A DNA stretch of 64,000 nucleotides, from contig NZ_JALKBA010000015.1 of NCBI RefSeq assembly GCF_023015805.1, positions 1 to 64,000 on the forward strand. Direction: 5' to 3'. How positions within the stretch are numbered: the stretch's first letter is position 1; every line of letters starts with the position of its first letter. Of the stretch, positions 1-64,000 are shown one piece after another. A program made the position numbers and the translations under genes. This DNA comes from Cellulophaga sp. F20128. GTDB taxonomy: Bacteria; Bacteroidota; Bacteroidia; Flavobacteriales; Flavobacteriaceae. Under the pieces are notes generated by a model. The model had not been told where the DNA came from. It did no database searches and saw only the letters and a program-made list of their open reading frames with translations.

Positions 1-150
1 CTATCCATTAACAAAGAAATAACGCCCGCTTTCATAATTCACACAAACCTTAGAAAAAATGCCCCCACGGCACTTATAATGGCCTCTAACGGTTTTGTGT
101 ATGATTAGTGGCGTGTTTAAGCACCTAATTTAGCAAATAAAAACCGAATA

Positions 151-170
151 GAAAATCCGCGAGGATTTTC
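151..170. repeat. Perfect hairpin in the left spacer
   Basis: GAAAATCC (151-158) and GGATTTTC (163-170) form an 8-bp stem around the loop GCGA. It lies in the 233 bases before the first gene, which contain no convincing coding sequence. The spacer ends with a short inverted repeat that is matched on the far side of the RDD gene, so I read it as part of a cassette-like spacer. It is not followed by a T-run, so it is not a standard terminator on the plus strand. Confidence 0.4.
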
Positions 171-207
171 GTAAGTAGGCGAGAACCAGCCATTAATTAT
201 ACACGGT

Positions 208-221
208 GTTACCATACGTTT
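208..221. repeat. Inverted repeat, left arm, RDD module
   Basis: GTTACCATACGTTT here is repeated in inverted form at 703-716 with one mismatch, so the pair brackets the RDD-family gene from its 3' UTR to its 5' UTR. In the transcript the two arms could pair, joining the mRNA ends. The same arrangement is seen around the next three minus-strand genes. Confidence 0.55.
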
Positions 222-233
222 TTATTCGGTTTA

Positions 234-692
234 TTATTCAGTCAGATTTTCATTCCGCACGACAATTGTGTTTCCCCAAATGTCTCCCAATCTTTGATTT
301 TTATCTGTATTTTTTATTGTTACTATTCCAATTAGTCCAAAAAAGAACATATCAATTGGGTCAAGTAAATGTCTTTTAAAAGATTCACCAAAAGTCAGTT
401 TTCGGTTAATACCGCTTTTTGGAATTGCTTTTATTCCTGCGAGTGAATTTCCGAGTGTTGCTCCGAGCCCGATTTCAAGTCCGACAGTCATAATTCCCCA
501 AAAGATTATTGGCACAAGTGCTGGTAATCCATTTACAGAATATTCACCTTCCGCATTTGGTTCTCCAAACGCATAGATATAGATAAAAACGAATACGTAA
601 ATTATTAGATAATCTATAAATCCGGCTAAAATTCTTTTTCCAATATTTGGTTCAGTTCTTAATTCTGAAGTAGTAATGTTTGTTTCTGTCAT
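234..692 (-). CDS. RDD family membrane protein
   Basis: Small inner-membrane protein of the RDD family (152 aa). The diagnostic RDD-type signature is visible as an Arg in 'IGKRILAGFIDYL' followed by a long hydrophobic stretch, a second membrane segment around residues 60-80, and a conserved tail ending 'QRLGDIWGNTIVV'. Substrates of RDD proteins are mostly unknown; some have been linked to ion homeostasis. I start it at the internal ATG (MTETN) at 692; the longer reading frame upstream would run through the inverted repeat at 703-717. It is the first of four minus-strand, singly transcribed, repeat-bracketed genes that look like accessory cassettes. Confidence 0.8.
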   Translation of the reverse strand: MTETNITTSELRTEPNIGKRILAGFIDYLIIYVFVFIYIYAFGEPNAEGEYSVNGLPALVPIIFWGIMTVGLEIGLGATLGNSLAGIKAIPKSGINRKLTFGESFKRHLLDPIDMFFFGLIGIVTIKNTDKNQRLGDIWGNTIVVRNENLTE

Positions 693-702
693 CGTTTTTC
701 TC

Positions 703-717
703 AAATGTATGGTAACG
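703..717. repeat. Inverted repeat, right arm, RDD module
   Basis: AAATGTATGGTAACG is the inverted partner of 208-221. It lies 10 bases upstream of the chosen RDD start codon, inside what would be the 5' leader. Confidence 0.55.
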
Positions 718-772
718 GTTGGTATATGAAACGTAGCGTATAAATAGACGCTTACTTTTCGGATTACGCAAT

Positions 773-842
773 TAGCCAAAGCTTTTGCATTTTGTTTTTA
801 TCTTATTTTTCTAAAAGCCAAATCAAAATATTTGGCGGTCTC
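773..842. repeat. Inter-module spacer element, copy A
   Basis: This 70-base non-coding stretch aligns by eye with 4481-4550. Both begin AGCCAAA, continue CTTTTG and a T-rich run, and then share GCCAAATCAAA plus an ATA-containing tail ending near a TC. Both lie between minus-strand modules and are followed about 50 bases later by a GTTGTT-containing boundary. No ORF is shared, so it is a repeated spacer and not a gene. Confidence 0.5.
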
Positions 843-894
843 AGTAAATACACACAAACCTCTCGAATAGCCTGTAATAGCTATGTTTTATATA

Positions 895-911
895 CGTTGT
901 TGTGGTGCGTT
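895..911. repeat. Inverted repeat, left arm, VOC module
   Basis: CGTTGTTGTGGTGCGTT matches the inverse of 1387-1403 at 14 of 17 positions. It falls just after the stop codon of the VOC gene (reading on the minus strand). Confidence 0.55.
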
Positions 912-960
912 TTTTTTCGTTTAGATTGATTTTTCCGTCCATTCTAATCCGCAATTTATT

Positions 961-1350
961 TTAAAATTCAAAATCCTTAATCGGTGATGAAATATCTACT
1001 AAAGTTCCGTTCGGGTCTTTCAGTAATAAACGTCTTTGTCCATAAAACGTGTCAGTCGGTTCGCTTATAATTTTAAATTTTTCCGATTCCGCAATCTTAA
1101 ATATTTCGTCCGCATTGTCAACTACAAATGTTACATAAAATCCTTGCGGATTGTTTTGAAAATCTTTCGGCACAATTTCATTCGTTCGGTCAATTATTCC
1201 CAATTCGAGTTTTTTGTCCTTTGAGATTAAGTGTACAAACCAATCACTATCAAAGTCCACATTAAAGTCAAATAGTTTTGTGTAAAAATCTCGACTTTCC
1301 GCTAAATTGTCCGAGCAGATATTCGTCATTATTCGATTAATTGTCTTCAT
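961..1350 (-). CDS. VOC (glyoxalase/bleomycin-resistance fold) protein
   Basis: A single-module vicinal-oxygen-chelate protein of 129 aa. The beta-alpha-beta-beta-beta pattern is recognisable: an N-terminal strand leading to 'AESRDFYTKLFDF', and a C-terminal half with 'YGQRRLLLKDPNGTLVDI', where the DPNG turn and following acidic/hydrophobic strand are typical of this superfamily. Members include glyoxalase I, dioxygenases and antibiotic-binding proteins. The sequence does not fix a substrate, and no clear metal-binding set of His/Glu can be assigned with certainty. It starts at an ATG at 1350 and is bracketed by the inverted repeats at 895-911 and 1387-1403, as for its neighbours. Confidence 0.8.
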   Translation of the reverse strand: MKTINRIMTNICSDNLAESRDFYTKLFDFNVDFDSDWFVHLISKDKKLELGIIDRTNEIVPKDFQNNPQGFYVTFVVDNADEIFKIAESEKFKIISEPTDTFYGQRRLLLKDPNGTLVDISSPIKDFEF

Positions 1351-1386
1351 TTTCCTTTTTTAGTTCAAATTTCGATGGTTTTGTCC

Positions 1387-1403
1387 AATGCACCACAACA
1401 ATT
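1387..1403. repeat. Inverted repeat, right arm, VOC module
   Basis: AATGCACCACAACAATT is the inverted partner of 895-911, lying about 37 bases upstream of the VOC start codon. Confidence 0.55.
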
Positions 1404-1764
1404 GGATATAGACTATTGTCTATATCTACATTATGTGCCTAAGATAATAAATCTTTTATTTCCATAAGTGATCTATTGGCTACATGGGTGTAAATTTCTT
1501 TTGTTCTACAGGATCTAAGTAGTGATGGTCCGGATAGGCTCTTGCTGTAAAATAGTAAAAATTGCGTTTAATCTAAAAAATGGTGTATTCAAATAATAGA
1601 ATGTTATTCCGATATCATTCCATGATTTATGTTTTAAGAATTTATTAAAAAAGTAAACTTACCTATAGGTTAAAACCAATACTAAAAACAAATTTAAGTC
1701 AGTGAATTAGTGTTTAAACAATTATTTGTAATTTCAAGCAATACAAAGCGTCAGACAAAAAAGC
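1404..1764. other. Intergenic stretch, no gene recognised
   Basis: This is the gap between the start of the minus-strand VOC gene and the start of the plus-strand secreted protein. It must hold the promoter of the latter. I find no perfect TAnnTTTG box, no ORF of interest and no clear terminator. Confidence 0.5.
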
Positions 1765-3168
1765 ATGAAAAAAATATTAAACATTATAATTATTCTTGCA
1801 GTACTATTGATTTGGAATCCAGTTCAATCACAAAGATGGGGGAATAATAAAAAAAAGACGGAGACGGTTAAGCCAGAAGGGAAAATTTGGGAGCAAACGG
1901 AGAAATACGTTTCGGTCGTTTATCAGGAAGGAAAATACAAAGCTAATTTCACATATACACGTCTTAAAAATTTACCCAAGGATTTTATTGCAGAAGTAAA
2001 TAACAGAACATATCTTTCTTCTCTTGACGACTTATATATTACCTATAGAGGTGCTTGCGCTAAAGAAATAATACTAAGGCCAGCTTTTGTCCACGGTGGT
2101 GATAAAAGTACTTTATTAAATGCTTATAAGGCGAGTGGTAATTCAAGTGATTTACCAATTCATGAAATGTTGAAACCTCTTTTAAAAGGATTTTTAGCCC
2201 AATGCGATGAGTTGGAATCAATTCGCATAGAAATGGGAACTTACCAAGGGAATATTTATAGAGGAACCATGAAAAAGTCTAACAACTGGAAATTGGAAGA
2301 TGGTTTTCAAGAAACCAGTGATGATTATGCTTTTAAGCTAAATACTGGCAAAGACATATTTACAGCCCTAGGAATTTACTATGAAGGGAAATGTCAAAAA
2401 ACGGCAACAATGAATATAGCACCTATGTTTTCAAACGATACCGAGAAAACATTTTATAAAAAAAAAGCTTCTTTTATTGATTTTTCAAGGATTGCAAAAA
2501 TAGCTATAGATAAGTATAGCGCTGAGTGTATTAATGCAGAAACTTTAAATTTCACCTTAGATTTTGTGCCAACTGGATATCGATGTAAAGAAGGTACAAA
2601 TTGTACATTAACAGCTAGTAAATTAGATAATTGGGAAATCGATAAATCTAATTTTGAATTAATTCCATATGTAGCTCCTTTAATGACTACTTATAAAGAT
2701 GTTATTGAACTACTTGATAAGGGTGATTTTGAGAGTTTTACCGATGATTACACTCCATTCTTTCAATTATTTTATGAAGAATATTCTAATCTCTATGGAA
2801 GTTTTTGTAATAATAATCTTGTAAATCCAGCTAAAGTAGTTACTCGCACTTTTGAAGTAAAAACCTTTGCAGATGGTTCAAAAACAGAATCAGAGCTATA
2901 CCCACCTTCAGAATCCTTTATCGAAACCGAATATCTACCTATATATAAAGCTTTTAAATCAAGAAATAATTTAACAACTGTTACGGATGCTTTTAAATTA
3001 GTTATGCGCGTCTATGAACGGAAAAATCTAAATCTTATGCAAAACGAATTATCGTATAGAATAGGCAATAGCAATACTATTGTAAAGCATTTAAAAGGAA
3101 AATGTAACTCTCCAAAAGTTAAAAACGTTTATACGAAAATGCAGGAATTAGCAGCAAAGTTAAATTAG
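1765..3168 (+). CDS. Secreted protein of unknown function
   Basis: A 467-aa protein with a clear N-terminal signal peptide (about residues 1-22, hydrophobic core 'IIIILAVLLIW', cleavage near SQ-R), so it is exported. I do not recognise a domain. It has scattered Cys residues, which could form disulfides, and an otherwise mixed charged composition without repeats or membrane segments. The C-terminal third is rich in Asn, Lys and Tyr. It is the only plus-strand gene among the minus-strand cassette-like genes and has no inverted repeats around it that I can see. The start is the ATG directly before the signal peptide. Confidence 0.65.
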   Translation: MKKILNIIIILAVLLIWNPVQSQRWGNNKKKTETVKPEGKIWEQTEKYVSVVYQEGKYKANFTYTRLKNLPKDFIAEVNNRTYLSSLDDLYITYRGACAKEIILRPAFVHGGDKSTLLNAYKASGNSSDLPIHEMLKPLLKGFLAQCDELESIRIEMGTYQGNIYRGTMKKSNNWKLEDGFQETSDDYAFKLNTGKDIFTALGIYYEGKCQKTATMNIAPMFSNDTEKTFYKKKASFIDFSRIAKIAIDKYSAECINAETLNFTLDFVPTGYRCKEGTNCTLTASKLDNWEIDKSNFELIPYVAPLMTTYKDVIELLDKGDFESFTDDYTPFFQLFYEEYSNLYGSFCNNNLVNPAKVVTRTFEVKTFADGSKTESELYPPSESFIETEYLPIYKAFKSRNNLTTVTDAFKLVMRVYERKNLNLMQNELSYRIGNSNTIVKHLKGKCNSPKVKNVYTKMQELAAKLN

Positions 3169-3295
3169 AGCTAACTAATTTAAATATTAGCTTTGGTCAT
3201 AAAGATTCTATAGGTCATTTTTATCAATACAATTAAAAGTCAAAATCAAAAAACTCATCAGATAAGCGAGAGGAAATTCTCGTTTCAATTGTACT

Positions 3296-3305
3296 GCTGT
3301 AATTG
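3296..3305. repeat. Inverted repeat, left arm, amine-oxidase module
   Basis: GCTGTAATTG is an imperfect inverse match (one extra base) to CAATTCAGC at 4409-4417. The arm is short, so the pairing is only suggestive, but its position matches the arrangement of the two preceding modules. Confidence 0.35.
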
Positions 3306-3334
3306 CGGTTGTATATTTTTCCCTGCTGGATTTT

Positions 3335-4393
3335 TTAGATTAATATTTTTTTTAAAGTATTTTTCGCAGAAAGTATTGCTCCTTCCATATAGCCAGAGAA
3401 TTTATCAATGGATTCTGTCCCTGAAAAAAATAATTTACCACCCATATAGGTTTTCTGAAATAACGGATGTCCATTATTTTGATGTGGTATATTGATTATC
3501 CGATTACCATTTAGAATAAATTCGTCTGTCCATATTTTTTCATGGTAACTTAAAGGAGTCGAAGCATCCTTTCCCAAAAGTTCTTCTAACTGCCTTAGTA
3601 CAAGTTCTATTCTGAGTGCTTTAGTATAGGTCGATGAACTACCATTCAAGAAGCCTGTGAAGCCAAATTTATCTTCTTCAAAATTTGTATGGTCATACAT
3701 TTCAGAAACAATACCTACATGACTGTACAACATTCCGGAATATCCATTTTTTCTCCAAAACGGTTCGGAATATTCTAAAACAAATTTAATGGCTCCCGCC
3801 ATCCAAGTTTGTACTGTTGGTAGAACAGCCGAAATAGTGTTAGGCAATTCAGGGATAAATTTAATTTGCGAACCCACCAACTGAGCAGGTAGGCATAAGA
3901 TCACTTTATCAGCTATAAATTTTTCTCCTTTATTGGATTCAACTATTAATTCATTTTCAATTTCTTCAATGGAAACAACTTTTGTTTTTAGTTTAATCTG
4001 TTCAGCATCTATTTTTTCATACAGCGTATTTATTAAACGCTCTGTTCCGCCTGCAATTCTATAAGATGGCGTTTCGGCTTCGGGTATATAAAATTCCTGA
4101 GCTGGTTCAAATGATTTGGTTTGAAATAAACATTTTCCTTTAGAAAATTGAGGGAATTTTTTTAATTCTAATTCATCCAATAGGGAAATTAAGTTGGGAT
4201 GCATATCAGAGAACCAAGTAGCACCTAATTCTAAAGGTGTTTCATTTTCTCCTTTTATGGTTTGTATTCTACCACCGGACCTATTCGAGGCTTCCAAAAC
4301 TGTTGCAAACACATTCTTTTTTGATAATAAATAGGCTAAGGTAAGACCGCTAAGTCCCGCACCAATGATTATTATTCTTTCGTTTTGTTTCAT
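3335..4393 (-). CDS. FAD-dependent amine oxidase family protein
   Basis: Flavoprotein of the monoamine oxidase/phytoene-desaturase type (352 aa). The N-terminus has the dinucleotide-binding motif 'IIIIGAGLSGL' followed by the acidic residue and Arg pair in 'VLEASNRSGGRI', both of which contact FAD. The C-terminus has the matching FAD segment 'LFFSGTESIDKFSGYMEGA'. It is shorter than typical members (430-500 aa), mainly in the substrate domain. The substrate cannot be inferred. No signal peptide is present, so it is likely cytoplasmic. The ATG at 4393 is chosen because the reading frame extends only to a TTG at 4411, inside the inverted-repeat arm. Confidence 0.85.
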   Translation of the reverse strand: MKQNERIIIIGAGLSGLTLAYLLSKKNVFATVLEASNRSGGRIQTIKGENETPLELGATWFSDMHPNLISLLDELELKKFPQFSKGKCLFQTKSFEPAQEFYIPEAETPSYRIAGGTERLINTLYEKIDAEQIKLKTKVVSIEEIENELIVESNKGEKFIADKVILCLPAQLVGSQIKFIPELPNTISAVLPTVQTWMAGAIKFVLEYSEPFWRKNGYSGMLYSHVGIVSEMYDHTNFEEDKFGFTGFLNGSSSTYTKALRIELVLRQLEELLGKDASTPLSYHEKIWTDEFILNGNRIINIPHQNNGHPLFQKTYMGGKLFFSGTESIDKFSGYMEGAILSAKNTLKKILI

Positions 4394-4408
4394 TAATTGA
4401 TATTTGTT

Positions 4409-4417
4409 CAATTCAGC
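4409..4417. repeat. Inverted repeat, right arm, amine-oxidase module
   Basis: CAATTCAGC is the inverted partner of 3296-3305 and lies immediately upstream of the amine oxidase start. Confidence 0.35.
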
Positions 4418-4480
4418 TGGAAGCGGTTTGGGTATGCGCAGTGCAGGTTTAAGCTTTCACTTTCTCTTAAAGCCGGCATT

Positions 4481-4550
4481 GAGCCAAATCTTTTGTTTTT
4501 GATATTAATTTTTCTTGTCAAATGGCCAAATCAAATATACTTTTATTTTC
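4481..4550. repeat. Inter-module spacer element, copy B
   Basis: Second copy of the spacer described at 773-842: AGCCAAA, CTTTTG, a T-rich run, then GCCAAATCAAATATA. It is followed by the boundary CGTTGTTATGTAGCG at 4584-4598, which resembles the GTTGTTGTGGTGCG boundary at 896-909. Confidence 0.5.
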
Positions 4551-4582
4551 AAACCAGCCATAACCCCCGTATTACGCATTAC

Positions 4583-4598
4583 CCGTTGTTATGTAGCG
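4583..4598. repeat. Module boundary, left end of hydrolase module
   Basis: CCGTTGTTATGTAGCG lies directly after the hydrolase stop codon (minus strand). It resembles the boundary at 895-909 in its GTTGTT core, the later G and the terminal CG before a T-run. An inverted counterpart upstream of the gene (5549-5563, ATGCACAACACAT region) is only weakly similar. Confidence 0.35.
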
Positions 4599-4603
4599 TT
4601 TTT

Positions 4604-5515
4604 TTACTTTTTATTTAAAGATGTAATTACATCTGAAATAAATTCTTCAGGCAAATAATGTCCTGATTCATAGAATTTCAATGATTTGGCTTTAATCGCT
4701 ATGTTATCATAAAAATCTTGTGCCTCCTTTTCTGTATACCAACCATCTTTTGCTCCCATAAGTAAAGTAATAGGGGCTTTTTGCATTGGCGCATATATTT
4801 CACTTGAAAAACGTTCCTTCATTTTTTTAGCGTTTTCCTCATTGAGTCCTAAACTCATCCCAGCCTTAAGAGTACTTCCTATAGGTGCTACGCAAGCAAC
4901 TATTCGGTTCAATCTGTCATCAACCGAGTTTAAATAAATAGCCATTAATCCACCCATACTGTAACCAACTACGTCAAAAGTAATCTGTTCCCCATTCGGA
5001 AGTGATTGCATATAGTCCATTATTACTCTGATATCTTTAACAGAAGTTGACCAAAGGTTTTGTATTCTTTGTAAATCTTGTGTTGCATAAAATAAAATTG
5101 GTGATGCAAAGTCGGCTTCATAACTTCTTTCTCCGTGATATTTAGCATCAGGTATTATAACGTTGTATCCTATTGATAGTAGTGAATCTTTTAATTTTAC
5201 ATATTTTGTAGAAAGGCTTGATGTTGGATTAACCCAATTTTCTTTACTTCCAGTTATTCCGTGAAGAAGTATAACAAACTGGTCTGTTTTATTAATTTCT
5301 GGTTTAATACTATAGAATGGAACTCTAGAATCAAATCCGTCTATGACAATTTTTTCTAAAATAGTGCCATCGTCTGAAGTATTACTTTCAGCAACTTTAG
5401 CATTGTATTCTACTTTTGGATAATAACTTAAATAGGCAGTTTCATTCTGTGCAAATGAAATGGTACTAATGAAAATTAGTCCAAAAATTAAGAATAGAGT
5501 TCTGATTTTGCTCAT
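4604..5515 (-). CDS. Secreted alpha/beta hydrolase
   Basis: A 303-aa serine hydrolase of the alpha/beta fold with a signal peptide (residues 1-22, ending 'ISFAQ'), so it acts in the periplasm or outside the cell. The oxyanion loop 'ILLHGITG' is near residue 83, the nucleophile elbow 'GYSMGG' puts the Ser at 186, the acid is probably Asp257 in 'MGAKDGW' and the base His286 in 'SGHYLPEE'. This is a complete triad. Esterase, lipase or peptidase activity is possible; the substrate is not evident. It stands alone between a weakly repeated boundary and a 356-base gap, as an accessory gene would. Confidence 0.82.
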   Translation of the reverse strand: MSKIRTLFLIFGLIFISTISFAQNETAYLSYYPKVEYNAKVAESNTSDDGTILEKIVIDGFDSRVPFYSIKPEINKTDQFVILLHGITGSKENWVNPTSSLSTKYVKLKDSLLSIGYNVIIPDAKYHGERSYEADFASPILFYATQDLQRIQNLWSTSVKDIRVIMDYMQSLPNGEQITFDVVGYSMGGLMAIYLNSVDDRLNRIVACVAPIGSTLKAGMSLGLNEENAKKMKERFSSEIYAPMQKAPITLLMGAKDGWYTEKEAQDFYDNIAIKAKSLKFYESGHYLPEEFISDVITSLNKK

Positions 5516-5871
5516 AATATATTATTGATTGGATGATATTCTTTAAAATTATGCACAACACATGGCTTCCTGTATGTGTACTGTTATATCCCTTATACGT
5601 AAATATACACAAGTGAGCGCAGACTATAAACCTTGACCCATAATTAAATAGAAAACGGTATTCATATTTTGGGCTATGGCAAAAGAGGAGATAAAAGCAG
5701 CTATTATTTACATACTAATCCATTGGAATTGAAGTCACGCTTATTATCACCCCCTTTTTTTACGGGTTTAAGCAAAACAATGGGGCTTAATTTGGGTATT
5801 CCTAAATCGGTACAGCATAGGGTGTAACCCCTGTTTTATTTCCTTAATTTTGTAGTCTAAACCTTATATTT
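5516..5871. other. Intergenic stretch with a possible gene remnant
   Basis: No complete gene is visible. On the plus strand codons 5648-5827 stay open for about 59 residues without an obvious start and end in TAA. The translation (for example 'HILGYGKRGDKSSYYL' and 'GLNLGIPKSVQHRV') looks protein-like, with a biased composition unlike random sequence. It may be the C-terminal scrap of a lost gene. I do not recognise the family. Confidence 0.25.
5845..5852 (+). promoter_or_regulatory. Putative -7 box of the thioesterase gene
   Basis: TAATTTTG fits the Bacteroidota -7 consensus TAnnTTTG and sits 19 bases before the start codon. No clear -33 TTTG accompanies it. Confidence 0.45.
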
Positions 5872-6258
5872 ATGAATTTTCATACTAGAAAATGGGTAAA
5901 ACCAGAAGACCTAAATGCAAACAAAACTCTTTTTGGGGGTAAAGTGCTCGCTTGGGTAGATGAAGAAGCCGCCTTGTACACCATTATTCAGTTAGAAAAC
6001 AATAAAGTGGTAACAAAGTATATCTCTGAAATTAACTTTATGAGTTCTGCCGTAGAAGGAGATATCGTTGAAATAGGCATCGCAGTGGTTAAATTTGGTG
6101 TTTCTTCCTTAACTTTAAATTGCGAGGTGCGTAATAAAATGACCCGGGAAACCATTTTAACCGTTGATAATATTATTATGGTAAACCTTGGTGAAGACGG
6201 TAAACCAAAACCACATGGAAAAACTAAAATAGAATTTGTAAGAGATAGATTGGCCTAG
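5872..6258 (+). CDS. Acyl-CoA thioesterase, hotdog fold (YciA-like)
   Basis: A 128-aa single hotdog-domain thioesterase, predicted to hydrolyse acyl-CoA to free acid and CoA in the cytoplasm. The segment 'NANKTLFGGKVLAWVDEEAAL' carries the conserved Asn/Gly-Gly and catalytic Asp/Glu of the YciA/BACH group. 'KYISEINFMSSAVEGDIVEI' is the typical long strand of the fold, and the tail has the usual 'TREILTVDNIIMVNL' type strand. The length is normal for the family. It is a single gene with its own likely promoter, convergent with the lipoprotein gene at 6290. Confidence 0.85.
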   Translation: MNFHTRKWVKPEDLNANKTLFGGKVLAWVDEEAALYTIIQLENNKVVTKYISEINFMSSAVEGDIVEIGIAVVKFGVSSLTLNCEVRNKMTRETILTVDNIIMVNLGEDGKPKPHGKTKIEFVRDRLA

Positions 6259-6289
6259 TATCAAATTCTACCTTCCTAAAGCAGCCCTA

Positions 6290-6748
6290 TTATTTCATTT
6301 TTTTCTGGAGCGTATTACCTGAAAACTGTACTGCCATTTTTCCGTTAAGTGCTCCAACAGCCATCAAATAGATATGTTGGTGATTAGGATCGCTACGAAA
6401 ATTGAGAACAAGGTCTGAAGCAAAGGTCACATGAACAGATTCCGAGCCAAGCAAGGTTGTATCTTTAATTTTCCATTGCCCCATTACCTCCTTACTACCA
6501 GCAGTATCCGCTAATGAAATTGCCGCTGTTAAATTTTTATAAAATGTGATGGCCTTCACTGCAGTAGTATCGTTTATTGTAGCTTTGTTATGAGGAGTTG
6601 GGACCCAAGTGCCTAGGATGTCCTCTTTTGTAAAGTCCATAGCCTCTAGGTGTTGAGATTGCTCTTTCTTTTGCAAATCAAATACACAACTAGTCGCAAA
6701 TAAAACAATGAGGAGAAGGCCTAATATCTTTAGGGTTGTATTTTTCAT
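6290..6748 (-). CDS. Lipoprotein, lipocalin-like
   Basis: A 152-aa predicted lipoprotein: a hydrophobic leader followed by 'FATSCVF', giving Cys21 as the lipid attachment site. After about 20 polar residues 'EDILGTWVP' begins a beta-rich region, with 'ITFYKNLTAAIS' and 'GQWKIKD', which resembles the first strands of the small lipocalin-like proteins common in Bacteroidota ('GxW' start). The function is unknown. It begins 6 bases after the dipeptidase stop (6755) and is almost certainly co-transcribed with it. Confidence 0.65.
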   Translation of the reverse strand: MKNTTLKILGLLLIVLFATSCVFDLQKKEQSQHLEAMDFTKEDILGTWVPTPHNKATINDTTAVKAITFYKNLTAAISLADTAGSKEVMGQWKIKDTTLLGSESVHVTFASDLVLNFRSDPNHQHIYLMAVGALNGKMAVQFSGNTLQKKMK

Positions 6749-6754
6749 CCTATT

Positions 6755-8044
6755 TTAACTTTCCGTTAGGCTTTTAGCCACGGCCTGCACTTCATCCAAA
6801 ACCCGAAGTAAATTACCGCCCCATAATTTTTCAATTTGAGGCTCTGTATACCCTCTTTTTACCAGTTCTAAGGTTACATTAAAAGTTTCGGAAGCATCAG
6901 ACCAACCTTCAATACCACCGCCACCATCAAAGTCAGAACTTATACCTACGTGTTCTAAACCGATAAGTTGCACCATATAATCTATATGATCTACAAAATC
7001 GGCCACATTCACGGGTTTTGGTCCGTCTTTTTGTTGTAAAGCTATGGCTTCGGCTATTTCTCTTGCCTTAAAGCGGGCATCAAAAAAAGCAGCTCTATCT
7101 TCAGCACTTAGGGCAGCAATTTCTGCGCCTGTATGCATTTTTAATTGTAAGGAGTCTGCAACTTTTTTAGTTACACTATTTAGGTGTGCGTTCCACGCTT
7201 CATTTTTGTCGCCATCCAAATAGGATTTAAAAGCAACGGTTTGTACAACCCCGCCATTTTCTTTAAGCAATAGTAATTGTTCATCGTCTAAATTACGACT
7301 ATGGTTGCAAAGAGTTCTGGATGAGGAATGAGAGGCAATAATAGGTGCTTTACTCAAAGCAACCATTTGTTTCATGGATTCACTTGAAGGGTGCGAAATA
7401 TCGATCATAATTCCCAATCGATTCATTTCTACAACCGCTTTTTTACCCAGTTCACTTAATCCATTATGCAACCAAACGCTATCTTGTTCTCCTGTGTTTG
7501 AATCGCAAAACTGACTATGACCATTGTGAGATAACGATATATAGCGGGCTCCTAATTGGTGGTATTTTTCAAAGTTTGCCAAATCTTCACCCATAGGGTA
7601 GGCATTTTCAACGCCGATCATCGCTATTTTTTTGCCTGTTTTATCAATGCGTCGTACATCGTCAGAGGTGAGTGCAAGCTCAATTTGCTCTGGCGCAATT
7701 TCAGTACACAACTTATGGATGGCATTAAATTTAGCCATAGCATTTTCTTCCGCTTTTTTATAGCCTTCTGGCGTTAAATCTCCCTGACCCGTATACACAA
7801 TTAACCAAGAAACATCAAGATCTCCGGTTACCATTTTCGGAATATTTACTTGGGTGTCTAAACGCTGTGTGTAGTTAATACTATCTGTGAAATTTTTTAC
7901 ATTAAAATCGTTATGCGTATCTATCGTAATTACTTTTTTGTGAATACGCATTGCTTTATCTTGAAGGCTTTCTTCTTTCTTTTTTACATTTTCTCCACAA
8001 GAGAAAAGGAATAAAATGCTAATAAATACAGCGAATTGTTTCAT
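6755..8044 (-). CDS. M19-family membrane dipeptidase, lipoprotein
   Basis: A zinc dipeptidase of the renal dipeptidase (M19) family, 429 aa. Metal ligands are recognisable in order: 'IDTHNDFN' near the N-terminus, the bridging Glu in 'GVENAYPM', His in 'LGIMIDISHPS' and 'IIASHSSSRTL', and the Asp in 'VGISSDFDGGGG'. A leader ending 'LFLFSC' gives lipidated Cys16, so it is anchored to a membrane facing the periplasm. It probably cleaves dipeptides, including D-amino-acid-containing ones. I use the ATG at 8044 because the longer frame would add 15 residues before the lipoprotein leader. It is the first gene of a two-gene operon. Confidence 0.9.
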   Translation of the reverse strand: MKQFAVFISILFLFSCGENVKKKEESLQDKAMRIHKKVITIDTHNDFNVKNFTDSINYTQRLDTQVNIPKMVTGDLDVSWLIVYTGQGDLTPEGYKKAEENAMAKFNAIHKLCTEIAPEQIELALTSDDVRRIDKTGKKIAMIGVENAYPMGEDLANFEKYHQLGARYISLSHNGHSQFCDSNTGEQDSVWLHNGLSELGKKAVVEMNRLGIMIDISHPSSESMKQMVALSKAPIIASHSSSRTLCNHSRNLDDEQLLLLKENGGVVQTVAFKSYLDGDKNEAWNAHLNSVTKKVADSLQLKMHTGAEIAALSAEDRAAFFDARFKAREIAEAIALQQKDGPKPVNVADFVDHIDYMVQLIGLEHVGISSDFDGGGGIEGWSDASETFNVTLELVKRGYTEPQIEKLWGGNLLRVLDEVQAVAKSLTES

Positions 8045-8200
8045 AATAAAATAGTTTATACGTACAAATAAAGCCATTTCACAACACAAAGAGAAACATA
8101 TAGAACAAATTATTGGCTATACCTTATATATTATTGAGATTTACTCAAGTGTAAAACCAGTTTTATACTGGAGAGAGACATTCATTTAAAATATTTCACC

Positions 8201-9538
8201 TTGAAAATAGATAGCCTACAATCTACCATAGCCGTATTGCAAGAAAAACTTACTGCTTATTCTTTTGATGAATTATCAACAGAAGAGGCTTGTGTGCTGC
8301 AAGATGCTTTAAATAACTTTAGACATGTAGTAGAACTATCTACATCCAAGCAATTCTTATTTATTGGCGAAGTAAACAAACCAGATTATAATAAAGAATT
8401 AACGGAAGTAAGTGCTAAGGGGTTATCCAAGCAAGAATTTTTACATAATTTGGGTGGTGAGGATCAATTGTTAGTTGCAAAAGCAAGCAATGAAATTAAA
8501 ACACCCCTACACGGTATTCTTGGATTTGCAGATCAATTACTAGACAGCAATTTAAATGAAAATCAACTATCCTTGGTTAGCGCCATACAAAGAACTTCAT
8601 ATAATATGTTAGAAGTTTCGCAGGATATTTTAGAATATTCTAAATTGGGTGCCGGGTTAGCGAAAAATGAACATATCTCCATAAAATTTTATAGTGCTAT
8701 TCGCGATGTGTTGTTTTTGTGTAATACATTAATCCTTAATACCGATTTAAAGTTAGAAGTAGAGATAGATCCAAATATTCCTGAAGAATTACTTGGTGAC
8801 CCTTCAAAATTATCTCAAATACTGCTAAACCTAATTGGTAATGCTATTCAGAATACCAGAGCAGGAGAAATTTTGCTCAAGGCCAAAGTTAAGGAAGTAT
8901 ATAAAAATAATAGGTTATTAGAATTTGAAGTTTGTGATACAAGTGACGGAATATCGGATGCCAGCTTAAAAAACGTTTTTGATCCGTATAAGGAAAAAAA
9001 CGAACCACATTCTGGCTTAGGTTTAAGCACTGTAAAACAAATGGTAGAAGTTCTTGGTGGTGAAATTTATGTTTCTAGTAGGGCAGGAGTGGGTACTGTA
9101 TTTACGTTTACCATACCTTTTAAAACAGCAGAAAAGAAAGTGACAAATCCTGAAGCAATTTCAGTTAAAGGGTTGAAAATATTGATTTTTGAAAATAAAA
9201 TGTCCAATCAAAAAACGATTGCTATGAACCTGGATAAATGGAAGTGCAACTCCTTTGTTTCAGATAATTGCGAAAAAGGGTTGAAGATTATTGAGAAGCA
9301 TAACATAGATGTCATTTTAATAGATTTAAGAGTGCCTAATGGCTATGGTCTGGAGATTGTAGAATGTATCCGAAACCACCAAAACCGTAGCGTACAAAAA
9401 ATCCCAATTATGGCGGTTTCTACAGATCACAATATCAAAAATAAAATTAAATTTGATACTGACGGTTTTAATGATTTTCTGTTAAAACCATATAGTTCTG
9501 ATGAACTATTGCTAAAACTTACAAATTTAAAATACTAG
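8201..9538 (+). CDS. Hybrid sensor kinase-like protein lacking phospho-His
   Basis: A 445-aa cytoplasmic protein with no membrane segment. About residues 1-90 are a helical input region, then a HisKA-like dimerisation helix, a HATPase_c domain (about 195-310) and a receiver domain (about 325-440). The H-box reads 'KASNEIKTPLHGI': the position normally occupied by the phosphorylated His is Asn97 (codon AAT at 8489-8491). The ATP-binding N, G1 and G2 boxes look intact ('LLNLIGNAIQNT', 'DTSDGI', 'SGLGLSTVKQM'). The receiver retains the phospho-Asp ('VILIDLRVPNG') and Lys ('LLKPY'), but the usual N-terminal acid pair is reduced to 'FEN'. The start is a TTG; there is no ATG until well into the protein. 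It is followed 12 bases later by an HPt gene. Confidence 0.85.
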   Translation: MKIDSLQSTIAVLQEKLTAYSFDELSTEEACVLQDALNNFRHVVELSTSKQFLFIGEVNKPDYNKELTEVSAKGLSKQEFLHNLGGEDQLLVAKASNEIKTPLHGILGFADQLLDSNLNENQLSLVSAIQRTSYNMLEVSQDILEYSKLGAGLAKNEHISIKFYSAIRDVLFLCNTLILNTDLKLEVEIDPNIPEELLGDPSKLSQILLNLIGNAIQNTRAGEILLKAKVKEVYKNNRLLEFEVCDTSDGISDASLKNVFDPYKEKNEPHSGLGLSTVKQMVEVLGGEIYVSSRAGVGTVFTFTIPFKTAEKKVTNPEAISVKGLKILIFENKMSNQKTIAMNLDKWKCNSFVSDNCEKGLKIIEKHNIDVILIDLRVPNGYGLEIVECIRNHQNRSVQKIPIMAVSTDHNIKNKIKFDTDGFNDFLLKPYSSDELLLKLTNLKY

Positions 9539-9550
9539 TAAACCAAACCA

Positions 9551-9949
9551 ATGGAAGTAACGAATAAGAATCATATAGCGACGAAGGAAAGTATTTCTAA
9601 CTTAAATCTTTCACCCGTATTGAATGAATGTATTGGAGATTTAGACTTGGTACAAGAATTAGTGATGTTGTTTAATATGAATGTTTTAGAGTTTATAGGG
9701 ATGACGAAGGTGTATATTAAAAACGAAGATTTTGAATCTTTAAAATTTAGTGTGCATAAGGTTAAAATGGGTTTAAAGATGATAAAGATTGAAGCTTTAC
9801 ACAGCTGGCTCTTGCAAATGGAGGCTACCATAGTAGGTGATGAAGTAGATACAACACACCTCAATTATTTATATGAGGGTTTTACAGAAGAATATGCCAT
9901 GGTAGAGGAACAGTTAGCAAAGGAATTGGAACGCTTAAGCGGCGAATAA
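9551..9949 (+). CDS. HPt-domain phosphotransfer protein
   Basis: A 132-aa all-helical protein with a histidine-phosphotransfer signature: 'LKFSVHKVKMGLKMI' places His69 in the usual H-K-x-K context of HPt domains. It follows the degenerate hybrid kinase by 12 bases and precedes a third gene by 10, so the three form an operon. Because the kinase next door has a receiver Asp but no H-box His, this HPt is the obvious partner for that receiver. It could carry phosphate to or from it using another kinase as the source. The assignment rests on the motif and context; overall similarity is modest. Confidence 0.7.
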   Translation: MEVTNKNHIATKESISNLNLSPVLNECIGDLDLVQELVMLFNMNVLEFIGMTKVYIKNEDFESLKFSVHKVKMGLKMIKIEALHSWLLQMEATIVGDEVDTTHLNYLYEGFTEEYAMVEEQLAKELERLSGE

Positions 9950-9959
9950 ATTAAATAGT

Positions 9960-10571
9960 ATGAGCATAAATAAACCAAGAGTATCCAAATCTAGAAAAGG
10001 TATTTCAAAACGTAGAAAAGCAATAGACCGTTCTAAACATAACGAAGAAAAACATATTGAATTTGTACAATTTTTAAATGCTAAAAGTCAGGATGTAGTT
10101 CAAGATAATTATGTTTCAGTAAATGAAAAGAAAAGTAATAAGGTTATTTTTCTACCGCCACAAACCGTGTTTAAGGAACTCTACGATTGTTGTGATACAG
10201 AAGCAAAACTGATTTTATTAGACGAAATATCGATGTTGGGTGATGATAAAGAACTCAGTTTTGTAGTTTCAGAATTAGAAGCACCTGAGGCGCTTATAAG
10301 AGAAAAAGCAGCCAGAATAATTCCCTTGTTAAAAACCCGGATTAAAATAATTTCCTTAGAAAATTCTATTCGTTCAAAAGAAACGTTTCGGCAAGAGGAA
10401 GAGGGTGAGTGGGATTCTTCTTCTGTTCCCTTAGAGTATACCCTTTTATTAGAAGAATTAGAGATTAACTCCTCTAAATTGGCTAGTATTTCTAAAAAAG
10501 AACCCACGGATCTACAAAATTTTATACAGAAGATTAACTTAAAGAAGTTTACGCATAGATTTCAAAGGTAA
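9960..10571 (+). CDS. Hypothetical protein with HEAT-like segment
   Basis: A 203-aa protein I do not recognise. The N-terminal 40 residues are strongly basic and probably disordered ('RVSKSRKGISKRRKAIDR'). Residues about 75-135 look like two HEAT/Armadillo-type helical hairpins ('AKLILLDEISMLGDDKELSFVVSELEAP' and 'EALIREKAARIIPLLK', with the conserved Ala/Arg/Pro spacing). The C-terminal part is polar. It is the last gene of the kinase-HPt operon and may be a scaffold or output partner. Similar proteins pairing HEAT repeats with signalling genes are common in Bacteroidota, but the role is inferred only from position. Confidence 0.55.
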   Translation: MSINKPRVSKSRKGISKRRKAIDRSKHNEEKHIEFVQFLNAKSQDVVQDNYVSVNEKKSNKVIFLPPQTVFKELYDCCDTEAKLILLDEISMLGDDKELSFVVSELEAPEALIREKAARIIPLLKTRIKIISLENSIRSKETFRQEEEGEWDSSSVPLEYTLLLEELEINSSKLASISKKEPTDLQNFIQKINLKKFTHRFQR

Positions 10572-10753
10572 TGTGCTATTTGTGAGGTATACGTTTTACC
10601 ATCGATCGCATCTCGTTTAGATGTTACGCTATTAAAACTATGTTTACACAACAAAAAAAGATCAATTCACCACATTTTATTGTTCAATAAATACTCTTTT
10701 ATTAGTTTTAGTGCAGCTAAAAAACCCAAATTAACCAAATTTAAAGACGTACT

Positions 10754-10852
10754 ATGTTATATGATACCTACGGTGAGGAATATTTAAACTTCCTTTATGA
10801 CTTAAATGAAATTTTGAGTTTAAACGAACTAGTTGAAGTAGACTATATCTAG
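10754..10852 (+). CDS. Micro-ORF 1 (32 aa), paralogue of micro-ORF 2
   Basis: ATG to TAG, 32 codons. The peptide contains 'YLNFLYDLNEIL', which closely resembles 'YLNFVENLNVIL' in the next micro-ORF 32 bases downstream, with the shared core at similar distances from the start. It is acidic and amphipathic, without a signal peptide or membrane segment. The shared core argues that both are translated and arose by duplication. No function can be given. They might be small regulators or part of an unknown peptide family. No perfect -7 box precedes it. Confidence 0.4.
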   Translation: MLYDTYGEEYLNFLYDLNEILSLNELVEVDYI

Positions 10853-10884
10853 TCACTTAAGTGTATAATCCCTAAATCTTTGTT

Positions 10885-10980
10885 ATGGCAAATCAAAACA
10901 ATGCAGCTTACCTAAATTTTGTAGAAAATTTAAATGTAATTTTAATGGAAGTTAATATTAATAAATTAAATTATTCTTAA
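10885..10980 (+). CDS. Micro-ORF 2 (31 aa), paralogue of micro-ORF 1
   Basis: ATG to TAA, 31 codons. The peptide contains 'AAYLNFVENLNVILMEVN', alignable with micro-ORF 1 over the YLNF..(D/N)LN.IL core. It ends 20 bases before a strong terminator hairpin, as the last gene of a short transcript would. No known domain is recognised. Its Asn-rich composition differs from the more acidic micro-ORF 1. Confidence 0.4.
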   Translation: MANQNNAAYLNFVENLNVILMEVNINKLNYS

Positions 10981-11000
10981 TTTACAAGCTAAGAAAAACA

Positions 11001-11029
11001 AAAAAAGCAACCCTAGGGTTGCTTTTTTT
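11001..11029. terminator. Bidirectional intrinsic terminator
   Basis: A-run, then the self-complementary AGCAACCCTAGGGTTGCT (11006-11023), then a T-run. It can end the micro-ORF transcript on the plus strand and the sigma-factor transcript on the minus strand. Confidence 0.85.
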
Positions 11030-11042
11030 GTTTGATATAAGA

Positions 11043-11906
11043 CTATCCTAAATACGTTTTTAGAATCTTACTTCTAGAATTGTGTTTTAGTTTTCTGATA
11101 GCTTTTTCTCGTATTTGTCGAACTCTTTCTCTGGTTAGATCAAATATCTGTCCAATTTCTTCCAAAGTCATGGAATGTTGGTCACCAATACCGTAATATA
11201 GTTTTACCACATCTGCTTCTCTAGGAGATAAGGTTTCTAATGCTCTATTAATCTCTGTATTTAGAGATTGTTGCATAAGTTTTTGGTCGGGATTAGGAGA
11301 CTCTCCATATTTAATAACATCATACAGGTTAGAATCTTCCCCTTCCTTAAAAGGAGCATCCATAGAGACGTGTCTCCCTGAATTTTTTAAGGACTGCTTT
11401 ACCTCATTAACAGAAAGTTCTAATTCCTTGGCAATCTCTTCCGGAGACGGTGGGCGTTCATGTGCCTGCTCCAAATAAGAAAATGCTTTTTTAATTTTAT
11501 TGATAGAGCCAATTTTGTTTAATGGTAAACGTACAATTCTAGATTGCTCTGCCAAGGCTTGCAATATGGATTGACGGATCCACCAAACGGCATAAGAAAT
11601 AAATTTAAAACCTCTAGTTTCATCAAAACGTTTCGCTGCTTTAACTAAACCAACATTACCTTCATTAATTAAATCGGGCAATTTAAGTCCTTGATTTTGA
11701 TATTGCTTTGCTACTGAAACCACAAACCTTAAATTGGCTGTTGTTAATTTTTCTAAGGCCGCTTCATCTCCTTCGCGTATTTTTTGAGCTAATTCTACCT
11801 CTTCATTAGCAGTAATTAAATCTATTTTACTGATATCTTGCAGGTACTTATCTAATGATTTTGATTCTCTATTTGTTACCTGTTTGATTATCTTTAGTTG
11901 CCTCAT
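11043..11906 (-). CDS. rpoD: Primary RNA polymerase sigma factor (RpoD/SigA)
   Basis: The housekeeping sigma-70 factor, 287 aa. Region 1.2 ('[27 protein letters not shown]'), region 2 with the -10 recognition and melting helices ('[18 protein letters not shown]', '[15 protein letters not shown]'), region 3 ('[12 protein letters not shown]') and region 4 with the helix-turn-helix '[28 protein letters not shown]' are all present. Region 1.1 is missing and the protein is less than half the length of E. coli RpoD, as is normal for Bacteroidota. It recognises the unusual -33/-7 promoters seen in this window. It is a single gene with an upstream gap of about 210 bases, in which I see no clear -7 box. 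Confidence 0.97.
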
Positions 11907-12118
11907 ATATGTATGTTCAGTATGTGTTTAATTATAAGACTACAGTATACATTTTAAAACGCTATTTTCCAAACAACTAGAAGTAATATTATACGCTAGT
12001 TATTAATAGAGCAGTGATTCTAAAACTATAAGTGCTTGAAACCATCAGAAACAATCAGAAAAGAATGGCGCTAACTAATTTAATATTTGGTAACTTTCCT
12101 GCTTCATTCTACTAAAAT

Positions 12119-12628
12119 ATGAGTAAAAGAGCATTAAAAAAGTACTTATCGGGCCTAAAAAAGAAGGAATTGGAGGAACAGCTTTTGGGATTGTACGAAA
12201 AATTCCCTGCTGTAAAGTCATATTATAGCTTTGCCTTTAATCCAAAAGAAGAAAAATTAATTCAAGAAGCGAAGCTTAAAATATCCAATGAATACTTTCC
12301 AGTTAAGCGCAAAAGACCAAGAGCTCGAAGGTCTGTAGCTCAAAAATATATTAAAAACTTTCTAGTATTAGGGGTTCATGCTCCTTTGGTGGCAGATGTA
12401 ATGCTCTATAACTTAGAAATTGCACAAGAATTTGCACAGCATAAAAACGTACAGGATAGTTTTTATAAAAGTATGCTAAACTCTTTTGAGCAAGCCGTAC
12501 AATATATCGCCATGCACGCTCTTTTACCAGAGTTTAAAGAGCGTATTCTGTACATTTATAAAGAAACACAAGATAAGAATTGGCCATTATCCGACGGTTT
12601 TTCTAGAGCTTTAGACAGTATTGATTAA
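12119..12628 (+). CDS. DUF6155 family protein
   Basis: A 169-aa protein matching what I know as DUF6155. It opens with 'MSKRALKKYLSGLKKKELEEQLLGLYEKF', has a conserved 'AFNPKEEKLIQEAKLKISNEYFP' segment followed by a very basic 'KRKRPRARRSVAQKYIKNF' patch, then a helical C-terminus. The basic patch suggests contact with nucleic acid or a phosphorylated partner, but no function is known to me. It is soluble and monocistronic, and divergent from rpoD. Confidence 0.7.
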   Translation: MSKRALKKYLSGLKKKELEEQLLGLYEKFPAVKSYYSFAFNPKEEKLIQEAKLKISNEYFPVKRKRPRARRSVAQKYIKNFLVLGVHAPLVADVMLYNLEIAQEFAQHKNVQDSFYKSMLNSFEQAVQYIAMHALLPEFKERILYIYKETQDKNWPLSDGFSRALDSID

Positions 12629-12701
12629 AAAGAATTTATGCAGCGAATAATTTCTTTTTTTAGATTTCTGCAGATAAGTTTTATTTAAGCGTAAAATCTC
12701 C

Positions 12702-12709
12702 TAATTTTG
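12702..12709 (+). promoter_or_regulatory. Putative -7 box of the 12.8-kb helicase gene
   Basis: TAATTTTG fits TAnnTTTG. It would give a leader of about 55 bases before the TTG start at 12771. Confidence 0.4.
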
Positions 12710-12770
12710 CAAGGTTTATTTTTTAACGAATACCGTTCATTTTCGGTTCATTATGTAATAGTTTTACCAT

Positions 12771-14282
12771 TTGGAACAACAAAAAACAACAACAGAAAAA
12801 ACACTATACGATTATCAATTAGAAGATCTAAATAAAATTTTTGATTTTTTTAATGAGCATCCTAAAGGGGCAAATTTGTTATATCAATTGCCAACGGGTG
12901 GTGGTAAAACTGTGATTTTTTCTGAAATAGCACGGAAGTATATTGCAGAGACCAATAAAAAAGTCGTGGTGCTTACCCATAGGATTGAGTTAAGCGTACA
13001 GACGTCTAAAATGCTCAAAGGTTTTGGAGTTCACAATATGGTTATTAATAGCAGTGTAAAAGACCTCAATGATCAGGATGAATACATGTGCTTTGTGGCC
13101 ATGGTAGAAACTTTAAAAAATAGACTGCAAGACGATGTAGGGGAAATGAATAATATAGGCCTCGTTATCATAGATGAAGCGCACTACAACTCGTTTCGCA
13201 AGTTGTTTAAATACTTTAAAGACTCTTCCATTTTAGGGGTTACCGCAACTCCTTTAAGTTCCAATATTAAGTTGCCCATGAAGGACAACTATAAAAAGTT
13301 AATTATTGGAGAGTCTATAAAATCGCTTATTAAAAGAAAATTTTTATCCAAGGCCAATCAGTATAGTTATGATGTGGGTCTTAAAACCTTAAAACTAGGT
13401 ATTAATGGCGATTATACCGTAAAATCTTCGGATGAATTGTACGGTAATATCTCCATGCAAAGCAAATTGCTAACCGCTTATGAAGAATTAAGTAAAGGCA
13501 CCAAAACCCTTATTTTTAACAACGGTATAAATACATCTTACTATGTATATGAAACCTTTAAAAAAGCAGGTTATGACATTCGGCATTTAGACAATAAAAA
13601 TTCAGCGTCGGAGCGGAAAGAAATTTTGGAATGGTTTCATAAAACTCCAGATGCTATTTTAACCTCAGTTAGTATTTTAACTACTGGTTTTGATGAACCA
13701 ACCGTAGAGACCATTATTTTAAACAGGGCTACACGGTCACTAACCTTATATTTTCAAATGATAGGTCGTGGGTCTCGAGTGATGCCCACAAAAGATGTAT
13801 TCACGGTTATTGATTTGGGCAATAACGCCAAGCGTTTTGGCTTATGGAGTGAACCTGTAGACTGGCAAGAAATTTTTCATTTTCCAGAATTCTATTTGGA
13901 AAATATAAAGAATGATGAAGAAATAGAGCGCGATTTTGTGTATGAAATGCCACAAGAACTAAAAGATGAATTTTCTAAATCTGAAAACATTTTTTTTGAC
14001 ATTAAAGGGGAGTATAAAAAAGCGTTTGCACAAGGCTTAAAATCCAAATCGGTTTTAGAAAAAAGTATAGAGCAACACGCTCAAATTTGTTCAGAAAATA
14101 GTGAAGATGTGTTTGATGCGCGTATCCTGGCCAAAAAATTAAAGGAGGAAATTGCTTTTCGGGTGCGTCAATATTCGTATTGTATAATGAACAATACAAA
14201 AAATTATAAGGAATGGTTAGAGGAAGATTATGAGCGTAAGTTACGGTCGCGGATTTCTCAAAAGTTCTCTTCTAGAATGTAA
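12771..14282 (+). CDS. DEAD/DEAH-box helicase (SSL2-type, SF2)
   Basis: A 503-aa superfamily 2 helicase. Motif I 'QLPTGGGKTVIF' (about 40-51), motif II 'IIDEAH', motif III 'GVTATP' and, in the second RecA domain, motif V 'ILTTGFDEP' and motif VI 'QMIGRGSRVMP' are all intact. The overall form is that of the SSL2/RadD-like group that remodels or unwinds DNA. A helical C-terminal tail of about 110 residues follows the helicase core and has no recognised domain. Translation starts at a TTG. The glycosyltransferase gene begins 12 bases downstream and may be co-transcribed. Confidence 0.9.
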   Translation: MEQQKTTTEKTLYDYQLEDLNKIFDFFNEHPKGANLLYQLPTGGGKTVIFSEIARKYIAETNKKVVVLTHRIELSVQTSKMLKGFGVHNMVINSSVKDLNDQDEYMCFVAMVETLKNRLQDDVGEMNNIGLVIIDEAHYNSFRKLFKYFKDSSILGVTATPLSSNIKLPMKDNYKKLIIGESIKSLIKRKFLSKANQYSYDVGLKTLKLGINGDYTVKSSDELYGNISMQSKLLTAYEELSKGTKTLIFNNGINTSYYVYETFKKAGYDIRHLDNKNSASERKEILEWFHKTPDAILTSVSILTTGFDEPTVETIILNRATRSLTLYFQMIGRGSRVMPTKDVFTVIDLGNNAKRFGLWSEPVDWQEIFHFPEFYLENIKNDEEIERDFVYEMPQELKDEFSKSENIFFDIKGEYKKAFAQGLKSKSVLEKSIEQHAQICSENSEDVFDARILAKKLKEEIAFRVRQYSYCIMNNTKNYKEWLEEDYERKLRSRISQKFSSRM

Positions 14283-14294
14283 AATAACACTAAG

Positions 14295-15533
14295 TTGAAG
14301 AAAGTTTTAATTGTCGGTTTTGTTTGGCCAGAGTCCGTTACTACGGCTGCTGGTGGCAGAATGATGCAATTAATACGTTTTTTTAAAGCGGAAAACTATC
14401 ACATTACATTTGCGAGTACAGCTGCCAAGACAATCTACTCTAATGATTTGAGTGCAATGGGGGTTTGTGAAAAAGAAATTCAATTAAACAACGCTAGTTT
14501 TGATGCCTTTATTTTAGACCTTAACCCTGATATTGTTTTGTTTGATCGCTTTTTAACTGAAGAGCAGTTTGGATGGCGGATAGCTCAAAATTCACCCAAT
14601 GCACTTCGAATTCTAGATACGGAAGATCTTCATTTTTTACGGACAGCGAGAGAAAAAGGATTTAAGAATGAGAATAGAACAGTAACAGAACATGATCTAA
14701 AAGCTCAGGACATCACCAAAAGGGAGGTAGCCAGTATTTATAGGTGCGATTTTTCATTGATAATATCTAGTTATGAAATGGAAATATTGCAAGTAACTTT
14801 TGGAATTGCTAAGGAATTATTGTTGCTTTTACCATTTATGCTAGACGGTATAGATTCTGCCACGACAGCCAAATGGAATAAAAGTACAGAGAGAACAGGT
14901 TTTGTCTGTATTGGTAATGGCAAGCACAAACCCAATGTAGATGCTGTTTTGTGGTTGTATACGGTTATTTGGCCAAAAATTAGAGCAACGCTTCCCAAGG
15001 CAAGTGTTTTTATATACGGGGCCTATTTGCCCCAGCAAATTAAAGAGAAGCACAACCCTAAGCTCGGTTTTTTTGTAGAGGGTTGGACAAATGAAATAAC
15101 GGATGTACTGCTAAAAGCAAGGGTGAACCTTGCGCCTCTGCGATTTGGAGCAGGAATTAAAGGAAAATTAATAGATGGGATGCGTACTGGTTTGCCCAGT
15201 GTAACTACAGATATAGGGGCCGAAGGTATGCACGGCAATTTGCCATGGGGAGGAGAAATTGCTCCTGACCTTGAAAGCTTTGTATCGGCAGCTATTACAC
15301 TGTATACAAATGAGGAACTTTGGTTAGCTGCACAAAAAAAGGGCATGGAAATACATAACAAATACTATTCTAGAACCATTTTAGAAACCAAACTCTCTAA
15401 TAAAATTAGTACTTTGCAGAAAGGCTTACAAAAGCATAGAAATAAGAATTTCATTGGCAGTATGTTGTTGCACCATTCCATGGCCAGTACCAAATACCTG
15501 TCTAAATATATTCAAGAGAAAGCGAATAAATAA
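14295..15533 (+). CDS. Glycosyltransferase (GT4/GT-B type)
   Basis: A 412-aa GT-B glycosyltransferase. The first domain begins 'KKVLIVGFVWPESVTTAAGGRMMQL', with the glycine-rich acceptor loop. The second has 'FVCIGNGKHKPNVDAVLWL', 'VFIYGAYLP', and the nucleotide-sugar site 'RFGAGIKGKLIDGMRTGLPSVTT', which includes the conserved Lys and the Gly-Met/Pro loop of GT4 enzymes. It is cytoplasmic. Donor and acceptor are unknown; cell-surface polysaccharide is likely. Translation starts at a TTG. It lies between a helicase and menB with short spacers (12 and 9 bases). Confidence 0.82.
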   Translation: MKKVLIVGFVWPESVTTAAGGRMMQLIRFFKAENYHITFASTAAKTIYSNDLSAMGVCEKEIQLNNASFDAFILDLNPDIVLFDRFLTEEQFGWRIAQNSPNALRILDTEDLHFLRTAREKGFKNENRTVTEHDLKAQDITKREVASIYRCDFSLIISSYEMEILQVTFGIAKELLLLLPFMLDGIDSATTAKWNKSTERTGFVCIGNGKHKPNVDAVLWLYTVIWPKIRATLPKASVFIYGAYLPQQIKEKHNPKLGFFVEGWTNEITDVLLKARVNLAPLRFGAGIKGKLIDGMRTGLPSVTTDIGAEGMHGNLPWGGEIAPDLESFVSAAITLYTNEELWLAAQKKGMEIHNKYYSRTILETKLSNKISTLQKGLQKHRNKNFIGSMLLHHSMASTKYLSKYIQEKANK

Positions 15534-15542
15534 TTACAAGAA

Positions 15543-16385
15543 ATGAAAGAAATTGAATGGCAAGTTGCACAAGAATTTGAGGATATCACCTATAAGAAAT
15601 GTAATGGTGTTGCACGTATCGCTTTTAATAGACCTAATGTGCGCAATGCATTTCGTCCAAAAACAACAAGTGAGTTGTACAAGGCTTTTTATGACGCACA
15701 AGAAGACACCTCAATAGGTGTCGTATTATTATCAGGAGAAGGCCCTTCTACCAAAGACGGGATCTATTCTTTTTGTAGTGGGGGCGACCAAAAGGCTAGG
15801 GGGCATCAAGGTTATGTTGGTGAAGATGGTATGCATAGGCTTAATATTTTAGAAGTACAACGTTTAATACGCTTCATGACAAAGGTTGTTATCGCTGTTG
15901 TTCCAGGATGGGCTGTAGGCGGGGGACACAGTTTGCATGTTGTATGCGATTTAACCTTGGCGAGCAAGGAACACGCCATTTTTAAACAAACAGATGCCGA
16001 TGTTACTAGTTTTGATGGAGGGTATGGCTCTGCGTATTTGGCAAAAATGGTAGGACAGAAAAAAGCACGAGAAATTTTCTTTCTTGGACGTAATTACTCT
16101 GCTCAAGAGGCCTTTGATATGGGCATGGTCAATGCTGTAATTCCACATGACGAGTTAGAAGAAACAGCCTACCAATGGGCGCAAGAAATATTAGAAAAAT
16201 CACCAACCTCTATAAAAATGCTAAAGTTCGCTATGAACTTAACAGATGATGGTATGGTTGGGCAACAAGTATTTGCAGGAGAAGCGACAAGATTAGCGTA
16301 TATGACAGAAGAAGCTAAGGAAGGTAGAAATGCCTTTTTAGAAAAGCGTAAGCCCGACTTTGGAAAGGACAAATGGATTCCGTAA
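15543..16385 (+). CDS. menB: 1,4-dihydroxy-2-naphthoyl-CoA synthase
   Basis: MenB cyclises o-succinylbenzoyl-CoA to 1,4-dihydroxy-2-naphthoyl-CoA in menaquinone synthesis. The protein is 280 aa, the usual length for the family. The crotonase-fold landmarks specific to MenB are present: 'FNRPNVRNAFRPKTTSELY', 'FCSGGDQKARGHQGY', the oxyanion 'VPGWAVGGGHSLHVVCDLTLA', 'TDADVTSFDGGYGSAYLA' with the catalytic Asp/Ser-Phe-Asp region, and the C-terminal 'FLEKRKPDF'. No other men genes are adjacent; it may be transcribed with the preceding glycosyltransferase (9-base gap). Confidence 0.96.
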   Translation: MKEIEWQVAQEFEDITYKKCNGVARIAFNRPNVRNAFRPKTTSELYKAFYDAQEDTSIGVVLLSGEGPSTKDGIYSFCSGGDQKARGHQGYVGEDGMHRLNILEVQRLIRFMTKVVIAVVPGWAVGGGHSLHVVCDLTLASKEHAIFKQTDADVTSFDGGYGSAYLAKMVGQKKAREIFFLGRNYSAQEAFDMGMVNAVIPHDELEETAYQWAQEILEKSPTSIKMLKFAMNLTDDGMVGQQVFAGEATRLAYMTEEAKEGRNAFLEKRKPDFGKDKWIP

Positions 16386-16410
16386 ACAATTTACGCTAAG
16401 TGTAAAATTA

Positions 16411-16446
16411 AAAAAGAGTCTTGCCAATGAAGACAAAACTCTTTTT
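16411..16446 (+). terminator. Hairpin, copy 1 of duplicated element
   Basis: AAAAAGAGT (16411-16419) pairs with ACTCTTTTT (16438-16446), and an inner GTCTT/AAGAC can extend it. It lies 25 bases after menB and would terminate that transcript. It is followed by a 37-base sequence that is repeated exactly at 17292-17328, so it may also belong to the leader of the next gene. Confidence 0.6.
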
Positions 16447-16459
16447 ACGAGAACACTAT

Positions 16460-16501
16460 ATGAAAATGAAAATTTTTATTTCTTTTTTTGTACACTACTA
16501 A
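16460..16501 (+). other. 13-codon ORF, copy 1 (possible leader peptide)
   Basis: ATG to TAA encoding MKMKIFISFFVHY. The second copy at 17309-17350 encodes MKMKIFMSFYLYC, also 13 codons, so the length and stop are kept although the 3' half differs at the DNA level. It lies between a hairpin and the short helicase gene at 16628. Either it is a leader peptide or the conservation only reflects a recent duplication. Confidence 0.35.
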
Positions 16502-16627
16502 AGTAAGATAGAAATAAGGAATTTTAAAATCAATGTTGTTAACTACACTGTTATTGTGGTGTAGGTTTATTAATAAGTGGTTGTGGTATGTATCACAGCC
16601 TAAAAATCATAACAAAACAAAAAATAG

Positions 16628-17242
16628 ATGTCGTTTAAAAAAATGCACCCTCAGTTAAAAGAGGCTTTAGAACGCTTAGAAATAACAGAACAGTTGCCCT
16701 ATCAAAAGCAAATACTACCTAAAATTAAAGGTGGTGCTAATCTTTTTTGTATTGCTCCCAAAGACTCGGGTAAAACCACTGCATTGGTTATGGCAACCTT
16801 GCAGAAGTTAAAATGTGAAGCTTTTGAAGATGCACCACGAGCCTTGATTTTTGTAAAAGACAAACAGGCAGCCTTGGCACTACAAGAAGAATTTAAGCGC
16901 TTTATTTTTAGAATGGACATACGGGTGTATTGTGCTTATGAAGAGCAAGGAATTGACGACCAGCGCGATGATATTTATGACGGTGTTGATATAGTGATTG
17001 CCACTCCAAAAAGGCTGAATAAGATCTTTTACTCCAACGGAATAAACTTAGGGCAGTTAAAATTATTCATCGTTGAAGATGCGGAGTTTTTAATTAAACC
17101 CAATTTATTTTCAGATGTTATTAGAACCCCTGAAAGCATTGAAAAATGTCAGTATTTAGTATTTTCTACTAAATTTGATGAACGGATGGAACGTTTGCAA
17201 GAGTCTTTTATGTTTAATGCGCAAACGGTGAAAAGTAATTAA
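16628..17242 (+). CDS. Degenerate single-domain DEAD-box helicase-like protein
   Basis: A 204-aa protein corresponding only to the first RecA-like domain of a DEAD-box helicase. The Q-motif/GG region ('LPYQKQILPKIKGGANLFCIAPKDSGKTTA') keeps a Walker A. 'VIATPKRLNKIF' matches motif Ib. The Walker B reads 'FIVEDAEFL' where DEAD is expected, and motif III (SAT) is replaced by 'VFSTKF'. The second domain is missing, so unwinding by itself is unlikely. ATP or RNA binding, or a regulatory role, is possible. The frame is open and clean, so this is a maintained gene, not an obvious pseudogene. Hairpin elements flank it on both sides. Confidence 0.75.
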   Translation: MSFKKMHPQLKEALERLEITEQLPYQKQILPKIKGGANLFCIAPKDSGKTTALVMATLQKLKCEAFEDAPRALIFVKDKQAALALQEEFKRFIFRMDIRVYCAYEEQGIDDQRDDIYDGVDIVIATPKRLNKIFYSNGINLGQLKLFIVEDAEFLIKPNLFSDVIRTPESIEKCQYLVFSTKFDERMERLQESFMFNAQTVKSN

Positions 17243-17261
17243 GATATTTGCTAATCAATTA

Positions 17262-17295
17262 AAAAGAGCCTTGTCAATTAAGACAAGGCTCTTTT
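17262..17295 (+). terminator. Perfect 14-bp hairpin, copy 2 of duplicated element
   Basis: AAAAGAGCCTTGTC (17262-17275), 6-base loop, GACAAGGCTCTTTT (17282-17295). It would efficiently end the helicase transcript 20 bases after its stop codon. Its relation to copy 1 is clear from the shared flanking 37 bases. Confidence 0.8.
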
Positions 17296-17328
17296 ACGAG
17301 AACACTATATGAAAATGAAAATTTTTAT
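17292..17328 (+). repeat. 37-base direct repeat (partner 16443-16479)
   Basis: The 37 bases are identical in both positions, 849 bases apart, running from the T-run of each hairpin through ACGAGAACACTATATG into the 13-codon ORF. Perfect identity over non-coding sequence implies recent duplication, gene conversion or functional constraint. Confidence 0.85.
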
Positions 17329-17350
17329 GTCGTTTTATTTATACTGCTAA
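17309..17350 (+). other. 13-codon ORF, copy 2
   Basis: Encodes MKMKIFMSFYLYC then TAA. No plus-strand gene follows it, so a leader-peptide role for a downstream gene is not possible here. It may be a by-product of duplication or part of a small structured RNA. Confidence 0.3.
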
Positions 17351-17596
17351 TATATAGTGCTTTGTAACTTCTGGGAAATTAATGTTGTAAACCAATGGTT
17401 TTATGTGGTTAGACTAGAAAACAATGATGTTATCCTTAAATATTTTACCAGGGTTCCTCTGGAAAAACAAGGATGCCTGGAGTTTTTACAAAAGCTAAAG
17501 CCGTTTTTATAGATACTACAGCAGTGCTCTGTTTCATAGCTGTGGTAACCGACTTATTACAACGAGGACGTTATTAGAAAAGCTTTGAAAATAAGG

Positions 17597-18934
17597 TCAT
17601 TGTTCAATCGCAGCTATGATTCCAGCTAAAAATAAATTGGTATCAAAATAAGGGGCCTCTGCAAGTCCTGTTCTCACAACAACCAAGTCTTTGGAAGGAA
17701 TAATAAAAACCCGTTGTCCTAGAAAGCCATTGGCAGAATACATATCTCTTGGTACATCTGGAAATTTTCCGGCTGCATTCAACCAAAAATGTGCCCCATA
17801 GGTTCCGTTAGAATGTAGGGTTGGCTTGGTAATATAATCTACCCAGTCCGATTCAAAGATCTGCGTGCCATTCCAGTTTCCCTTGTGTAAGTATAGTAAC
17901 CCAAATTTTGCCCAATCCCGTGTAGTGGCCCAAGCGTAAGAAGAACCTACATAGTTCCCTTCCATATCGGCCTCTAAGACCATAGAATGCATCCCTATTT
18001 TGTCTATTAAATCGGTATACGGAAAATCTAAGTATTCCTGGAGGGTGTTAAATTTAGTCTTTAGAATACCAGACAATAGATTGGAGGTACCTGAGGAATA
18101 GTTCCAAATTTCAGTAGGTTTTGCCAAGGCTTGCTTTTCTTGTTGCGCTAGTGTCATATCTGCATCTAAAAATAGCATTTGAGTAACATCTGAAATTTTG
18201 GTGTAATCCTCTTCCCAGGCCAGGCTACTCTGCATACGCAACAAATGGTTTAATGTAATGTTTTTGCGATCATCCTGTTGCCAAGCTGGTATAGGTGCAG
18301 CATCTTCTATATTTAATTTTCCTTCAAACTGAAGAATTCCGTAAAGTGTTGCTATAATACTTTTCGTCATAGACCAACCTAAAACCTTAGTGTTTTTGGT
18401 TATATCTCCCGCATATTTTTCTGCGATAATTTTATTTTTATAAACAACTATTACACTTTTGGTTTTTTGTGTTTCCGGACTTGAAAAAGCAAAATCAACT
18501 CCCTTGTCTAAGCTTGTATACCTAATATTAGCAAAAATGGTGTCTTCTTGTTCTTTTTCACCGTAAGGAAAAGCTAAATCCGTTGGTATCTGGTTCCGCT
18601 TCGGTTTTAAAGTGAATCTTGAAATGTCTGTGTCATTCGGGACTAAAACAGCTCCTAACCCCTCCCTATATATTGCCTTGCGCTCTAGCAAACCATAAAC
18701 GCTTGCAGTAGCACTTTTTGATGCAGTATCTACCTTGGAATCCGCGTTTTTGATCAGGGGTATGTTGTTATCTACCTCATTTATACTTGATTCTAACCGA
18801 TTGGCTAAAAAAACACTGGACGCCATATTTTTAGCAGCATAGCCAGAAATCATATTTAATCTCGGGTAGTTGTAAACGGCAACTGCAATGACGGTTAAAA
18901 CTAAAACCAGTAGTACTATTTTTACTTTTTTCAT
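17597..18934 (-). CDS. Serine hydrolase, beta-lactamase/class C fold
   Basis: A 445-aa enzyme of the serine beta-lactamase-like family (Pfam Beta-lactamase; EstB/AmpC/PBP4* type). An N-terminal hydrophobic segment ('VKIVLLVLVLTVIAVAVY') anchors or exports it. The catalytic SxxK is 'SMTKSI' and the second motif Tyr is in 'NYSSGTSNL'. The C-terminus has 'GAHFWLN' and 'GFLGQRVFIIPSKDLVVVR'. It is likely an esterase or D-amino-acid peptidase in the periplasm; true beta-lactamase activity is not implied. I start at the ATG at 18934: the longer frame begins with GTG, and a -7 box lies 26 bases upstream. Confidence 0.88.
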   Translation of the reverse strand: MKKVKIVLLVLVLTVIAVAVYNYPRLNMISGYAAKNMASSVFLANRLESSINEVDNNIPLIKNADSKVDTASKSATASVYGLLERKAIYREGLGAVLVPNDTDISRFTLKPKRNQIPTDLAFPYGEKEQEDTIFANIRYTSLDKGVDFAFSSPETQKTKSVIVVYKNKIIAEKYAGDITKNTKVLGWSMTKSIIATLYGILQFEGKLNIEDAAPIPAWQQDDRKNITLNHLLRMQSSLAWEEDYTKISDVTQMLFLDADMTLAQQEKQALAKPTEIWNYSSGTSNLLSGILKTKFNTLQEYLDFPYTDLIDKIGMHSMVLEADMEGNYVGSSYAWATTRDWAKFGLLYLHKGNWNGTQIFESDWVDYITKPTLHSNGTYGAHFWLNAAGKFPDVPRDMYSANGFLGQRVFIIPSKDLVVVRTGLAEAPYFDTNLFLAGIIAAIEQ

Positions 18935-18959
18935 AATAACGAATGAAGGATTCACTTTC

Positions 18960-18967
18960 CAAAAATA
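18960..18967 (-). promoter_or_regulatory. Putative -7 box of the serine hydrolase gene
   Basis: Reads TATTTTTG on the minus strand, matching TAnnTTTG. It predicts a short leader of about 20 bases and excludes the upstream GTG as start. Confidence 0.5.
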
Positions 18968-19021
18968 CTCGTTTTTTCTTAAGGACTATTGCTATCTTGC
19001 AGTTATCTAAATATACACAAT

Positions 19022-20497
19022 ATGAAACCTCTTACAATAACAATTTTAGTGATTCTTACCTTAGTTTCTGGTGCTTACTCGCAAAATAAAGATATTACTA
19101 CTTCGCTTTATGGAACCTACAATGACTATAGGGAAAGTTCTTTAGATAAACGAAGAATTAAACATGCGCAATTAAGTCCCTTACTAAAAGCCTTTTCCGC
19201 TAATAACAAGTTTAAGGTTAAAAAAGTGGGACAGTCTATTGAAGGTCGAAGTATTTCACTAGTAAGTATAGGAACTGGCCCTGTAAATGTATTTTTATGG
19301 TCGCAAATGCATGGTGATGAACCCACAGCAACCCAAGCAATTTTTGATATTCTAAACTTTTTTAATCATCATTCTTTTCAAAAAGAAAAAGAAGAAATTC
19401 TGGATAACCTTAGCCTTCATTTCTTACCCATGTTAAATCCAGATGGTGCCGAAGTTTTTGCAAGAAGAAATGCCTTAGGGATAGATATTAATAGAGATGC
19501 CTTACAACTTCAATCTCCGGAAGGCCAACTATTAAAACGCGTACGGGATAGTCTCAAGGCCGATTTTGGTTTTAATTTACACGATCAAAGTACCTATTAC
19601 AATGCAGAACGTACAGCGAAACCAGCCACCATTTCGTATTTGGCTCCAGCATATAATTATGAGAAAGAGATTAATGAGGTACGTAGTAATGCTATGAAAG
19701 TTATTGTCTATATGAATGCTATTATCCAGAAATATGCACCCGGACAAGTAGGTAGGTATAATGATGATTTTGAGCCTAGGGCTTTTGGTGATAATATCCA
19801 GAAATGGGGAACGAGTGCCATTTTAATAGAGTCTGGTGGAAATTATGATGATATTGAAAAACAAGAAATAAGAAAATTAAATTACGTTTCTATCCTCTCT
19901 GCTATTTATGCTATTGCCAACAATTCTTATCATACTATTTCTATTGATGAATACGAGAAAATACCGGAAAACGACCGAAAATTATTCGATCTAAAAATAG
20001 TGAACGTGACGTATCCATTATTGGGAAAAAAGTACCAATTAGATTTGGGAATTAATCACTCAGAAGTTGATACTGGAAGAAAAGGCAATTTTTATTACAG
20101 TAGTAAAATCATAGACCAAGGAGATCTTTCTACTTTTTATGGGTATAGGACACTTGATGCTACCGGATATACAGTAAGGGATGGAAAAGTGTACCCTAGA
20201 AGTTTAGATACATTGGAAGAATTTAATAACTTAAATCCGCTAGAGATTGTTAAAGAAGGATACCTATATGTAGCTGTAAAAAATTTACCGGCTACCTTGA
20301 AAATTACAAATTTACCCTTAAATATTGTTACCACCACGTATACACCTGCAAAATCCTTTCGGTTAAATCCGGGGAAAACCCCAAATTTCTTTTTAGAGAA
20401 AGATGGCAAACTAAAATATGCCGTGGTTAATGGCTTTCTAATCGACTTAGAAACAGGAGATGGTTTTTTTAAAAATGCCTTGGTTTTAAAACCTTGA
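19022..20497 (+). CDS. Secreted M14-family zinc carboxypeptidase
   Basis: A 491-aa metallocarboxypeptidase of family M14, exported by a signal peptide ending 'VSGAYSQ'. Zinc ligands: HxxE in 'WSQMHGDEPTATQ' and the later His in 'GFNLHDQST'. Substrate-binding Asn-Arg lies in 'GIDINRDA' and the catalytic Glu in 'AILIESGG'. The C-terminal 150 residues form an added beta-rich domain of unknown type. It probably removes C-terminal residues from peptides in the periplasm. The ATG at 19022 directly precedes the signal peptide; an upstream TTG in frame is less likely. Confidence 0.88.
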   Translation: MKPLTITILVILTLVSGAYSQNKDITTSLYGTYNDYRESSLDKRRIKHAQLSPLLKAFSANNKFKVKKVGQSIEGRSISLVSIGTGPVNVFLWSQMHGDEPTATQAIFDILNFFNHHSFQKEKEEILDNLSLHFLPMLNPDGAEVFARRNALGIDINRDALQLQSPEGQLLKRVRDSLKADFGFNLHDQSTYYNAERTAKPATISYLAPAYNYEKEINEVRSNAMKVIVYMNAIIQKYAPGQVGRYNDDFEPRAFGDNIQKWGTSAILIESGGNYDDIEKQEIRKLNYVSILSAIYAIANNSYHTISIDEYEKIPENDRKLFDLKIVNVTYPLLGKKYQLDLGINHSEVDTGRKGNFYYSSKIIDQGDLSTFYGYRTLDATGYTVRDGKVYPRSLDTLEEFNNLNPLEIVKEGYLYVAVKNLPATLKITNLPLNIVTTTYTPAKSFRLNPGKTPNFFLEKDGKLKYAVVNGFLIDLETGDGFFKNALVLKP

Positions 20498-20498
20498 G

Positions 20499-20666
20499 TT
20501 AATAGCCAAAGGTAACCGTGAGTTGTGATGCATTTTTTAAAAGAATTGCCAGCATGGTGATTGCTGTAATTACAATACTCACAAAAATACTGAGTACCAT
20601 AGTTTGATAAATAAAAGAAGCATTACCAATTGCACTATTTTCAATAATATCTTTAATTGTTTCCAT
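20499..20666 (-). CDS. Small single-span membrane protein (55 aa)
   Basis: A clean ATG-to-TAA frame of 55 codons. Residues about 23-44 ('MVLSIFVSIVITAITMLAILL') form one transmembrane helix, flanked by a short polar N-terminus and a tail ending 'TVTFGY'. It is not part of any recognised family. Its stop is one base past the stop of the convergent carboxypeptidase gene, and the strong terminator at 20776-20806 separates it from the VWA gene. The composition is typical of a real small membrane protein. Confidence 0.5.
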   Translation of the reverse strand: METIKDIIENSAIGNASFIYQTMVLSIFVSIVITAITMLAILLKNASQLTVTFGY

Positions 20667-20775
20667 GGTTTGTAGTTTTAAGCTTGTTCAATAAAGTGAT
20701 TGCGTATCAGCTCGAGGATTATCCTCTATATATTAAACAACTACCACCCTATAAACCCTACTTTATACCATAAAA

Positions 20776-20806
20776 AAAAGGGAGTTTCAGTATGAAACTC
20801 CCTTTT
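20776..20806 (-). terminator. Intrinsic terminator of the VWA lipoprotein gene
   Basis: A 14-bp stem (AAAAGGGAGTTTCA with TGAAACTCCCTTTT) with a 3-base loop, followed on the minus strand by a run of T, 21 bases after the VWA stop codon. Confidence 0.9.
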
Positions 20807-20826
20807 TACTTTATACGTGCAAAGTC

Positions 20827-21915
20827 CTATTCACAACCTCCGGTAAACCCGTTTGCGCTAAACTTTGTTTGCACCGCCCCTTGTCTGCTTTGGTTTTTAA
20901 CCTGAATAACTAAATTGTTAGTACCACTGCCATCACGTTTTGGTGTACAATATTCAAACAAATAAAAACTATTTGCTCTTTCAGATATTTTAAATGATAT
21001 ATCATTAAATGTATCCTCTAATTCTTCTTTATTACTTGCAAATACACTCGATGTTTTTCCTAAATCTTCTAACACTTGTGTGTCAATTTCACTTCCTAAA
21101 CCAATCGTAAAAAAGGAAATATTGGCATTAGCATCTTCAACTTTCTTTAAGGCAGCTGCTTTTGTATAACGTGAAGCCTGGTCGGTACCATCGGTAAAAA
21201 TAACAACCGATGAAGCTCCGATGACACTTTTAGTGGTACTCGCCTTAATTAAATCGCTAGCGAGATCAGTTGCTTTTATAACAGCACCATATAAATCTGT
21301 TGAAGGATCATTACTGATATCTGTAGTGATACCATTTATAGAACCAATCAGTTCGTCTTTAGAAGATGTAAGTGGATTAAGCTCATGCAATTTATTTTCT
21401 CCATCAAACCAAAGAATAGACATTTTAAAAGACTCTGTTTCTGTGGCCATTACATTGTTGATAAAGCTAACAGATGCAGCTTTTAATTCTTCCAAACTAC
21501 TGCTTAATACACTATTACTTAAATCCAACACCAAAAGTGTGCTATTGCTAAAAATTTGAGAATTTGGAGATATTCTCGCAAAAGATTCTGAAGTAGATAT
21601 GGTATTAAAGCAATCGTCATTCCGGCCTTGTTCATAAATCGTAAATTCTTCAGCGGTTAATCCAGATACCGGATTACCATCCTTATCGGAAACCTTAAAG
21701 AAGATAGACACTTTTCCGGGTTTTGTTGTGTATTGGTCTTGTATAGAAAGAATTAATTGGTTTTCCCCCAATCCTAGACAATCATCTACAATTTCTCCTT
21801 CTCCCAATTCGCCTTGATTGTTAAAATTAAAATCAACATCATCATCCGCATTTCCACAAGAAAACAATACTGCTGTTAGGCAAAAAAGGGTAAGAAATTT
21901 TAAGTTCAGTTTCAT
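20827..21915 (-). CDS. Von Willebrand factor A-domain lipoprotein
   Basis: A 362-aa lipoprotein (leader ending 'AVLFSCG', lipidated Cys20, then an acidic 'NADDDVDF' stretch that often directs surface export in Bacteroidota). A VWA domain occupies about residues 120-320: the metal-binding DxSxS is 'VLDLSNSVLS', and 'VIFTDGTDQ' supplies the later Asp. It probably mediates protein or ligand binding at the cell surface or in the periplasm. The C-terminus has two Cys. It is a single gene with a perfect -7 box and a strong terminator. Confidence 0.85.
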   Translation of the reverse strand: MKLNLKFLTLFCLTAVLFSCGNADDDVDFNFNNQGELGEGEIVDDCLGLGENQLILSIQDQYTTKPGKVSIFFKVSDKDGNPVSGLTAEEFTIYEQGRNDDCFNTISTSESFARISPNSQIFSNSTLLVLDLSNSVLSSSLEELKAASVSFINNVMATETESFKMSILWFDGENKLHELNPLTSSKDELIGSINGITTDISNDPSTDLYGAVIKATDLASDLIKASTTKSVIGASSVVIFTDGTDQASRYTKAAALKKVEDANANISFFTIGLGSEIDTQVLEDLGKTSSVFASNKEELEDTFNDISFKISERANSFYLFEYCTPKRDGSGTNNLVIQVKNQSRQGAVQTKFSANGFTGGCE

Positions 21916-21957
21916 ATACTATATTTTATGTTCTTTAGTTAAACGTACTAATGACTA

Positions 21958-21965
21958 CAAAATTA
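21958..21965 (-). promoter_or_regulatory. Putative -7 box of the VWA gene
   Basis: Reads TAATTTTG on the minus strand, 43 bases upstream of the ATG at 21915. Confidence 0.4.
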
Positions 21966-22164
21966 TAGGAGTTACCACGTTTTGTTTGTTAAAAAGTGTT
22001 AAGATTTAAATCTAAGATTAAAGGCAGGTACTATTTGTGTATTAGAATGTTAGAAATACCTTTCTAAGTTATTGTTAAATTGAAACAATACTTCTATTTT
22101 TTTTGGTAAATTGGGGAAGCAAAAAACCAACGATTCTTTAGATCGTTTTAAAAAACTACAAATT

Positions 22165-22626
22165 ATGCCAACATACTCCCTTAATTTAAATGGTAAAACA
22201 CAAACAGTTGATGTTAGTGAAGATACTCCTTTGTTGTGGGTATTAAGAGATCAGTTAGACTTAGTTGGTACCAAGTTTGGTTGTGGTATTGGACAATGTG
22301 GAGCTTGTACCGTTCATATAGACGGTAATGCTGCGCGGAGTTGTTCTATGCCAATAAGCCAATTGGCTGGTAAAGCCATTACTACAATAGAAGGTTTGTC
22401 TCATGATGGCTCACATCCGGTACAACAGGCATGGAAAGAGGTTGATGTACCACAATGTGGTTACTGCCAAGCTGGACAAATAATGACAGCTTCTGCATTT
22501 TTGGCAAAAAACGCTAGTCCGTCTTCTGAAGAAATCAAGAATGCAATGCACGGTAATATATGTCGGTGCTCAGCTTACAATAGAATACACAAGGCAGTAG
22601 AAGTTGCTGCAGATAAATTAGTTTAA
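22165..22626 (+). CDS. 2Fe-2S subunit of a molybdenum hydroxylase (IorA/CoxS type)
   Basis: A 153-aa electron-transfer subunit with two [2Fe-2S] sites: the plant-ferredoxin type '[15 protein letters not shown]' and the all-helical '[12 protein letters not shown]' ... '[12 protein letters not shown]'. It passes electrons from the molybdenum centre of the next gene's product. The length is normal. I start at ATG 22165 ([10 protein letters not shown]), since the 18 extra upstream codons begin with TTG and do not match the family. It is the first gene of a ten-gene molybdoenzyme operon; a large subunit with a Tat signal follows after 23 bases, so this partner is presumably co-exported with it. 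Confidence 0.93.
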
Positions 22627-22649
22627 TAATATATTTAAAAGCAACAACC

Positions 22650-24815
22650 ATGTCAACATCAAAAATAGCATTTAGTAGAAGAGGCTTTATACGGACATCT
22701 ACCTTGGCCAGTGGTGGAATTTTAATTGGATTTAACCTTTTTAATTCCTGCAAACCCAATGCAAAACCTCCGGTAGATTTAGCCCAATTAGATTACAAAG
22801 ATTTTAATGCATTTATAAAAATTGCAGAAAATGGAGCAGTTACTATTTTTTCGCCAAACCCAGAAATTGGACAAGGTGTAAAAACCGCGATGCCCATGCT
22901 TATTGCAGAGGAGTTAGATGTTGCTTGGAATAATGTATATGTGGTTCAAGGAGATTTGGATACCGTAAATTATCAGCGCCAGGTAGCTGGGGGTAGTCAG
23001 TCTATTCGTTTTGGATGGGAACCTTTACGACAAACGGGTGCTACAGCCAGACAAATGTTAGTGAATGCAGCAGCTGCACGATGGGGGGTAGATGCCTCCG
23101 AATGTACAACACATGAAGGTGTAATTACCAATGCCAAAGGGGAGACTTTAGGGTATGGCGAAGTAGTAGCAGACGCTGCGGTTTTGGAAGTACCAGAAAA
23201 TGTAAGCTTAAAAGATTCTAAAGATTTTAAAATCATTGGTACAGACGCTACCAATGTAGATATGGATAAAATAATTACAGGGAAGCCATTGTTTGGCCTG
23301 GATTACAAGACAGAAGGGATGGTTTATGCCTCTGTTTTGCGGCCGCCTGCCTTTGGTCAGACCTTAGAGTCTTATGATGATACGGCCGCTAGAGCTTCGG
23401 AAAACGTTATTGATATTATAAAATTTGATAATAAAATAGCAGTTTTAGCCAAGGATACTTGGTCTGCAATGAAAGCTAAAAAGGCCCTAGTTGCCCAATG
23501 GAAAGCTGATGAAGAACTAGAAAGTACAGAAGATCACGATAAGATCCTATTAGCTCTATTAGAGGGGAATGATGTTGATGTTTTACGGGCAGATGGTGAT
23601 GTAAAAAAAGCCTTTGCACAAGCCGATAAAATTTTGGAGCGTACTTATGAAGCTCCTTTTTTACCACACAATTGCATGGAACCTATGAATTTCTTTGCGC
23701 ATGTAACTCCCGAGAAAATATTTTTGGTGGGACCTATACAAACGCCTCAAGGAACTGCAGCCGGGATTGCCGCTAGTTTGGGAAGAAAACCTGAAGAGGT
23801 GCATTTAAAAATGACACGTATGGGAGGCGGATTTGGGAGACGATTGTATGGGGATTTTGCAGTGGAAGCGGCAACTATATCCAATATATCTAAAAAACCG
23901 GTAAAAGTGGTCTTCTCTAGGGAGGATGATATGACAGATGGTATTTATAGACCCGCATCTAAATATAAGATTAGAGCTTCCATAAAAGACGGACAGATAA
24001 CAGGGTATCACCTAACAGAAGCTGCCATAAATGGGAATATGTACGGACTAATACCAAACTTTTTCCCGGCCGGAGCTATAGAAAATTATCAAGTAGATGC
24101 TGCCAATTACCAAAGTAAAATTACCACAGGTGCCTGGCGTGCCCCTTATACTAACTTTTTAGCCTTTGCAGAACAAAGTTTCTTTGATGAATTGGCCGAT
24201 GAGTTACAAATAGATCGGGTGCAAATGCGATTAGATTTGTTGCAGAAAGTAAAGGGCACAACAGACGACAGAATTCAATATTCTCCAGAACGTCTGGAGG
24301 GTGTTATAAAAATGGCGGTTGAAAAATCGGGTTGGGGCAATAAGCCAGATCATATCTACCAAGGATTCTCAGCCTATTACTGTCACAATTCGCATGTGGC
24401 TGAAGTTGCAGATGTGGTGATGGAAAATGGAGAGCCCGTTGTTAAAAAGGTAACTTGTGTGATAGATTGTGGTATTGTTGTAAACCCATTAGGAGCCAGG
24501 AACCAGGCAGAGGGTGGAGTTGTAGATGGTATTGGTCATGCAATGTATGGTGATTTTACCTTTAAAAATGGTGTGCCATCATCCAAAAATTTTGATACCT
24601 ATCGATTAATTCGCATGAAGGAAGCACCTCTGGTAGAAACGCATTTTATACAAAATAACTTAGCACCAACGGGCTTGGGAGAGCCAACTTTACCACCGGC
24701 TGGTGCAGCCGTGGCAAATGCCCTTAAAGCCGCTACAGGGAATCGGTTTTTAAAACAACCTTTTACCAAACAATACGAATTGATGAACAACACAAAAAAG
24801 GAAATTTTAGGATAA
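22650..24815 (+). CDS. Molybdopterin-binding large subunit (IorB-like aldehyde/N-heterocycle oxidoreductase)
   Basis: Catalytic subunit of a xanthine-dehydrogenase-family enzyme, 721 aa, closest to the single-chain IorB/membrane aldehyde dehydrogenase type. A twin-arginine signal ('SRRGFIRTSTLASGG') marks it for folded export to the periplasm. Mo-pterin contacts include 'GQGVKTAMPM', 'GGGFGRRLYGDFAVEA', 'GAWRAPYTN' and the catalytic Glu in 'GLGEPTLPPAGAAVANAL'. The true substrate (aldehyde, purine or other N-heterocycle) cannot be read from sequence. No cytochrome subunit is encoded alongside, so the electron acceptor is elsewhere. Confidence 0.92.
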   Translation: MSTSKIAFSRRGFIRTSTLASGGILIGFNLFNSCKPNAKPPVDLAQLDYKDFNAFIKIAENGAVTIFSPNPEIGQGVKTAMPMLIAEELDVAWNNVYVVQGDLDTVNYQRQVAGGSQSIRFGWEPLRQTGATARQMLVNAAAARWGVDASECTTHEGVITNAKGETLGYGEVVADAAVLEVPENVSLKDSKDFKIIGTDATNVDMDKIITGKPLFGLDYKTEGMVYASVLRPPAFGQTLESYDDTAARASENVIDIIKFDNKIAVLAKDTWSAMKAKKALVAQWKADEELESTEDHDKILLALLEGNDVDVLRADGDVKKAFAQADKILERTYEAPFLPHNCMEPMNFFAHVTPEKIFLVGPIQTPQGTAAGIAASLGRKPEEVHLKMTRMGGGFGRRLYGDFAVEAATISNISKKPVKVVFSREDDMTDGIYRPASKYKIRASIKDGQITGYHLTEAAINGNMYGLIPNFFPAGAIENYQVDAANYQSKITTGAWRAPYTNFLAFAEQSFFDELADELQIDRVQMRLDLLQKVKGTTDDRIQYSPERLEGVIKMAVEKSGWGNKPDHIYQGFSAYYCHNSHVAEVADVVMENGEPVVKKVTCVIDCGIVVNPLGARNQAEGGVVDGIGHAMYGDFTFKNGVPSSKNFDTYRLIRMKEAPLVETHFIQNNLAPTGLGEPTLPPAGAAVANALKAATGNRFLKQPFTKQYELMNNTKKEILG

Positions 24816-24816
24816 T

Positions 24817-25062
24817 ATGACCGTTTTATTATTTGGTGTTACCAAAGATATTATTGGGAAAAACACTTTAATGCTTTCTGATATTGTTAAAGATAAACTT
24901 AAGACAGTTCAGGATTTAAAAATGTATTTAACACAAGAGTATCCAAACTTAGAAAATCTATCATCGTTGGCAATTGCGGTAAATAATGAATATGCAGATG
25001 ATAGCCTTCTGTTGAAACAGACCGATGAAATTGCTTTAATACCACCAGTTAGCGGAGGATAA
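24817..25062 (+). CDS. moaD: Molybdopterin synthase sulfur-carrier subunit
   Basis: An 81-aa ubiquitin-fold protein ending in the required 'SGG', whose C-terminal Gly is adenylated and thiocarboxylated by the MoeB-like enzyme encoded downstream. It begins one base after the large-subunit stop, so translation is probably coupled. The partner MoaE, the other half of molybdopterin synthase, is not in this operon. Confidence 0.92.
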   Translation: MTVLLFGVTKDIIGKNTLMLSDIVKDKLKTVQDLKMYLTQEYPNLENLSSLAIAVNNEYADDSLLLKQTDEIALIPPVSGG

Positions 25063-25086
25063 TTTATAGATAAAGGAAAAGGAAAT

Positions 25087-26070
25087 ATGCTGATAGACAA
25101 TCACAATAGAACCATAAATTATTTACGTTTAGCAGTTACAGACCGTTGTAACTTACGTTGTAATTATTGCATGCCCGCAGAGGGAATAAATTTTGCTAAA
25201 AATAATAAACTCTTTACCATAGACGAGCTTTCTAAATTAAGTGAAATACTTGTTGCTCAAGGTATCGATAAAATTAGAATAACTGGAGGGGAACCTTTTG
25301 TGCGGAAGGACCTGATGGTTTTACTTCGCAAATTGGCTGTATTAGAAGGTTTAAATGATATTTCTATTACTACCAATGCTACTTTAATTGGCCCGTATAT
25401 TGATGAGTTAAAAACCTTGGGGATTACCAATATCAATGTTAGTTTGGATGCTATTAATAAAGAAACCTTTAATAAGATTACCAGACGAAATGAGTATGAT
25501 TTGGTTCACAATAACTTAATTCGGTTAATTTCAGAAGGTTTTAATGTTCGAATCAACTTTATTGTACTCGAAAATCAAAACACGGAAGATATCATTCCAA
25601 TTTTAGAGCTGATGCAGCATTACAATGTATCGGTCCGATTTTTAGAAGAAATGCCATTTAATGGTGGCTCTAAAAAGTTTTTAACTATTAAATGGACCTA
25701 TAAAAAAATTCTAAAACACATCACGGATGCTTTTCCAGAGATTACGGAATTGGAATCGCCAGCAACATCAACCTCCATCAACTATAGAATTAAGGGACAT
25801 AAAAGTACCTTTGGTTTAATTCCCTCTTTTAGTAGAACATTTTGTGGGAGTTGCAATCGCTTGCGTATTTCCGCAACTGGCGATATTATCACTTGCCTTT
25901 ATGCAAAACCAAGTGGCAACTTACGAGAGATTTTAAGAACCAACAATTCTGAGGAAGCTGTAAAAGAACGGATTCTAGAGGCTGTTGGGAGTCGTGCAAA
26001 AACGGGTTTTGAGGCACAAGAGAAATATGCTACAGTTTTTAGTAACTCCATGACCTCCATAGGAGGTTAA
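25087..26070 (+). CDS. moaA: GTP 3',8-cyclase
   Basis: Radical-SAM enzyme of 327 aa that begins molybdopterin synthesis from GTP. The SAM-cluster motif is 'CNLRCNYC' (about residues 17-24), followed by 'ITGGEPFVRKDL'. The second 4Fe-4S cluster site is 'FCGSCNRLRI' with a later Cys in 'DIITCLYA'. The C-terminus ends in the conserved Gly-Gly pair ('SIGG') that enters the active site. All essential features are intact. Confidence 0.96.
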   Translation: MLIDNHNRTINYLRLAVTDRCNLRCNYCMPAEGINFAKNNKLFTIDELSKLSEILVAQGIDKIRITGGEPFVRKDLMVLLRKLAVLEGLNDISITTNATLIGPYIDELKTLGITNINVSLDAINKETFNKITRRNEYDLVHNNLIRLISEGFNVRINFIVLENQNTEDIIPILELMQHYNVSVRFLEEMPFNGGSKKFLTIKWTYKKILKHITDAFPEITELESPATSTSINYRIKGHKSTFGLIPSFSRTFCGSCNRLRISATGDIITCLYAKPSGNLREILRTNNSEEAVKERILEAVGSRAKTGFEAQEKYATVFSNSMTSIGG

Positions 26071-26152
26071 TTACGGATCTATCAATTTGTGGTATATATA
26101 GATGGGAAAATATTGAAACAGACATAGAAACAACTTAATTGTAGCATTTAAT

Positions 26153-26755
26153 TTGAAGCATTTAAAACTAAACGGACTGGTATTATCGGGTGGTAAAAGT
26201 ACCCGGATGGGAACGGACAAAGGGGTGATTTTGTACCACGGAATTCCGCAACGCGAATATTTGTACAATGTATTGACCACAGTTTGCGAAAACACCTATT
26301 GGAGTATTCGGGAAGATCAACGAGATGAATTTTCGTCTGAAACCAAGGTTATCATTGATGAAAATAAATTTAGGGGACCTTTTAATGGTTTGCTCAGCGC
26401 ACACCATTATGCGCCAGAGGCGGCATGGTTGGTAGTGGCCTGTGATTTACCGCTATTAGATCTAGAGGCAGTACAGCAATTGATAAGCCAAAGGGATAGC
26501 AGCAAACTTGCCACAGCTTTTGCAACCAAAGAAAGTCAATTGCCAGAACCTTTGTGTGCTATATGGGAGCCAGAAGCTTTAAAACAGGCTGTTTTGTATT
26601 TAAAGGCTGGAAATGGAAGTTGCCCACGGAAATTTTTAATAAATTCAGATATTAAATTGGTATTTCCAGAACTAGACAACGTCTTACTAAATGCCAATTC
26701 TAAGGAAGAATATAAAGAGGCATTGCAAAAGATAAACACCCTAACATCAAAGTAA
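26153..26755 (+). CDS. mobA: Molybdenum cofactor guanylyltransferase-like (MobA)
   Basis: A 200-aa NTP-transferase. The nucleotide-binding start 'GLVLSGGKSTRMGTDKG' and 'WLVVACDLPLL' (metal-binding Asp) match MobA. Xanthine-dehydrogenase-type enzymes more often use MCD or plain Mo-pterin, so whether this protein attaches GMP or CMP is open; a second NTP-transferase (30044) in the same operon could be the cytidylyltransferase. The start is a TTG at 26153; there is no nearby ATG that preserves the motif. It follows moaA after an 82-base gap, the largest in the operon. Confidence 0.82.
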   Translation: MKHLKLNGLVLSGGKSTRMGTDKGVILYHGIPQREYLYNVLTTVCENTYWSIREDQRDEFSSETKVIIDENKFRGPFNGLLSAHHYAPEAAWLVVACDLPLLDLEAVQQLISQRDSSKLATAFATKESQLPEPLCAIWEPEALKQAVLYLKAGNGSCPRKFLINSDIKLVFPELDNVLLNANSKEEYKEALQKINTLTSK

Positions 26756-26769
26756 ATTACGCGTAAAGA

Positions 26770-27831
26770 ATGAGGTACCAAAGGCAAACGGTCTTAAAGG
26801 AATTTGGTGTAGCTGCACAAGAAAAATTGTCAAAAGCGAAAGTTTTGGTTATTGGCGTTGGTGGCTTGGGAATTCCTGTATTGCAATATTTAAACGCTAT
26901 GGGGGTTGGCACTTTAGGGATGGTAGAGGCCGATACTATTGATGTTACCAATTTGCAAAGGCAAGTATTGTATGCCGAAAATGAGGTGGGTGCGCCCAAA
27001 CTCGCAACGGCTTTAGGGAAATTACAAGCCCAGAATAGCACAACAATTTTTAAGCCATTTCATACTTTTTTAACCCGAGAAAACGCTTTAGACATTATAG
27101 CAGAATTCGATCTAGTCGTAGATGCTTCTGATAATTTTGCGACAAGATATTTAATTAACGATGCCTGTGTACTGTTGAAAAAAACCTTTGTTTCGGGGGC
27201 TATTCAGGGTTTTGAAGGGCAATTAAGTGTTTTTAATTACAATGGCGGACCAACGTACCGCTGCTTGTTTCCTACCATGCCGGCTGATTCCGAAATACCC
27301 AATTGCAATGATAATGGTGTTTTGGGAGTTATACCTGGAATCATAGGCAACTTACAGGCCTTGGAAACCGTGAAAGTGATTACAGGAATAGGTGAGGTAT
27401 TATCTGGAAGGTTATTATTGTTTAATGGATTACATCAATCGTATCAAAACATAAAATTTAAGTTGGTTACGGCAAATTTAGAGCGTACTTCCTTGGAAGA
27501 ATCCTATGGCAGTTCGCCCTGTTCCATTGGACCCTCAATTGCAATCCAAGATTTTCAAAAAGCCCTAGTAAATAAGGATAATTTTCAATTGTTAGATGTG
27601 CGTACAGTTTTAGAATACCAAGAGTATCACTTACCAAATTCAACTCATATTCCCTTGGCGGACTTAGGGTTCCATCAGGCTAAAATAAAAAAAGACAGCC
27701 TTGTTTATGTCATCTGTCAGTCTGGCAAAAGAAGTAGAATAGCCCAGCAACTATTGCTGGAGGATAAGATCTCCGTTATAAATATTGACGGTGGCATTAA
27801 TGCCTACAAAGGTTTACTAACTGCAAAATAA
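26770..27831 (+). CDS. moeB: MoaD-adenylating enzyme with C-terminal rhodanese (MoeB-rhodanese)
   Basis: A 353-aa two-domain protein. Residues about 1-245 are a ThiF/MoeB adenylyltransferase ('VLVIGVGGLGIPVLQYL' nucleotide loop, 'NLQRQVLY', 'DNFATRYLINDAC'). Residues about 255-350 are a rhodanese domain with active-site loop 'VICQSGKRSR', whose Cys can carry the persulfide. The fusion can therefore activate and sulfurate MoaD in one polypeptide. It lacks the zinc-binding CxxC pairs of E. coli MoeB as far as I can see. It lies between mobA and moeA with short gaps. Confidence 0.92.
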   Translation: MRYQRQTVLKEFGVAAQEKLSKAKVLVIGVGGLGIPVLQYLNAMGVGTLGMVEADTIDVTNLQRQVLYAENEVGAPKLATALGKLQAQNSTTIFKPFHTFLTRENALDIIAEFDLVVDASDNFATRYLINDACVLLKKTFVSGAIQGFEGQLSVFNYNGGPTYRCLFPTMPADSEIPNCNDNGVLGVIPGIIGNLQALETVKVITGIGEVLSGRLLLFNGLHQSYQNIKFKLVTANLERTSLEESYGSSPCSIGPSIAIQDFQKALVNKDNFQLLDVRTVLEYQEYHLPNSTHIPLADLGFHQAKIKKDSLVYVICQSGKRSRIAQQLLLEDKISVINIDGGINAYKGLLTAK

Positions 27832-27833
27832 GT

Positions 27834-29033
27834 ATGATTACAACAAAAGAAGCTTATACAAATGTTTTGAAACATACTGTTGATTATGGTACGGAAAAAG
27901 TGCTGTTGCACCAAGCAATGGGTAGGGTTTTGGCTGAAGATATTGTAGCAGACAGGGATTTTCCACCATTTAATAGAGCTACAAAAGATGGAATTGCACT
28001 TCATTATGCTGCCCTTGAAAAGGGGCATACATCTTTTGTTATTGAAGCCGTTATTGCGGCTGGAAGTCCTACGATTGAGTTAATTGAAACCACAAACTGT
28101 GTAGAAATTATGACGGGGGCTGTAGTTCCCAAAAGTACCAATGTTGTGGTAATGTATGAACATATCACTATTGATAATGGGGTAGCCAAACTTAATAAGA
28201 AGCCCCTAAAAGGGCAAAACATACATCTTAAAGGGAGCGATAAAGCAAAGGGAGCTATTGTCTTGTCTAAAAACAAAAAAATTACAGCTGCTGAAATAGG
28301 AGTACTATCTGCTGTTGGAAAATCGGAAGTTTGGGTGAAAATACGCCCAAAAATAGCAGCCATTTCCACGGGTAATGAACTTGTTGATGTGCATGAATTG
28401 CCCTTGCCGTATCAAATTCGTAAATCGAACGTAAATTCATTGTATGCCGCACTTTTTGAAGAAGGAATTGTACCAGAATTATTGCATTTAAAGGATAGTA
28501 AGGACGCTATAAAGAAAGCCCTGAATACTGCCTTGCAAGAGAATGATGTTTTGTTAATTAGTGGGGGTGTAAGCAAGGGGAAGTTTGATTATCTACCTGA
28601 GGTTATGGAGGAATTAGGAGTTACCAAAATCTTTCATAGGGTTATGCAGCGTCCGGGCAAACCATTTTGGTTTGGTGTGCATAGGCCTACAAATACTGTT
28701 TTATTCTCGTTTCCGGGAAATCCTGCATCAACCTTTGCTAATTACCATATTTACTTTAAAGATTGGTTGGCGAAATCCCTGGGATTACCAATCCTAGTAA
28801 ATACTGTAATTTTAGATGAACCCATTGAAAATAAGAGCGACTTAACTCTTTTTCTACGAGTTAAAGTTGGTGCGATTCAGGGTAAATTAATTGCGAATAG
28901 AATTCAAGAAAATGGTTCTGGAGATTTAACAAGCTTAGCAAATTGCGATGGTTTTATTCGGTTAGAGCCAAAACTAAATGAATATTGTAAGGGAGAAAGT
29001 GTACCTTTTTTGTCTACTAGAAGAATAATTTAA
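27834..29033 (+). CDS. moeA: Molybdopterin molybdenumtransferase
   Basis: A 399-aa MoeA that inserts molybdate into adenylated molybdopterin. Recognisable parts are the N-terminal 'FNRATKDGIAL' (equivalent to PxSxxDGYA), 'EIMTGAVVP', 'LKGSDKAKGAIVL', the MoCF_biosynth domain with 'LLISGGVSKGKFDYL' and 'GKPFWFGV', 'FSFPGNPASTFANY', and a C-terminal barrel. It starts two bases after the moeB stop. Confidence 0.95.
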   Translation: MITTKEAYTNVLKHTVDYGTEKVLLHQAMGRVLAEDIVADRDFPPFNRATKDGIALHYAALEKGHTSFVIEAVIAAGSPTIELIETTNCVEIMTGAVVPKSTNVVVMYEHITIDNGVAKLNKKPLKGQNIHLKGSDKAKGAIVLSKNKKITAAEIGVLSAVGKSEVWVKIRPKIAAISTGNELVDVHELPLPYQIRKSNVNSLYAALFEEGIVPELLHLKDSKDAIKKALNTALQENDVLLISGGVSKGKFDYLPEVMEELGVTKIFHRVMQRPGKPFWFGVHRPTNTVLFSFPGNPASTFANYHIYFKDWLAKSLGLPILVNTVILDEPIENKSDLTLFLRVKVGAIQGKLIANRIQENGSGDLTSLANCDGFIRLEPKLNEYCKGESVPFLSTRRII

Positions 29034-30044
29034 ATGACGCACGAATTAAAGATTATAATAAGCGCCTTTGAAAAAGCAAAGTACAAAGGGTTATCCTCTG
29101 TTTTAGTGACTGTTGTTGCCTTAGATGGTTCGTCTTATAGAAAGCCCGGAGTTCGGATGTTAATCCTAGAAAATGGGCAAACCATAGGAGCGGTAAGTGG
29201 TGGTTGTGTAGAAAAGGAAATAGCTAAGCAGGCAGATTCCGTTTTTAGCTCAGGAATGGCTAAGGTAATGTCCTATGACGGTAGGTATCGGTTGGGCTGT
29301 GAGGGAATTATTTACCTATTAATAGAACCTTTTAATCCCACTCCAGATTTTTTAGCCACTTTTTGGGACACAATAGCGCAAAGAAACTCATTTTCAATTA
29401 CCTCATATTTTGAACTAAATGCAGCTGAAAATCCTAAATTTGGATCGTTTTTTACGTTTTTAGATAAAAAAATGAGTGTTGCAGAGCATTTAAGTGCATC
29501 TAATGATCTTCAGATTTTTCACCAGCAAATGGAGCCGTGTTTTCGATTGCTTATCATTGGCGCAGAACATGATGCAGTGCAATTATGTTCTTATGCAGCA
29601 TTAACAGGATGGGAGGTAACCGTATGTACCATTCCCACCGAAGAAAAAACGGTGGATGATTTCCCTGGAGCCGAGCGTATGCAGGTAACAACTCCAGAAG
29701 CATTGGATGTTTCAGAGATCGACAATCAAACGGCAATTGTATTAATGACGCATAGTTTCGCCAAGGATGTAGGCTATTTACTGGCATTAAAACATACCAT
29801 TCCTGCTTATATTGGTTTTTTGGGACCTGTATCTAGACGTGAAAAATTATTGAATGAATTTATTGAGCAGTTTCCGGAAGTATCCGAAGCGTTTTTAGAA
29901 AATATCCACGGTCCTGCTGGATTAGACATTGGTGCACAAACACCACAAGAAATAGCAGTGGCTATAATAGCTGAGATTTTGGCGGTTCAACGTAAACGAA
30001 CGCCCAAGTTTTTAAAAGATAGTACCTCCAAGATACACAACTAA
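29034..30044 (+). CDS. xdhC: XdhC/CoxI family cofactor-insertion protein
   Basis: A 336-aa protein with the XdhC N-terminal region ('GSSYRKPGVRMLI', 'GAVSGGCVEKEI', 'LGCEGIIYLLIEP') and C-terminal Rossmann domain ('LLIIGAEHDAVQLCSYAALTGWEV', 'AYIGFLGPVSRREKLL', 'GPAGLDIGAQTPQEIAVAIIAEI'). XdhC proteins bind Mo-cofactor, help its sulfuration and insert it into xanthine-dehydrogenase-family enzymes. It is strong support that the IorAB-like enzyme upstream carries a sulfido-Mo centre. The gene abuts moeA and overlaps the next gene by one base. Confidence 0.93.
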   Translation: MTHELKIIISAFEKAKYKGLSSVLVTVVALDGSSYRKPGVRMLILENGQTIGAVSGGCVEKEIAKQADSVFSSGMAKVMSYDGRYRLGCEGIIYLLIEPFNPTPDFLATFWDTIAQRNSFSITSYFELNAAENPKFGSFFTFLDKKMSVAEHLSASNDLQIFHQQMEPCFRLLIIGAEHDAVQLCSYAALTGWEVTVCTIPTEEKTVDDFPGAERMQVTTPEALDVSEIDNQTAIVLMTHSFAKDVGYLLALKHTIPAYIGFLGPVSRREKLLNEFIEQFPEVSEAFLENIHGPAGLDIGAQTPQEIAVAIIAEILAVQRKRTPKFLKDSTSKIHN

Positions 30045-30640
30045 TGAGCCATGAAAACACAGCTATTGCAATCTTAATTTTGGCAGCAGGTGCTTCCAGT
30101 AGAATGGGTTCACCAAAACAACTGTTGCCATGGAAGCATACGACCCTCTTGGGCCATGCAATTATGGAAGCTAAGGCGGTAGAAAATACCGATTTATTTA
30201 TTGTTTTAGGTGCAAACGCTACAAAAATAACCACAGAAATACAGCTAAAAAATGACCCCTGCTTTGTTAATAATGAGTGGCGTAAGGGGTTGGGAAATAC
30301 ATTGGCATTTGGAATTACACAAATTGAAAAGAGTCGGAAAAATTATACTGAAATAGTAGTGATGCTGGCAGATCAGCCACTAATAGATAGTATTTATTTG
30401 TCTAAAATGATTGCCTCCTATAAGGAATCAGGGAAAAGTATTGTTGCCACAAGCTATGGGAAAAGGGTAGGGGTACCCGCTATTTTTAGTAAGCGTTATT
30501 TTTCAGAATTAAAAGAATTAAACCATGATTTTGGTGCCAAAGAAATTTTGAAGAAGTATCCCTTAGATACGCTATCTTTAGATCCCAAAGGAAAAGAAAA
30601 AGATATAGATACAATAGAAGATTATAACAAGTTAATGTAA
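30044..30640 (+). CDS. Nucleotidyltransferase, MocA-like
   Basis: A 198-aa NTP-transferase beginning 'ILILAAGASSRMGSPKQLLPW', with 'VVMLADQPLI' supplying the metal-binding Asp and 'HDFGAKEIL' near the end. This is the pattern of MocA-type molybdenum cofactor cytidylyltransferases, which make the MCD used by xanthine-dehydrogenase-family enzymes. Its ATG overlaps the xdhC stop (TAATG), indicating coupled translation. The assignment to CTP over GTP is inferred from family and context. Confidence 0.85.
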   Translation: MSHENTAIAILILAAGASSRMGSPKQLLPWKHTTLLGHAIMEAKAVENTDLFIVLGANATKITTEIQLKNDPCFVNNEWRKGLGNTLAFGITQIEKSRKNYTEIVVMLADQPLIDSIYLSKMIASYKESGKSIVATSYGKRVGVPAIFSKRYFSELKELNHDFGAKEILKKYPLDTLSLDPKGKEKDIDTIEDYNKLM

Positions 30641-30645
30641 GGTTT

Positions 30646-31725
30646 ATGAAACAATATCAGATTGCAATTTTTACGTTTTTAGTTTTTAATTTTGGTTCAG
30701 CCCAAGAAATGGGTTTTGAGGAATACAATCCTACTTCTACCTTAGTTGTTCCTAAAAATGAAGTTAACAGGGCTAAATTTCCCTTTATAGATATTCATAG
30801 TCATCAATACCGAATGGCAACGCAAGATTTATCTGCTTTAATCAAAGATATGGATGCCATGCATATGGGAGTGATGGTAAATTTAAGTGGGGGATCTGGT
30901 GATAATATTAAAAATATAGTTGCTAATATTAATGCCAACTACCCCAATAGATTTGTTGTTTTTGCAAATGTAGATTTTAAGGATGTAGGGAGTCCTGGTT
31001 GGGGTAAAAAGGCAGCTCAACAATTGGAAACTGATGTTAAGAATGGTGCTAAAGGTTTAAAAGTATTCAAAAGCTTAGGTTTAAACAATAAGGATACGGA
31101 TGGAAATCGAATTGCAGTTGATGATGCCCGCTTAGATCCCATTTGGAAAAAATGTGCCGACTTAAATATTCCGGTATTGATACACTCAGCCGATCCAAAA
31201 TCTTTTTGGGATGCACAAGATAGTGATAATGAAAGGTGGTTAGAGCTTAAAACGCACCCTAGAAGAAAGCGTTCTGCTACGAACCCTGTTCCTTGGGAGC
31301 AAATAATTGAAGAACAACACAATATGTTTAAAAAGCACCCAAAAACGAAATTCATAAACGCCCATATGGGCTGGTATGCAAATAACCTTGATAAGTTAGG
31401 ACAGCTCTTAGATGAAATGCCAAATATGTATGTTGGTATTGGTGCTGTTATTGCAGAACTAGGAAGGCAACCAAAAAACGCCAATGCTTTTTTTGCAAAG
31501 TATCAGGATAGGGTTTTGTTTGGAAAGGATAGTTGGAAACCAGAAGAATTCCCAATGTATTTTAGGGTGCTAGAAACCTCGGATGAGTACTTCCCATACT
31601 ATAAAAAATACCATGCATTTTGGGCCATGTACGGCTTAGGTTTACCAGATGAAGTCCTTAAAAAATTATACTATAAGAACGCAATGAAACTTTTACCTGG
31701 CTTAGACATTGGCCTTTTTGAATAA
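30646..31725 (+). CDS. Secreted amidohydrolase-family protein
   Basis: A 359-aa metal-dependent hydrolase of the amidohydrolase-2 type, with a signal peptide ending 'NFGSAQ'. Candidate metal ligands: 'IDIHSHQYRM' (HxH), His in 'VLIHSADPKS', His in 'KFINAHMGWY', and the late Asp in 'LFGKDSWKPEEF'. It follows the mocA-like gene by 5 bases and is the last gene before a terminator, so it is made with the periplasmic molybdoenzyme. It might hydrolyse or decarboxylate a ring or lactone product of that enzyme, but this is inference from position. Confidence 0.85.
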   Translation: MKQYQIAIFTFLVFNFGSAQEMGFEEYNPTSTLVVPKNEVNRAKFPFIDIHSHQYRMATQDLSALIKDMDAMHMGVMVNLSGGSGDNIKNIVANINANYPNRFVVFANVDFKDVGSPGWGKKAAQQLETDVKNGAKGLKVFKSLGLNNKDTDGNRIAVDDARLDPIWKKCADLNIPVLIHSADPKSFWDAQDSDNERWLELKTHPRRKRSATNPVPWEQIIEEQHNMFKKHPKTKFINAHMGWYANNLDKLGQLLDEMPNMYVGIGAVIAELGRQPKNANAFFAKYQDRVLFGKDSWKPEEFPMYFRVLETSDEYFPYYKKYHAFWAMYGLGLPDEVLKKLYYKNAMKLLPGLDIGLFE

Positions 31726-31751
31726 TCTTTTGCATCAGTATTTTTCAGTAC

Positions 31752-31779
31752 AACCTCTATCTTTTTTATGCTAGAGGTT
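31752..31779 (+). terminator. Terminator of the molybdoenzyme operon
   Basis: AACCTCTA (31752-31759) pairs with TAGAGGTT (31772-31779), followed by a T-run, 26 bases after the amidohydrolase stop. Confidence 0.8.
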
Positions 31780-31845
31780 TTTTTATGGAGAAAAATGTGA
31801 TTTTTCTCAAGTGCTACACACTAATGTTTTAAAGGGAATCTAACT

Positions 31846-31992
31846 ATGACCAAGGAGGATAAATTTGTTGCCATTATTCAAGAAAACCAAGGACTTATTT
31901 TTAAGATTACAATCGTTTAACTGCTACAAAAGCATTTAAATTCCGCTGAAACTATTTTAAAGGAGTTATACGATACAGAGCTGCAAGATTAA
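31846..31992 (+). pseudogene. Remnant of an ECF sigma-factor gene
   Basis: ATG 31846 begins 'MTKEDKFVAIIQENQGLIF', the typical opening of flavobacterial ECF sigma factors (region 2.1), but a TAA after 24 codons ends it. The same frame continues open to a second TAA at 31990-31992 with 'LLQKHLNSAETILKELYD', which is not sigma-like and may be a fused scrap of another gene's 3' end. Regions 2.2-4 are missing. I read it as a deletion remnant. A functional micro-peptide is unlikely. Confidence 0.55.
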
Positions 31993-32993
31993 TTAGAGCA
32001 TTCTGTGTGTAACGCAGTGTTTAAAACTTCCCTAGGTTCTAGTTGTAGCCATTCCTTTTCTTTAAAATTTTGATCGGGATTCGGATGCCAATCACTACTC
32101 CAAGGTTCTAAGGCAACAGCATAGGTTTTGCCCCACCAGGGAGAGTTTTGTTCGGCATAGCGTTCTTGCCAATACCATAAGTTTTTAAAGACTTTTTTAT
32201 CCCAATGCACCGAAAAACTCATCGTATCTGTCTGTATTTTATAGTAGGCTTCCTCTTTAAAGTCAGTTAAAAAAGCCATATCTGCAAAACTTTTAGAAGG
32301 TAGTTTTTCTATAATACTAGCATCTATTTTTTTTCCGTCCGTAGCTTCAACTAGGGGCCAATCTTGAACCAAATCTTGGGTATAGAGCGCGGTTTTGGCA
32401 ACTGCTCCTTTGGCTATAAATTTGGTGGCACTCGTTTCTATAGTAGCCCCATTTTTTAAGAAGGGAATACCAAAGGCAATATGATGACCCCACATAAGAT
32501 GTAGTTTTGTGTCCGACTCATTGGTTAGTGTTTCTTCAATATATAGTTTAGTGTCACCTCTTTTGATACTGAGTGTTTTTTCTATTAAAATAGGGTAACG
32601 TAAGGGTCTGGTCCACACTTTTAATTTAACTTCTTCTTCAGAATTATGAAGAATAGTATAATCCCAAGGAATTAAAGAAACCTCCCCGTGTTGACCTAAA
32701 CTAGTATTTCTATGGTGCATAGCGGGTGTGTTGGGTAAAATTTCTTGCCAACCCCCGTAGTAATAATCTTCAAACTGATTGTTTGTATTACGCATTTGGG
32801 TAATAATAGCATTAGGATTCAGAATATCTTTATCCAACTTCAGCAACAAATCTGTTGCTGTGGGCTTGTATGTAAATTGAAATATATCACTGCCACGATC
32901 AACTAAAATCCCTATTTTTAAAAATTCGTTTTCAAGAAAAACCACTTTCATACCGTTGTATGTCCATTTATCATTTATTGTGCAATGCTTCAT
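31989..32993 (-). CDS. DUF4432 / aldose-epimerase-fold protein
   Basis: A 334-aa protein of the galactose-mutarotase fold, matching the DUF4432 type. The N-terminal strands 'MKVVFLENEFLKIGILVDRGSDIFQFTYK', the central 'LMWGHHIAFGIPFL' with the paired His that bind substrate in epimerases, and 'YAVALEPWSSDWHPNP' with a Glu near the C-terminus are visible. It probably acts on a sugar or sugar derivative in the cytoplasm (no signal peptide). It stands alone, its stop touching the sigma-factor remnant. Confidence 0.75.
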   Translation of the reverse strand: MKHCTINDKWTYNGMKVVFLENEFLKIGILVDRGSDIFQFTYKPTATDLLLKLDKDILNPNAIITQMRNTNNQFEDYYYGGWQEILPNTPAMHHRNTSLGQHGEVSLIPWDYTILHNSEEEVKLKVWTRPLRYPILIEKTLSIKRGDTKLYIEETLTNESDTKLHLMWGHHIAFGIPFLKNGATIETSATKFIAKGAVAKTALYTQDLVQDWPLVEATDGKKIDASIIEKLPSKSFADMAFLTDFKEEAYYKIQTDTMSFSVHWDKKVFKNLWYWQERYAEQNSPWWGKTYAVALEPWSSDWHPNPDQNFKEKEWLQLEPREVLNTALHTECSN

Positions 32994-33083
32994 TTTAAAA
33001 TTTAAAGTGATCTAATAATTTATAATGTAAATTAGAGTAAAATTACGAAAGTTTAAAAATGATTACATAAAAAAGTATCTATT

Positions 33084-33659
33084 TTGGAAGAACTTCTGAA
33101 TACGATTAAAAAATGTACATTTTGTGCCTACAAGTTGCCATTGGGTCCGCGCCCCATTGTAAGTGCAGCCGTCAGTAGTAAAATCATTATAATTGGCCAG
33201 GCTCCAGGCAGTATTGTGCATAAAACCGGAATTCCTTGGGATGATAAAAGTGGCAAGAATCTTAGAAATTGGATGGGGATTACGGTTGCTGATTTTTATG
33301 ATCCTTCCAAGGTTGCTTTATTGCCTATGGGGTTTTGCTATCCAGGGAAAGGGAAGTCGGGCGATTTACCTCCAACAACAGAATGTGCTCCTTTATGGCA
33401 TAAGCAGCTTTTGGATAAAATTGAAAATAAACAATTAATTCTATTGGTTGGGAAGTATGCGCAAGACTATTATTTAAAGAACAGCGCTAAGCGTACTCTC
33501 ACCGAAACCGTTAAAAATTACACCGAATACCTGCCGGAGTATTTTGTGTTGCCTCATCCATCACCTAGAAATAATATTTGGCAGGCTAAAAATGAGTGGT
33601 TTAAGGAAGAAGTGATACCAACTTTGCATCAGAATGTAAAAAGCATACTCTATCCATAA
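33084..33659 (+). CDS. Uracil-DNA glycosylase family protein
   Basis: A 191-aa member of the uracil-DNA glycosylase superfamily. Motif 1 is 'IIGQAPGSIVHKTGIPWDD', followed by 'GKNLRNWMGI'; the second motif is 'VLPHPSPRN', equivalent to HPS of the family. An N-terminal 'CTFC' and a later 'ECAP' might serve a Fe-S cluster as in family-4 enzymes, though only partly matching. Single-domain, cytoplasmic, possibly repairing uracil in DNA. Translation starts at a TTG. Confidence 0.85.
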   Translation: MEELLNTIKKCTFCAYKLPLGPRPIVSAAVSSKIIIIGQAPGSIVHKTGIPWDDKSGKNLRNWMGITVADFYDPSKVALLPMGFCYPGKGKSGDLPPTTECAPLWHKQLLDKIENKQLILLVGKYAQDYYLKNSAKRTLTETVKNYTEYLPEYFVLPHPSPRNNIWQAKNEWFKEEVIPTLHQNVKSILYP

Positions 33660-33699
33660 TTATTAAAATAGGTAATTTTAATTTTTGCGCTAAAAGTTG

Positions 33700-33707
33700 T
33701 ATCTTTG
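33700..33707 (+). promoter_or_regulatory. -7 box of the cold-shock gene
   Basis: TATCTTTG matches TAnnTTTG perfectly. It predicts a transcript start near 33714 and therefore a leader of about 155 bases before the cold-shock ORF, unusually long for this genome and typical of cold-shock mRNAs. Confidence 0.6.
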
Positions 33708-33783
33708 TATCCTAAAAGCAAAAGTTTAAATACTTTTAAGTGGTTCCCAATAAATACTGATTCTAAATCTTTTAGACAGTTGT

Positions 33784-33825
33784 ATGAAGAAAAGTCGCCC
33801 ATGGTATTTACTCAATTCCTTTTAA
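33784..33825 (+). other. 13-codon upstream ORF in the cold-shock leader
   Basis: ATG to TAA encoding MKKSRPWYLLNSF within the long leader of the cold-shock gene, 46 bases before its start. It may be translated and act in post-transcriptional control, or be chance. The leader also contains inverted segments (GCCTTATAGGC at 33831-33841). Confidence 0.25.
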
Positions 33826-33871
33826 TTAGAGCCTTATAGGCTAAGTACTATTCTAAAAACAGTAAATATTA

Positions 33872-34321
33872 ATGGCGAGATCGCAACAGACATTCGGTAA
33901 AAAAGAAAAAGAAAAAAAACGATTAAAAAAGCGCGAAGAAAAAGCTAAGCGTAAAGTAGAAAGAAAAGCAAATTCTAAAGGTGGAGACTTTGAGGATATG
34001 CTTGCTTATGTTGATGAAAATGGACATCTTACCGATACTCCACCAGATCCAACCAAGAAAGTTAAAGTAGATGCTGAAAGCATTATCATTGGTATTCCTA
34101 AGAAAGTTGAAGGGGAAGAAGAAGATCCTGTAAGACAAGGAAAAGTATCTTTCTTTGATACCTCTAAAGGATTTGGATTTATTATTGATTCAGAAAACAA
34201 CGAAAAATATTTTGTACACGTTAGTGGTTTAGTAGACGAAATTGCTGAAAACGACAAAGTTTCTTTTGAACTTGAAAGAGGAATGAAAGGAATGAATGCT
34301 GTACGTGTAAAAAGAGTTTAA
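33872..34321 (+). CDS. Cold-shock-domain protein with basic N-terminal extension
   Basis: A 149-aa RNA-binding protein. Residues about 1-50 are a Lys/Arg/Glu-rich coil ('KKEKEKKRLKKREEKAKRK'). Residues about 87-149 are a cold-shock domain with RNP1 'SKGFGFI' and RNP2 'KYFVHVSGL'. It probably melts RNA structure at low temperature. This architecture with an adjacent DEAD-box helicase is common in flavobacteria. A terminator (34348-34380) separates it from the helicase, so the two are separately transcribed or read through. Confidence 0.92.
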   Translation: MARSQQTFGKKEKEKKRLKKREEKAKRKVERKANSKGGDFEDMLAYVDENGHLTDTPPDPTKKVKVDAESIIIGIPKKVEGEEEDPVRQGKVSFFDTSKGFGFIIDSENNEKYFVHVSGLVDEIAENDKVSFELERGMKGMNAVRVKRV

Positions 34322-34347
34322 ATTTAATTTAACTCAAAATCATATTT

Positions 34348-34380
34348 AAAAAGCGGTCATTTTTATGACTGCTTTTTTTT
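34348..34380 (+). terminator. Terminator of the cold-shock gene
   Basis: AAAGC(g)GTCAT pairs with ATGAC(t)GCTTT around TTTT and is followed by eight T. Confidence 0.8.
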
Positions 34381-34392
34381 AGATTTAATATT

Positions 34393-34411
34393 CCTACTAG
34401 AATCTAGTAGG
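34393..34411. promoter_or_regulatory. Palindrome upstream of the DEAD-box helicase
   Basis: CCTACTAG and CTAGTAGG form a perfect 8-bp inverted repeat around AAT, 35 bases upstream of the helicase start and next to a near -7 box (TATCTTGT). It could be an operator or a second small hairpin. There is no T-run directly after it. Confidence 0.35.
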
Positions 34412-34445
34412 TATTATCTTGTAACTTTATATAAAATTAAAGAAA

Positions 34446-35798
34446 ATGGAATCTTTCTCTGAATTCAAGCTTAAAAAACAGCTGCATTACGCCATAGATG
34501 ATTTAGGATTTACCACACCAACCCCAATTCAAAAAGAAGCTTTTTCTGTAGTTCTTTCAGGAAAGGATATGGTAGGTATAGCACAAACAGGTACAGGGAA
34601 AACCTTTGCCTATATGCTTCCCATTTTACAAGATTTAGAATTTTCAAAACAGCTCACACCACGTGTTCTTGTTTTGGTACCCACTCGAGAATTGGTGCTA
34701 CAGGTAGTAGAACAGATTAATAGTTTTGCCAAGTACATCAATGTAAGGGTTATGGGGGTGTATGGGGGGACAAATATGAACACCCAGGCACAAATGGTGT
34801 CTCAAGGAGCAGATATTATTGTAGCGACACCAGGGCGTTTGTACGATCTTGTTTTGTCGCGCGCCTTACAGCTGAAGTCTATTAAGAAATTGGTGATCGA
34901 TGAAGTAGATGTCATGCTAGATTTGGGCTTTCGTTTTCAGATTACCAATATTTTTGAATTGCTACCTACACGCAGGCAAAACATCATGTTTTCTGCTACA
35001 ATGACTGATGATGTAGAGGTATTAATCAATGATTTTTTTATAAACCCAGAAAAAGTCTCTATTGCGGTTAGTGGTACTCCCTTAGATAATATTCACCAAA
35101 CCCAGTACGCGGTTCCAAATTTTTACACCAAGGTTAATTTATTAGTACATCTCTTAAAAGACAGTGAAACTTATAAAAAAGTATTGGTTTTTGTGGCGAA
35201 TAAACGCTTTGCAGACCGACTATTTAAAGGTTTGGATGAGATATTTTCCGAAGAACTATGTGTTATTCACTCCAATAAAACCCAGAATTATAGAATTCGT
35301 TCTATAAATCAATTTGATGAAGGGAAAAACCGAATTTTAGTAACTACAGATGTAATGGCACGTGGGTTGGATTTGGATAAAATATCACATGTCATTAATT
35401 TTGACACCCCTACTTTTCCTGAAAACTACATGCACCGTATTGGTAGAACCGGTAGAGCGGAAGAACAAGGAAATGCTATTTTGTTTTATACCGAAAAGGA
35501 AGAAGAATACAAGGATGCTATTGAAGCCCTTATGGAATATACCATTCCGGCATTAGAAATTCCTGAAACTGTAGAAATCTCAACAGACTTAATACCTGAA
35601 GAGCGTCCAAAGATTTTAGAGCACCATAATCCTATAAATATAAACCAGGAAGAAAAAGGGGCTAGCTTTCATGATAAGAAAGAAAAAAATCAAAAGGTAA
35701 ACAAGGGTGGGTCTTATAAGTTTGAAATTGCTCGAAAATATAAAAAGCCAAAGACCAAAGGGGATAAAAACTACAACAAGCGCAATAAGAAGAAATAA
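34446..35798 (+). CDS. DEAD-box RNA helicase
   Basis: A 450-aa RNA helicase with both RecA domains: Q-motif 'FTTPTPIQKEAF', motif I 'AQTGTGKTFAY', motif Ia 'VPTRELVLQ', motif Ib 'ATPGRLYDL', motif II 'VIDEVDVMLD' (DEVD, a variant of DEAD), motif III 'FSATM', motif V 'TDVMARGLDLD', motif VI 'HRIGRTGRA'. A basic tail of about 60 residues ends 'KKPKTKGDKNYNKRNKKK', likely binding RNA. Cold-shock or ribosome-assembly role is probable given the cold-shock-domain gene just upstream. Confidence 0.95.
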   Translation: MESFSEFKLKKQLHYAIDDLGFTTPTPIQKEAFSVVLSGKDMVGIAQTGTGKTFAYMLPILQDLEFSKQLTPRVLVLVPTRELVLQVVEQINSFAKYINVRVMGVYGGTNMNTQAQMVSQGADIIVATPGRLYDLVLSRALQLKSIKKLVIDEVDVMLDLGFRFQITNIFELLPTRRQNIMFSATMTDDVEVLINDFFINPEKVSIAVSGTPLDNIHQTQYAVPNFYTKVNLLVHLLKDSETYKKVLVFVANKRFADRLFKGLDEIFSEELCVIHSNKTQNYRIRSINQFDEGKNRILVTTDVMARGLDLDKISHVINFDTPTFPENYMHRIGRTGRAEEQGNAILFYTEKEEEYKDAIEALMEYTIPALEIPETVEISTDLIPEERPKILEHHNPININQEEKGASFHDKKEKNQKVNKGGSYKFEIARKYKKPKTKGDKNYNKRNKKK

Positions 35799-35960
35799 TT
35801 ATATTTTCATAGGCTTATAGTACATTTAGTGGCATCCTCTGCATTACATTAACAAACCGTAAGCCCAAAAGGTAGGCGATGTTTGTTTAGGCTCCTTTAA
35901 AGCGAATTAAGAGGTTATTCGCAACCTAAAAAAGTTACAAGCTTTTACTTATTCCATAAA

Positions 35961-35998
35961 AAAATGGCTACCCAGCTCATCGGTAGCCATTTTTTTTG
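35961..35998. terminator. Bidirectional terminator between helicase and asnA
   Basis: AAAATGGCTACC (35961-35972) pairs with GGTAGCCATTTT (35982-35993) with A- and T-runs on the two sides. It serves the convergent genes on both strands. Confidence 0.88.
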
Positions 35999-36014
35999 GA
36001 ATTATATTGAAGTT

Positions 36015-37058
36015 TTAAAATAAAATAGGAATGTTTCCTTGCTTGCATTCTTTTAGCATATCCTCAGGCCAGATACTGGTTTGAATCTCTCCAATATGTG
36101 CTTTTTTTAAGAAAAACATACACAAGCGAGACTGACCTATTCCTCCTCCAATGGATAACGGAAGTTCATCATTCAGCAGCATTTTATGCCACATTAATTC
36201 TTTTCTGTCTTCTGCCCCCGCAATGGCTAATTGCTTGTTTAACGCCTCTTTATCCACTCGAATTCCCATGGAAGAGATCTCAAAAGCTCTTTCAAGTACA
36301 GGATTCCAAAGAACAATATCACCATTCAGACCTTTTTGACCATTTTCAGATTCGGTGCTCCAGTCGTCATAATCGGGAGCTCTATCATCATGCTTGTTTC
36401 CTTCAGGAAGTTGAGCTCCAATGCCAATAATAAATATTGCCCCATATTTTTTTGCAGCCTCGGTTTCCCTTTCATTTGGCGAAAGATCTGGGTATTGTTC
36501 TGCCAATTCTTGCGTATGAATAAAGGTTATTTCTTCCGGAAGAACAGGTTTCATTTGAGGGTAACGTTCATAAACCACATATTCAACCCTTCTTAATATG
36601 CTATAAATTTTTGTTACAATATAGGTTAGGAAATCCGTTGTTCTCTCTTCTGCAGTAACCACGCGCTCCCAATCCCACTGATCTACATATATAGAATGTA
36701 TGTTAGAGAAAACTTCATCAGGACGCAAGGCATTCATATCAGTATACACCCCATAACCAGACTCAATTTCTAAGGTAGCCAATGCAAGTCTTTTCCACTT
36801 GGCAAGTGAATGAACAATTTCAGCTTCTACGTCATTCATTTCCTTAATTGGAAAGCTTACAGCGCGTTCAATTCCACTAAGGTCATCATTAATTCCAGAA
36901 CCTTTTTTTACAAATAGAGGAGCTGTAATTCTTCTTAATCTCAATTCAGAGGATAAACTAAGCTCAAAAAAATCTTTTATCAATTTAATTGCTTGTTCTG
37001 TTTCTTGCAAATTTAATTGCGGATTATACCCTTGCGGGATTTGTAATTTATAAGCCAT
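36015..37058 (-). CDS. asnA: Aspartate-ammonia ligase
   Basis: AsnA makes asparagine from aspartate, ammonia and ATP; 347 aa, near the usual length of 330-350. It is a class II aminoacyl-tRNA-synthetase-like fold: 'LRRITAPLFVKKGSGINDDLSG', 'EAEIVHSLAKWKRLAL', 'YTDMNALRPDE', 'IYVDQWDWERV' and the C-terminal motif 3 'LSIGGGIGQSRLCMFFL' are all conserved. It is a single gene with a strong terminator downstream. Confidence 0.96.
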   Translation of the reverse strand: MAYKLQIPQGYNPQLNLQETEQAIKLIKDFFELSLSSELRLRRITAPLFVKKGSGINDDLSGIERAVSFPIKEMNDVEAEIVHSLAKWKRLALATLEIESGYGVYTDMNALRPDEVFSNIHSIYVDQWDWERVVTAEERTTDFLTYIVTKIYSILRRVEYVVYERYPQMKPVLPEEITFIHTQELAEQYPDLSPNERETEAAKKYGAIFIIGIGAQLPEGNKHDDRAPDYDDWSTESENGQKGLNGDIVLWNPVLERAFEISSMGIRVDKEALNKQLAIAGAEDRKELMWHKMLLNDELPLSIGGGIGQSRLCMFFLKKAHIGEIQTSIWPEDMLKECKQGNIPILF

Positions 37059-37305
37059 TCTGTTGGTATTTAATTGGATGAATAGCGATGTGCTATTTTA
37101 AAGCAAAAATGCAATAATTGGTAAGAATTTCAAAGCCGTATGGAATGAGAAATACCGAAATAATATACCATTCTTATGAGAAAATGTTATTTGTTTTAAT
37201 TTTTGCTCTAATTCTGGCTATTTACTATCAAAAGTTGGGATGACTAGAAATATACCTAACTTTAATTGACCTTATCTGTATAGAGCCTTCAATATAAGAA
37301 ACTAC
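37059..37305. other. Intergenic region with a possible membrane micro-ORF
   Basis: Between asnA and acpH starts/ends. On the plus strand ATG 37184 to TGA 37243 would encode a 19-residue hydrophobic peptide ('LFVLIFALILAIYY' then 'QKLG'), enough for one membrane span. I see no promoter box for it and give it little weight. Confidence 0.2.
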
Positions 37306-37899
37306 CTATTCCTCACGCAAGGAAGTATACTTTTGCTTGGCAAAAACAGTGAGTTCTTCAAAAAAGGAGCTAAACTCCCCTTCAAATTCTTCATAATGTT
37401 CTTTTAAGTCCAGAATAGCAAAATTCATTTTAGATTTGTTTTTGGTGCGCCTGTTCACCCCGTCTAATACTCTAGAAATACCCGCCAATTTAGAGTAATT
37501 AAATATCCAGTTATCAGCAATCATATAGGGCATCATCCGTTTGGTGCCTTCAGGTAATATCGTGTAGTTATCTTCTAATAAGTCATAAAAATTCTCTACA
37601 AATTCGTCTAGAGGAGTGTCAGAATAGGTCTTCCAATTCTTAGCTAAAAAATGGTCGTAAAAAATATCGACAATAACACCACTGTAATGACTGTAATTCT
37701 TATGGAGTCGTTTGGTGCTTTTGCGAACCGTTTTGTGCGAATCTGTAAATGAATCGATAGCCCTGTGCAGCAGAATTCCTTTTTGAACGCGTTCTGGTAG
37801 ATGTTTAAACTTATTGCCCCGTATACTATCCGCAATAAAATTGCCAATGGTGATCTCATCGTCTTCAAAAGAAAGGTAAATATGTGCTAAAAAATTCAT
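37306..37899 (-). CDS. acpH: Acyl carrier protein phosphodiesterase
   Basis: AcpH-type hydrolase (DUF479, HD-like), 197 aa, which removes the phosphopantetheine arm from ACP. Diagnostic start 'MNFLAHIYLSFEDDEITIGNFIADSIRG' and later 'GILLHRAIDSFTDSHKTVRKS', 'GVIVDIFYDHFLAKNW', with the conserved His/Asp pairs. It is a single gene, divergent from glmM. Confidence 0.9.
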   Translation of the reverse strand: MNFLAHIYLSFEDDEITIGNFIADSIRGNKFKHLPERVQKGILLHRAIDSFTDSHKTVRKSTKRLHKNYSHYSGVIVDIFYDHFLAKNWKTYSDTPLDEFVENFYDLLEDNYTILPEGTKRMMPYMIADNWIFNYSKLAGISRVLDGVNRRTKNKSKMNFAILDLKEHYEEFEGEFSSFFEELTVFAKQKYTSLREE

Positions 37900-37931
37900 A
37901 AACCGAATTTACAAATTCAAAGCAGAACAAT

Positions 37932-37953
37932 TACTTTTGTATATGTATATTTG
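37932..37953 (+). promoter_or_regulatory. Two overlapping -7-type boxes before glmM
   Basis: TACTTTTG (37932-37939) and TATATTTG (37946-37953) both match TAnnTTTG. Either could drive glmM with leaders of about 28 or 14 bases. Confidence 0.45.
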
Positions 37954-37973
37954 TTAAAATTTTAAGTAAAAAA

Positions 37974-39362
37974 ATGACATTAATAAAATCAATTTCAGGA
38001 ATACGAGGAACAATAGGAGGTAAGCCTTCAGAGAATTTAACCCCTTTAGATGCTGTAAAATTTGCAGCTGCCTATGGAACATGGCTTAAAGAATATTCAA
38101 AAAAGGAAAAACTTAAGGTCGTGGTTGGTAGAGATGCCCGCTTGTCTGGGGAAATGATTCAGAACTTGGTGGTTTCTACCTTAGTAGGTCTTGGTATTGA
38201 TGTGATAGATTTAGACTTATCTACAACACCAACGGTAGAAATTGCAGTCCCATTAGAAGCAGCAGATGGGGGAATAATTCTCACCGCTAGCCATAATCCT
38301 AAACAGTGGAATGCACTTAAGCTCTTAAATGAAAAAGGAGAATTCTTAGATGCAGCCCAAGGGGCAAAAATATTAGAAATTGCAGATAAAGAAGAGTTTG
38401 TTTTTTCTGAAGTAGATGATTTGGGGACTATTTCTAGAAACGATTCCTATATAGACATACATATTGATGAAGTCTTAGATTTAGCCTTGGTTGATAAAGA
38501 AGTAATAAAGGCCGCTAAATTTAAAGTAGTTGTAGATGGCGTAAACTCAACAGGAGGTATTGCCATACCTAGACTCCTTGAAGAATTAGGAGTAGAGGTT
38601 GTTAAATTATATTGTGAGCCTACTGGGCATTTTCCGCATAATCCAGAGCCCTTAAAGGAACATTTAACTGACATCAGCGCGTTGGTTGTTAAAGAAAAGG
38701 CCGACTTTGGAATTGTTGTAGATCCAGATGTAGATCGTTTGGCATTTATTAGTAATGACGGTGAAATGTTTGGTGAAGAATATACCTTGGTGGCCTGTGC
38801 AGATTATGTATTAGGAAAAACCAAAGGGAATACAGTTTCTAATTTATCGTCCTCAAGGGCGCTAAGAGATATTACTGAAAAGCACGGTGGCACCTATGAA
38901 GCTTCGGCTGTTGGTGAAGTAAATGTGGTAACAAAAATGAAAGCCAATAACGCTATTATTGGTGGTGAAGGCAATGGCGGTATTATTTACCCTGAAAGTC
39001 ATTACGGGAGAGACTCTTTAGTGGGTTCTGCCTTGTTTTTAATGTTGATGGCAGAAAAAGGAGGTACTGTTGCAGAATTAAGAGCAAGTTACCCGAGTTA
39101 TTTTATGAGTAAAAAGAAAATTGAATTAACGCCTGGATTAGATGTGGATGGTATTCTAAAGGGAATGGCCCTAAAATACCAAAATGAAGAAGTTTCTACC
39201 ATAGACGGTGTTAAGATCGATTTTCCTGAGAATTGGGTGCATTTGCGTAAATCCAATACAGAACCTATTATAAGAATCTATACAGAAGCTAAAAGTCAGA
39301 ATGAGGCCGATGCTTTGGCAGATCGTATTATTGAAGAAATAAAAGAAATTGCAGGATTATAA
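37974..39362 (+). CDS. glmM: Phosphoglucosamine mutase
   Basis: A 462-aa alpha-D-phosphohexomutase that converts glucosamine-6-P to glucosamine-1-P for peptidoglycan and LPS precursors. The phosphoserine loop is 'LTASHNPKQWNALK', the metal loop 'VVDPDVDRLAFI', the sugar loop 'GGEGNGGIIYPE' and the phosphate-binding 'HLRKSNTEPIIRIY'. All four catalytic domains are present. It is followed after 12 bases by a secreted phosphodiesterase-fold gene. Confidence 0.93.
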   Translation: MTLIKSISGIRGTIGGKPSENLTPLDAVKFAAAYGTWLKEYSKKEKLKVVVGRDARLSGEMIQNLVVSTLVGLGIDVIDLDLSTTPTVEIAVPLEAADGGIILTASHNPKQWNALKLLNEKGEFLDAAQGAKILEIADKEEFVFSEVDDLGTISRNDSYIDIHIDEVLDLALVDKEVIKAAKFKVVVDGVNSTGGIAIPRLLEELGVEVVKLYCEPTGHFPHNPEPLKEHLTDISALVVKEKADFGIVVDPDVDRLAFISNDGEMFGEEYTLVACADYVLGKTKGNTVSNLSSSRALRDITEKHGGTYEASAVGEVNVVTKMKANNAIIGGEGNGGIIYPESHYGRDSLVGSALFLMLMAEKGGTVAELRASYPSYFMSKKKIELTPGLDVDGILKGMALKYQNEEVSTIDGVKIDFPENWVHLRKSNTEPIIRIYTEAKSQNEADALADRIIEEIKEIAGL

Positions 39363-39374
39363 AAACAAAATATT

Positions 39375-40151
39375 ATGAGAAAAATACTATTGATGCTTAT
39401 TGCCCTATTTGTATATAGTGGAACAAATGCACAAGCTGACACATTACGGGTAATGAGCTTCAATATATTGCATGGGGCTACTACCAAAAACGATTTTAAT
39501 TTGGATACCATAGCAGGGGTTATAAACAAATACAAGCCAGATTTAGTTGCCTTACAAGAAGTGGATTTTAAGACAAATAGAGCAAAAAAGTACGATTTGC
39601 CAACCGAGTTAGGTATACGAACTAAAATGGCTTCCTTATTTGCGCGGGCCATGTATTATGATGGCGGTGAATACGGAGAAGGTGTTTTGTCTTCCTTAAG
39701 TTTTATTGGTAGTGAAAATATTGCATTGCCCCATTTAGAGAAATCAGAGCCTAGAGCGGCTTTGGTAACGAGAGTGCGTACTAAAAATGGAAATATCATC
39801 CAGTTTGTGGGTACACATTTAGATCATTTAAAGGATGAGACCGATCGTATTATGCAAGCAAAGGCAATTCGGGATACTTTGGGCAATACGAAATATCCAA
39901 CTTTAATTGTAGGCGATTTAAATGCAGAACCAACGAGTGAAACGATAAAAATAATAAGTGAAAAATTTACAAAACCTGCGCATAAAAATGCTTGGGGAGG
40001 AACCTATCCAGCTACGGGTCCTACGATAACCATTGACCATATTCTATACAATATGCCAGCCAAATGGAAGGTTTTGGATTATGAAGTGGTTTGTGAAAAT
40101 TATGCCAGTGACCATTGTATTGTGGTTGCTACACTTGTTTTTACTCCTTAA
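39375..40151 (+). CDS. Secreted endonuclease/exonuclease/phosphatase-family protein
   Basis: A 258-aa metal-dependent phosphodiesterase-fold enzyme with a signal peptide ending 'SGTNAQ'. Motifs: 'MSFNILHG', 'VALQEVDFKT' (catalytic Glu), 'GTHLDHL', 'LIVGDLNAEPTS' and the terminal 'ASDHCIVVATL' (Asp-His). Substrates may be nucleic acids, phosphoinositides or phosphate esters. It is probably co-transcribed with glmM (12-base gap). Confidence 0.88.
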   Translation: MRKILLMLIALFVYSGTNAQADTLRVMSFNILHGATTKNDFNLDTIAGVINKYKPDLVALQEVDFKTNRAKKYDLPTELGIRTKMASLFARAMYYDGGEYGEGVLSSLSFIGSENIALPHLEKSEPRAALVTRVRTKNGNIIQFVGTHLDHLKDETDRIMQAKAIRDTLGNTKYPTLIVGDLNAEPTSETIKIISEKFTKPAHKNAWGGTYPATGPTITIDHILYNMPAKWKVLDYEVVCENYASDHCIVVATLVFTP

Positions 40152-40155
40152 GACT

Positions 40156-41046
40156 TTAGCCTTTGTTGTGCTTCGGTTTTTTACCTGCGTGTTTCCAACG
40201 TCTATGCGTCCATAAATAATATTCTGGTTGCGTTCTAATTTGATCTTCTGTAAGCTTTAAGAATTGATCAGTTATAGCATTCTTTTCTGTGTTTTTTCCG
40301 GACTGTGTTATCGGAATAAACTCAGCCTTGTAATACCCGCGTTTTGCTTTGGTAACCTTTAAAAATACCACCGCTAAATCTAACTTTTTGGCCAATACTT
40401 CGGCCCCATTAAAAACGGGAACGTTAAGCCCCATAAAATTACTCCAATATTGGGCTCTAGAATAAGGAGGCGATTGGTCACTGACCATACCGTAAGCAGA
40501 CCGTATATGATTTCTCTCGTTATTAAGTACTGTTTTTACCGTGTCTTTCTGAAGTATTGGTGTGGTATTCCATCTAGAACGTACTTTTTTTATCCATTGG
40601 TCAAAATACTTATTTCCTATTTTTTGATAAACTGCGTACCCTTTAGAATTGACATAATTATTGATACTAACATTCCATTCCCAGTTGGCATAGTGCGAGC
40701 AGACAATTAAAACACTTTTTTCTTTTTCAATTTCTTTTAGGAGTTCAATATTTACAACATTATACCTTTTTTTTACATCCTCCTTAGACATGTTCATGGT
40801 CTTGACCATTTCCATAAACATATCACACATATGTTTGTAAAATTTAATTCGGATTTCTTTATGTTCAGAATCTGTTTTATCGGGAAAAGTTAATTTTAGG
40901 TTGCTTAAGACTATTTTTTTTCGATATCCAAATACATGATAAACAAGGAAGAAGACAATATCAGAAACACCGTAAAAGATACGGTGTGGAAGAATAGAAA
41001 CTATCCAAAGAAGGGGAAATATTAAAATAAAGATAAGTAACTGCAT
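40156..41046 (-). CDS. LpxL/HtrB-like lysophospholipid acyltransferase
   Basis: A 296-aa inner-membrane acyltransferase of the lipid A biosynthesis (LpxL/LpxM) family. An N-terminal transmembrane helix ('LLIFILIFPLLWIVSILP') precedes the catalytic HX4E motif 'SHYANWEW', and a second block reads 'GMVSDQSPP'. The basic C-terminus 'WTHRRWKHAGKKPKHNKG' is typical. It likely adds a secondary acyl chain to lipid A. Its promoter overlaps that of the divergent rhomboid gene. Confidence 0.9.
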   Translation of the reverse strand: MQLLIFILIFPLLWIVSILPHRIFYGVSDIVFFLVYHVFGYRKKIVLSNLKLTFPDKTDSEHKEIRIKFYKHMCDMFMEMVKTMNMSKEDVKKRYNVVNIELLKEIEKEKSVLIVCSHYANWEWNVSINNYVNSKGYAVYQKIGNKYFDQWIKKVRSRWNTTPILQKDTVKTVLNNERNHIRSAYGMVSDQSPPYSRAQYWSNFMGLNVPVFNGAEVLAKKLDLAVVFLKVTKAKRGYYKAEFIPITQSGKNTEKNAITDQFLKLTEDQIRTQPEYYLWTHRRWKHAGKKPKHNKG

Positions 41047-41063
41047 TCAAAATAAAATTAGGA

Positions 41064-41081
41064 CAAATATAGTTATATTTG
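41064..41081. promoter_or_regulatory. Palindromic divergent double promoter
   Basis: CAAATATA-GT-TATATTTG is a perfect inverted repeat made of two -7 boxes back to back: TATATTTG on the minus strand (41064-41071) for the acyltransferase, leader about 11 bases, and TATATTTG on the plus strand (41074-41081) for the rhomboid gene. The two polymerase footprints overlap, so firing is probably mutually exclusive. Confidence 0.6.
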
Positions 41082-41102
41082 ATGCCAAATAGAGTAGTTA
41101 CA

Positions 41103-41753
41103 ATGATGAATTTACACCCGGTTACCATAGTATTGATAGTGGCAAATGTTTTAGTGTCGTTAAAAGGTTTTAATGATAGATTGTTTTTTGATCGCTATAA
41201 ATTTGGAGTTGGAGCCATTAATGCGGGACAAAAAGACCGAATGTTGACCTCAGGTTTTTTACATGTAGATATGTCCCATCTTTTTTTCAACATGTTTACC
41301 TTGTATTTTTTTGCAGATGTCTGTATTGATTGGTTTGGCCCAATAAAATTTATAATTATCTATGTAATTAGCCTAATAGCGGGGAGTTTATTAGCATTGT
41401 TTTTTCACAAAGATGAACCCTACTACACAGCGGTGGGTGCAAGTGGCGCCGTAACTGGTGTTTTGTATGCTGCTATTTTATTAGAGCCTAATATGCGTTT
41501 AGGGATCATGTTTATTCCTATACCACTACCAGCATACGTACTAGGTATTGGGTATTTATTATATTCTATTTACGGAATGAAAAAACGGATAGGTAATATA
41601 GGGCATACTGCACATTTTGGAGGTGCTATTGGCGGATATTTAACCACCTTGCTTTTTATGCCGTCTTTATTAGTGACCGATACATTAATGGTTATATTGT
41701 TAGCTATACCTATCATAATCCTGTTCGTTTTAGCTAAAATGGGTAAACTTTAA
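41103..41753 (+). CDS. Rhomboid-family intramembrane serine protease
   Basis: A six-helix rhomboid protease, about 216 aa. The catalytic Ser is in 'GASGAVTGVL', and the His is in 'NIGHTAHFGGAIGG', with the helix-packing glycines; 'HVDMSHLFFNMFTLYFF' supplies the conserved HxxxN of helix 2. It cuts membrane-embedded substrates. I place the start at 41103 (MMNLHP) because the -7 box ends at 41081, so the upstream ATG at 41082 would lie before the transcript start. Confidence 0.92.
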   Translation: MMNLHPVTIVLIVANVLVSLKGFNDRLFFDRYKFGVGAINAGQKDRMLTSGFLHVDMSHLFFNMFTLYFFADVCIDWFGPIKFIIIYVISLIAGSLLALFFHKDEPYYTAVGASGAVTGVLYAAILLEPNMRLGIMFIPIPLPAYVLGIGYLLYSIYGMKKRIGNIGHTAHFGGAIGGYLTTLLFMPSLLVTDTLMVILLAIPIIILFVLAKMGKL

Positions 41754-41761
41754 AACAAAAA

Positions 41762-41793
41762 AAGCTCAAAGTACAGTAACGCACTTTGAGCTT
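41762..41793. terminator. Bidirectional terminator
   Basis: AAGCTCAAAGT pairs with ACTTTGAGCTT, with A-rich and T-rich flanks, between the convergent rhomboid and TlpA-like genes. Confidence 0.8.
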
Positions 41794-41815
41794 CTTTCAA
41801 GATTGAAAAATTCTA

Positions 41816-42922
41816 CTACTGTAGTAATTCAGCCATTTTATCTTCCAATGCTTTTCCTCTTAGATTCTTCGCAATGATAACTCCGTTTTCATCGAGAATA
41901 AATGTAGATGGTATTGCATTTACACTGTATAATTGAGCAATTTCTTGTACATTTTTTTCATTGTACACCTGGTACCAAGTCAAGCCATCTTCAGCAATTG
42001 CTTTTTTCCATTCTTCAGCATTTTTATCCAAAGAAACTCCAATAATATTCAATCCTTTTTCATGGTATTTGTTGTAAACATTTACAACATTAGGATTTTC
42101 TTGTCTACAAGGAACACACCATGCAGCCCAAAAATCGATAATAGTTACCTTACCCAAAGCATCTTTCAAGGCTAAGTCTTCTCCTGATGGCGTAGGTGCC
42201 GAAAATTCTGGAGCTTTTGCACCTATTGCAGTACTCTTAGAAGCTTCCAAGGCTTCAATTAGAGATTTGGCTGCCTTAGTGTTTTTAACCTCTTCTGTTA
42301 GGTTGTTTAGCATTTCTTTTGCTTCCTCATCACTTATGATTTTACTAGCATACATTCTATTAATGATCATACCAGAAATTACAGCATTTGGGTTTTCTTT
42401 TGCAAAAGCAATTTCAAAGGTTTTTCCTTCTTCTTGTATTTCTTGCATTTCTTCTTGCAATGCTTTTATAGTCGCGGTATCCTGCGTTGCAACAGCCTTT
42501 TGATAATCACTTTGAATAGACATGCCTTTTTCTCCAATTGCTTTAGACTCCTCTTTGAAAGAAGTAAACACATCGTTTTGCGTAGTTCCTATAATGGAAA
42601 CATTACGTAAACTATCTTTATGTGCAGATAACTCTATGGTTCCGTTTTCAATAAAAAGCATCATATTATCTCTGCTGTTTTCTAGAAGTATAACATGTGG
42701 TTCCAAGGACTTTGGTTCTCCTTTAAAGGTAAAATTACCAGCGGTAATTGTAGCAGTATCTACTTCTATTATGGTATTGTTTTCACCGGCCGTTTTAAGA
42801 AAAACTTTTGTGCCATCTGCCACATCTCCTCTTAACGTTCCATTTAAAACAAACCCATCATTTTTTTCTCCACAAGCGATCACCATTAGAGTGATTGTAA
42901 GCGTTATTACTAGTTTTTTCAT
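41816..42922 (-). CDS. TlpA-like thioredoxin lipoprotein with DUF4369 domain
   Basis: A 368-aa lipoprotein (leader ending 'VIACGEKND', Cys17). Residues about 24-115 form a DUF4369 domain ('GFVLNGTLRGDVADGTKVFL'), a helical linker follows (about 120-220), and the C-terminal 140 residues are an AhpC/TSA-type thioredoxin fold with the redox pair in 'WAAWCVPCRQENP' and the cis-Pro 'NAIPSTFIL'. It reduces disulfides in the periplasm, possibly for cytochrome or cell-envelope assembly. Such proteins are abundant in Bacteroidota. It has its own -7 box. Confidence 0.92.
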   Translation of the reverse strand: MKKLVITLTITLMVIACGEKNDGFVLNGTLRGDVADGTKVFLKTAGENNTIIEVDTATITAGNFTFKGEPKSLEPHVILLENSRDNMMLFIENGTIELSAHKDSLRNVSIIGTTQNDVFTSFKEESKAIGEKGMSIQSDYQKAVATQDTATIKALQEEMQEIQEEGKTFEIAFAKENPNAVISGMIINRMYASKIISDEEAKEMLNNLTEEVKNTKAAKSLIEALEASKSTAIGAKAPEFSAPTPSGEDLALKDALGKVTIIDFWAAWCVPCRQENPNVVNVYNKYHEKGLNIIGVSLDKNAEEWKKAIAEDGLTWYQVYNEKNVQEIAQLYSVNAIPSTFILDENGVIIAKNLRGKALEDKMAELLQ

Positions 42923-42946
42923 ACTATTTCTTATTTTTTAGAAGTG

Positions 42947-42954
42947 CAAATGTA
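42947..42954 (-). promoter_or_regulatory. Putative -7 box of the TlpA-like gene
   Basis: Reads TACATTTG on the minus strand, 25 bases upstream of the ATG. Confidence 0.55.
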
Positions 42955-42970
42955 GTTAATATCAGTACAT

Positions 42971-43007
42971 AAAAAAAAGCCCTTAACATTTTACTAATGC
43001 AAGGGCT
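42971..43007 (-). terminator. Terminator of the beta-barrel protein gene
   Basis: AGCCCTT (42978-42984) pairs with AAGGGCT (43001-43007); on the minus strand an eight-T run follows. It lies just after the stop of the gene at 43030. Confidence 0.75.
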
Positions 43008-43029
43008 CTTAAATTCAAAAATTTTGCGG

Positions 43030-43557
43030 TTAAAACTTGTATCTCACACCCAAGGCGATATCAAAATCAAAATTATCGCTAAAATGCTTATAGCCCGATA
43101 ATCCTATTTCTGGTCGTAAGTCTAGAGAAACTAATAATGGCACTCCCAACTCATAATCAAAGTTATATTCAATGCCCACATCTGCTGCTGCAAAAATAAA
43201 CAAGCCACCATCTGGAGTTTGTACATCATTAGGATTAGCAGGGTTTGTTAGCGGTTCAAAACTAACGCTACCTAAACCACCACCAACACCATAGTACCAA
43301 TTAAATCCATTGTCTATTTCCAATACCCATTGATGAATTCCAGAAAGTTTAAATGAATTGTAATTTCTACTATCTCTCCAGCCCAAGTTGGCTTCTATAC
43401 GTGTATAGTTTGTTAAACTTTTTTGATACGACAGTTCAGCTCCAAAGCCTTTACTATCTCCCAAACGCAAACCCGCCGTGTGTTCTGCAAGGTCTTGAGC
43501 ACTTAAGGTTGCTGTTATCAAAAAAACAAAAAATGGAATTACTTTTAAGATTTTCAT
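43030..43557 (-). CDS. Outer-membrane beta-barrel protein, hypothetical
   Basis: A 175-aa secreted protein (signal peptide ending 'ATLSAQ') with alternating hydrophobic strands and a C-terminal Phe ('DFDIALGVRYKF'), as in small outer-membrane barrels. Glycine-rich turns ('WYYGVGGGLGS') and 'LDLRPEIGLSGY' support this. The function is unknown. I use the ATG at 43557, because the -7 box at 43577-43584 would lie inside the longer frame. Confidence 0.7.
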   Translation of the reverse strand: MKILKVIPFFVFLITATLSAQDLAEHTAGLRLGDSKGFGAELSYQKSLTNYTRIEANLGWRDSRNYNSFKLSGIHQWVLEIDNGFNWYYGVGGGLGSVSFEPLTNPANPNDVQTPDGGLFIFAAADVGIEYNFDYELGVPLLVSLDLRPEIGLSGYKHFSDNFDFDIALGVRYKF

Positions 43558-43576
43558 AATACTTTTAAATTTGAAG

Positions 43577-43584
43577 CAAAAATA
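43577..43584 (-). promoter_or_regulatory. Putative -7 box of the beta-barrel gene
   Basis: Reads TATTTTTG on the minus strand, 20 bases upstream of the ATG at 43557, and decides that start. Confidence 0.5.
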
Positions 43585-43646
43585 TGGTGTTTCCATGATT
43601 TTTGCGTTAATAAAAACTTAATTTAGATTTCAAAAATTATACCACG

Positions 43647-46550
43647 TTGGATACTGAGCTATTGAATAGATTAAAAAAAGAATTAGAAGGAGATGTATTA
43701 AGCGATAAACTAGCAAGAACACTCTATGCAACAGATGCTTCTGTTTACCGTAAAATACCAATTGCAGTTGCTTTTCCGAAATCCATCGAGGATATAAAAA
43801 AATTAATAAATTTTGCCAACCAACATAAAATTGGATTAATTCCAAGAACAGCAGGTACTTCTTTAGCTGGGCAATGTGTTGGAGACGGAATTGTGGTAGA
43901 TGTTTCCAAACATTTTACGGCCATCCTTGCTGTAGATGAAGAAAAAAAGCAAGTTAGGCTTCAACCGGGGGTTATTAGAGATGAATTAAACCAGTATTTA
44001 GAACCCTATGGCCTATTCTTTGGGCCAAACACCTCCACATCAAATAGATGTATGATTGGCGGTATGGTTGGTAATAATTCGTCTGGAACAACCTCCATAC
44101 AATACGGGGTTACTCGAGATAAAACGGTTTCCTTAAAAACAATTTTATCAGACGGTTCTGAGGCTCATTTTGGTGAATTAAGTGAAGAGGAATTTCATGA
44201 AAAAAGAACAGAAGACACCTTAGAAGGAAAGCTGTACAATGCCATCTATGATGAATTGTCTATTAAGGAGGTTCAGACAGAAATAAAAAATCAATTTCCA
44301 AAACCTTCCATCCATAGAAGAAATACAGGCTATGCCGTAGATGAATTGTTGAACAATTCTGTTTTTGGAGAATCCGGTTCGTTTAATATGTGCCAGTTAT
44401 TAAGTGGAAGTGAAGGGACGTTGGCATTTACAACGGAAATCACCCTGCAGTTGGATGAATTACCTCCAAAATTTGCAGCTATGGTAGTTACACATTATAC
44501 TAGCTTAGAAGATTGTTTGGCAGATGTAGCACCCGTGATGAATCACCAATTACAGCTGTGTGAAATGATGGACAAGGTAATTTTAGATTGTACAAAAAAC
44601 AACAGAGCACAGTTAGCCAATCGATTTTTTGTGGAAGGCGATCCAGCAGCCTTATTAATGTTAGAAATTAAGGCACATTCTAAGTCGGATTTAGAAGCCG
44701 ATGTTGCTAAACTTTTAAAAACAATAAGCAGCTCTGGTTTAAGCTATGCAAGCCCTATTTTGTATGAAGACGATATTAAAAAGGCTATTGAATTACGCAA
44801 GGCAGGTTTGGGGCTTTTGGGGAATATGATTGGTGATAAAAAAGCTGTTGCTTGCATTGAAGATACAGCCGTGGCCTTAGAAGACCTAAAAGATTTTATT
44901 GGCGAATTCACTTCAATAATGAAAGGATACAACCAAAGTGCAGTGTATTACGCTCATGCGGGGGCGGGCGAATTGCATTTACGCCCGATATTAAATTTAA
45001 AAAAGAAGACAGATGTAACCCTTTTTAGAGCCATAACCACAGATGTGGCTAAGCTCACCAAAAAGTACAGGGGTTCTTTTAGTGGTGAACATGGAGATGG
45101 AATAGTGCGAGCCGAATTTATACCTCTCATGATCGGTACTACAAACTACCAATTGTTACGGCGTATTAAGTCTTATTTTGATCCAAATGGAATTTTTAAC
45201 CCTGGAAAAATAGTGGACTCTTACCCTATGGATGAATCTTTTAGATATGAGATAGATCGGGAAGAGCCTTCTATAAAAACACTTTTAGACTTTTCGGATA
45301 GTGAAGGTATTTTAAAGGCAGCAGAAAAATGTAATGGGAGTGGAGATTGCAGGAAAACACACAAAATGGCTGGAGCCATGTGTCCTAGTTACCATGTAAC
45401 CAAGAATGAAAAAGATACTACAAGAGGTAGGGCAAATGCGCTTAGAGAACTTTTAACCACTACGGACAAGGCCAATAAGTTTGACCAAAAGGAACTCAAA
45501 GATGTTTTTGATCTTTGCCTAAGTTGTAAGGCATGTTCTAGCGAATGTCCTAGTAATGTAGATGTGGCTACTCTAAAGGCCGAGTTTACCTACCAATACC
45601 AAGAACAAAATGGATACTCCTTGCGGAGTAAACTTTTTGCCTACAATACAAAACTGAATGCCATGGGAAGTAAAATGGCCAGTGTCACTAATTTTATGTT
45701 TAATTCTTCCCTAGTAGGGCCACTTATTAAAAAAATTAGTGGGGTGGCACCCAAGCGGACTTTACCCAATGTGTTTCGTTTTAATTTTGATAAATACCTA
45801 GAGCAGAAGGTTTCTGGAAAATCGACAAAAACAAAGGTAGTGTTGTATATTGATGAGTTTACCGAGTACATGGATATTGACCTTGGTAAGGATGCCATAG
45901 AAGTACTTACAAAATTAGGGTATGAAATCGAATTATTTTACGGGGAAAGCGGACGCACATTTATTTCCAAAGGGTTTTTAAAACAAGCAAAAATAATTGC
46001 CAATAGGAATGTAGAAAGCTTACGGAAATACACTGAAAAAGGGGTGTCTATTCTTGGATTAGAGCCTTCAGCTATTTTAACGTTTCGAGATGAGTATAAA
46101 AGACTGGTAGGAGACAAGGAAGCTGTAGACCTATTGGCAAAACACTCCTTTATCATCGAGGAATTTTTAGCAAATGAAATTGCGATGGGAAACATTACAA
46201 AGGATCAATTTACGAAAGAAGCTAAAACAGTCAAGATTCACAACCACTGTCATCAAAAATCCCTCAGTAACCAAAAGGTAACTTTTGATATGCTAAACCT
46301 TCCTGAAAACTATTCAGTTTCTATAATTAGTTCTGGTTGCTGTGGTATGGCTGGGTCTTTTGGATATGAAAAAGAGCATTATGAAACCAGTATGGCGGTT
46401 GGAAGGTTAAAATTATTTCCGGCTGTAGCAAAGGCAAATGAAGATGTAATTATCGCTGCAAATGGAACGAGTTGTAGGCATCAAATTTACGATGGCACCA
46501 AGCGAAAAGCACAACACCCAATAAGTATCTTTAAAGATGCGCTAAGCTAA
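43647..46550 (+). CDS. FAD-binding and Fe-S-binding dehydrogenase (D-lactate/glycolate oxidase-like fusion)
   Basis: A 967-aa fusion flavoenzyme. Residues about 35-210 are an FAD_binding_4 (VAO/PCMH) domain ('LIPRTAGTSLAGQCVGDGIV', 'MIGGMVGNNSSGT'), about 210-540 the FAD-oxidase C-terminal cap ('YYAHAGAGELHLRP', 'GSFSGEHGDGIVRAEF'). About 560-670 are 4Fe-4S sites ('CNGSGDCRKTHK', 'CLSCKACSSECP'), then two CCG-type heterodisulfide-reductase-like domains ('HNHCHQKSL', 'SSGCCGMAGSFGY'). It probably oxidises D-lactate or a related 2-hydroxy acid and feeds electrons to the menaquinone pool. Translation starts at a TTG. It overlaps the convergent phosphatase gene by 9 bases. Confidence 0.9.
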   Translation: MDTELLNRLKKELEGDVLSDKLARTLYATDASVYRKIPIAVAFPKSIEDIKKLINFANQHKIGLIPRTAGTSLAGQCVGDGIVVDVSKHFTAILAVDEEKKQVRLQPGVIRDELNQYLEPYGLFFGPNTSTSNRCMIGGMVGNNSSGTTSIQYGVTRDKTVSLKTILSDGSEAHFGELSEEEFHEKRTEDTLEGKLYNAIYDELSIKEVQTEIKNQFPKPSIHRRNTGYAVDELLNNSVFGESGSFNMCQLLSGSEGTLAFTTEITLQLDELPPKFAAMVVTHYTSLEDCLADVAPVMNHQLQLCEMMDKVILDCTKNNRAQLANRFFVEGDPAALLMLEIKAHSKSDLEADVAKLLKTISSSGLSYASPILYEDDIKKAIELRKAGLGLLGNMIGDKKAVACIEDTAVALEDLKDFIGEFTSIMKGYNQSAVYYAHAGAGELHLRPILNLKKKTDVTLFRAITTDVAKLTKKYRGSFSGEHGDGIVRAEFIPLMIGTTNYQLLRRIKSYFDPNGIFNPGKIVDSYPMDESFRYEIDREEPSIKTLLDFSDSEGILKAAEKCNGSGDCRKTHKMAGAMCPSYHVTKNEKDTTRGRANALRELLTTTDKANKFDQKELKDVFDLCLSCKACSSECPSNVDVATLKAEFTYQYQEQNGYSLRSKLFAYNTKLNAMGSKMASVTNFMFNSSLVGPLIKKISGVAPKRTLPNVFRFNFDKYLEQKVSGKSTKTKVVLYIDEFTEYMDIDLGKDAIEVLTKLGYEIELFYGESGRTFISKGFLKQAKIIANRNVESLRKYTEKGVSILGLEPSAILTFRDEYKRLVGDKEAVDLLAKHSFIIEEFLANEIAMGNITKDQFTKEAKTVKIHNHCHQKSLSNQKVTFDMLNLPENYSVSIISSGCCGMAGSFGYEKEHYETSMAVGRLKLFPAVAKANEDVIIAANGTSCRHQIYDGTKRKAQHPISIFKDALS

Positions 46551-47429
46551 GGGAGGTTTTTCTTTTTGTTCTTGTGCTGTTGTGGGGTATATTTCTTCGG
46601 TAACATCATCGTTGTTGGTAATGGAGGCAATTAAATCTTGAATATTCATATGCTTTATATCTTCATCTGCGTAAAACGCAGATAGCTTGTCATGATTGTA
46701 ATGATATAATTTCCAACGCTTAAAAGAATATTCTAAGGCGGTTAAATTTTCTACCCAATCTCCAGAATTTAAATAGGTACAATGTCCGTATTTGTTTTCT
46801 CTTATTTCTTTTTTAGGTTGATGAATATGTCCGCAAGCCACATAATCATAACCATTTTCAATAGCTAAATTTACCGCTGTTTCTTCAAAATCATTAATGT
46901 ACTTAACAGCACCTTTTACGCTATTTTTTATTCGTTTAGAAAGGGAGTATTTTTCTCTTCCTAATTTTGCAAGCCCCCAATTTAAGGCTCTGTTTATCAG
47001 TATTAAGGCATCATACCCTTTTCCTCCCATTTTGGCAAGCCATTTGGCGTTGGTAATGGAGGCGTCAAACACATCACCATGAAAAAACCAAGCTTTTTTG
47101 CCGTCTAAATTTAAGAGCAATTTATCTTTAATTTGGAGGTTTCCCATAATTGTTCCGCTAAATTTACGCAACATTTCATCGTGGTTACCCGTGATATAAT
47201 GAACAGCAACTCCTTTAGATGCCATTCCTAGTATTTTCTTTAATACCTTCATATGTGACTTAGGAAAATAGCGTTTGCTAAATTGCCAGATGTCTAAAAT
47301 ATCACCATTTAGAATTAAAATTTCAGGGTCTATACTGTTAAGGTAAATCAAAACTTCATCGGCATGACATCCATAGGTACCCAAATGGAGGTCTGAAATT
47401 ACAGCGACTTCAATTTTTCTTTTTTTCAT
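46542..47429 (-). CDS. UDP-2,3-diacylglucosamine diphosphatase-type phosphoesterase (LpxH-like)
   Basis: A 295-aa calcineurin-like metallophosphoesterase. Metal-binding motifs in order: 'DLHLGTYGC', 'NGDILDIWQF', 'GNHDEM', 'HGDVFD', 'CGHIHQPK'. This pattern, with the extra 'KRYFPKSHMKVLKK' helix, matches the LpxH-like enzymes that make lipid X during lipid A synthesis. It fits the LpxL-like acyltransferase 6 kb away. The C-terminal 40 residues are extra and acidic. Confidence 0.88.
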   Translation of the reverse strand: MKKRKIEVAVISDLHLGTYGCHADEVLIYLNSIDPEILILNGDILDIWQFSKRYFPKSHMKVLKKILGMASKGVAVHYITGNHDEMLRKFSGTIMGNLQIKDKLLLNLDGKKAWFFHGDVFDASITNAKWLAKMGGKGYDALILINRALNWGLAKLGREKYSLSKRIKNSVKGAVKYINDFEETAVNLAIENGYDYVACGHIHQPKKEIRENKYGHCTYLNSGDWVENLTALEYSFKRWKLYHYNHDKLSAFYADEDIKHMNIQDLIASITNNDDVTEEIYPTTAQEQKEKPPLA

Positions 47430-47534
47430 ATTGCAGTTTATACAAACTACGCTTTTGTATATGAATTGAATATAAACAACAGATCAATATTTTGTGATGA
47501 TTGTGTTAAGTCTACATTATGGCGAGACTAAATT

Positions 47535-47564
47535 TTTGATTCTCTTTGGTATGATTTACCTTTG
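47535..47564 (+). promoter_or_regulatory. aroC promoter (-33 TTTG and -7 TACCTTTG)
   Basis: TTTG at 47535-47538 and TACCTTTG at 47557-47564 with an 18-base spacer, close to the Bacteroidota housekeeping consensus; it predicts a start near 47571 and a leader of about 25 bases. Confidence 0.6.
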
Positions 47565-47595
47565 GTGGCTTAAAAGCATCAATTAATTTATATAC

Positions 47596-48657
47596 ATGGC
47601 AGGAAACACATTTGGGAATCTTTTTAAGTTGGTAACTTTTGGAGAATCACATGGCGTAGCAATAGGGGGAGTTTTAGATGGTTGTCCGTCTGGAATTGAA
47701 TTGGATTTTGAGGCTATACAAACAGATTTAAATCGAAGAAAACCTGGTCAATCTAAGATCGTTACTCAGCGTAAGGAACCAGATGAAGTAGAATTCTACT
47801 CCGGTTTATTTGAAGGGAAAACAACAGGAACACCTATTGGTTTTGCCATTCACAATACCAATCAAAAATCACATGATTATTCACATATTAAAGATTCATA
47901 CCGTCCTTCACATGCCGATTATGTATACGATAAAAAGTATGGCTTTCGAGATTATAGGGGAGGCGGACGTAGTTCTGCACGTGAAACCGCAAGTAGGGTA
48001 GTCGCTGGTGCTATAGCCAAACAGTTTTTAAAAGGGATAAAAATAAATGCGTATGTTTCGCAGGTTGGTGATTTAAAACTGACAAAAAGCTACAAAGAAT
48101 TAAATTTAGAAGAAACTGAATTAAATCCTGTCCGTTGTCCTGATCAAGAGATGGCGGCTCAGATGGAAGACTATATCAAAGAAATTAAAAAAGAAGGCGA
48201 TACTATTGGTGGAGTAATTAGCTGTGTTTTACAAAACGTTCCAATTGGCTTGGGTGAACCAGCTTTTGATAAATTACATGCCGAATTGGGTAAAGCAATG
48301 TTGAGTATTAATGCCGTAAAAGGATTTGAATACGGAAGTGGTTTTAATGGAGTTACTATGAAAGGTAGTGCGCATAACGATCAATTTAATAGCGACGGTA
48401 GCACCAAAACAAATCACAGTGGTGGTATTCAAGGAGGTATTAGCAATGGAATGGATATTTATTTTAACATAGCCTTTAAACCGGTTGCTACTATAATACA
48501 GCCTTATGAAACTATAGATAAGGAAGGTAATATGGTAAAAACACAAGGCAAAGGGCGCCATGATCCTTGCGTTGTACCTAGGGCTGTGCCAATTGTAGAA
48601 GCTATGGCTGCATTGGTTTTAGCAGATTATACCTTACTGAATAATTCAATGCGATAA
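47596..48657 (+). CDS. aroC: Chorismate synthase
   Basis: AroC converts EPSP to chorismate with reduced FMN; 353 aa, normal length. All signatures are present: '[20 protein letters not shown]', '[19 protein letters not shown]', '[24 protein letters not shown]' is seen in shorter form as '[14 protein letters not shown]', and the C-terminal '[20 protein letters not shown]'. It supplies chorismate for aromatic amino acids and menaquinone (menB is 31 kb away). Confidence 0.97.
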
Positions 48658-48747
48658 TTTTTTAATAGCGCTTATATAATTATTGCTTCCATTTTATTTG
48701 GAGTTTAGCTTGGCAAAATAGTATATTACTCACCAAAATATACAAGA

Positions 48748-50076
48748 ATGAAGAAGTTAGAGCTGCATTGGCAGATTATGATAGGGATGGTTTTAGGACT
48801 ACTCTTTGGTTTTGGAATGGCACAAGTTGTTTGGGGAAAACAATTTATTCTAGATTGGATAGGGCCATTTGGAAGCATATTTGTCAACCTTTTAAAGTTA
48901 ATTGCTGTCCCATTAATATTAGCATCTTTGATAAAAGGGATATCGGACTTAAAGGATATCTCTAAATTTAGAAATATAGGATTACGAACTATAGGGATCT
49001 ATATATTTACAACTGTCATTGCTATTACCATTGGCTTAGTTTTGGTGAATGTCATTAAACCTGGCGAAGGTATTTCTGAAGAAACCATTGCAAAACTTTC
49101 AGAAACCTACGCTAACGATAGTAATGTTCAAGGAAAAATAGCAGAGGCAACCAATCAAAAAGAAGGAGGCCCATTGCGGTTTTTAGTAGATATGGTTCCA
49201 GACAATGCCATTGCTGCATTGGGAAATAATAAGTTAATGCTTCAGGTTATTTTCTTTACTATTTTTATGGGAATTTCTATGTTGCTCGTTGGAGAAAAAC
49301 GTTCTAAGCCTTTAAAAAAGTTTTTTGACTCTTTAAATGATGTCGTCCTCAAGATGGTAGATTTAATTATGCTAGCGGCACCAGTTGCTGTTTTTGCCTT
49401 GTTAAGTCAGGTTGTGGTCACAGCCGATGACCCTGAAATATTACAAAAATTATTATCCTATGCCGGGGTTGTTGTTTTAGGGTTAGTACTTATGATTGTA
49501 TTTTACTGTACTGTGGTTTCTATTTATACAAAAAAGAACCCTATTTGGTTCTTAAAGCAAATGAGTCCCGCACAATTACTCGCTTTTTCTACAAGTTCTA
49601 GTGCTGCGACCTTGCCAGTTACAATGGAACGGGTAGAAGAGCATATTGGGGTCGATAAAGAAGTATCTAGTTTTGTTTTGCCTGTGGGAGCTACCATAAA
49701 TATGGATGGTACCAGTTTATACCAGGCCGTTGCTGCCGTGTTTATCATGCAAGTACTTTGGCCTGAAGGATTAACATTTAGCAATCAATTATACATTGTA
49801 TTAACAGCTTTATTAGCATCCATTGGATCAGCAGCTGTTCCTGGTGCAGGGATGGTTATGCTTGTTATTGTTTTGGAAGCTATCGGTTTTCCACCAGACT
49901 TATACCCAGTTGCCTTAGCATTGATTTTTGCGGTAGATAGGCCTCTAGATATGTGTAGAACGGTTGTAAACGTAACAGGAGATGCTACCGTTGCAATGGT
50001 TGTGGCCAAATCAGTAGACAAATTACATGATCCTAAACCTAAAAATTGGGATGATAACTATGATAAAGTAAAATAA
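48748..50076 (+). CDS. Dicarboxylate/amino-acid:cation symporter (DAACS)
   Basis: A 442-aa secondary transporter of the GltP/DctA family with eight helices and two re-entrant loops. HP1 carries the serine-rich 'LAFSTSSSAATLPVTMERV', the Na/H site is 'VGATINMDGTSLYQAVAAVF', and HP2/TM8 has 'GAAAVPGAGMVM' type sequence and 'DRPLDMCRTVVNVTGDATVA' whose Asp/Arg contact substrate. It likely imports glutamate, aspartate or C4-dicarboxylates. It precedes the ATP-grasp gene by only 13 bases, so it is the probable feeder for the operon. Confidence 0.92.
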   Translation: MKKLELHWQIMIGMVLGLLFGFGMAQVVWGKQFILDWIGPFGSIFVNLLKLIAVPLILASLIKGISDLKDISKFRNIGLRTIGIYIFTTVIAITIGLVLVNVIKPGEGISEETIAKLSETYANDSNVQGKIAEATNQKEGGPLRFLVDMVPDNAIAALGNNKLMLQVIFFTIFMGISMLLVGEKRSKPLKKFFDSLNDVVLKMVDLIMLAAPVAVFALLSQVVVTADDPEILQKLLSYAGVVVLGLVLMIVFYCTVVSIYTKKNPIWFLKQMSPAQLLAFSTSSSAATLPVTMERVEEHIGVDKEVSSFVLPVGATINMDGTSLYQAVAAVFIMQVLWPEGLTFSNQLYIVLTALLASIGSAAVPGAGMVMLVIVLEAIGFPPDLYPVALALIFAVDRPLDMCRTVVNVTGDATVAMVVAKSVDKLHDPKPKNWDDNYDKVK

Positions 50077-50089
50077 AAATTACTAGAAG

Positions 50090-51121
50090 ATGAATATTTG
50101 TTTTTTAATGTACCCTTGGGAAGAAATTGATCCAGAAAATGATACCAGTTTGGCTCTAATTCATGAGTGTATACGAAGGGGACATGGCGTTGGTTTATGT
50201 ACACCTGCTAATTTGACTATTCGCAATAGTGTTACCAATGCATTTTGTACGGTTCTAAATAGAATGGAAAAAATTCCGGTCAATCTGAAAACTTTTTATA
50301 AGCAAGTAAAACTACGTGAAGAAATGTTGCCTTTGGCTGGGTTCGACGTGATTTTTATGCGTGGAAATCCACCCTTAGACCCTATAATGCTTAACTTTTT
50401 AGATTCAGTTAAGGATGATGTTTTTATTGTTAACTCCATTCAAGGCTTACGTGAGGCTAATAATAAATTATATACGGCTGCCTTTGGGGATTCTCATAGT
50501 AATATTATACCGGCAACCCATGTTTCTAAAAACAAGAATTACCTCATCAAACAAATTCGGGAATCTGAGGCCGATAAAATGATTTTAAAACCATTAAATG
50601 GTTTTGGAGGCTCTGGGGTAATATTGATAGAGAAATCTGCCATGTCTAATATAAAATCATTGTTAGATTTTTACATCACAAATTCTGACGGTAGTTCTAA
50701 TTATGTAATCCTTCAAGATTATATAGAAGGAGCAGATAAAGGTGATATTCGTATTTTATTATTAAATGGAGAGCCTATTGGGGCTATGCGAAGAATTCCA
50801 GGAACAGAAGACCATCGATCTAATGTTTCAGCAGGAGGTACAATTGCAAAACATACCTTAAGTAAAGAAGAAAAAGCCTTGTGCAAACAGATAGGTCCTA
50901 AATTGGTTAATGACGGACTCTATTTTGTGGGTATTGACGTCATTGGTGGTAAATTGGTTGAAGTCAATGTAATGTCGCCCGGTGGGATAACCTATATGAA
51001 CAAGGTATATAAAACAAAACTTCAAAAACAAGTGATCGATTTTGTAGAAAGTAGAGTTTTAGACAAGTTGCAAGCTTTTGATAGAAGATCTAGATTAAGA
51101 AGCGAAGTAGACAATGCTTAA
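50090..51121 (+). CDS. Glutathione-synthetase-like ATP-grasp ligase
   Basis: A 343-aa ATP-grasp enzyme with glutathione-synthetase-like architecture. The N-terminal domain (about 1-120) resembles GshB ('FLMYPWEEIDPENDTSLALI', 'DVIFMRGNPPLDPIM'). ATP binding: 'KMILKPLNGFGGSGVILIE' (Lys167, glycine loop), 'ILQDYIEGADKGDIRILLLNG', 'VGIDVIGGKLVEVNVMSPGG' with the metal-binding Glu/Asn. It should join a carboxylate to an amine with ATP. No gamma-glutamylcysteine synthetase is nearby, so classic glutathione synthesis is not implied. It is the first enzyme of a three-gene set and overlaps the next by 8 bases. Confidence 0.85.
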   Translation: MNICFLMYPWEEIDPENDTSLALIHECIRRGHGVGLCTPANLTIRNSVTNAFCTVLNRMEKIPVNLKTFYKQVKLREEMLPLAGFDVIFMRGNPPLDPIMLNFLDSVKDDVFIVNSIQGLREANNKLYTAAFGDSHSNIIPATHVSKNKNYLIKQIRESEADKMILKPLNGFGGSGVILIEKSAMSNIKSLLDFYITNSDGSSNYVILQDYIEGADKGDIRILLLNGEPIGAMRRIPGTEDHRSNVSAGGTIAKHTLSKEEKALCKQIGPKLVNDGLYFVGIDVIGGKLVEVNVMSPGGITYMNKVYKTKLQKQVIDFVESRVLDKLQAFDRRSRLRSEVDNA

Positions 51122-51941
51122 ATTATCTATTACAGATATCATTCACAATATTGAGTCTGGTCTTAAATTTGAAGCAGTTGCTGAAGACTATTCCTTTACT
51201 TTAAAGATTGATGAATATGTTCCTTTTGTTTGTGCGGCCGTGCATGATGGACATCAGTTTCGGAAATCGCTTTGGGATAATTGCCTGCATACTGCTTATG
51301 AACGTTGGTATGAAGAAGACCCTTGTACCAAACAAATGATACAGAATCAGCCCATAGTTCTGGCAGGCTGCGATAGTAGGTTTGAATACGATTTAAATAG
51401 AGCACCTGATGCAGCCATTTACACGGATGCTTGGGGGAAAAAGCTTTGGAAAAACGAGCTTTCAGCAATTGAAAAAAGAATTAGTTTACAAAAACACCAG
51501 TCATTTTATAAGGTAACTGCGGCGCTACTGACTAAGTTGGAAGTTTTACATCCCAAAGTCTTAGTTTTTGATATGCACAGTTACAATTGGAAACGGTGGG
51601 ATCGGGAAGTGCCTACTTGGAATATGGGAACCAAAAATATTGACACGGAGAGATTTGGAGTTTTTACCGAAGCATGGCGTAAAAAATTAGAGCAACTACA
51701 ATTGCCTAACGGCTTAAAATCTACATCTAAGCTTAATGATACTTTTCAAGGAAATGGTTACTTTTTAAAGTTTATCACCCAAAATTTCACTAATTCACTC
51801 GTTTTTGCCACAGAAATGGCAAAAATTTATTGTGACGAAGAATCTGGAGTAATATTCCCAGAAGTTGTACAAGCAGTGGCAACGGCATTAAAAAACATAA
51901 TACCTTTGCAAGTAACTGAATTTAGTAATAGTAACGTATAA
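51114..51941 (+). CDS. N-formylglutamate amidohydrolase-like enzyme
   Basis: A 275-aa zinc hydrolase of the N-formylglutamate amidohydrolase (HutG-type) family. Visible motifs are 'PFVCAAVHDGHQFR' (metal-binding His/Asp), 'LAGCDSRFEYDLNRAPDAAI' (substrate Arg/Asp-Arg pair) and 'VLVFDMHSYNWKR' (late Asp-His). The classic role is hydrolysis of N-formyl-L-glutamate, but in this family it often sits beside ATP-grasp genes, suggesting a different N-acyl or isopeptide substrate. Overlaps with both neighbours (8 bases and 1 base) show translational coupling. Confidence 0.87.
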   Translation: MLKLSITDIIHNIESGLKFEAVAEDYSFTLKIDEYVPFVCAAVHDGHQFRKSLWDNCLHTAYERWYEEDPCTKQMIQNQPIVLAGCDSRFEYDLNRAPDAAIYTDAWGKKLWKNELSAIEKRISLQKHQSFYKVTAALLTKLEVLHPKVLVFDMHSYNWKRWDREVPTWNMGTKNIDTERFGVFTEAWRKKLEQLQLPNGLKSTSKLNDTFQGNGYFLKFITQNFTNSLVFATEMAKIYCDEESGVIFPEVVQAVATALKNIIPLQVTEFSNSNV

Positions 51942-53110
51942 TGCAAGAATCACTCAAAGTTGAGTTAAAAAATGAATTTGCCGATCTTTTTGAGATCGAT
52001 GCCAATTTAAACCGGTTAGTAAAACGAATAGAATTACTTAGCTATGTTAATCCCCAGAATTTAGAAAAGGAGAAGCAGCGCTTTTTTGCGTCTAAATTTA
52101 CTGAGGTTCCTGAATTTAAATACCCCAAGTTAAAATTTGATCCTTATAAATTACACCGGTTATTTTTTTCACAACGTTTAGAACGTATAGAAGATGATGC
52201 TATTCGCAAACTTTACCAGGATATCATATACTACTATTCTAATATGATACAGTGTATTGAAACCATTGGCAAGGAAAATAAATTCTACTACAACTCCTTA
52301 AAAATTTACGGTACACCAACAGAGAAAGATGTACAGAACGCAGAGTTTATATTGCATTTTAAGAATGAAGAATTAACTCCAGACCAAGATAAGAAATACA
52401 CGGCTCAGCAAGCAGTTTCTTATTTTGAAGAATTTGGCAAGCAGTATAATTTTCCTATAAATATAAAATTATCTACCAATATTGCAGCAGATGCCATGGT
52501 AAGCAATGCTACTAAAAGTTTGTTCATTAAAAAGAATGCCAAGTTTAGCGACAATCAGTTATTGACCTTGGCACATCACGAAATAGGCGTGCATTTGGTA
52601 ACTACCTATAATGGCGGCTTACAACCTTTGCAAATTTTTTCCAATGGATTTCCTAAGAATGTAGAAACTCAAGAGGGATTGGCTGTTTTTAGCGAATATA
52701 TGAGTGGTGCATTAACTTTAAAAAGATTAAAGGAGTTGTCTTATAGAGTGTTAGCCTCTGATAGTTTGATAAAAGGGTATAATTTTGCAGATACGTTCGA
52801 TTTAATTCACAATCAATACAAATTGAATAAGAACGATGCCTTTTCCATAACATTACGAGCACATCGAGGGGGCGGATTTACTAAAGATAGGCTATACCTT
52901 AGTGGTTTGCGTAAAATATTTAAGCGTTACCAAAATGAAAAATCTATGGATATTTTACTCAGAGGTAAGGTTACCTTAGAATATGAAAATGCCATTACTA
53001 ACTTGGAAAGTATGGGCCTATCTGAAAAAATAACGCATACCAATATTGCCTACAATCAATGTTTAAACAGCAATGAAACACTAGACTTTATATTGAATAA
53101 TTTAAAGTAA
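51941..53110 (+). CDS. DUF1704 QEGLA-motif metallopeptidase (MATCAP-like)
   Basis: A 389-aa protein of the DUF1704 family, annotated elsewhere as 'flavohaemoglobin expression-modulating QEGLA motif protein'. The zinc site is an HExxxH motif, 'LAHHEIGVHLVT' (His213, Glu214, His218), spaced one residue wider than the usual HExxH. The eponymous 'ETQEGLAVFSEYMSG' (Gln244-Ala248) follows and probably gives another ligand. Eukaryotic relatives (MATCAP1/KIAA0895L) are tyrosine carboxypeptidases acting on tubulin tails. The N-terminal 110 residues are helical. Its stop-start overlap TAATG with the upstream gene fixes the operon. What it cleaves is unknown. Confidence 0.85.
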   Translation: MQESLKVELKNEFADLFEIDANLNRLVKRIELLSYVNPQNLEKEKQRFFASKFTEVPEFKYPKLKFDPYKLHRLFFSQRLERIEDDAIRKLYQDIIYYYSNMIQCIETIGKENKFYYNSLKIYGTPTEKDVQNAEFILHFKNEELTPDQDKKYTAQQAVSYFEEFGKQYNFPINIKLSTNIAADAMVSNATKSLFIKKNAKFSDNQLLTLAHHEIGVHLVTTYNGGLQPLQIFSNGFPKNVETQEGLAVFSEYMSGALTLKRLKELSYRVLASDSLIKGYNFADTFDLIHNQYKLNKNDAFSITLRAHRGGGFTKDRLYLSGLRKIFKRYQNEKSMDILLRGKVTLEYENAITNLESMGLSEKITHTNIAYNQCLNSNETLDFILNNLK

Positions 53111-53126
53111 GCTCAAGTTAGCGTCA

Positions 53127-53165
53127 CAAAAAAACTTCCTTTGCTCACAAAAAGAAAAGGAGGTC
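53127..53165. other. Weak hairpin after the DUF1704 gene
   Basis: ACTTCCTTT and AAAGGAGGT can pair with one G-U around a 13-base loop. It may help end the operon transcript, but the T-run is poor. Confidence 0.3.
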
Positions 53166-53189
53166 TTGTTAATTGTAGTGTTTTGGTCA

Positions 53190-53972
53190 CTAATAGTCCG
53201 AATATTCGGTAGGATAAAGCAATAGAATATCTGCCTTATTCATATTGTTTTTGTATTTTTTTTCAGCAGATAATTTTTTCCATACAGGTGAATTCCGAAA
53301 GGTATCCCACTTGGCATCTCGTTGTTCCATATTGGTATGGGTGGTCATATACATCAGGTTTGGCATATGATCTCCTGAAATCACTTTGGCATAGAACACG
53401 GCATTAAACCCTAAATCATTAAATAGTTTAATTTCTCCCCCAGCATTAAACATAGCTACCTTATTCAAATAGGTCTTTTCCGTTGGAGACTCATAACTGC
53501 GGAGTTCATATACTCGGTCGGCTCTTGGGCCTTCTACCGGACTTGGCAACAATTTTGGCATTCCGGTAAAGGCTCGTAAAATAGTGCTGGTAAAGCGTTC
53601 GTAAGGCGGATTTTTGAAGGATGCGTTAATATAATCACTTCCTGCCAATTGGTAGTCTTTATCTTCTGATAAGCGTTTATCTAACCCTTCAAATTGCGAA
53701 AGGGAAGAAAAAGGAATCAAAACATAGATTTTATTTGCTAATGTAAACTTGTTTGGTCTTAGTTTGAAGACACCCACTTGGGTAATTCCTGTTTTATTAA
53801 GTGCAGGTAAAAGCGCTTCTTTTAGGTACAGGTCCATCGCACTTTCCTGTTTTTCATTTTTGATGGTATAGGTTTTTAGTTGGTAGTACTCTTCCTCTTG
53901 TGCGTTAAGGGTTGTGCAAGTGAAGCTTGCCAAAAGTAAAAAGACAAAAAGGGTAGGGAACAGTTTTTTCAT
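53190..53972 (-). CDS. NIPSNAP-family secreted protein
   Basis: A 260-aa protein with a signal peptide ('VFLLLASFTCTTLNAQ', with a possible lipobox) and two NIPSNAP-type ferredoxin-like repeats: 'YYQLKTYTIKNEKQESAMDLYLKEALLPAL' and 'VYELRSYESPTEKTYLNKVAMF'. The final 'RDAKWDTFRNSPVWKKL' is the typical NIPSNAP tail. The function of the secreted flavobacterial versions is unknown. It is a single gene, divergent from the alpha-galactosidase. Confidence 0.85.
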   Translation of the reverse strand: MKKLFPTLFVFLLLASFTCTTLNAQEEEYYQLKTYTIKNEKQESAMDLYLKEALLPALNKTGITQVGVFKLRPNKFTLANKIYVLIPFSSLSQFEGLDKRLSEDKDYQLAGSDYINASFKNPPYERFTSTILRAFTGMPKLLPSPVEGPRADRVYELRSYESPTEKTYLNKVAMFNAGGEIKLFNDLGFNAVFYAKVISGDHMPNLMYMTTHTNMEQRDAKWDTFRNSPVWKKLSAEKKYKNNMNKADILLLYPTEYSDY

Positions 53973-54209
53973 AGTATGTAGTATGTATTCATTACGAACC
54001 TAAATAAATTAGCCCAAATAGCCTATTAATACTCCTAATTTTCACAAATCCTGTAAATTTATGGTTTTTTCACCGCTTCGTTCTTGATTGTTATTTCTAG
54101 TCTGAACTGCTATCTCCCAACAAAAGCAACATTTGTTTTAATTTTAATATCCTATACCGTAAATTGCTACATTTACAATAAATAACAAATACTTATACCC
54201 ACTTTTTTA

Positions 54210-55502
54210 ATGACTTCATTACATAACAAAATTAATATTTTACGATCACTTCCTTTTGTGTTTCTCAGTCTTTCTATGAGCTGTAAAGTGGTTACGAACA
54301 CCAATGCATTACCAGAAACTGTAAATTTAATAAAGCTGGATACAGCTACTCCTATCTATAAAACACCTATTATGGGATGGGCAAGTTGGAATAATTATAG
54401 GGTGAATATCAATGAGTCTATCATTAAATCGCAAGCAGATGCTATGGTAATATCAGGATTAAAGGACGTGGGGTATTCCTATATCAATATTGACGATGGT
54501 TTTTTTGGAGGAAGAGATGCAAGGGGTAATATTGTAGCACATCAAGATAGATTCCCTAACGGAATGAAAACCATGGCTAGTTATATCCATTCAAAAGGAT
54601 TAAAAGCTGGTATTTATTCAGATGCAGGTAGTAATACATGTGCTGCCTATTGGGATAAAGACACCATTGGTGTTGGAATGGGATTGTATGGCTTTGACAA
54701 GCGCGATTTAACTAGATATCTAAAGGAATGGGACTATGATTTTATAAAAGTAGATTGGTGTGGTGGCGAATGGTTGGGATTAGATGAAGAAGTGCGGTAT
54801 ACAGAAATTGGGAAAATTATAAAGGAAATAAAACCAAATGCAGGTTACAATATATGTCGTTGGGAATTCCCTGGAAAATGGGTGACACAAGTGGCCGATT
54901 CTTGGCGGATTTCTGGAGATATAAATAATACTTTTCAATCTATAATGCATATCATTGATCTCAATGCAGATTTATGGATGTACAGTTCAGAGGGGCATTA
55001 TAATGATATGGACATGCTGCAGGTGGGCAGAGGTATGAGTTATGAAGAAGATAAAGCACATTTTTCCATGTGGAGTATGATGCAGTCGCCGCTTTTGCTG
55101 GGGAATGATTTAACCAAAATGAGTGCAGAAACTATTGGTATTGTAACCAATGAAGATGTTATAGCATTAAACCAAAGCCCCTTTTCATACCAAGCCAGAC
55201 GGTTGGTAGATTATGGCGCTTTAGAGGTTTGGGCCAAACCTTTGGTTTCTACAATGAGTGGGGAAGTAGCCGTTGCCTTATTAAACAGGTCAGATACGGA
55301 CACTATTATTCCTTTTGAATTAAAGGCAGTAGGGATTGATGCTTCTAAAACCTATATTTATAAGGATTTATGGTCTAAAAAAACACAGGGTACTACCTTA
55401 AATGAAAAGATAAAAATTGAGGTACCATCACATGGGGTAGTGGTCTTAAAAATCACAGGAACATCCTTGCCGTATAATGTGTTTCAGTATAAGGATAAAT
55501 AG
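54210..55502 (+). CDS. GH27 alpha-galactosidase-like glycoside hydrolase, lipoprotein
   Basis: A 430-aa clan-D glycosidase. A leader ending 'LSMSCKVV' suggests a lipoprotein. The barrel begins 'PIMGWASWNNYRVNINESII', with 'SYINIDDGFFGGRDARG'. The nucleophile is the Asp in 'YDFIKVDWCGGEW' and the acid/base the Asp in 'WRISGDINN'. A C-terminal beta domain ('VAVALLNRSDTDTIIPFEL') completes the fold. It releases terminal alpha-galactose (or alpha-N-acetylgalactosamine) from polysaccharide. No SusCD pair or polysaccharide cluster is next to it, so its glycan is unknown. Confidence 0.9.
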   Translation: MTSLHNKINILRSLPFVFLSLSMSCKVVTNTNALPETVNLIKLDTATPIYKTPIMGWASWNNYRVNINESIIKSQADAMVISGLKDVGYSYINIDDGFFGGRDARGNIVAHQDRFPNGMKTMASYIHSKGLKAGIYSDAGSNTCAAYWDKDTIGVGMGLYGFDKRDLTRYLKEWDYDFIKVDWCGGEWLGLDEEVRYTEIGKIIKEIKPNAGYNICRWEFPGKWVTQVADSWRISGDINNTFQSIMHIIDLNADLWMYSSEGHYNDMDMLQVGRGMSYEEDKAHFSMWSMMQSPLLLGNDLTKMSAETIGIVTNEDVIALNQSPFSYQARRLVDYGALEVWAKPLVSTMSGEVAVALLNRSDTDTIIPFELKAVGIDASKTYIYKDLWSKKTQGTTLNEKIKIEVPSHGVVVLKITGTSLPYNVFQYKDK

Positions 55503-55520
55503 GATTATCCACTTAGATAT

Positions 55521-55547
55521 AGCGAGGATTACTCCTCGCTGTTTTTT
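55521..55547 (+). terminator. Terminator of the GH27 gene
   Basis: AGCGAGGA (55521-55528) pairs with TCCTCGCT (55533-55540) around TTAC, followed by GTTTTTTG, 18 bases after the stop codon. Confidence 0.85.
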
Positions 55548-55563
55548 GAAATGTCATTGTAAG

Positions 55564-57588
55564 TTACAAAGATATATGCTTATTTTTTGGGTACTTCACT
55601 TGGTATGAAAAGCGTTCTTTTTGCGTTGCTTTACTTTTTAAATTTAGGTTCCAACGCAACACTCCGTTTTTAGCATTGTATTCAGCTGCATAGGTCTCCA
55701 TTTCACTCACTTTAATTTCATTGTTTTCGGATAGGGGAATCCTATCCATCAATGTAATGGAGACGCTTGTATTTTTGTTGTTCTTAATTTCAAGATCATA
55801 TGCTCTGTTTAAAATCCTGTTGTTTCCTAAAAAAGATTTGTCCTTAAAATTACGATCTTGTTTTCTTGTTACCGTTATTCCTGCATCAATACCCAACGAA
55901 ATAGTCATTTCTTTAGCAGTTGTATATGGATCTAAGACCGTTTTACCTGCAAATCCTCCTTTGAAATAAATATTAGCTTCACCGGGTAATAAATTAAATT
56001 GTTCCCAATCATTAAAGGCTGCGGTTAAAAATACATTTTCATTGATTACAGGGATGGCCAAATACTCATATTTGGCATCCAAAGTAAAAGTATTTATTTC
56101 CAAGGATATAATATCTCCGTCCGATGCAATAGAATATGGTTTTTTTATGGCAAATAAGGTATGGGTAACATCATTTTCTGTTTTACTCTTTTTTGTCGTA
56201 ATAAGAATTACACCAGCACTTGCATTACTGCCATAAATTCCTGTGGCGTTCTCACTCTTTAGCACTTCCATTGATTGTATGTCTGCAGCATCTATATCGC
56301 CTTCCTCAAAATTTGGCATAGGAACGCCATCTATAACATAGAGCGGTAACTCTTGAGCAACACTTGGGGCTCCTTTAATTTTAATTCCAGCTACCTTTCC
56401 AGACAATGCATTAGACCTACCATAGCCAACAACGACAACCTCATCTAATTGAGCGTGATTTTCTTCCATTCGAGTATTTATAATAGAGGCATAAATAGGG
56501 GTTTCAGAAGAGGTATAACCGATATAAGAAAACTCTAATTCTTGACCGGTTGTAATGACCAAACTATAATTACCATCCAAATCTGTTTGTGTACCATTAT
56601 TGGTTCCTTTAATAACCACATTACAGCCTGGCAAAGGCTGTCCAGATGCATCCGTAACTCTCCCTATTACTTTTTTTACAGCCGGATTGTAGTAATACTT
56701 GCTTTTTTGTATGGCTGTTGGTCTGTACCAATTAGCATTGACAAAATTAAGGTACTGAGCTTCTATGTTTGGTTTTGTTGTCTGTTGTATTGGATTTCCG
56801 GTAGATAAGTTAATTTTCACATGCTGCCAATCCGCACCGGTATTTTGGTATACATTAGCTTTGTATTTTAGTTGTATACTACTATTGAGTGCTTCAGATT
56901 TAATATCATAGGTTGGCACCCAACCAGCATCAGTAACCAAGTAAGAAATCATTAGATTCAAGGAGGTTGCTATAGGAGCGTCAAATTTCACAATCAATTC
57001 ACCTTGTGCAATAGCAGGTCCTTTAGTAAGTTCTTCTTGCTGTAGCCTTAATTCTCTTACTGCTTCGTTATGGCTATTTATTTCTAGGTTGATATTAAAA
57101 ACTTCATTTTTAATGGCTGTAATTCGTTCTCGGTAATACGTGCTAATCTGTTTTAACTTTTCTAAATTTAAAGACTCATTGGTAGCGCTAATACTCCTAT
57201 TCGTTGTTATTAAGAGTTCTTCCTCATGCAAACCTGAAATTTTATTGTTTAACAGCGCTATTTTAGAGGTCAATTCCTTTATCTTATCTTGTACTTTTGA
57301 GGCTTCTGGCAAAACCATAAAGCTATCTAAATAGTTTATTCCATAATCTATAGATACAATGGAAACCGTTTGCAAACCTGAAATCTGAATACTATTTTCA
57401 TCAACTTTAGAAGATAAGCCTGTAAATTTTAACTCGGTAGTTCCAGCAGCTAAATTAAAAGAACTGCTTCTGGTTATATGTGCACCACTGAGATATACGG
57501 TTACTTCTTTAATTTTTGAAGGTATTTTTTTGTCGTTGGCAAAAAGAGTAAATGGAATTAGGAGCAAAATATAGATATAGTTCTTCAT
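55564..57588 (-). CDS. MuiA-family (DUF4140/DUF4139) protein with inserted carboxypeptidase-regulatory and TonB-plug-like segment
   Basis: A 674-aa exported protein (signal peptide to about Ala17). Residues about 25-125 are the DUF4140 N-terminal domain ('KIKEVTVYLSGAHITRS'), about 95-190 a coiled coil, and from about 195 the DUF4139 domain starts ('LNLMISYLVTDAGWVPTYDI'). At about 307-470 it is interrupted: 'VIGRVTDASGQPLPGCNVVIKG' begins a carboxypeptidase-D-regulatory-like domain, and 'VVVVGYGRSNALSGKVAGI' to 'GIYGSNASAGVILITTKK' reproduces the start of a SusC-type plug domain. DUF4139 then resumes to the end. In MuiA-type proteins the function is unclear; the original link is to mucoidy. 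Confidence 0.88.
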   Translation of the reverse strand: MKNYIYILLLIPFTLFANDKKIPSKIKEVTVYLSGAHITRSSSFNLAAGTTELKFTGLSSKVDENSIQISGLQTVSIVSIDYGINYLDSFMVLPEASKVQDKIKELTSKIALLNNKISGLHEEELLITTNRSISATNESLNLEKLKQISTYYRERITAIKNEVFNINLEINSHNEAVRELRLQQEELTKGPAIAQGELIVKFDAPIATSLNLMISYLVTDAGWVPTYDIKSEALNSSIQLKYKANVYQNTGADWQHVKINLSTGNPIQQTTKPNIEAQYLNFVNANWYRPTAIQKSKYYYNPAVKKVIGRVTDASGQPLPGCNVVIKGTNNGTQTDLDGNYSLVITTGQELEFSYIGYTSSETPIYASIINTRMEENHAQLDEVVVVGYGRSNALSGKVAGIKIKGAPSVAQELPLYVIDGVPMPNFEEGDIDAADIQSMEVLKSENATGIYGSNASAGVILITTKKSKTENDVTHTLFAIKKPYSIASDGDIISLEINTFTLDAKYEYLAIPVINENVFLTAAFNDWEQFNLLPGEANIYFKGGFAGKTVLDPYTTAKEMTISLGIDAGITVTRKQDRNFKDKSFLGNNRILNRAYDLEIKNNKNTSVSITLMDRIPLSENNEIKVSEMETYAAEYNAKNGVLRWNLNLKSKATQKERFSYQVKYPKNKHISL

Positions 57589-57610
57589 CGTAGTGGTTTT
57601 TAAGGTTAGT

Positions 57611-57618
57611 CAAACCTA
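57611..57618 (-). promoter_or_regulatory. Putative -7 box of the MuiA-family gene
   Basis: Reads TAGGTTTG on the minus strand, 23 bases upstream of the ATG. Confidence 0.5.
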
Positions 57619-57731
57619 TAACCAAATCCTGCGATATAAAACCAATACTACGCATGTGCATCCCTTTGTAGCGTAAAGTGGTGGTTTGGATGAGTAAACT
57701 CGCTTTTGTTCCAAGCTACAATTGTGAATAC

Positions 57732-58997
57732 CTATTTTTTAACGGCTGTATTAAAATCACCACCACTTGGTAGTTCAAATAATTCCAATTCAAAATAGGG
57801 AGTAGCCGCTAATAAATGATCAAAAATATCGGACATAATGTACTCGTAGTTTTCCCAACGTTTGTCATTGCTAAATGCATAGACTTCCAACGGAATACCT
57901 TGAGGGGTAGGAGCCAATTGCCTTGCCATTATAATCATATCTTTGTTGATAGCGGAATGGTTTTTTAGATAGGTGTCTATATACTTTCTAAAGATGCCAA
58001 TATTAGTCAAGTTTCTACCGTTAATCAATAACGATTTGTCTACATTTTTTTCCGTATTATAAGCAACGATATTTTCTTGTCTGCCAACGATATACTCGGA
58101 AACTAAACCTATTTTTTTTAGCTTTACAAGCTCCTTATCCGTTAAAAATTTAATGCTTTCTTGTTTAATAATAAGGGCTCTCTTTATACGCCTTCCCGGA
58201 GAATTTGTCATACCGCGCCAGTTCTTAAACGAATCAGAGATCAGTGCATAGGTTGGTATGGTGGTAATGGTATTGTCAAAATTTTGAACCTTTACAGTGG
58301 CTAAATTAATCTCAACCACATCGCCATCTGCCCCGTAATTATCAAAGGAAATCCAGTCGCCAATGCGCACCATATCATTGATAGAAACCTGTATGCTGGC
58401 TACAAAACCAAGGATTGTATCTTTAAATATTAATAGAATTACTGCCGATGCTGTTCCTAATCCAGTTAGGAATTTCCAAAGTTCAATTTCCGTTAAAATG
58501 GAAATGGCAAACAATAGGCCTACTGCCCAAAGGAAAATCATAAAAACTTGAATGTAACTGTCTATGGGTTTATCCTTTAAATTGGGTATGGTTTTAAAGT
58601 AATCCTTTATGGTATTTAAGATACTACGTACTACCCAAAGTGAAAGAATAATACCAAAAACCTCCAAACTTTTTAAAGCAAAATGTTCTGCTATTGGAAA
58701 ACTTATAAATACATAAGGAATTATCTTATATGCTACTATCACAGGGACTATATGTGCAATGTTCCGTGGCACCTTATTGCGTACTAGAAAATCGTCAAAA
58801 TTAGTGTCCGTTACACTCGTAAATCGCGCAAATAAGTTTCTGATTACTTTCCGAAGTCCAAAATCAAAAATTAGAAGTACTACGACTAAAATTAACAGTA
58901 ATAATAGGCTATTTAAATATTGCGCAGCAACGTCATTTACTCCTATTTCTACTAAGTAATCATGAATTAAGCAAGCAACGTCTTCCATTGTAAACAT
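57732..58997 (-). CDS. Mechanosensitive ion channel, MscS family (YbdG-like)
   Basis: A 421-aa MscS-type channel with five predicted membrane helices in the first 210 residues, then the conserved MscS core: the pore helix region 'LTGLGTASAVILLIFKDTILGFVASIQVSINDMVRIGDWI' and the beta domain 'GADGDVVEINLATVKVQNFDNTITTIPTYALI'. The C-terminal region is the longer alpha/beta form seen in YbdG/MscM. It releases osmolytes under turgor. MFTMED is used as start; MED 9 bases downstream is an alternative. Confidence 0.92.
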   Translation of the reverse strand: MFTMEDVACLIHDYLVEIGVNDVAAQYLNSLLLLLILVVVLLIFDFGLRKVIRNLFARFTSVTDTNFDDFLVRNKVPRNIAHIVPVIVAYKIIPYVFISFPIAEHFALKSLEVFGIILSLWVVRSILNTIKDYFKTIPNLKDKPIDSYIQVFMIFLWAVGLLFAISILTEIELWKFLTGLGTASAVILLIFKDTILGFVASIQVSINDMVRIGDWISFDNYGADGDVVEINLATVKVQNFDNTITTIPTYALISDSFKNWRGMTNSPGRRIKRALIIKQESIKFLTDKELVKLKKIGLVSEYIVGRQENIVAYNTEKNVDKSLLINGRNLTNIGIFRKYIDTYLKNHSAINKDMIIMARQLAPTPQGIPLEVYAFSNDKRWENYEYIMSDIFDHLLAATPYFELELFELPSGGDFNTAVKK

Positions 58998-59199
58998 ACA
59001 TTCTACATTTTAAAAATTCCAAGTCCTCGGGGCAAGGCCACGAGCCATAAAATGGAAAAATTGAATTGATTTTTAATAACCCTTAGGATTTTAAACCCTG
59101 TAGTTAAAATGAAATGCAAAATTAACCAATAAGAATGTAATTCCCTTGCAAATATGACAGTATTCCTAGAATAGAAAAACCATCAAACAGAACGATTCC
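58998..59199. other. Intergenic region, nothing recognised
   Basis: Upstream region of the MscS gene and downstream of the DCC gene. I see no ORF, terminator or -7 box. Confidence 0.5.
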
Positions 59200-59607
59200 C
59201 TAGTCTAAAAATTTTGCTTTCAGCTCTGGAGTAGGAATCATACACGCTTCCTTTTTACCGTACCATTTGTATCGGTTTTTGGCAATATAGTCATATATAA
59301 AATCATTGAAAGAGGAGGGTAGTTGTTCAAAGATCCATAACAACTGCCAAATTCCACCAAAATGTTTTCCAATTTTTAAGGCTGCCTCAGCTTTCGTATA
59401 ATAAGCAACACCTGGTTCAATCAGGATAATGGAATCCACTTGTGTTGTATCTATATTGCGATCCGAAATAAATTTTTGACCAGTATCTCCTTGTAAGGTA
59501 GCAAAGCGAAAGCTGTCTTTTTTATCGTGCTTAATAATAAATTGCACAGCATTATCACAGAGATTGCAGACCCCATCAAACAGGATTATTTTTTTATCTT
59601 TTTCCAT
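59200..59607 (-). CDS. DCC-type thiol-disulfide oxidoreductase family (DUF393)
   Basis: A 135-aa protein of the DUF393/YuxK family with the DCC motif as 'ILFDGVCNLCDNAVQFII': the Asp and CxxC pair typical of this group. 'FRFATLQGDTGQKFI' and 'YYTKAEAALKIGKHFGG' follow in family order. It is probably a redox-active thiol protein of uncertain role. Its ATG overlaps the mutS2 stop (TAATG), so the two are translationally coupled. Confidence 0.9.
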   Translation of the reverse strand: MEKDKKIILFDGVCNLCDNAVQFIIKHDKKDSFRFATLQGDTGQKFISDRNIDTTQVDSIILIEPGVAYYTKAEAALKIGKHFGGIWQLLWIFEQLPSSFNDFIYDYIAKNRYKWYGKKEACMIPTPELKAKFLD

Positions 59608-61778
59608 TATTTCTTTGCTTGTACTAATTCCAATTGCTCTACACTTGCCTTGGTTGTAAAAAGGCCATAATTAATGACAACTTTATTTTTCTCTACGGAA
59701 TCAATAGTGCCTACTGCCTTTCCATCGGTTAGTCGTACTCTGTCGCCAACCTTATAAATAGGTTTGGGCTTTAGCTTTTCCTTGACAATCGCTTTTTTCT
59801 TTTCTACTTTTTTCTTTTCACGAATAACCTCTACTTTTTTGGCAACTTCCTGTTCTACTTGTTTTTTCTTTACTTTTTGTGCTTTTACCTCTTTAACCGT
59901 TTTCTTTTTACGCTTGCTATTTTCTGTTTCTACAATACGCAGTAATTCGGAGACTAAGATCCTTTTTTTAGTATCTTGAAAATACTTTTCGGCAGCATCA
60001 TTTACTTTATTCCCCAAATAAATCATCCGCTGATTGTGGTCGTACAATTCTTGGTAATTCTCTAACTTGGATTTGACCTTACTATTTAAATCTTCTAAAC
60101 GTTTGGATTCTTCCCGGGCTTTGGATTCCTCTTCTTGCAATCTGGAGCCTGTTTTTTCCATCTTACTGCGTTCCTTTTGCATTTTCGCAATGGTGGCATC
60201 AAAACGAACTTTACCACCTTCAATCTTTTTCTTAGCCTTATTGATTAAGCTATAGGGAATCCCATTTTTCTGGGCTACTTCAAAGGTAAAGGAACTACCA
60301 GCCTGGCCCAACATCAATTTAAAGGTAGGTTCTAGGCTTTTTGAATCGAACAACATATTGGCATTGGTAGCATAGGGCAATTCGTTCGCCAATAATTTTA
60401 GGTTGGCATAGTGCGTAGTAATAACACCATAGGCACCACGTTCGTAAAAAACTTCTAAAAAAGCCTCGGCCAAAGCACCACCCAATTCAGGATCACTACC
60501 GGTACCGAATTCATCAATTAAAAAAAGTGTTTTATCGTTACACTTCTTTAAAAAATAGTTCATGTTCTTGAGTCGGTAACTATAGGTACTTAAATGATTT
60601 TCAATGGATTGATTGTCTCCAATATCCGTTAGTATTTTTTCAAACAAGCAAACCGTACTGCGTTCGTGCACCGGAATTAACAAACCACTTTGTAGCATTA
60701 CCTGTAAGAGTCCAATGGTTTTCAGGGTGATACTTTTTCCACCGGCATTGGGACCAGAAATCACAATAATTCTGTTCTCTTGTTCCAAGGTTATGGTTTG
60801 TGGCCAGGTTTTTTCGTTCTTTCTTGTATTCGAAATGTATAAGAGTGGGTGATAGGCATCACGCAAATGCATCACTCTTTCTTCACTAATCTTTGGTAGG
60901 ATAGATTTGGTGTCCTGCGCATATTTGGCTTTGGCAGCGGTAATATCCATCTGCGTTAAATAATTTTGGTAGTCTACCAAGATATAGCCAAAAGGCCGGA
61001 TGGCAGCGGTAAGCTCCTTTAAAATACGTTGTACCTCTTCCTTTTCATCAAACTCTAAGTTGTTAAGGTCTCTACTATAACGTAGGGTGGCTTCAGGTTC
61101 TATATAGACAATACTTCCGGTTTTAGAAGTACCCATAACAGCCCCTTTTACCTTTTTTCGATGCATGGCTTTTACGGCCAATACTCGCCTGTTTTCTACG
61201 ACAGATTCTCGTATTTCATCTAAGTAGTCGGCCGAATTATAAGTGTTTAAGGCGGATAAAAAACTAGAGTTAATTTTACCTTTTACGGCATTGATGTCTC
61301 TACGGATGCTAAATAATGCTGTGGATGCCTTATCGCGTACGTCACCAAACTTATCTATGATTGCATCTATAGCCGTTGGGATTTCTGATAATACCGTTAA
61401 ATTTTCTGAATTGTTATAAAGTAGGGGGTAATACTCCTTAAATTTTTTAAAGAATTTGGTATGTACCACAACCGTATTACAAATGCTTCCTATTTTACGA
61501 AAACCAGCAATTTCTAAGGTTGCATTTTCTATTTTTAACAAATGAATCTCTTTGGTAATGGTATCAAACCCGTGATTGGGAATCCGATTATCATTATCAA
61601 AAGAAGCAACATACTCATGGGTACGCCCCAAACTGTCTAGAATTTCTTCTTTGGTTTCATAAGGCATGAGTTCCAATACCAATTCTTTTCCTAATTCTGT
61701 GCTACAACGTAGGTTTAAATGTTCCAAAACGGTATGGAATTCTAAATCTTGTAGGGTCTTGGAATGAATTTTAAGCAT
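59607..61778 (-). CDS. MutS2-family ATPase lacking the Smr domain
   Basis: A 723-aa MutS2 protein. The ABC-type ATPase holds Walker A 'ISGPNAGGKSITLKTIGLL' (about residue 345), the Q-loop region, 'LFLIDEFGTGSDPELGGALAEAFLE' (Walker B plus signature) and 'VITTHYANLK' (H-loop). A long Lys/Glu-rich coiled coil (about 520-660) leads to a small SH3-like 'YKVGDRVRLTDGKAVGTIDSVEKNKVVINYG'. The C-terminal Smr nuclease domain found in most MutS2 proteins is missing. It probably acts on branched DNA or stalled ribosomes rather than mismatch repair. A short -7 box lies 20 bases upstream. Confidence 0.93.
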   Translation of the reverse strand: MLKIHSKTLQDLEFHTVLEHLNLRCSTELGKELVLELMPYETKEEILDSLGRTHEYVASFDNDNRIPNHGFDTITKEIHLLKIENATLEIAGFRKIGSICNTVVVHTKFFKKFKEYYPLLYNNSENLTVLSEIPTAIDAIIDKFGDVRDKASTALFSIRRDINAVKGKINSSFLSALNTYNSADYLDEIRESVVENRRVLAVKAMHRKKVKGAVMGTSKTGSIVYIEPEATLRYSRDLNNLEFDEKEEVQRILKELTAAIRPFGYILVDYQNYLTQMDITAAKAKYAQDTKSILPKISEERVMHLRDAYHPLLYISNTRKNEKTWPQTITLEQENRIIVISGPNAGGKSITLKTIGLLQVMLQSGLLIPVHERSTVCLFEKILTDIGDNQSIENHLSTYSYRLKNMNYFLKKCNDKTLFLIDEFGTGSDPELGGALAEAFLEVFYERGAYGVITTHYANLKLLANELPYATNANMLFDSKSLEPTFKLMLGQAGSSFTFEVAQKNGIPYSLINKAKKKIEGGKVRFDATIAKMQKERSKMEKTGSRLQEEESKAREESKRLEDLNSKVKSKLENYQELYDHNQRMIYLGNKVNDAAEKYFQDTKKRILVSELLRIVETENSKRKKKTVKEVKAQKVKKKQVEQEVAKKVEVIREKKKVEKKKAIVKEKLKPKPIYKVGDRVRLTDGKAVGTIDSVEKNKVVINYGLFTTKASVEQLELVQAKK

Positions 61779-61797
61779 TGTCTATTTTTAAGCTTGG

Positions 61798-61805
61798 CAA
61801 AGGTA
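61798..61805 (-). promoter_or_regulatory. Putative -7 box of mutS2
   Basis: Reads TACCTTTG on the minus strand, 20 bases upstream of the ATG at 61778, the same box as before aroC. Confidence 0.6.
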
Positions 61806-61932
61806 CAGATAAGAGTTGAAAATTGGAATAGGATTTTGATGCATTTGGGATTGCTTAAAATAACTGTAAATTAGCCTAAGTTTTACCTATGTCCGATTAA
61901 TTGAATACTAACCCCTGATTGAAAACCTTTTA

Positions 61933-63030
61933 ATGGAATTGCTTTTTCTACTCAATATTATTCTTGGGTTTGTTTTTGGAGCCTTATTGGTTTTTAAAGC
62001 AACCTTAACGAGTAAAACAAATAAATATCTTGGGTATGCGGTCTGGGTTATTTCTTTTATAATGTTGAATGGCTTGTTAAAAGAAATGGGTTTTTACGAC
62101 GAATACGACTTACTAACTATTTTTTACGATATAGAATGGATTTTCCTGTTTCCTGTTTTTATTTTTGTTTATATAATTAAAGCTACCAAGCACAATCTAA
62201 GCAAAACCAAAGAAACTAAATTCCTATATCTCCCTTTCATTTTTTCGATTGCCTTAAACCTTTTTAATAATTTAGAAAGGGATTTTGAATTATTTAGCCT
62301 AAAGAATCCAATAGCAGTTTACATTAAAGCTAGTCTGTTTTCAATTGAAAATTCTTTTGTTTATATGTTTAATTTTCTAATGTTGATCTGGTTATTCTTC
62401 ATCTTAAAAAATGATAAAAATCAAATTAGAATCACATGGTTATGGCGATTATGGGCTGTTATTTTTGTTTTGGTTGTTTTATGGATATTGCTTGATTTTG
62501 TAGAGCATTATTCTCAAGGTAATGACTCTAGTGTTTATATAAATATATTGTTTACTGGATTATCCTTTTTTCTGTATTGGATTTCGTACAATGCCATTTA
62601 CAAGTCCAGATTGTATGCAGAAGCGGAAGAGATTACGAAGCTATTGAATGTTCAAAATTTAGTTATAACCAATACTTCAAATCCTGTATCTAAAAATCCT
62701 CATTTTCTAAAGTTCGAAAATCTTTTTAAAGAAGGTCATATCTATAGAGACCCTAATATTACACGAGAATCTGTAGCCGAAAAGTTAGAGATTAGTGCAG
62801 GGTATCTTTCACAGTTGATCAATGCTCACATTGATGAAAATTTTTCGGGCTATGTAAATCAATTCCGGGTAAACGAAGTAAAAACTATGCTTCTCGATAA
62901 AACTTTTGACAAATACAATATTGAATCCATTGGATTAGAAGCTGGATTTTCATCTAAAACAACATTTTATAATGTGTTTAAAAAAATTACGGGAATGACT
63001 CCTAAAGAGTTTAAAAACCAACAAGAATAA
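61933..63030 (+). CDS. AraC-family regulator with N-terminal membrane domain
   Basis: A 365-aa protein whose first ~225 residues contain seven hydrophobic helices, so the regulator is membrane-bound. A linker follows, and residues about 265-365 form an AraC-type DNA-binding domain: first helix-turn-helix 'TRESVAEKLEISAGYLSQLIN', second 'YNIESIGLEAGFSSKTTFYNVFKKITGMTPKEF'. Membrane sensing coupled to AraC output is frequent in Bacteroidota. The likely targets are its own promoter or the S41 lipoprotein gene starting 85 bases downstream. The input signal is unknown. Confidence 0.9.
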   Translation: MELLFLLNIILGFVFGALLVFKATLTSKTNKYLGYAVWVISFIMLNGLLKEMGFYDEYDLLTIFYDIEWIFLFPVFIFVYIIKATKHNLSKTKETKFLYLPFIFSIALNLFNNLERDFELFSLKNPIAVYIKASLFSIENSFVYMFNFLMLIWLFFILKNDKNQIRITWLWRLWAVIFVLVVLWILLDFVEHYSQGNDSSVYINILFTGLSFFLYWISYNAIYKSRLYAEAEEITKLLNVQNLVITNTSNPVSKNPHFLKFENLFKEGHIYRDPNITRESVAEKLEISAGYLSQLINAHIDENFSGYVNQFRVNEVKTMLLDKTFDKYNIESIGLEAGFSSKTTFYNVFKKITGMTPKEFKNQQE

Positions 63031-63114
63031 GTGCTAATTTCTACAGTTCTAACAAAATGAAACTGCTTATGAAAGAATGACTACTAGTTTTGAATAAAAT
63101 TAAAACTTAAAAAT

Positions 63115-64000
63115 ATGTCATTTCTTAAATTAAATTATTTCCTTAGATTCATACTCTTATTTGTTTTTGCTATCCTTTTTCTATTTAGTTGTTCAGATGA
63201 TGATGATATGTCTATTGAAACAACTGACTTTTGGTATACCCCAGAAAAAGGATATGTCTTAGAAAGAAGAGGTAATAATTATAAACTCTATGGCACTTCA
63301 ACTTCAGGATGTGTTTTAATTGATAATGACCTAAGGTCAGAAAATTATGCTGGCATAGCTTTCAATGAATTTGGAGACCAGCTTATAGGTTCTTCAGAAT
63401 TACTTGCGGGAAATATCAATTTTAATAGGTTAATAAATGTGGATGAATATTGTGATCTCAATATGTTGGCGCAAACAAATGACCCTGAAGTTAACTTTCA
63501 ATATTTCTGGGATATTTTTAATGACTATTACGCCTTTTTTGAGTTGCGAAATGTGAATTGGCAGGATAAGCTTGCTCTAAAAACAACAGTAAATCCAAAT
63601 ACTTTGTACGATGTATTGGAACGTATGATTCTACCTTTACAAGATGGTCATGTTAGTATTGTTAATGAGGATTTGGATATCAATTCTAACAGAGCTCATT
63701 TGTTAGAAATTATAAACTCAAATTTATCCCCAAATGATCATATTGAAACTACTGATGCGCTTATTTCAATATTAAATCAACGGATTTCATTTATAAATTC
63801 GACCTATTTAAACAACGCCACCAATAGTGATAGTAATGGAAATATGGTTTGGGGGTTACTCACTGAGGATGTTGGTTATTTTAATGTAATTTCTATGGAA
63901 GGCTATGCTGCTATTGACAAAGAATTATCTACGGTAGATGATTTAATGACAGAGATAATGCAAGATGTTGCCGCCGCCAATGTAGATAAATTGGTTATTG
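63115..64000 (+). CDS. S41-family peptidase lipoprotein, N-terminal part (cut by window end)
   Basis: The ORF opens at ATG 63115 and stays open to the last base, 295 codons, so it is incomplete. A leader ending 'FLFSCSDDDD' gives a lipidated Cys and an acidic surface-export-like tail. About residues 125-190 contain 'NFQYFWDIFNDYYAFFELRNVNW' (in part) and 'ERMILPLQDGHVSI', the tricorn/S41 N-terminal helical domain, and the start of the S41 catalytic region ('LLTEDVGYFNVISM') is reached. The catalytic Ser and Lys would lie beyond the window. It is a probable secreted protease downstream of a membrane AraC regulator. Confidence 0.75.
   Translation, partial: MSFLKLNYFLRFILLFVFAILFLFSCSDDDDMSIETTDFWYTPEKGYVLERRGNNYKLYGTSTSGCVLIDNDLRSENYAGIAFNEFGDQLIGSSELLAGNINFNRLINVDEYCDLNMLAQTNDPEVNFQYFWDIFNDYYAFFELRNVNWQDKLALKTTVNPNTLYDVLERMILPLQDGHVSIVNEDLDINSNRAHLLEIINSNLSPNDHIETTDALISILNQRISFINSTYLNNATNSDSNGNMVWGLLTEDVGYFNVISMEGYAAIDKELSTVDDLMTEIMQDVAAANVDKLVI

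Follow-up and report, generated by a model that had tools for sequence, protein, structure and literature searches.

Four adjacent genes at positions 48748-53110 of a 64,000-nucleotide stretch from Cellulophaga sp. F20128 (contig NZ_JALKBA010000015.1; the whole stretch is here called the window) raise the question of what a cell might gain from encoding an amide-forming ligase together with two hydrolases and a carrier. A preliminary description of the locus, made from the sequence alone, had proposed that the set makes and removes an amino-acid or peptide tag. In the public record the ligase is labelled 'glutathione synthase' and the peptidase 'flavohemoglobin expression-modulating QEGLA motif protein', and both labels are probably misleading.

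The four genes and their products

The window encodes, all on the + strand, an SDF-family acidic amino-acid/dicarboxylate symporter (48748-50076, 442 aa; PF00375), an ATP-grasp carboxylate-amine ligase of the PRK12458 subfamily, the type A cassette ligase (50090-51121, 343 aa; PF02951/PF02955), an FGase-family amidohydrolase with the N-formylglutamate amidohydrolase fold (51114-51941, 275 aa; PF05013) and a predicted MATCAP-family metallo-carboxypeptidase with HExxxH and QEGLA motifs (51941-53110, 389 aa; PF08014). The symporter and ligase genes are separated by 13 bases, the ligase and FGase genes overlap by 8 bases and the FGase and MATCAP genes by 1 base; ORF coordinates and Pfam searches reproduced the gene order, families and spacing of the preliminary description exactly to the base. 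From the spacing alone we infer a single transcription unit for the four genes. A consensus scan of positions 48400-54300 found 21 promoter-like sites as compared with a mean of 22.0 in shuffled sequences, and 8 terminator-like sites as compared with 3.8 in shuffles, four of them on the + strand inside the cassette genes.

The symporter scored 414 bits against PF00375 in a Pfam search and its nearest solved chain was an aspartate transporter (E 3.4e-87). It scored too low for the curated GltP, DctA and SstT models (for the GltP equivalog NF008440, 248.9 bits vs. a cut-off of 638), so that it can be assigned to the SDF family (PF00375) only and its substrate is putative. The motif DxxLDMxRxx(V/I)N was present in all 67 symporter matches among the best 80 of 572 loci (51 found by pattern and 16 read by eye from the ends), and its D, R and N have a substrate-binding role in GltPh.

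The third gene product is a predicted amidohydrolase of the FGase family (PF05013, 47.2 bits vs. a cut-off of 28.9). Its AlphaFold2 model (pLDDT 91.8) gave 2q7s, an N-formylglutamate amidohydrolase, as the top Foldseek match (TM 0.69, E 2e-12), and mouse aminoacylase 3 was among the weak matches (E 0.02). The motifs HDGH (residue 44) and DMHSYN (residue 153) were, except for the M, invariant in 26/26 rows.

The peptidase passed PF08014 (357.8 bits vs. a cut-off of 27) and is a relative of the TIGR02421 QEGLA family that lies below its membership cut-off (319.5 bits vs. 338.65). HEIGVH begins at residue 213 and QEGLA at residue 244, and H213, E214, H218, Q244 and E245 were invariant in 28/28 peptidase rows; the HE...H pattern was found in 27/27 of the short, long, fused and solo MATCAP forms compared. 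In the available part of PMC10499314 the MATCAP metal site is described as HExxxH plus a further metal-binding residue, the third, in a downstream EG motif. The peptidase profile matched human MATCAP (7z5g) with E 3.9e-15, and the AlphaFold2 model (pLDDT 89.6) had the same structure as its top Foldseek match (E 3.8e-8, TM 0.56 by query and 0.65 by target, rmsd 10.2), followed by M32 carboxypeptidases. A descent of human MATCAP from the solo bacterial subfamily was considered but is not proposed here: one solo bacterial MATCAP, the single such protein compared with the PDB, had no match at E up to 1. The emphasis that had been placed on C-terminal Tyr is probably too narrow, since the eukaryotic MATCAP/TMCP enzymes, according to the portion of the source at hand, remove C-terminal Tyr and also Glu and polyglutamate (PMC10499314), which makes Glu the better guess.

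Relationship of the ligase to glutathione synthetase

The cassette ligase carries both domains of prokaryotic glutathione synthetase (PF02951, 86 bits; PF02955, 182 bits), and its profile matched E. coli GshB (1gsa) nearly end to end (E 2.9e-65), with RimK-type ligases next. It passed NF009110 (PRK12458; 463.9 bits vs. 408) and narrowly passed the glutathione synthase model NF003573 (283.7 bits vs. 272), which was also passed by the Photobacterium ligase L104 (292) and failed by L180 (213) and the type B ligase L014 (218). The GshB model TIGR01380 was missed by the window ligase (237.4 bits vs. 299.05) and by three further cassette ligases, and was passed by the three true GshBs of E. coli (464), S. 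meliloti (L183, 414) and G204 (408). The RimK model TIGR00768 was missed as well (90.9 bits vs. 143.4). In a midpoint-rooted tree of 36 rows, in which long branches were flagged, six GshB and two GCS2-associated rows were split off by one branch (100/99) and 0/26 cassette-type ligases were among them.

Two gshA families were searched for in the 19 cassette genomes described below: PF04262 was found in 0/19 and PF04107 in 6/19, so that both families were absent from 13/19. The window genome is among the six, and its single PF04107 gene sits in another operon. A statistical comparison of GCS2 between cassette genomes (6/19) and others (14/21) was dropped, the others having been hand-picked.

What the cassette ligase shares with GshB as defined by TIGR01380 is thus both Pfam domains, the near full-length alignment to 1gsa and, for the window ligase, the NF003573 score; it differs in its TIGR01380 score, in its clade, in occurring mostly without the gshA families and in lying next to MATCAP in 19/19 genomes. 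Judged by profiles and phylogeny, the ligase belongs to a subfamily shown to be distinct from GshB. An ordinary glutathione synthetase, the identity that had been named in advance as fatal to the proposed cycle, is therefore disfavoured and was rejected on TIGR01380, the separate clade and the absence of gshA, despite the NF003573 result.

Co-occurrence and variants of the cassette

We sampled 392 genomes from the window's phylum (Bacteroidota) and counted as cassette-type all ligases scoring at least 396 bits. Such a ligase was found in 19/392 genomes and MATCAP in 21/392, and all of the 19 were within these 21, with the ligase adjoining MATCAP in each of the 19; no cassette-type ligase was present in the 371 sampled genomes without MATCAP (Fisher p about 2e-30, for genomes that are not mutually independent). 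These counts rule out a chance cluster and answer the concern of the preliminary description that the genes might rarely occur together. Co-inheritance, FGase-MATCAP fusions (L013, L104, L105 and L112) and the joint absence of ligase and FGase also bore out its view of the three enzymes as one functional unit, a conclusion that genomic context strongly supports.

In a set of flavobacterial loci, the best 80 of 572 relatives, 70 had exactly one each of ligase, FGase and MATCAP; one further locus of the 80 (L092) had the FGase in two pieces and one (L091) was cut by a contig end. Eight of these best 80 of 572 loci kept symporter and MATCAP while ligase and FGase were both absent, with no cassette ligase found elsewhere in the genome, which indicated that the peptidase can persist without the cassette ligase. 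In 17 of the best 80 of 572 loci the ligase and FGase genes were separated by a rhodanese gene, and 53 of the best 80 of 572 had a gene for a DCC thiol-disulfide oxidoreductase no more than 6 kb away, in most cases on the opposite strand (one gene of each kind was checked with Pfam). An apparent ligase-MATCAP fusion in G241 was rejected: a single ORF overlapped both matches, yet by their coordinates the matches were in different frames.

At the N-terminus of long MATCAPs lies a degenerate domain that resembles FGase (hhalign E 1.1e-5; the best of 60 column shuffles reached 0.03, and three unrelated families gave 0.17 to 0.3). The aligned N-terminal region partly overlaps the MATCAP core, which accounts for a core match over 31 columns (E 1.2e-6). 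In 3/19 cassette genomes in which the cassette FGase was missing from the locus, an AspA/AstE-like gene adjoined the ligase (PF24827 tested in two of the three, the third by BLASTP), on the opposite strand in one of them (L159). The FGase-like domain on long MATCAPs, the AspA/AstE-like gene in place of FGase (3/19) and the 8/80 loci with symporter and MATCAP only are new here.

Other phyla were sampled through 9 of the 127 plasmid and chromid records that had a MATCAP relative, together with pSymB of strain 1021. The module or an FGase-MATCAP fusion was found in 6/9 records, Photobacterium and rhizobia included, and a divergent solo MATCAP in 3/9. Ensifer L188 had a cassette-type ligase with no MATCAP or FGase annotated nearby, and Vibrio L105 had an FGase-MATCAP fusion without a neighbouring ligase. 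EcfG-type promoters are general-stress promoters; as a feature of the rhizobial cassettes they were rejected, the strict upstream pattern matching once in L106 and not at all in L107 or L108.

Possible functions and comparison with known systems

In Photobacterium at low salt, 'GshB' (RS17020) was up 38.4-fold, 'QEGLA' (RS17025) 27.5-fold and RimK 52.2-fold in a single study of this one organism (PMC10308900). RS17020 and RS17025 have neighbouring locus tags and appear to be cassette homologues; RimK is at another locus. According to the available part of PMC12239564, RimK makes poly-alpha-glutamate, and RloA cleaves polyglutamate and is linked, with the ATP-grasp protein RloC, to hypo-osmotic tolerance. 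Glutamate-modifying enzymes are described, in what was accessible of PMC10219603, as commoner in brackish than in marine genomes.

The reading that we tentatively prefer, at somewhat less than an even chance, is that the co-inherited module builds up and breaks down a short acidic peptide joined by amide bonds, with glutamate as its most likely constituent. It is favoured by the co-inheritance, the fusions, the degenerate FGase-like domain and the AspA/AstE-like replacement, by a MATCAP model nearest to human MATCAP and then to M32 carboxypeptidases, in a family whose eukaryotic members remove C-terminal Tyr, Glu and polyglutamate, by a ligase profile that finds GshB and then RimK-type enzymes, and by the low-salt induction, the Rlo system and the higher frequency of glutamate-modifying enzymes in brackish genomes. 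In such a cycle of synthesis and removal, which is plausible for this ligase and these hydrolases, the ligase would use ATP to activate a carboxylate and join this to an acidic amino acid (most likely Glu) through the latter's amino group, MATCAP would trim residues at the C-terminal end of the peptide, the FGase (or perhaps, in certain lineages, an enzyme resembling AspA/AstE) would open an N-acyl or terminal amide to yield the free amino acid, and the symporter would supply or recover Glu/Asp. Glutamate is the main counter-ion of K+, and if glutamate is the substrate and the acceptor is a small peptide, not a protein, the module is perhaps tied to hypo-osmotic adjustment, where its role might be to shrink or re-store the glutamate pool. 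A bolder version, which is probably incorrect, would make the cassette the counterpart of the eukaryotic tail-code pair, with a GshB-type ligase, MATCAP and an FGase partner (fused, degenerate or AspA/AstE-replaced) forming a reversible glutamyl-peptide store in which glutamate is parked when salinity falls and later released.

Several observations run against the glutamyl-peptide reading. The set codes for hydrolases of the very bond that its ligase would form; the rhodanese gene inside the set (17 of the best 80 of 572 loci) hints at sulfur chemistry; the lone ligase in Ensifer L188, the ligase-less fusion in Vibrio L105, the 3/9 solo MATCAPs and the opposite-strand gene in L159 do not fit readily; and the eight of the best 80 of 572 loci with symporter and MATCAP alone suggest that MATCAP is more than an eraser for the cassette ligase. 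Against the osmotic role stand the single-organism, single-study salt data, the separate location of RimK and the presence of the cassette in rhizobia, which are not marine.

In a protein-tag version, which is rather unlikely, the ligase would extend a cellular protein at its C-terminus with Glu (or Tyr) residues and MATCAP would take them off again, as RimK/RimB do on ribosomal protein S6 and TTLL/MATCAP on tubulin. MATCAP relatives work on protein tails (PMC10499314, available part) and RimK tagging is reversed by the RimB protease (PMC12239564, available part), but the ligase is nearer to GshB, a small-molecule enzyme, than to RimK, a partner such as FGase or AspA/AstE points to small N-acyl amino acids, and the neighbourhood lists (ORFs of at least 100 aa) showed no recurring gene that would be a likely acceptor. 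The three families also match the three reaction types of the brain N-acetylaspartylglutamate cycle. In a bacterial counterpart of this cycle the ligase would join N-acyl-Asp or N-acyl-Glu to Glu, MATCAP would be the glutamate carboxypeptidase and FGase/AspA the deacylase, with a Glu/Asp-type carrier in the same gene row. The AstE/AspA-like gene in 3/19 cassettes missing FGase and the aminoacylase 3 match would fit; yet that fold match is weak, none of the genes in the set was recognised as an acyltransferase and a title search for bacterial work joining these terms gave nothing relevant, and we regard the idea as decidedly unlikely.

A ligase making a glutathione-like low-molecular-weight peptide that the two hydrolases recycle would explain the GshB-type fold, the NF003573 scores of the window ligase and L104 and the nearby rhodanese and DCC genes, but is improbable given the TIGR01380 results, the separate clade and the 13/19 genomes missing both gshA families. 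Furthermore, S. meliloti 1021 and 2011 carry a cassette ligase on pSymB, and their gshB mutants (SMc00419 in 2011) are nevertheless described as GSH-deficient in the available part of PMC7063052, which would count against a glutathione-forming enzyme if the pSymB copy is expressed there. In a scavenging scheme the symporter and hydrolases would obtain acidic amino acids by breaking down peptides or N-acyl amino acids, and the ligase would serve a different step; this would account for the eight of the best 80 of 572 loci with symporter and MATCAP alone; however, ligase and FGase are missing together in these eight and the ligase occurs in none of the 371 genomes without MATCAP, which makes scavenging very improbable.

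If a glutamyl peptide is made, as in the preferred reading, the module would bring to bacteria a metabolite cycle of the ATP-grasp/metallopeptidase kind, account for some of the strongly low-salt-induced Photobacterium genes and place in a bacterial context the MATCAP family, which in humans trims the tails of tubulin. A survey of ATP-grasp/peptidase neighbourhoods (Iyer et al. 2009, Mol BioSyst) reportedly linked peptide ligases with peptidases of several folds, and this set may already be among those listed there. Like the RimK/RimB system of S6 glutamylation, the cassette pairs an ATP-grasp ligase genetically with a protease, which in RimK/RimB reverses the ligase reaction (PMC12239564, available part) and may do so here, and in Photobacterium low salt raises RimK together with what appear to be the cassette genes (PMC10308900). 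It differs in its ligase subfamily and in having MATCAP and FGase rather than a retropepsin (none is encoded at the locus, where the other three genes are PF00375, PF05013 and PF08014). The Rlo operon of Pseudomonas (RloA retropepsin, RloB, RloC ATP-grasp) similarly joins an ATP-grasp gene to a polyglutamate-cutting protease and hypo-osmotic tolerance, but RloA is secreted and aspartic, and the portion of the source at hand names no MATCAP, FGase or symporter for Rlo (PMC12239564). With the eukaryotic TTL/TTLL and MATCAP/TMCP enzymes the cassette shares a peptidase homologous to human 7z5g and an ATP-grasp-type writer. TTL is itself related to the ATP-grasp-type fold. The two systems differ in that tubulin is the substrate of the eukaryotic enzymes and the cassette ligase is GshB-like.

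The gene row in the window and the families of its products

Four open reading frames on the same strand of the window encode a symporter (48748-50076), a GshB-like ATP-grasp ligase (50090-51121), an FGase hydrolase (51114-51941) and a MATCAP peptidase (51941-53110). The aroC gene (47596-48657, based on an NCBIfam match) is located upstream of the symporter, and a gene for a NIPSNAP-family protein (53190-53972) lies on the opposite strand downstream of the peptidase. The spacing claimed in the preliminary description was borne out by the ORF coordinates: the gap between symporter and ligase is 13 bases, and the enzyme genes overlap by 8 bases and by 1 base.

The ligase passed the NF009110/PRK12458 profile (464 bits, cut-off 408) and narrowly the glutathione synthase profile NF003573 (283.7, cut-off 272) and failed TIGR01380 (237, cut-off 299); profile search gave E. 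coli GshB (1gsa) at 2.9e-65, followed by RimK-type ligases near 1e-20. The peptidase belongs to PF08014 (358 bits), scored 319.5 against TIGR02421, under its cut-off of 338.65, and matched human MATCAP (7z5g) at E 3.9e-15. This structure was also the top match of the MATCAP model (pLDDT 89.6; TM 0.56/0.65, rmsd 10.2), followed by M32 carboxypeptidases. The top match of the FGase model (pLDDT 91.8) was 2q7s (TM 0.69) and the next 2odf; metallo-carboxypeptidases (4a37, TM 0.36-0.40) and aminoacylase 3 (E 0.02) matched weakly.

Distribution and versions of the cassette

Among 392 sampled genomes of the phylum (Bacteroidota, judging from the names of relatives), PF08014 was found in 21 and a PRK12458-type ligase of at least 396 bits in 19 (18 above the 408 cut-off and G002 at 396.5). 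All 19 ligase genomes fall within the 21 MATCAP genomes and in each the two genes are neighbours, separated by a few genes at most. This is the co-occurrence that the preliminary description proposed to survey. FGase accompanies them in 16/19; in the other three (G053, G283, G362) an AstE/AspA-like gene adjoins the ligase in its place, assigned by PF24827 in two genomes and by BLASTP similarity in the third, and located on the opposite strand in G283. The cassette ligase is missing from two MATCAP genomes: G398 has the flavobacterial form lacking ligase and FGase, and G196 the divergent solo form. In genomes without MATCAP the top ligase scores were 215 (G204, a true GshB by TIGR01380) and 194 (G076), the rest being at most 103. 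Loci L157 and L158 of these two genomes share a separate cluster of GshB, GCS2 ligase and a protein of ~1800 aa (TIGR01380 tested in L157).

The order ligase, FGase, MATCAP was observed in 71 of the 80 flavobacterial loci that scored best among 572 relatives (FGase in two pieces in L092), one was interrupted by a contig end, and eight (L027, L043, L045, L049, L053, L054, L062, L064) had MATCAP without ligase or FGase. Ligase and FGase matches were at most 60 bases apart in 48 of the 71 and up to 1876 bases apart in the remaining 23. Within 6 kb, a symporter was present in 64 and a DCC thiol-disulfide oxidoreductase gene in 53 of these best 80 of 572 loci, and in 17 of them a rhodanese gene separated ligase and FGase. 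A rhodanese gene in this position was noted at L014:10316-11137 (identified by Pfam), L017:5770-6609, L165:6802-7641 and L166:8638-9480. A small gene was also seen in 10 of the 17 rhodanese loci, the L017 copy being TerB-like, below the cut-off.

The order aroC, symporter, MATCAP was counted in eight of the best 80 of 572 loci, and all ligase-less loci but L053 (seven) follow it in their gene lists, with two symporters in L043. The top ligase-profile match in the eight ligase-less genomes was at most 105 bits, compared with 525 and 513 in two comparison genomes. Three of these loci were included in the MATCAP tree, where two separate label changes were required, which suggests repeated joint loss of ligase and FGase with symporter and MATCAP retained.

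Outside the phylum, 127 plasmid/chromid records contained a MATCAP relative and nine were taken for reading. In two Photobacterium loci (L104, L112) an FGase-MATCAP fusion comes after the ligase, and in Vibrio sp. HDW18 (L105) the fusion has no ligase next to it. Ligase, FGase and a long MATCAP occur together in Aminobacter and Shinella (both from annotated genes) and on S. meliloti pSymB, also in strain 1021. A solo divergent MATCAP was seen in the remaining records, two from Pseudoalteromonas and one from Aeromonas. In Vibrionaceae, a DUF413 gene immediately precedes the cassette (L104:4592-4996, by eye; L105:5687-6046, profile-tested) and a LysR-type gene is directed away from it (annotated in L105, by eye in L104). 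Ensifer adhaerens has a cassette-type ligase (L188:3950-4996) with no MATCAP or FGase annotated within the 9 kb examined. A partial MATCAP relative (27% identity) in a Pseudomonas phage Y1 record (OQ572403.1:63554-64498, H81) was the sole match at E <=1e-3 among 50,697 phage records.

Two versions were distinguished. Type A has ligase, FGase and a short MATCAP (~390 aa), or FGase and MATCAP fused (L013, L104, L112, and L105 without ligase), and type B combines a long MATCAP (609-643 aa) with a ligase of another type and, in most cases, FGase; both ligase types are present in L014 and L015. In the MATCAP tree (27 rows) type B (100/99) and the solo form (100/100) split from the rest. In the ligase tree (36 rows) type B groups with rhizobial ligases (100/100), and type A and type B as single groups are weak (63/25 and 50/32), with long branches flagged.

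The N-terminal part of long MATCAPs matched the FGase alignment with hhalign probability 82 (E 1.1e-5, 167 columns), the controls giving E 0.17 (GshB), 0.3 (symporter), 0.27 (aroC), 0.84 (reversed FGase) and 0.03 (lowest among 60 FGase alignments with shuffled columns). Of 12 FGases, 11 contain the pattern HxG(H/T/S/R) and 10 the pattern (D/E)xHS(Y/F), a set including L023 from another operon (neither pattern) and L162 (lacking the second). Both patterns were sought in 12 long-MATCAP N-terminal parts and found in none. Long MATCAPs thus seem to carry a degenerate, inactive-looking FGase domain. Given also the neighbouring and fused forms, FGase and MATCAP therefore seem to be tied in three ways: as neighbours, by fusion and through a MATCAP with an inactive-looking FGase domain.

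Relation of the ligase to glutathione synthetases

The preliminary description would have been contradicted by an ordinary glutathione synthetase, and this outcome is disfavoured by the profile scores (the narrow NF003573 pass apart), the tree and the gshA families searched. Besides the TIGR01380 failure, six GshBs and two GCS2-associated rows form a separate clade in the ligase tree (100/99; the row for S. meliloti GshB, L183, is from a record of 3.7 Mb that bears the title pSymB and was taken as chromosome). The gshA search covered two families: PF04262 was found in 0/19 cassette genomes and 0/40 genomes searched, and PF04107 (GCS2) was absent from 13/19 cassette genomes. In 14 well-known control genomes PF04262 was found in two and PF04107 in five, and GCS2 was present in 14 of 21 other, hand-picked genomes. 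S. meliloti gshB mutants (SMc00419 in 2011, and an earlier 1021 mutant cited there) are described as GSH-deficient in PMC7063052, despite a pSymB cassette ligase known from sequence in both strains (H103, H104; full-length in 1021).

The single GCS2 gene of the window's genome is located in another operon (L023:104-3266, contig C27 near 50430), together with genes for an RLAN-type ATP-grasp and a further FGase. This operon has no MATCAP, the genome's one MATCAP being the window copy. Several ligase-hydrolase pairs were seen in this genome, including a RimK-like ligase with an AstE/AspA-looking gene after it (L022:1159-3004, C26; partner labelled by eye) and an apparent protease domain joined to RimK (L021:589-1980, C103; labelled by eye).

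A possible role in glutamyl-peptide turnover

A synthesis-and-removal cycle was proposed in the preliminary description. The gene families and their linkage are shown, and we tentatively favour a module that would make and break glutamyl peptides; its substrate, direction and physiological role are inferred. Of four rivals, a protein tag made and removed by the cassette ranks first and a NAAG-like cycle second. A thiol cassette is placed third, and plain scavenging ranks last.

No described bacterial role for the cassette was found in the open literature, which is not proof of absence, and the words DUF1704, QEGLA, MATCAP, peptidase and formylglutamate were not found in the accessible portion of PMC4431377 on ATP-grasp enzymes. 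Comparing 1% with 3% NaCl in Photobacterium damselae, excerpts of PMC10308900 report RS17020 ('GshB') up 38.4-fold, RS17025 ('QEGLA') up 27.5-fold and RimK (RS00405, other chromosome) up 52.2-fold. The first two are probably the cassette genes, because their tag numbers are adjacent and other Photobacterium records have this gene order. As far as the available parts of the sources describe them, RloA cleaves polyglutamate and its operon, rlo, has an effect on tolerance of hypo-osmotic conditions (PMC12239564), glutamate-modification genes are commoner in brackish than in marine genomes (PMC10219603), and TMCP/MATCAP enzymes are also deglutamylases (PMC10499314).
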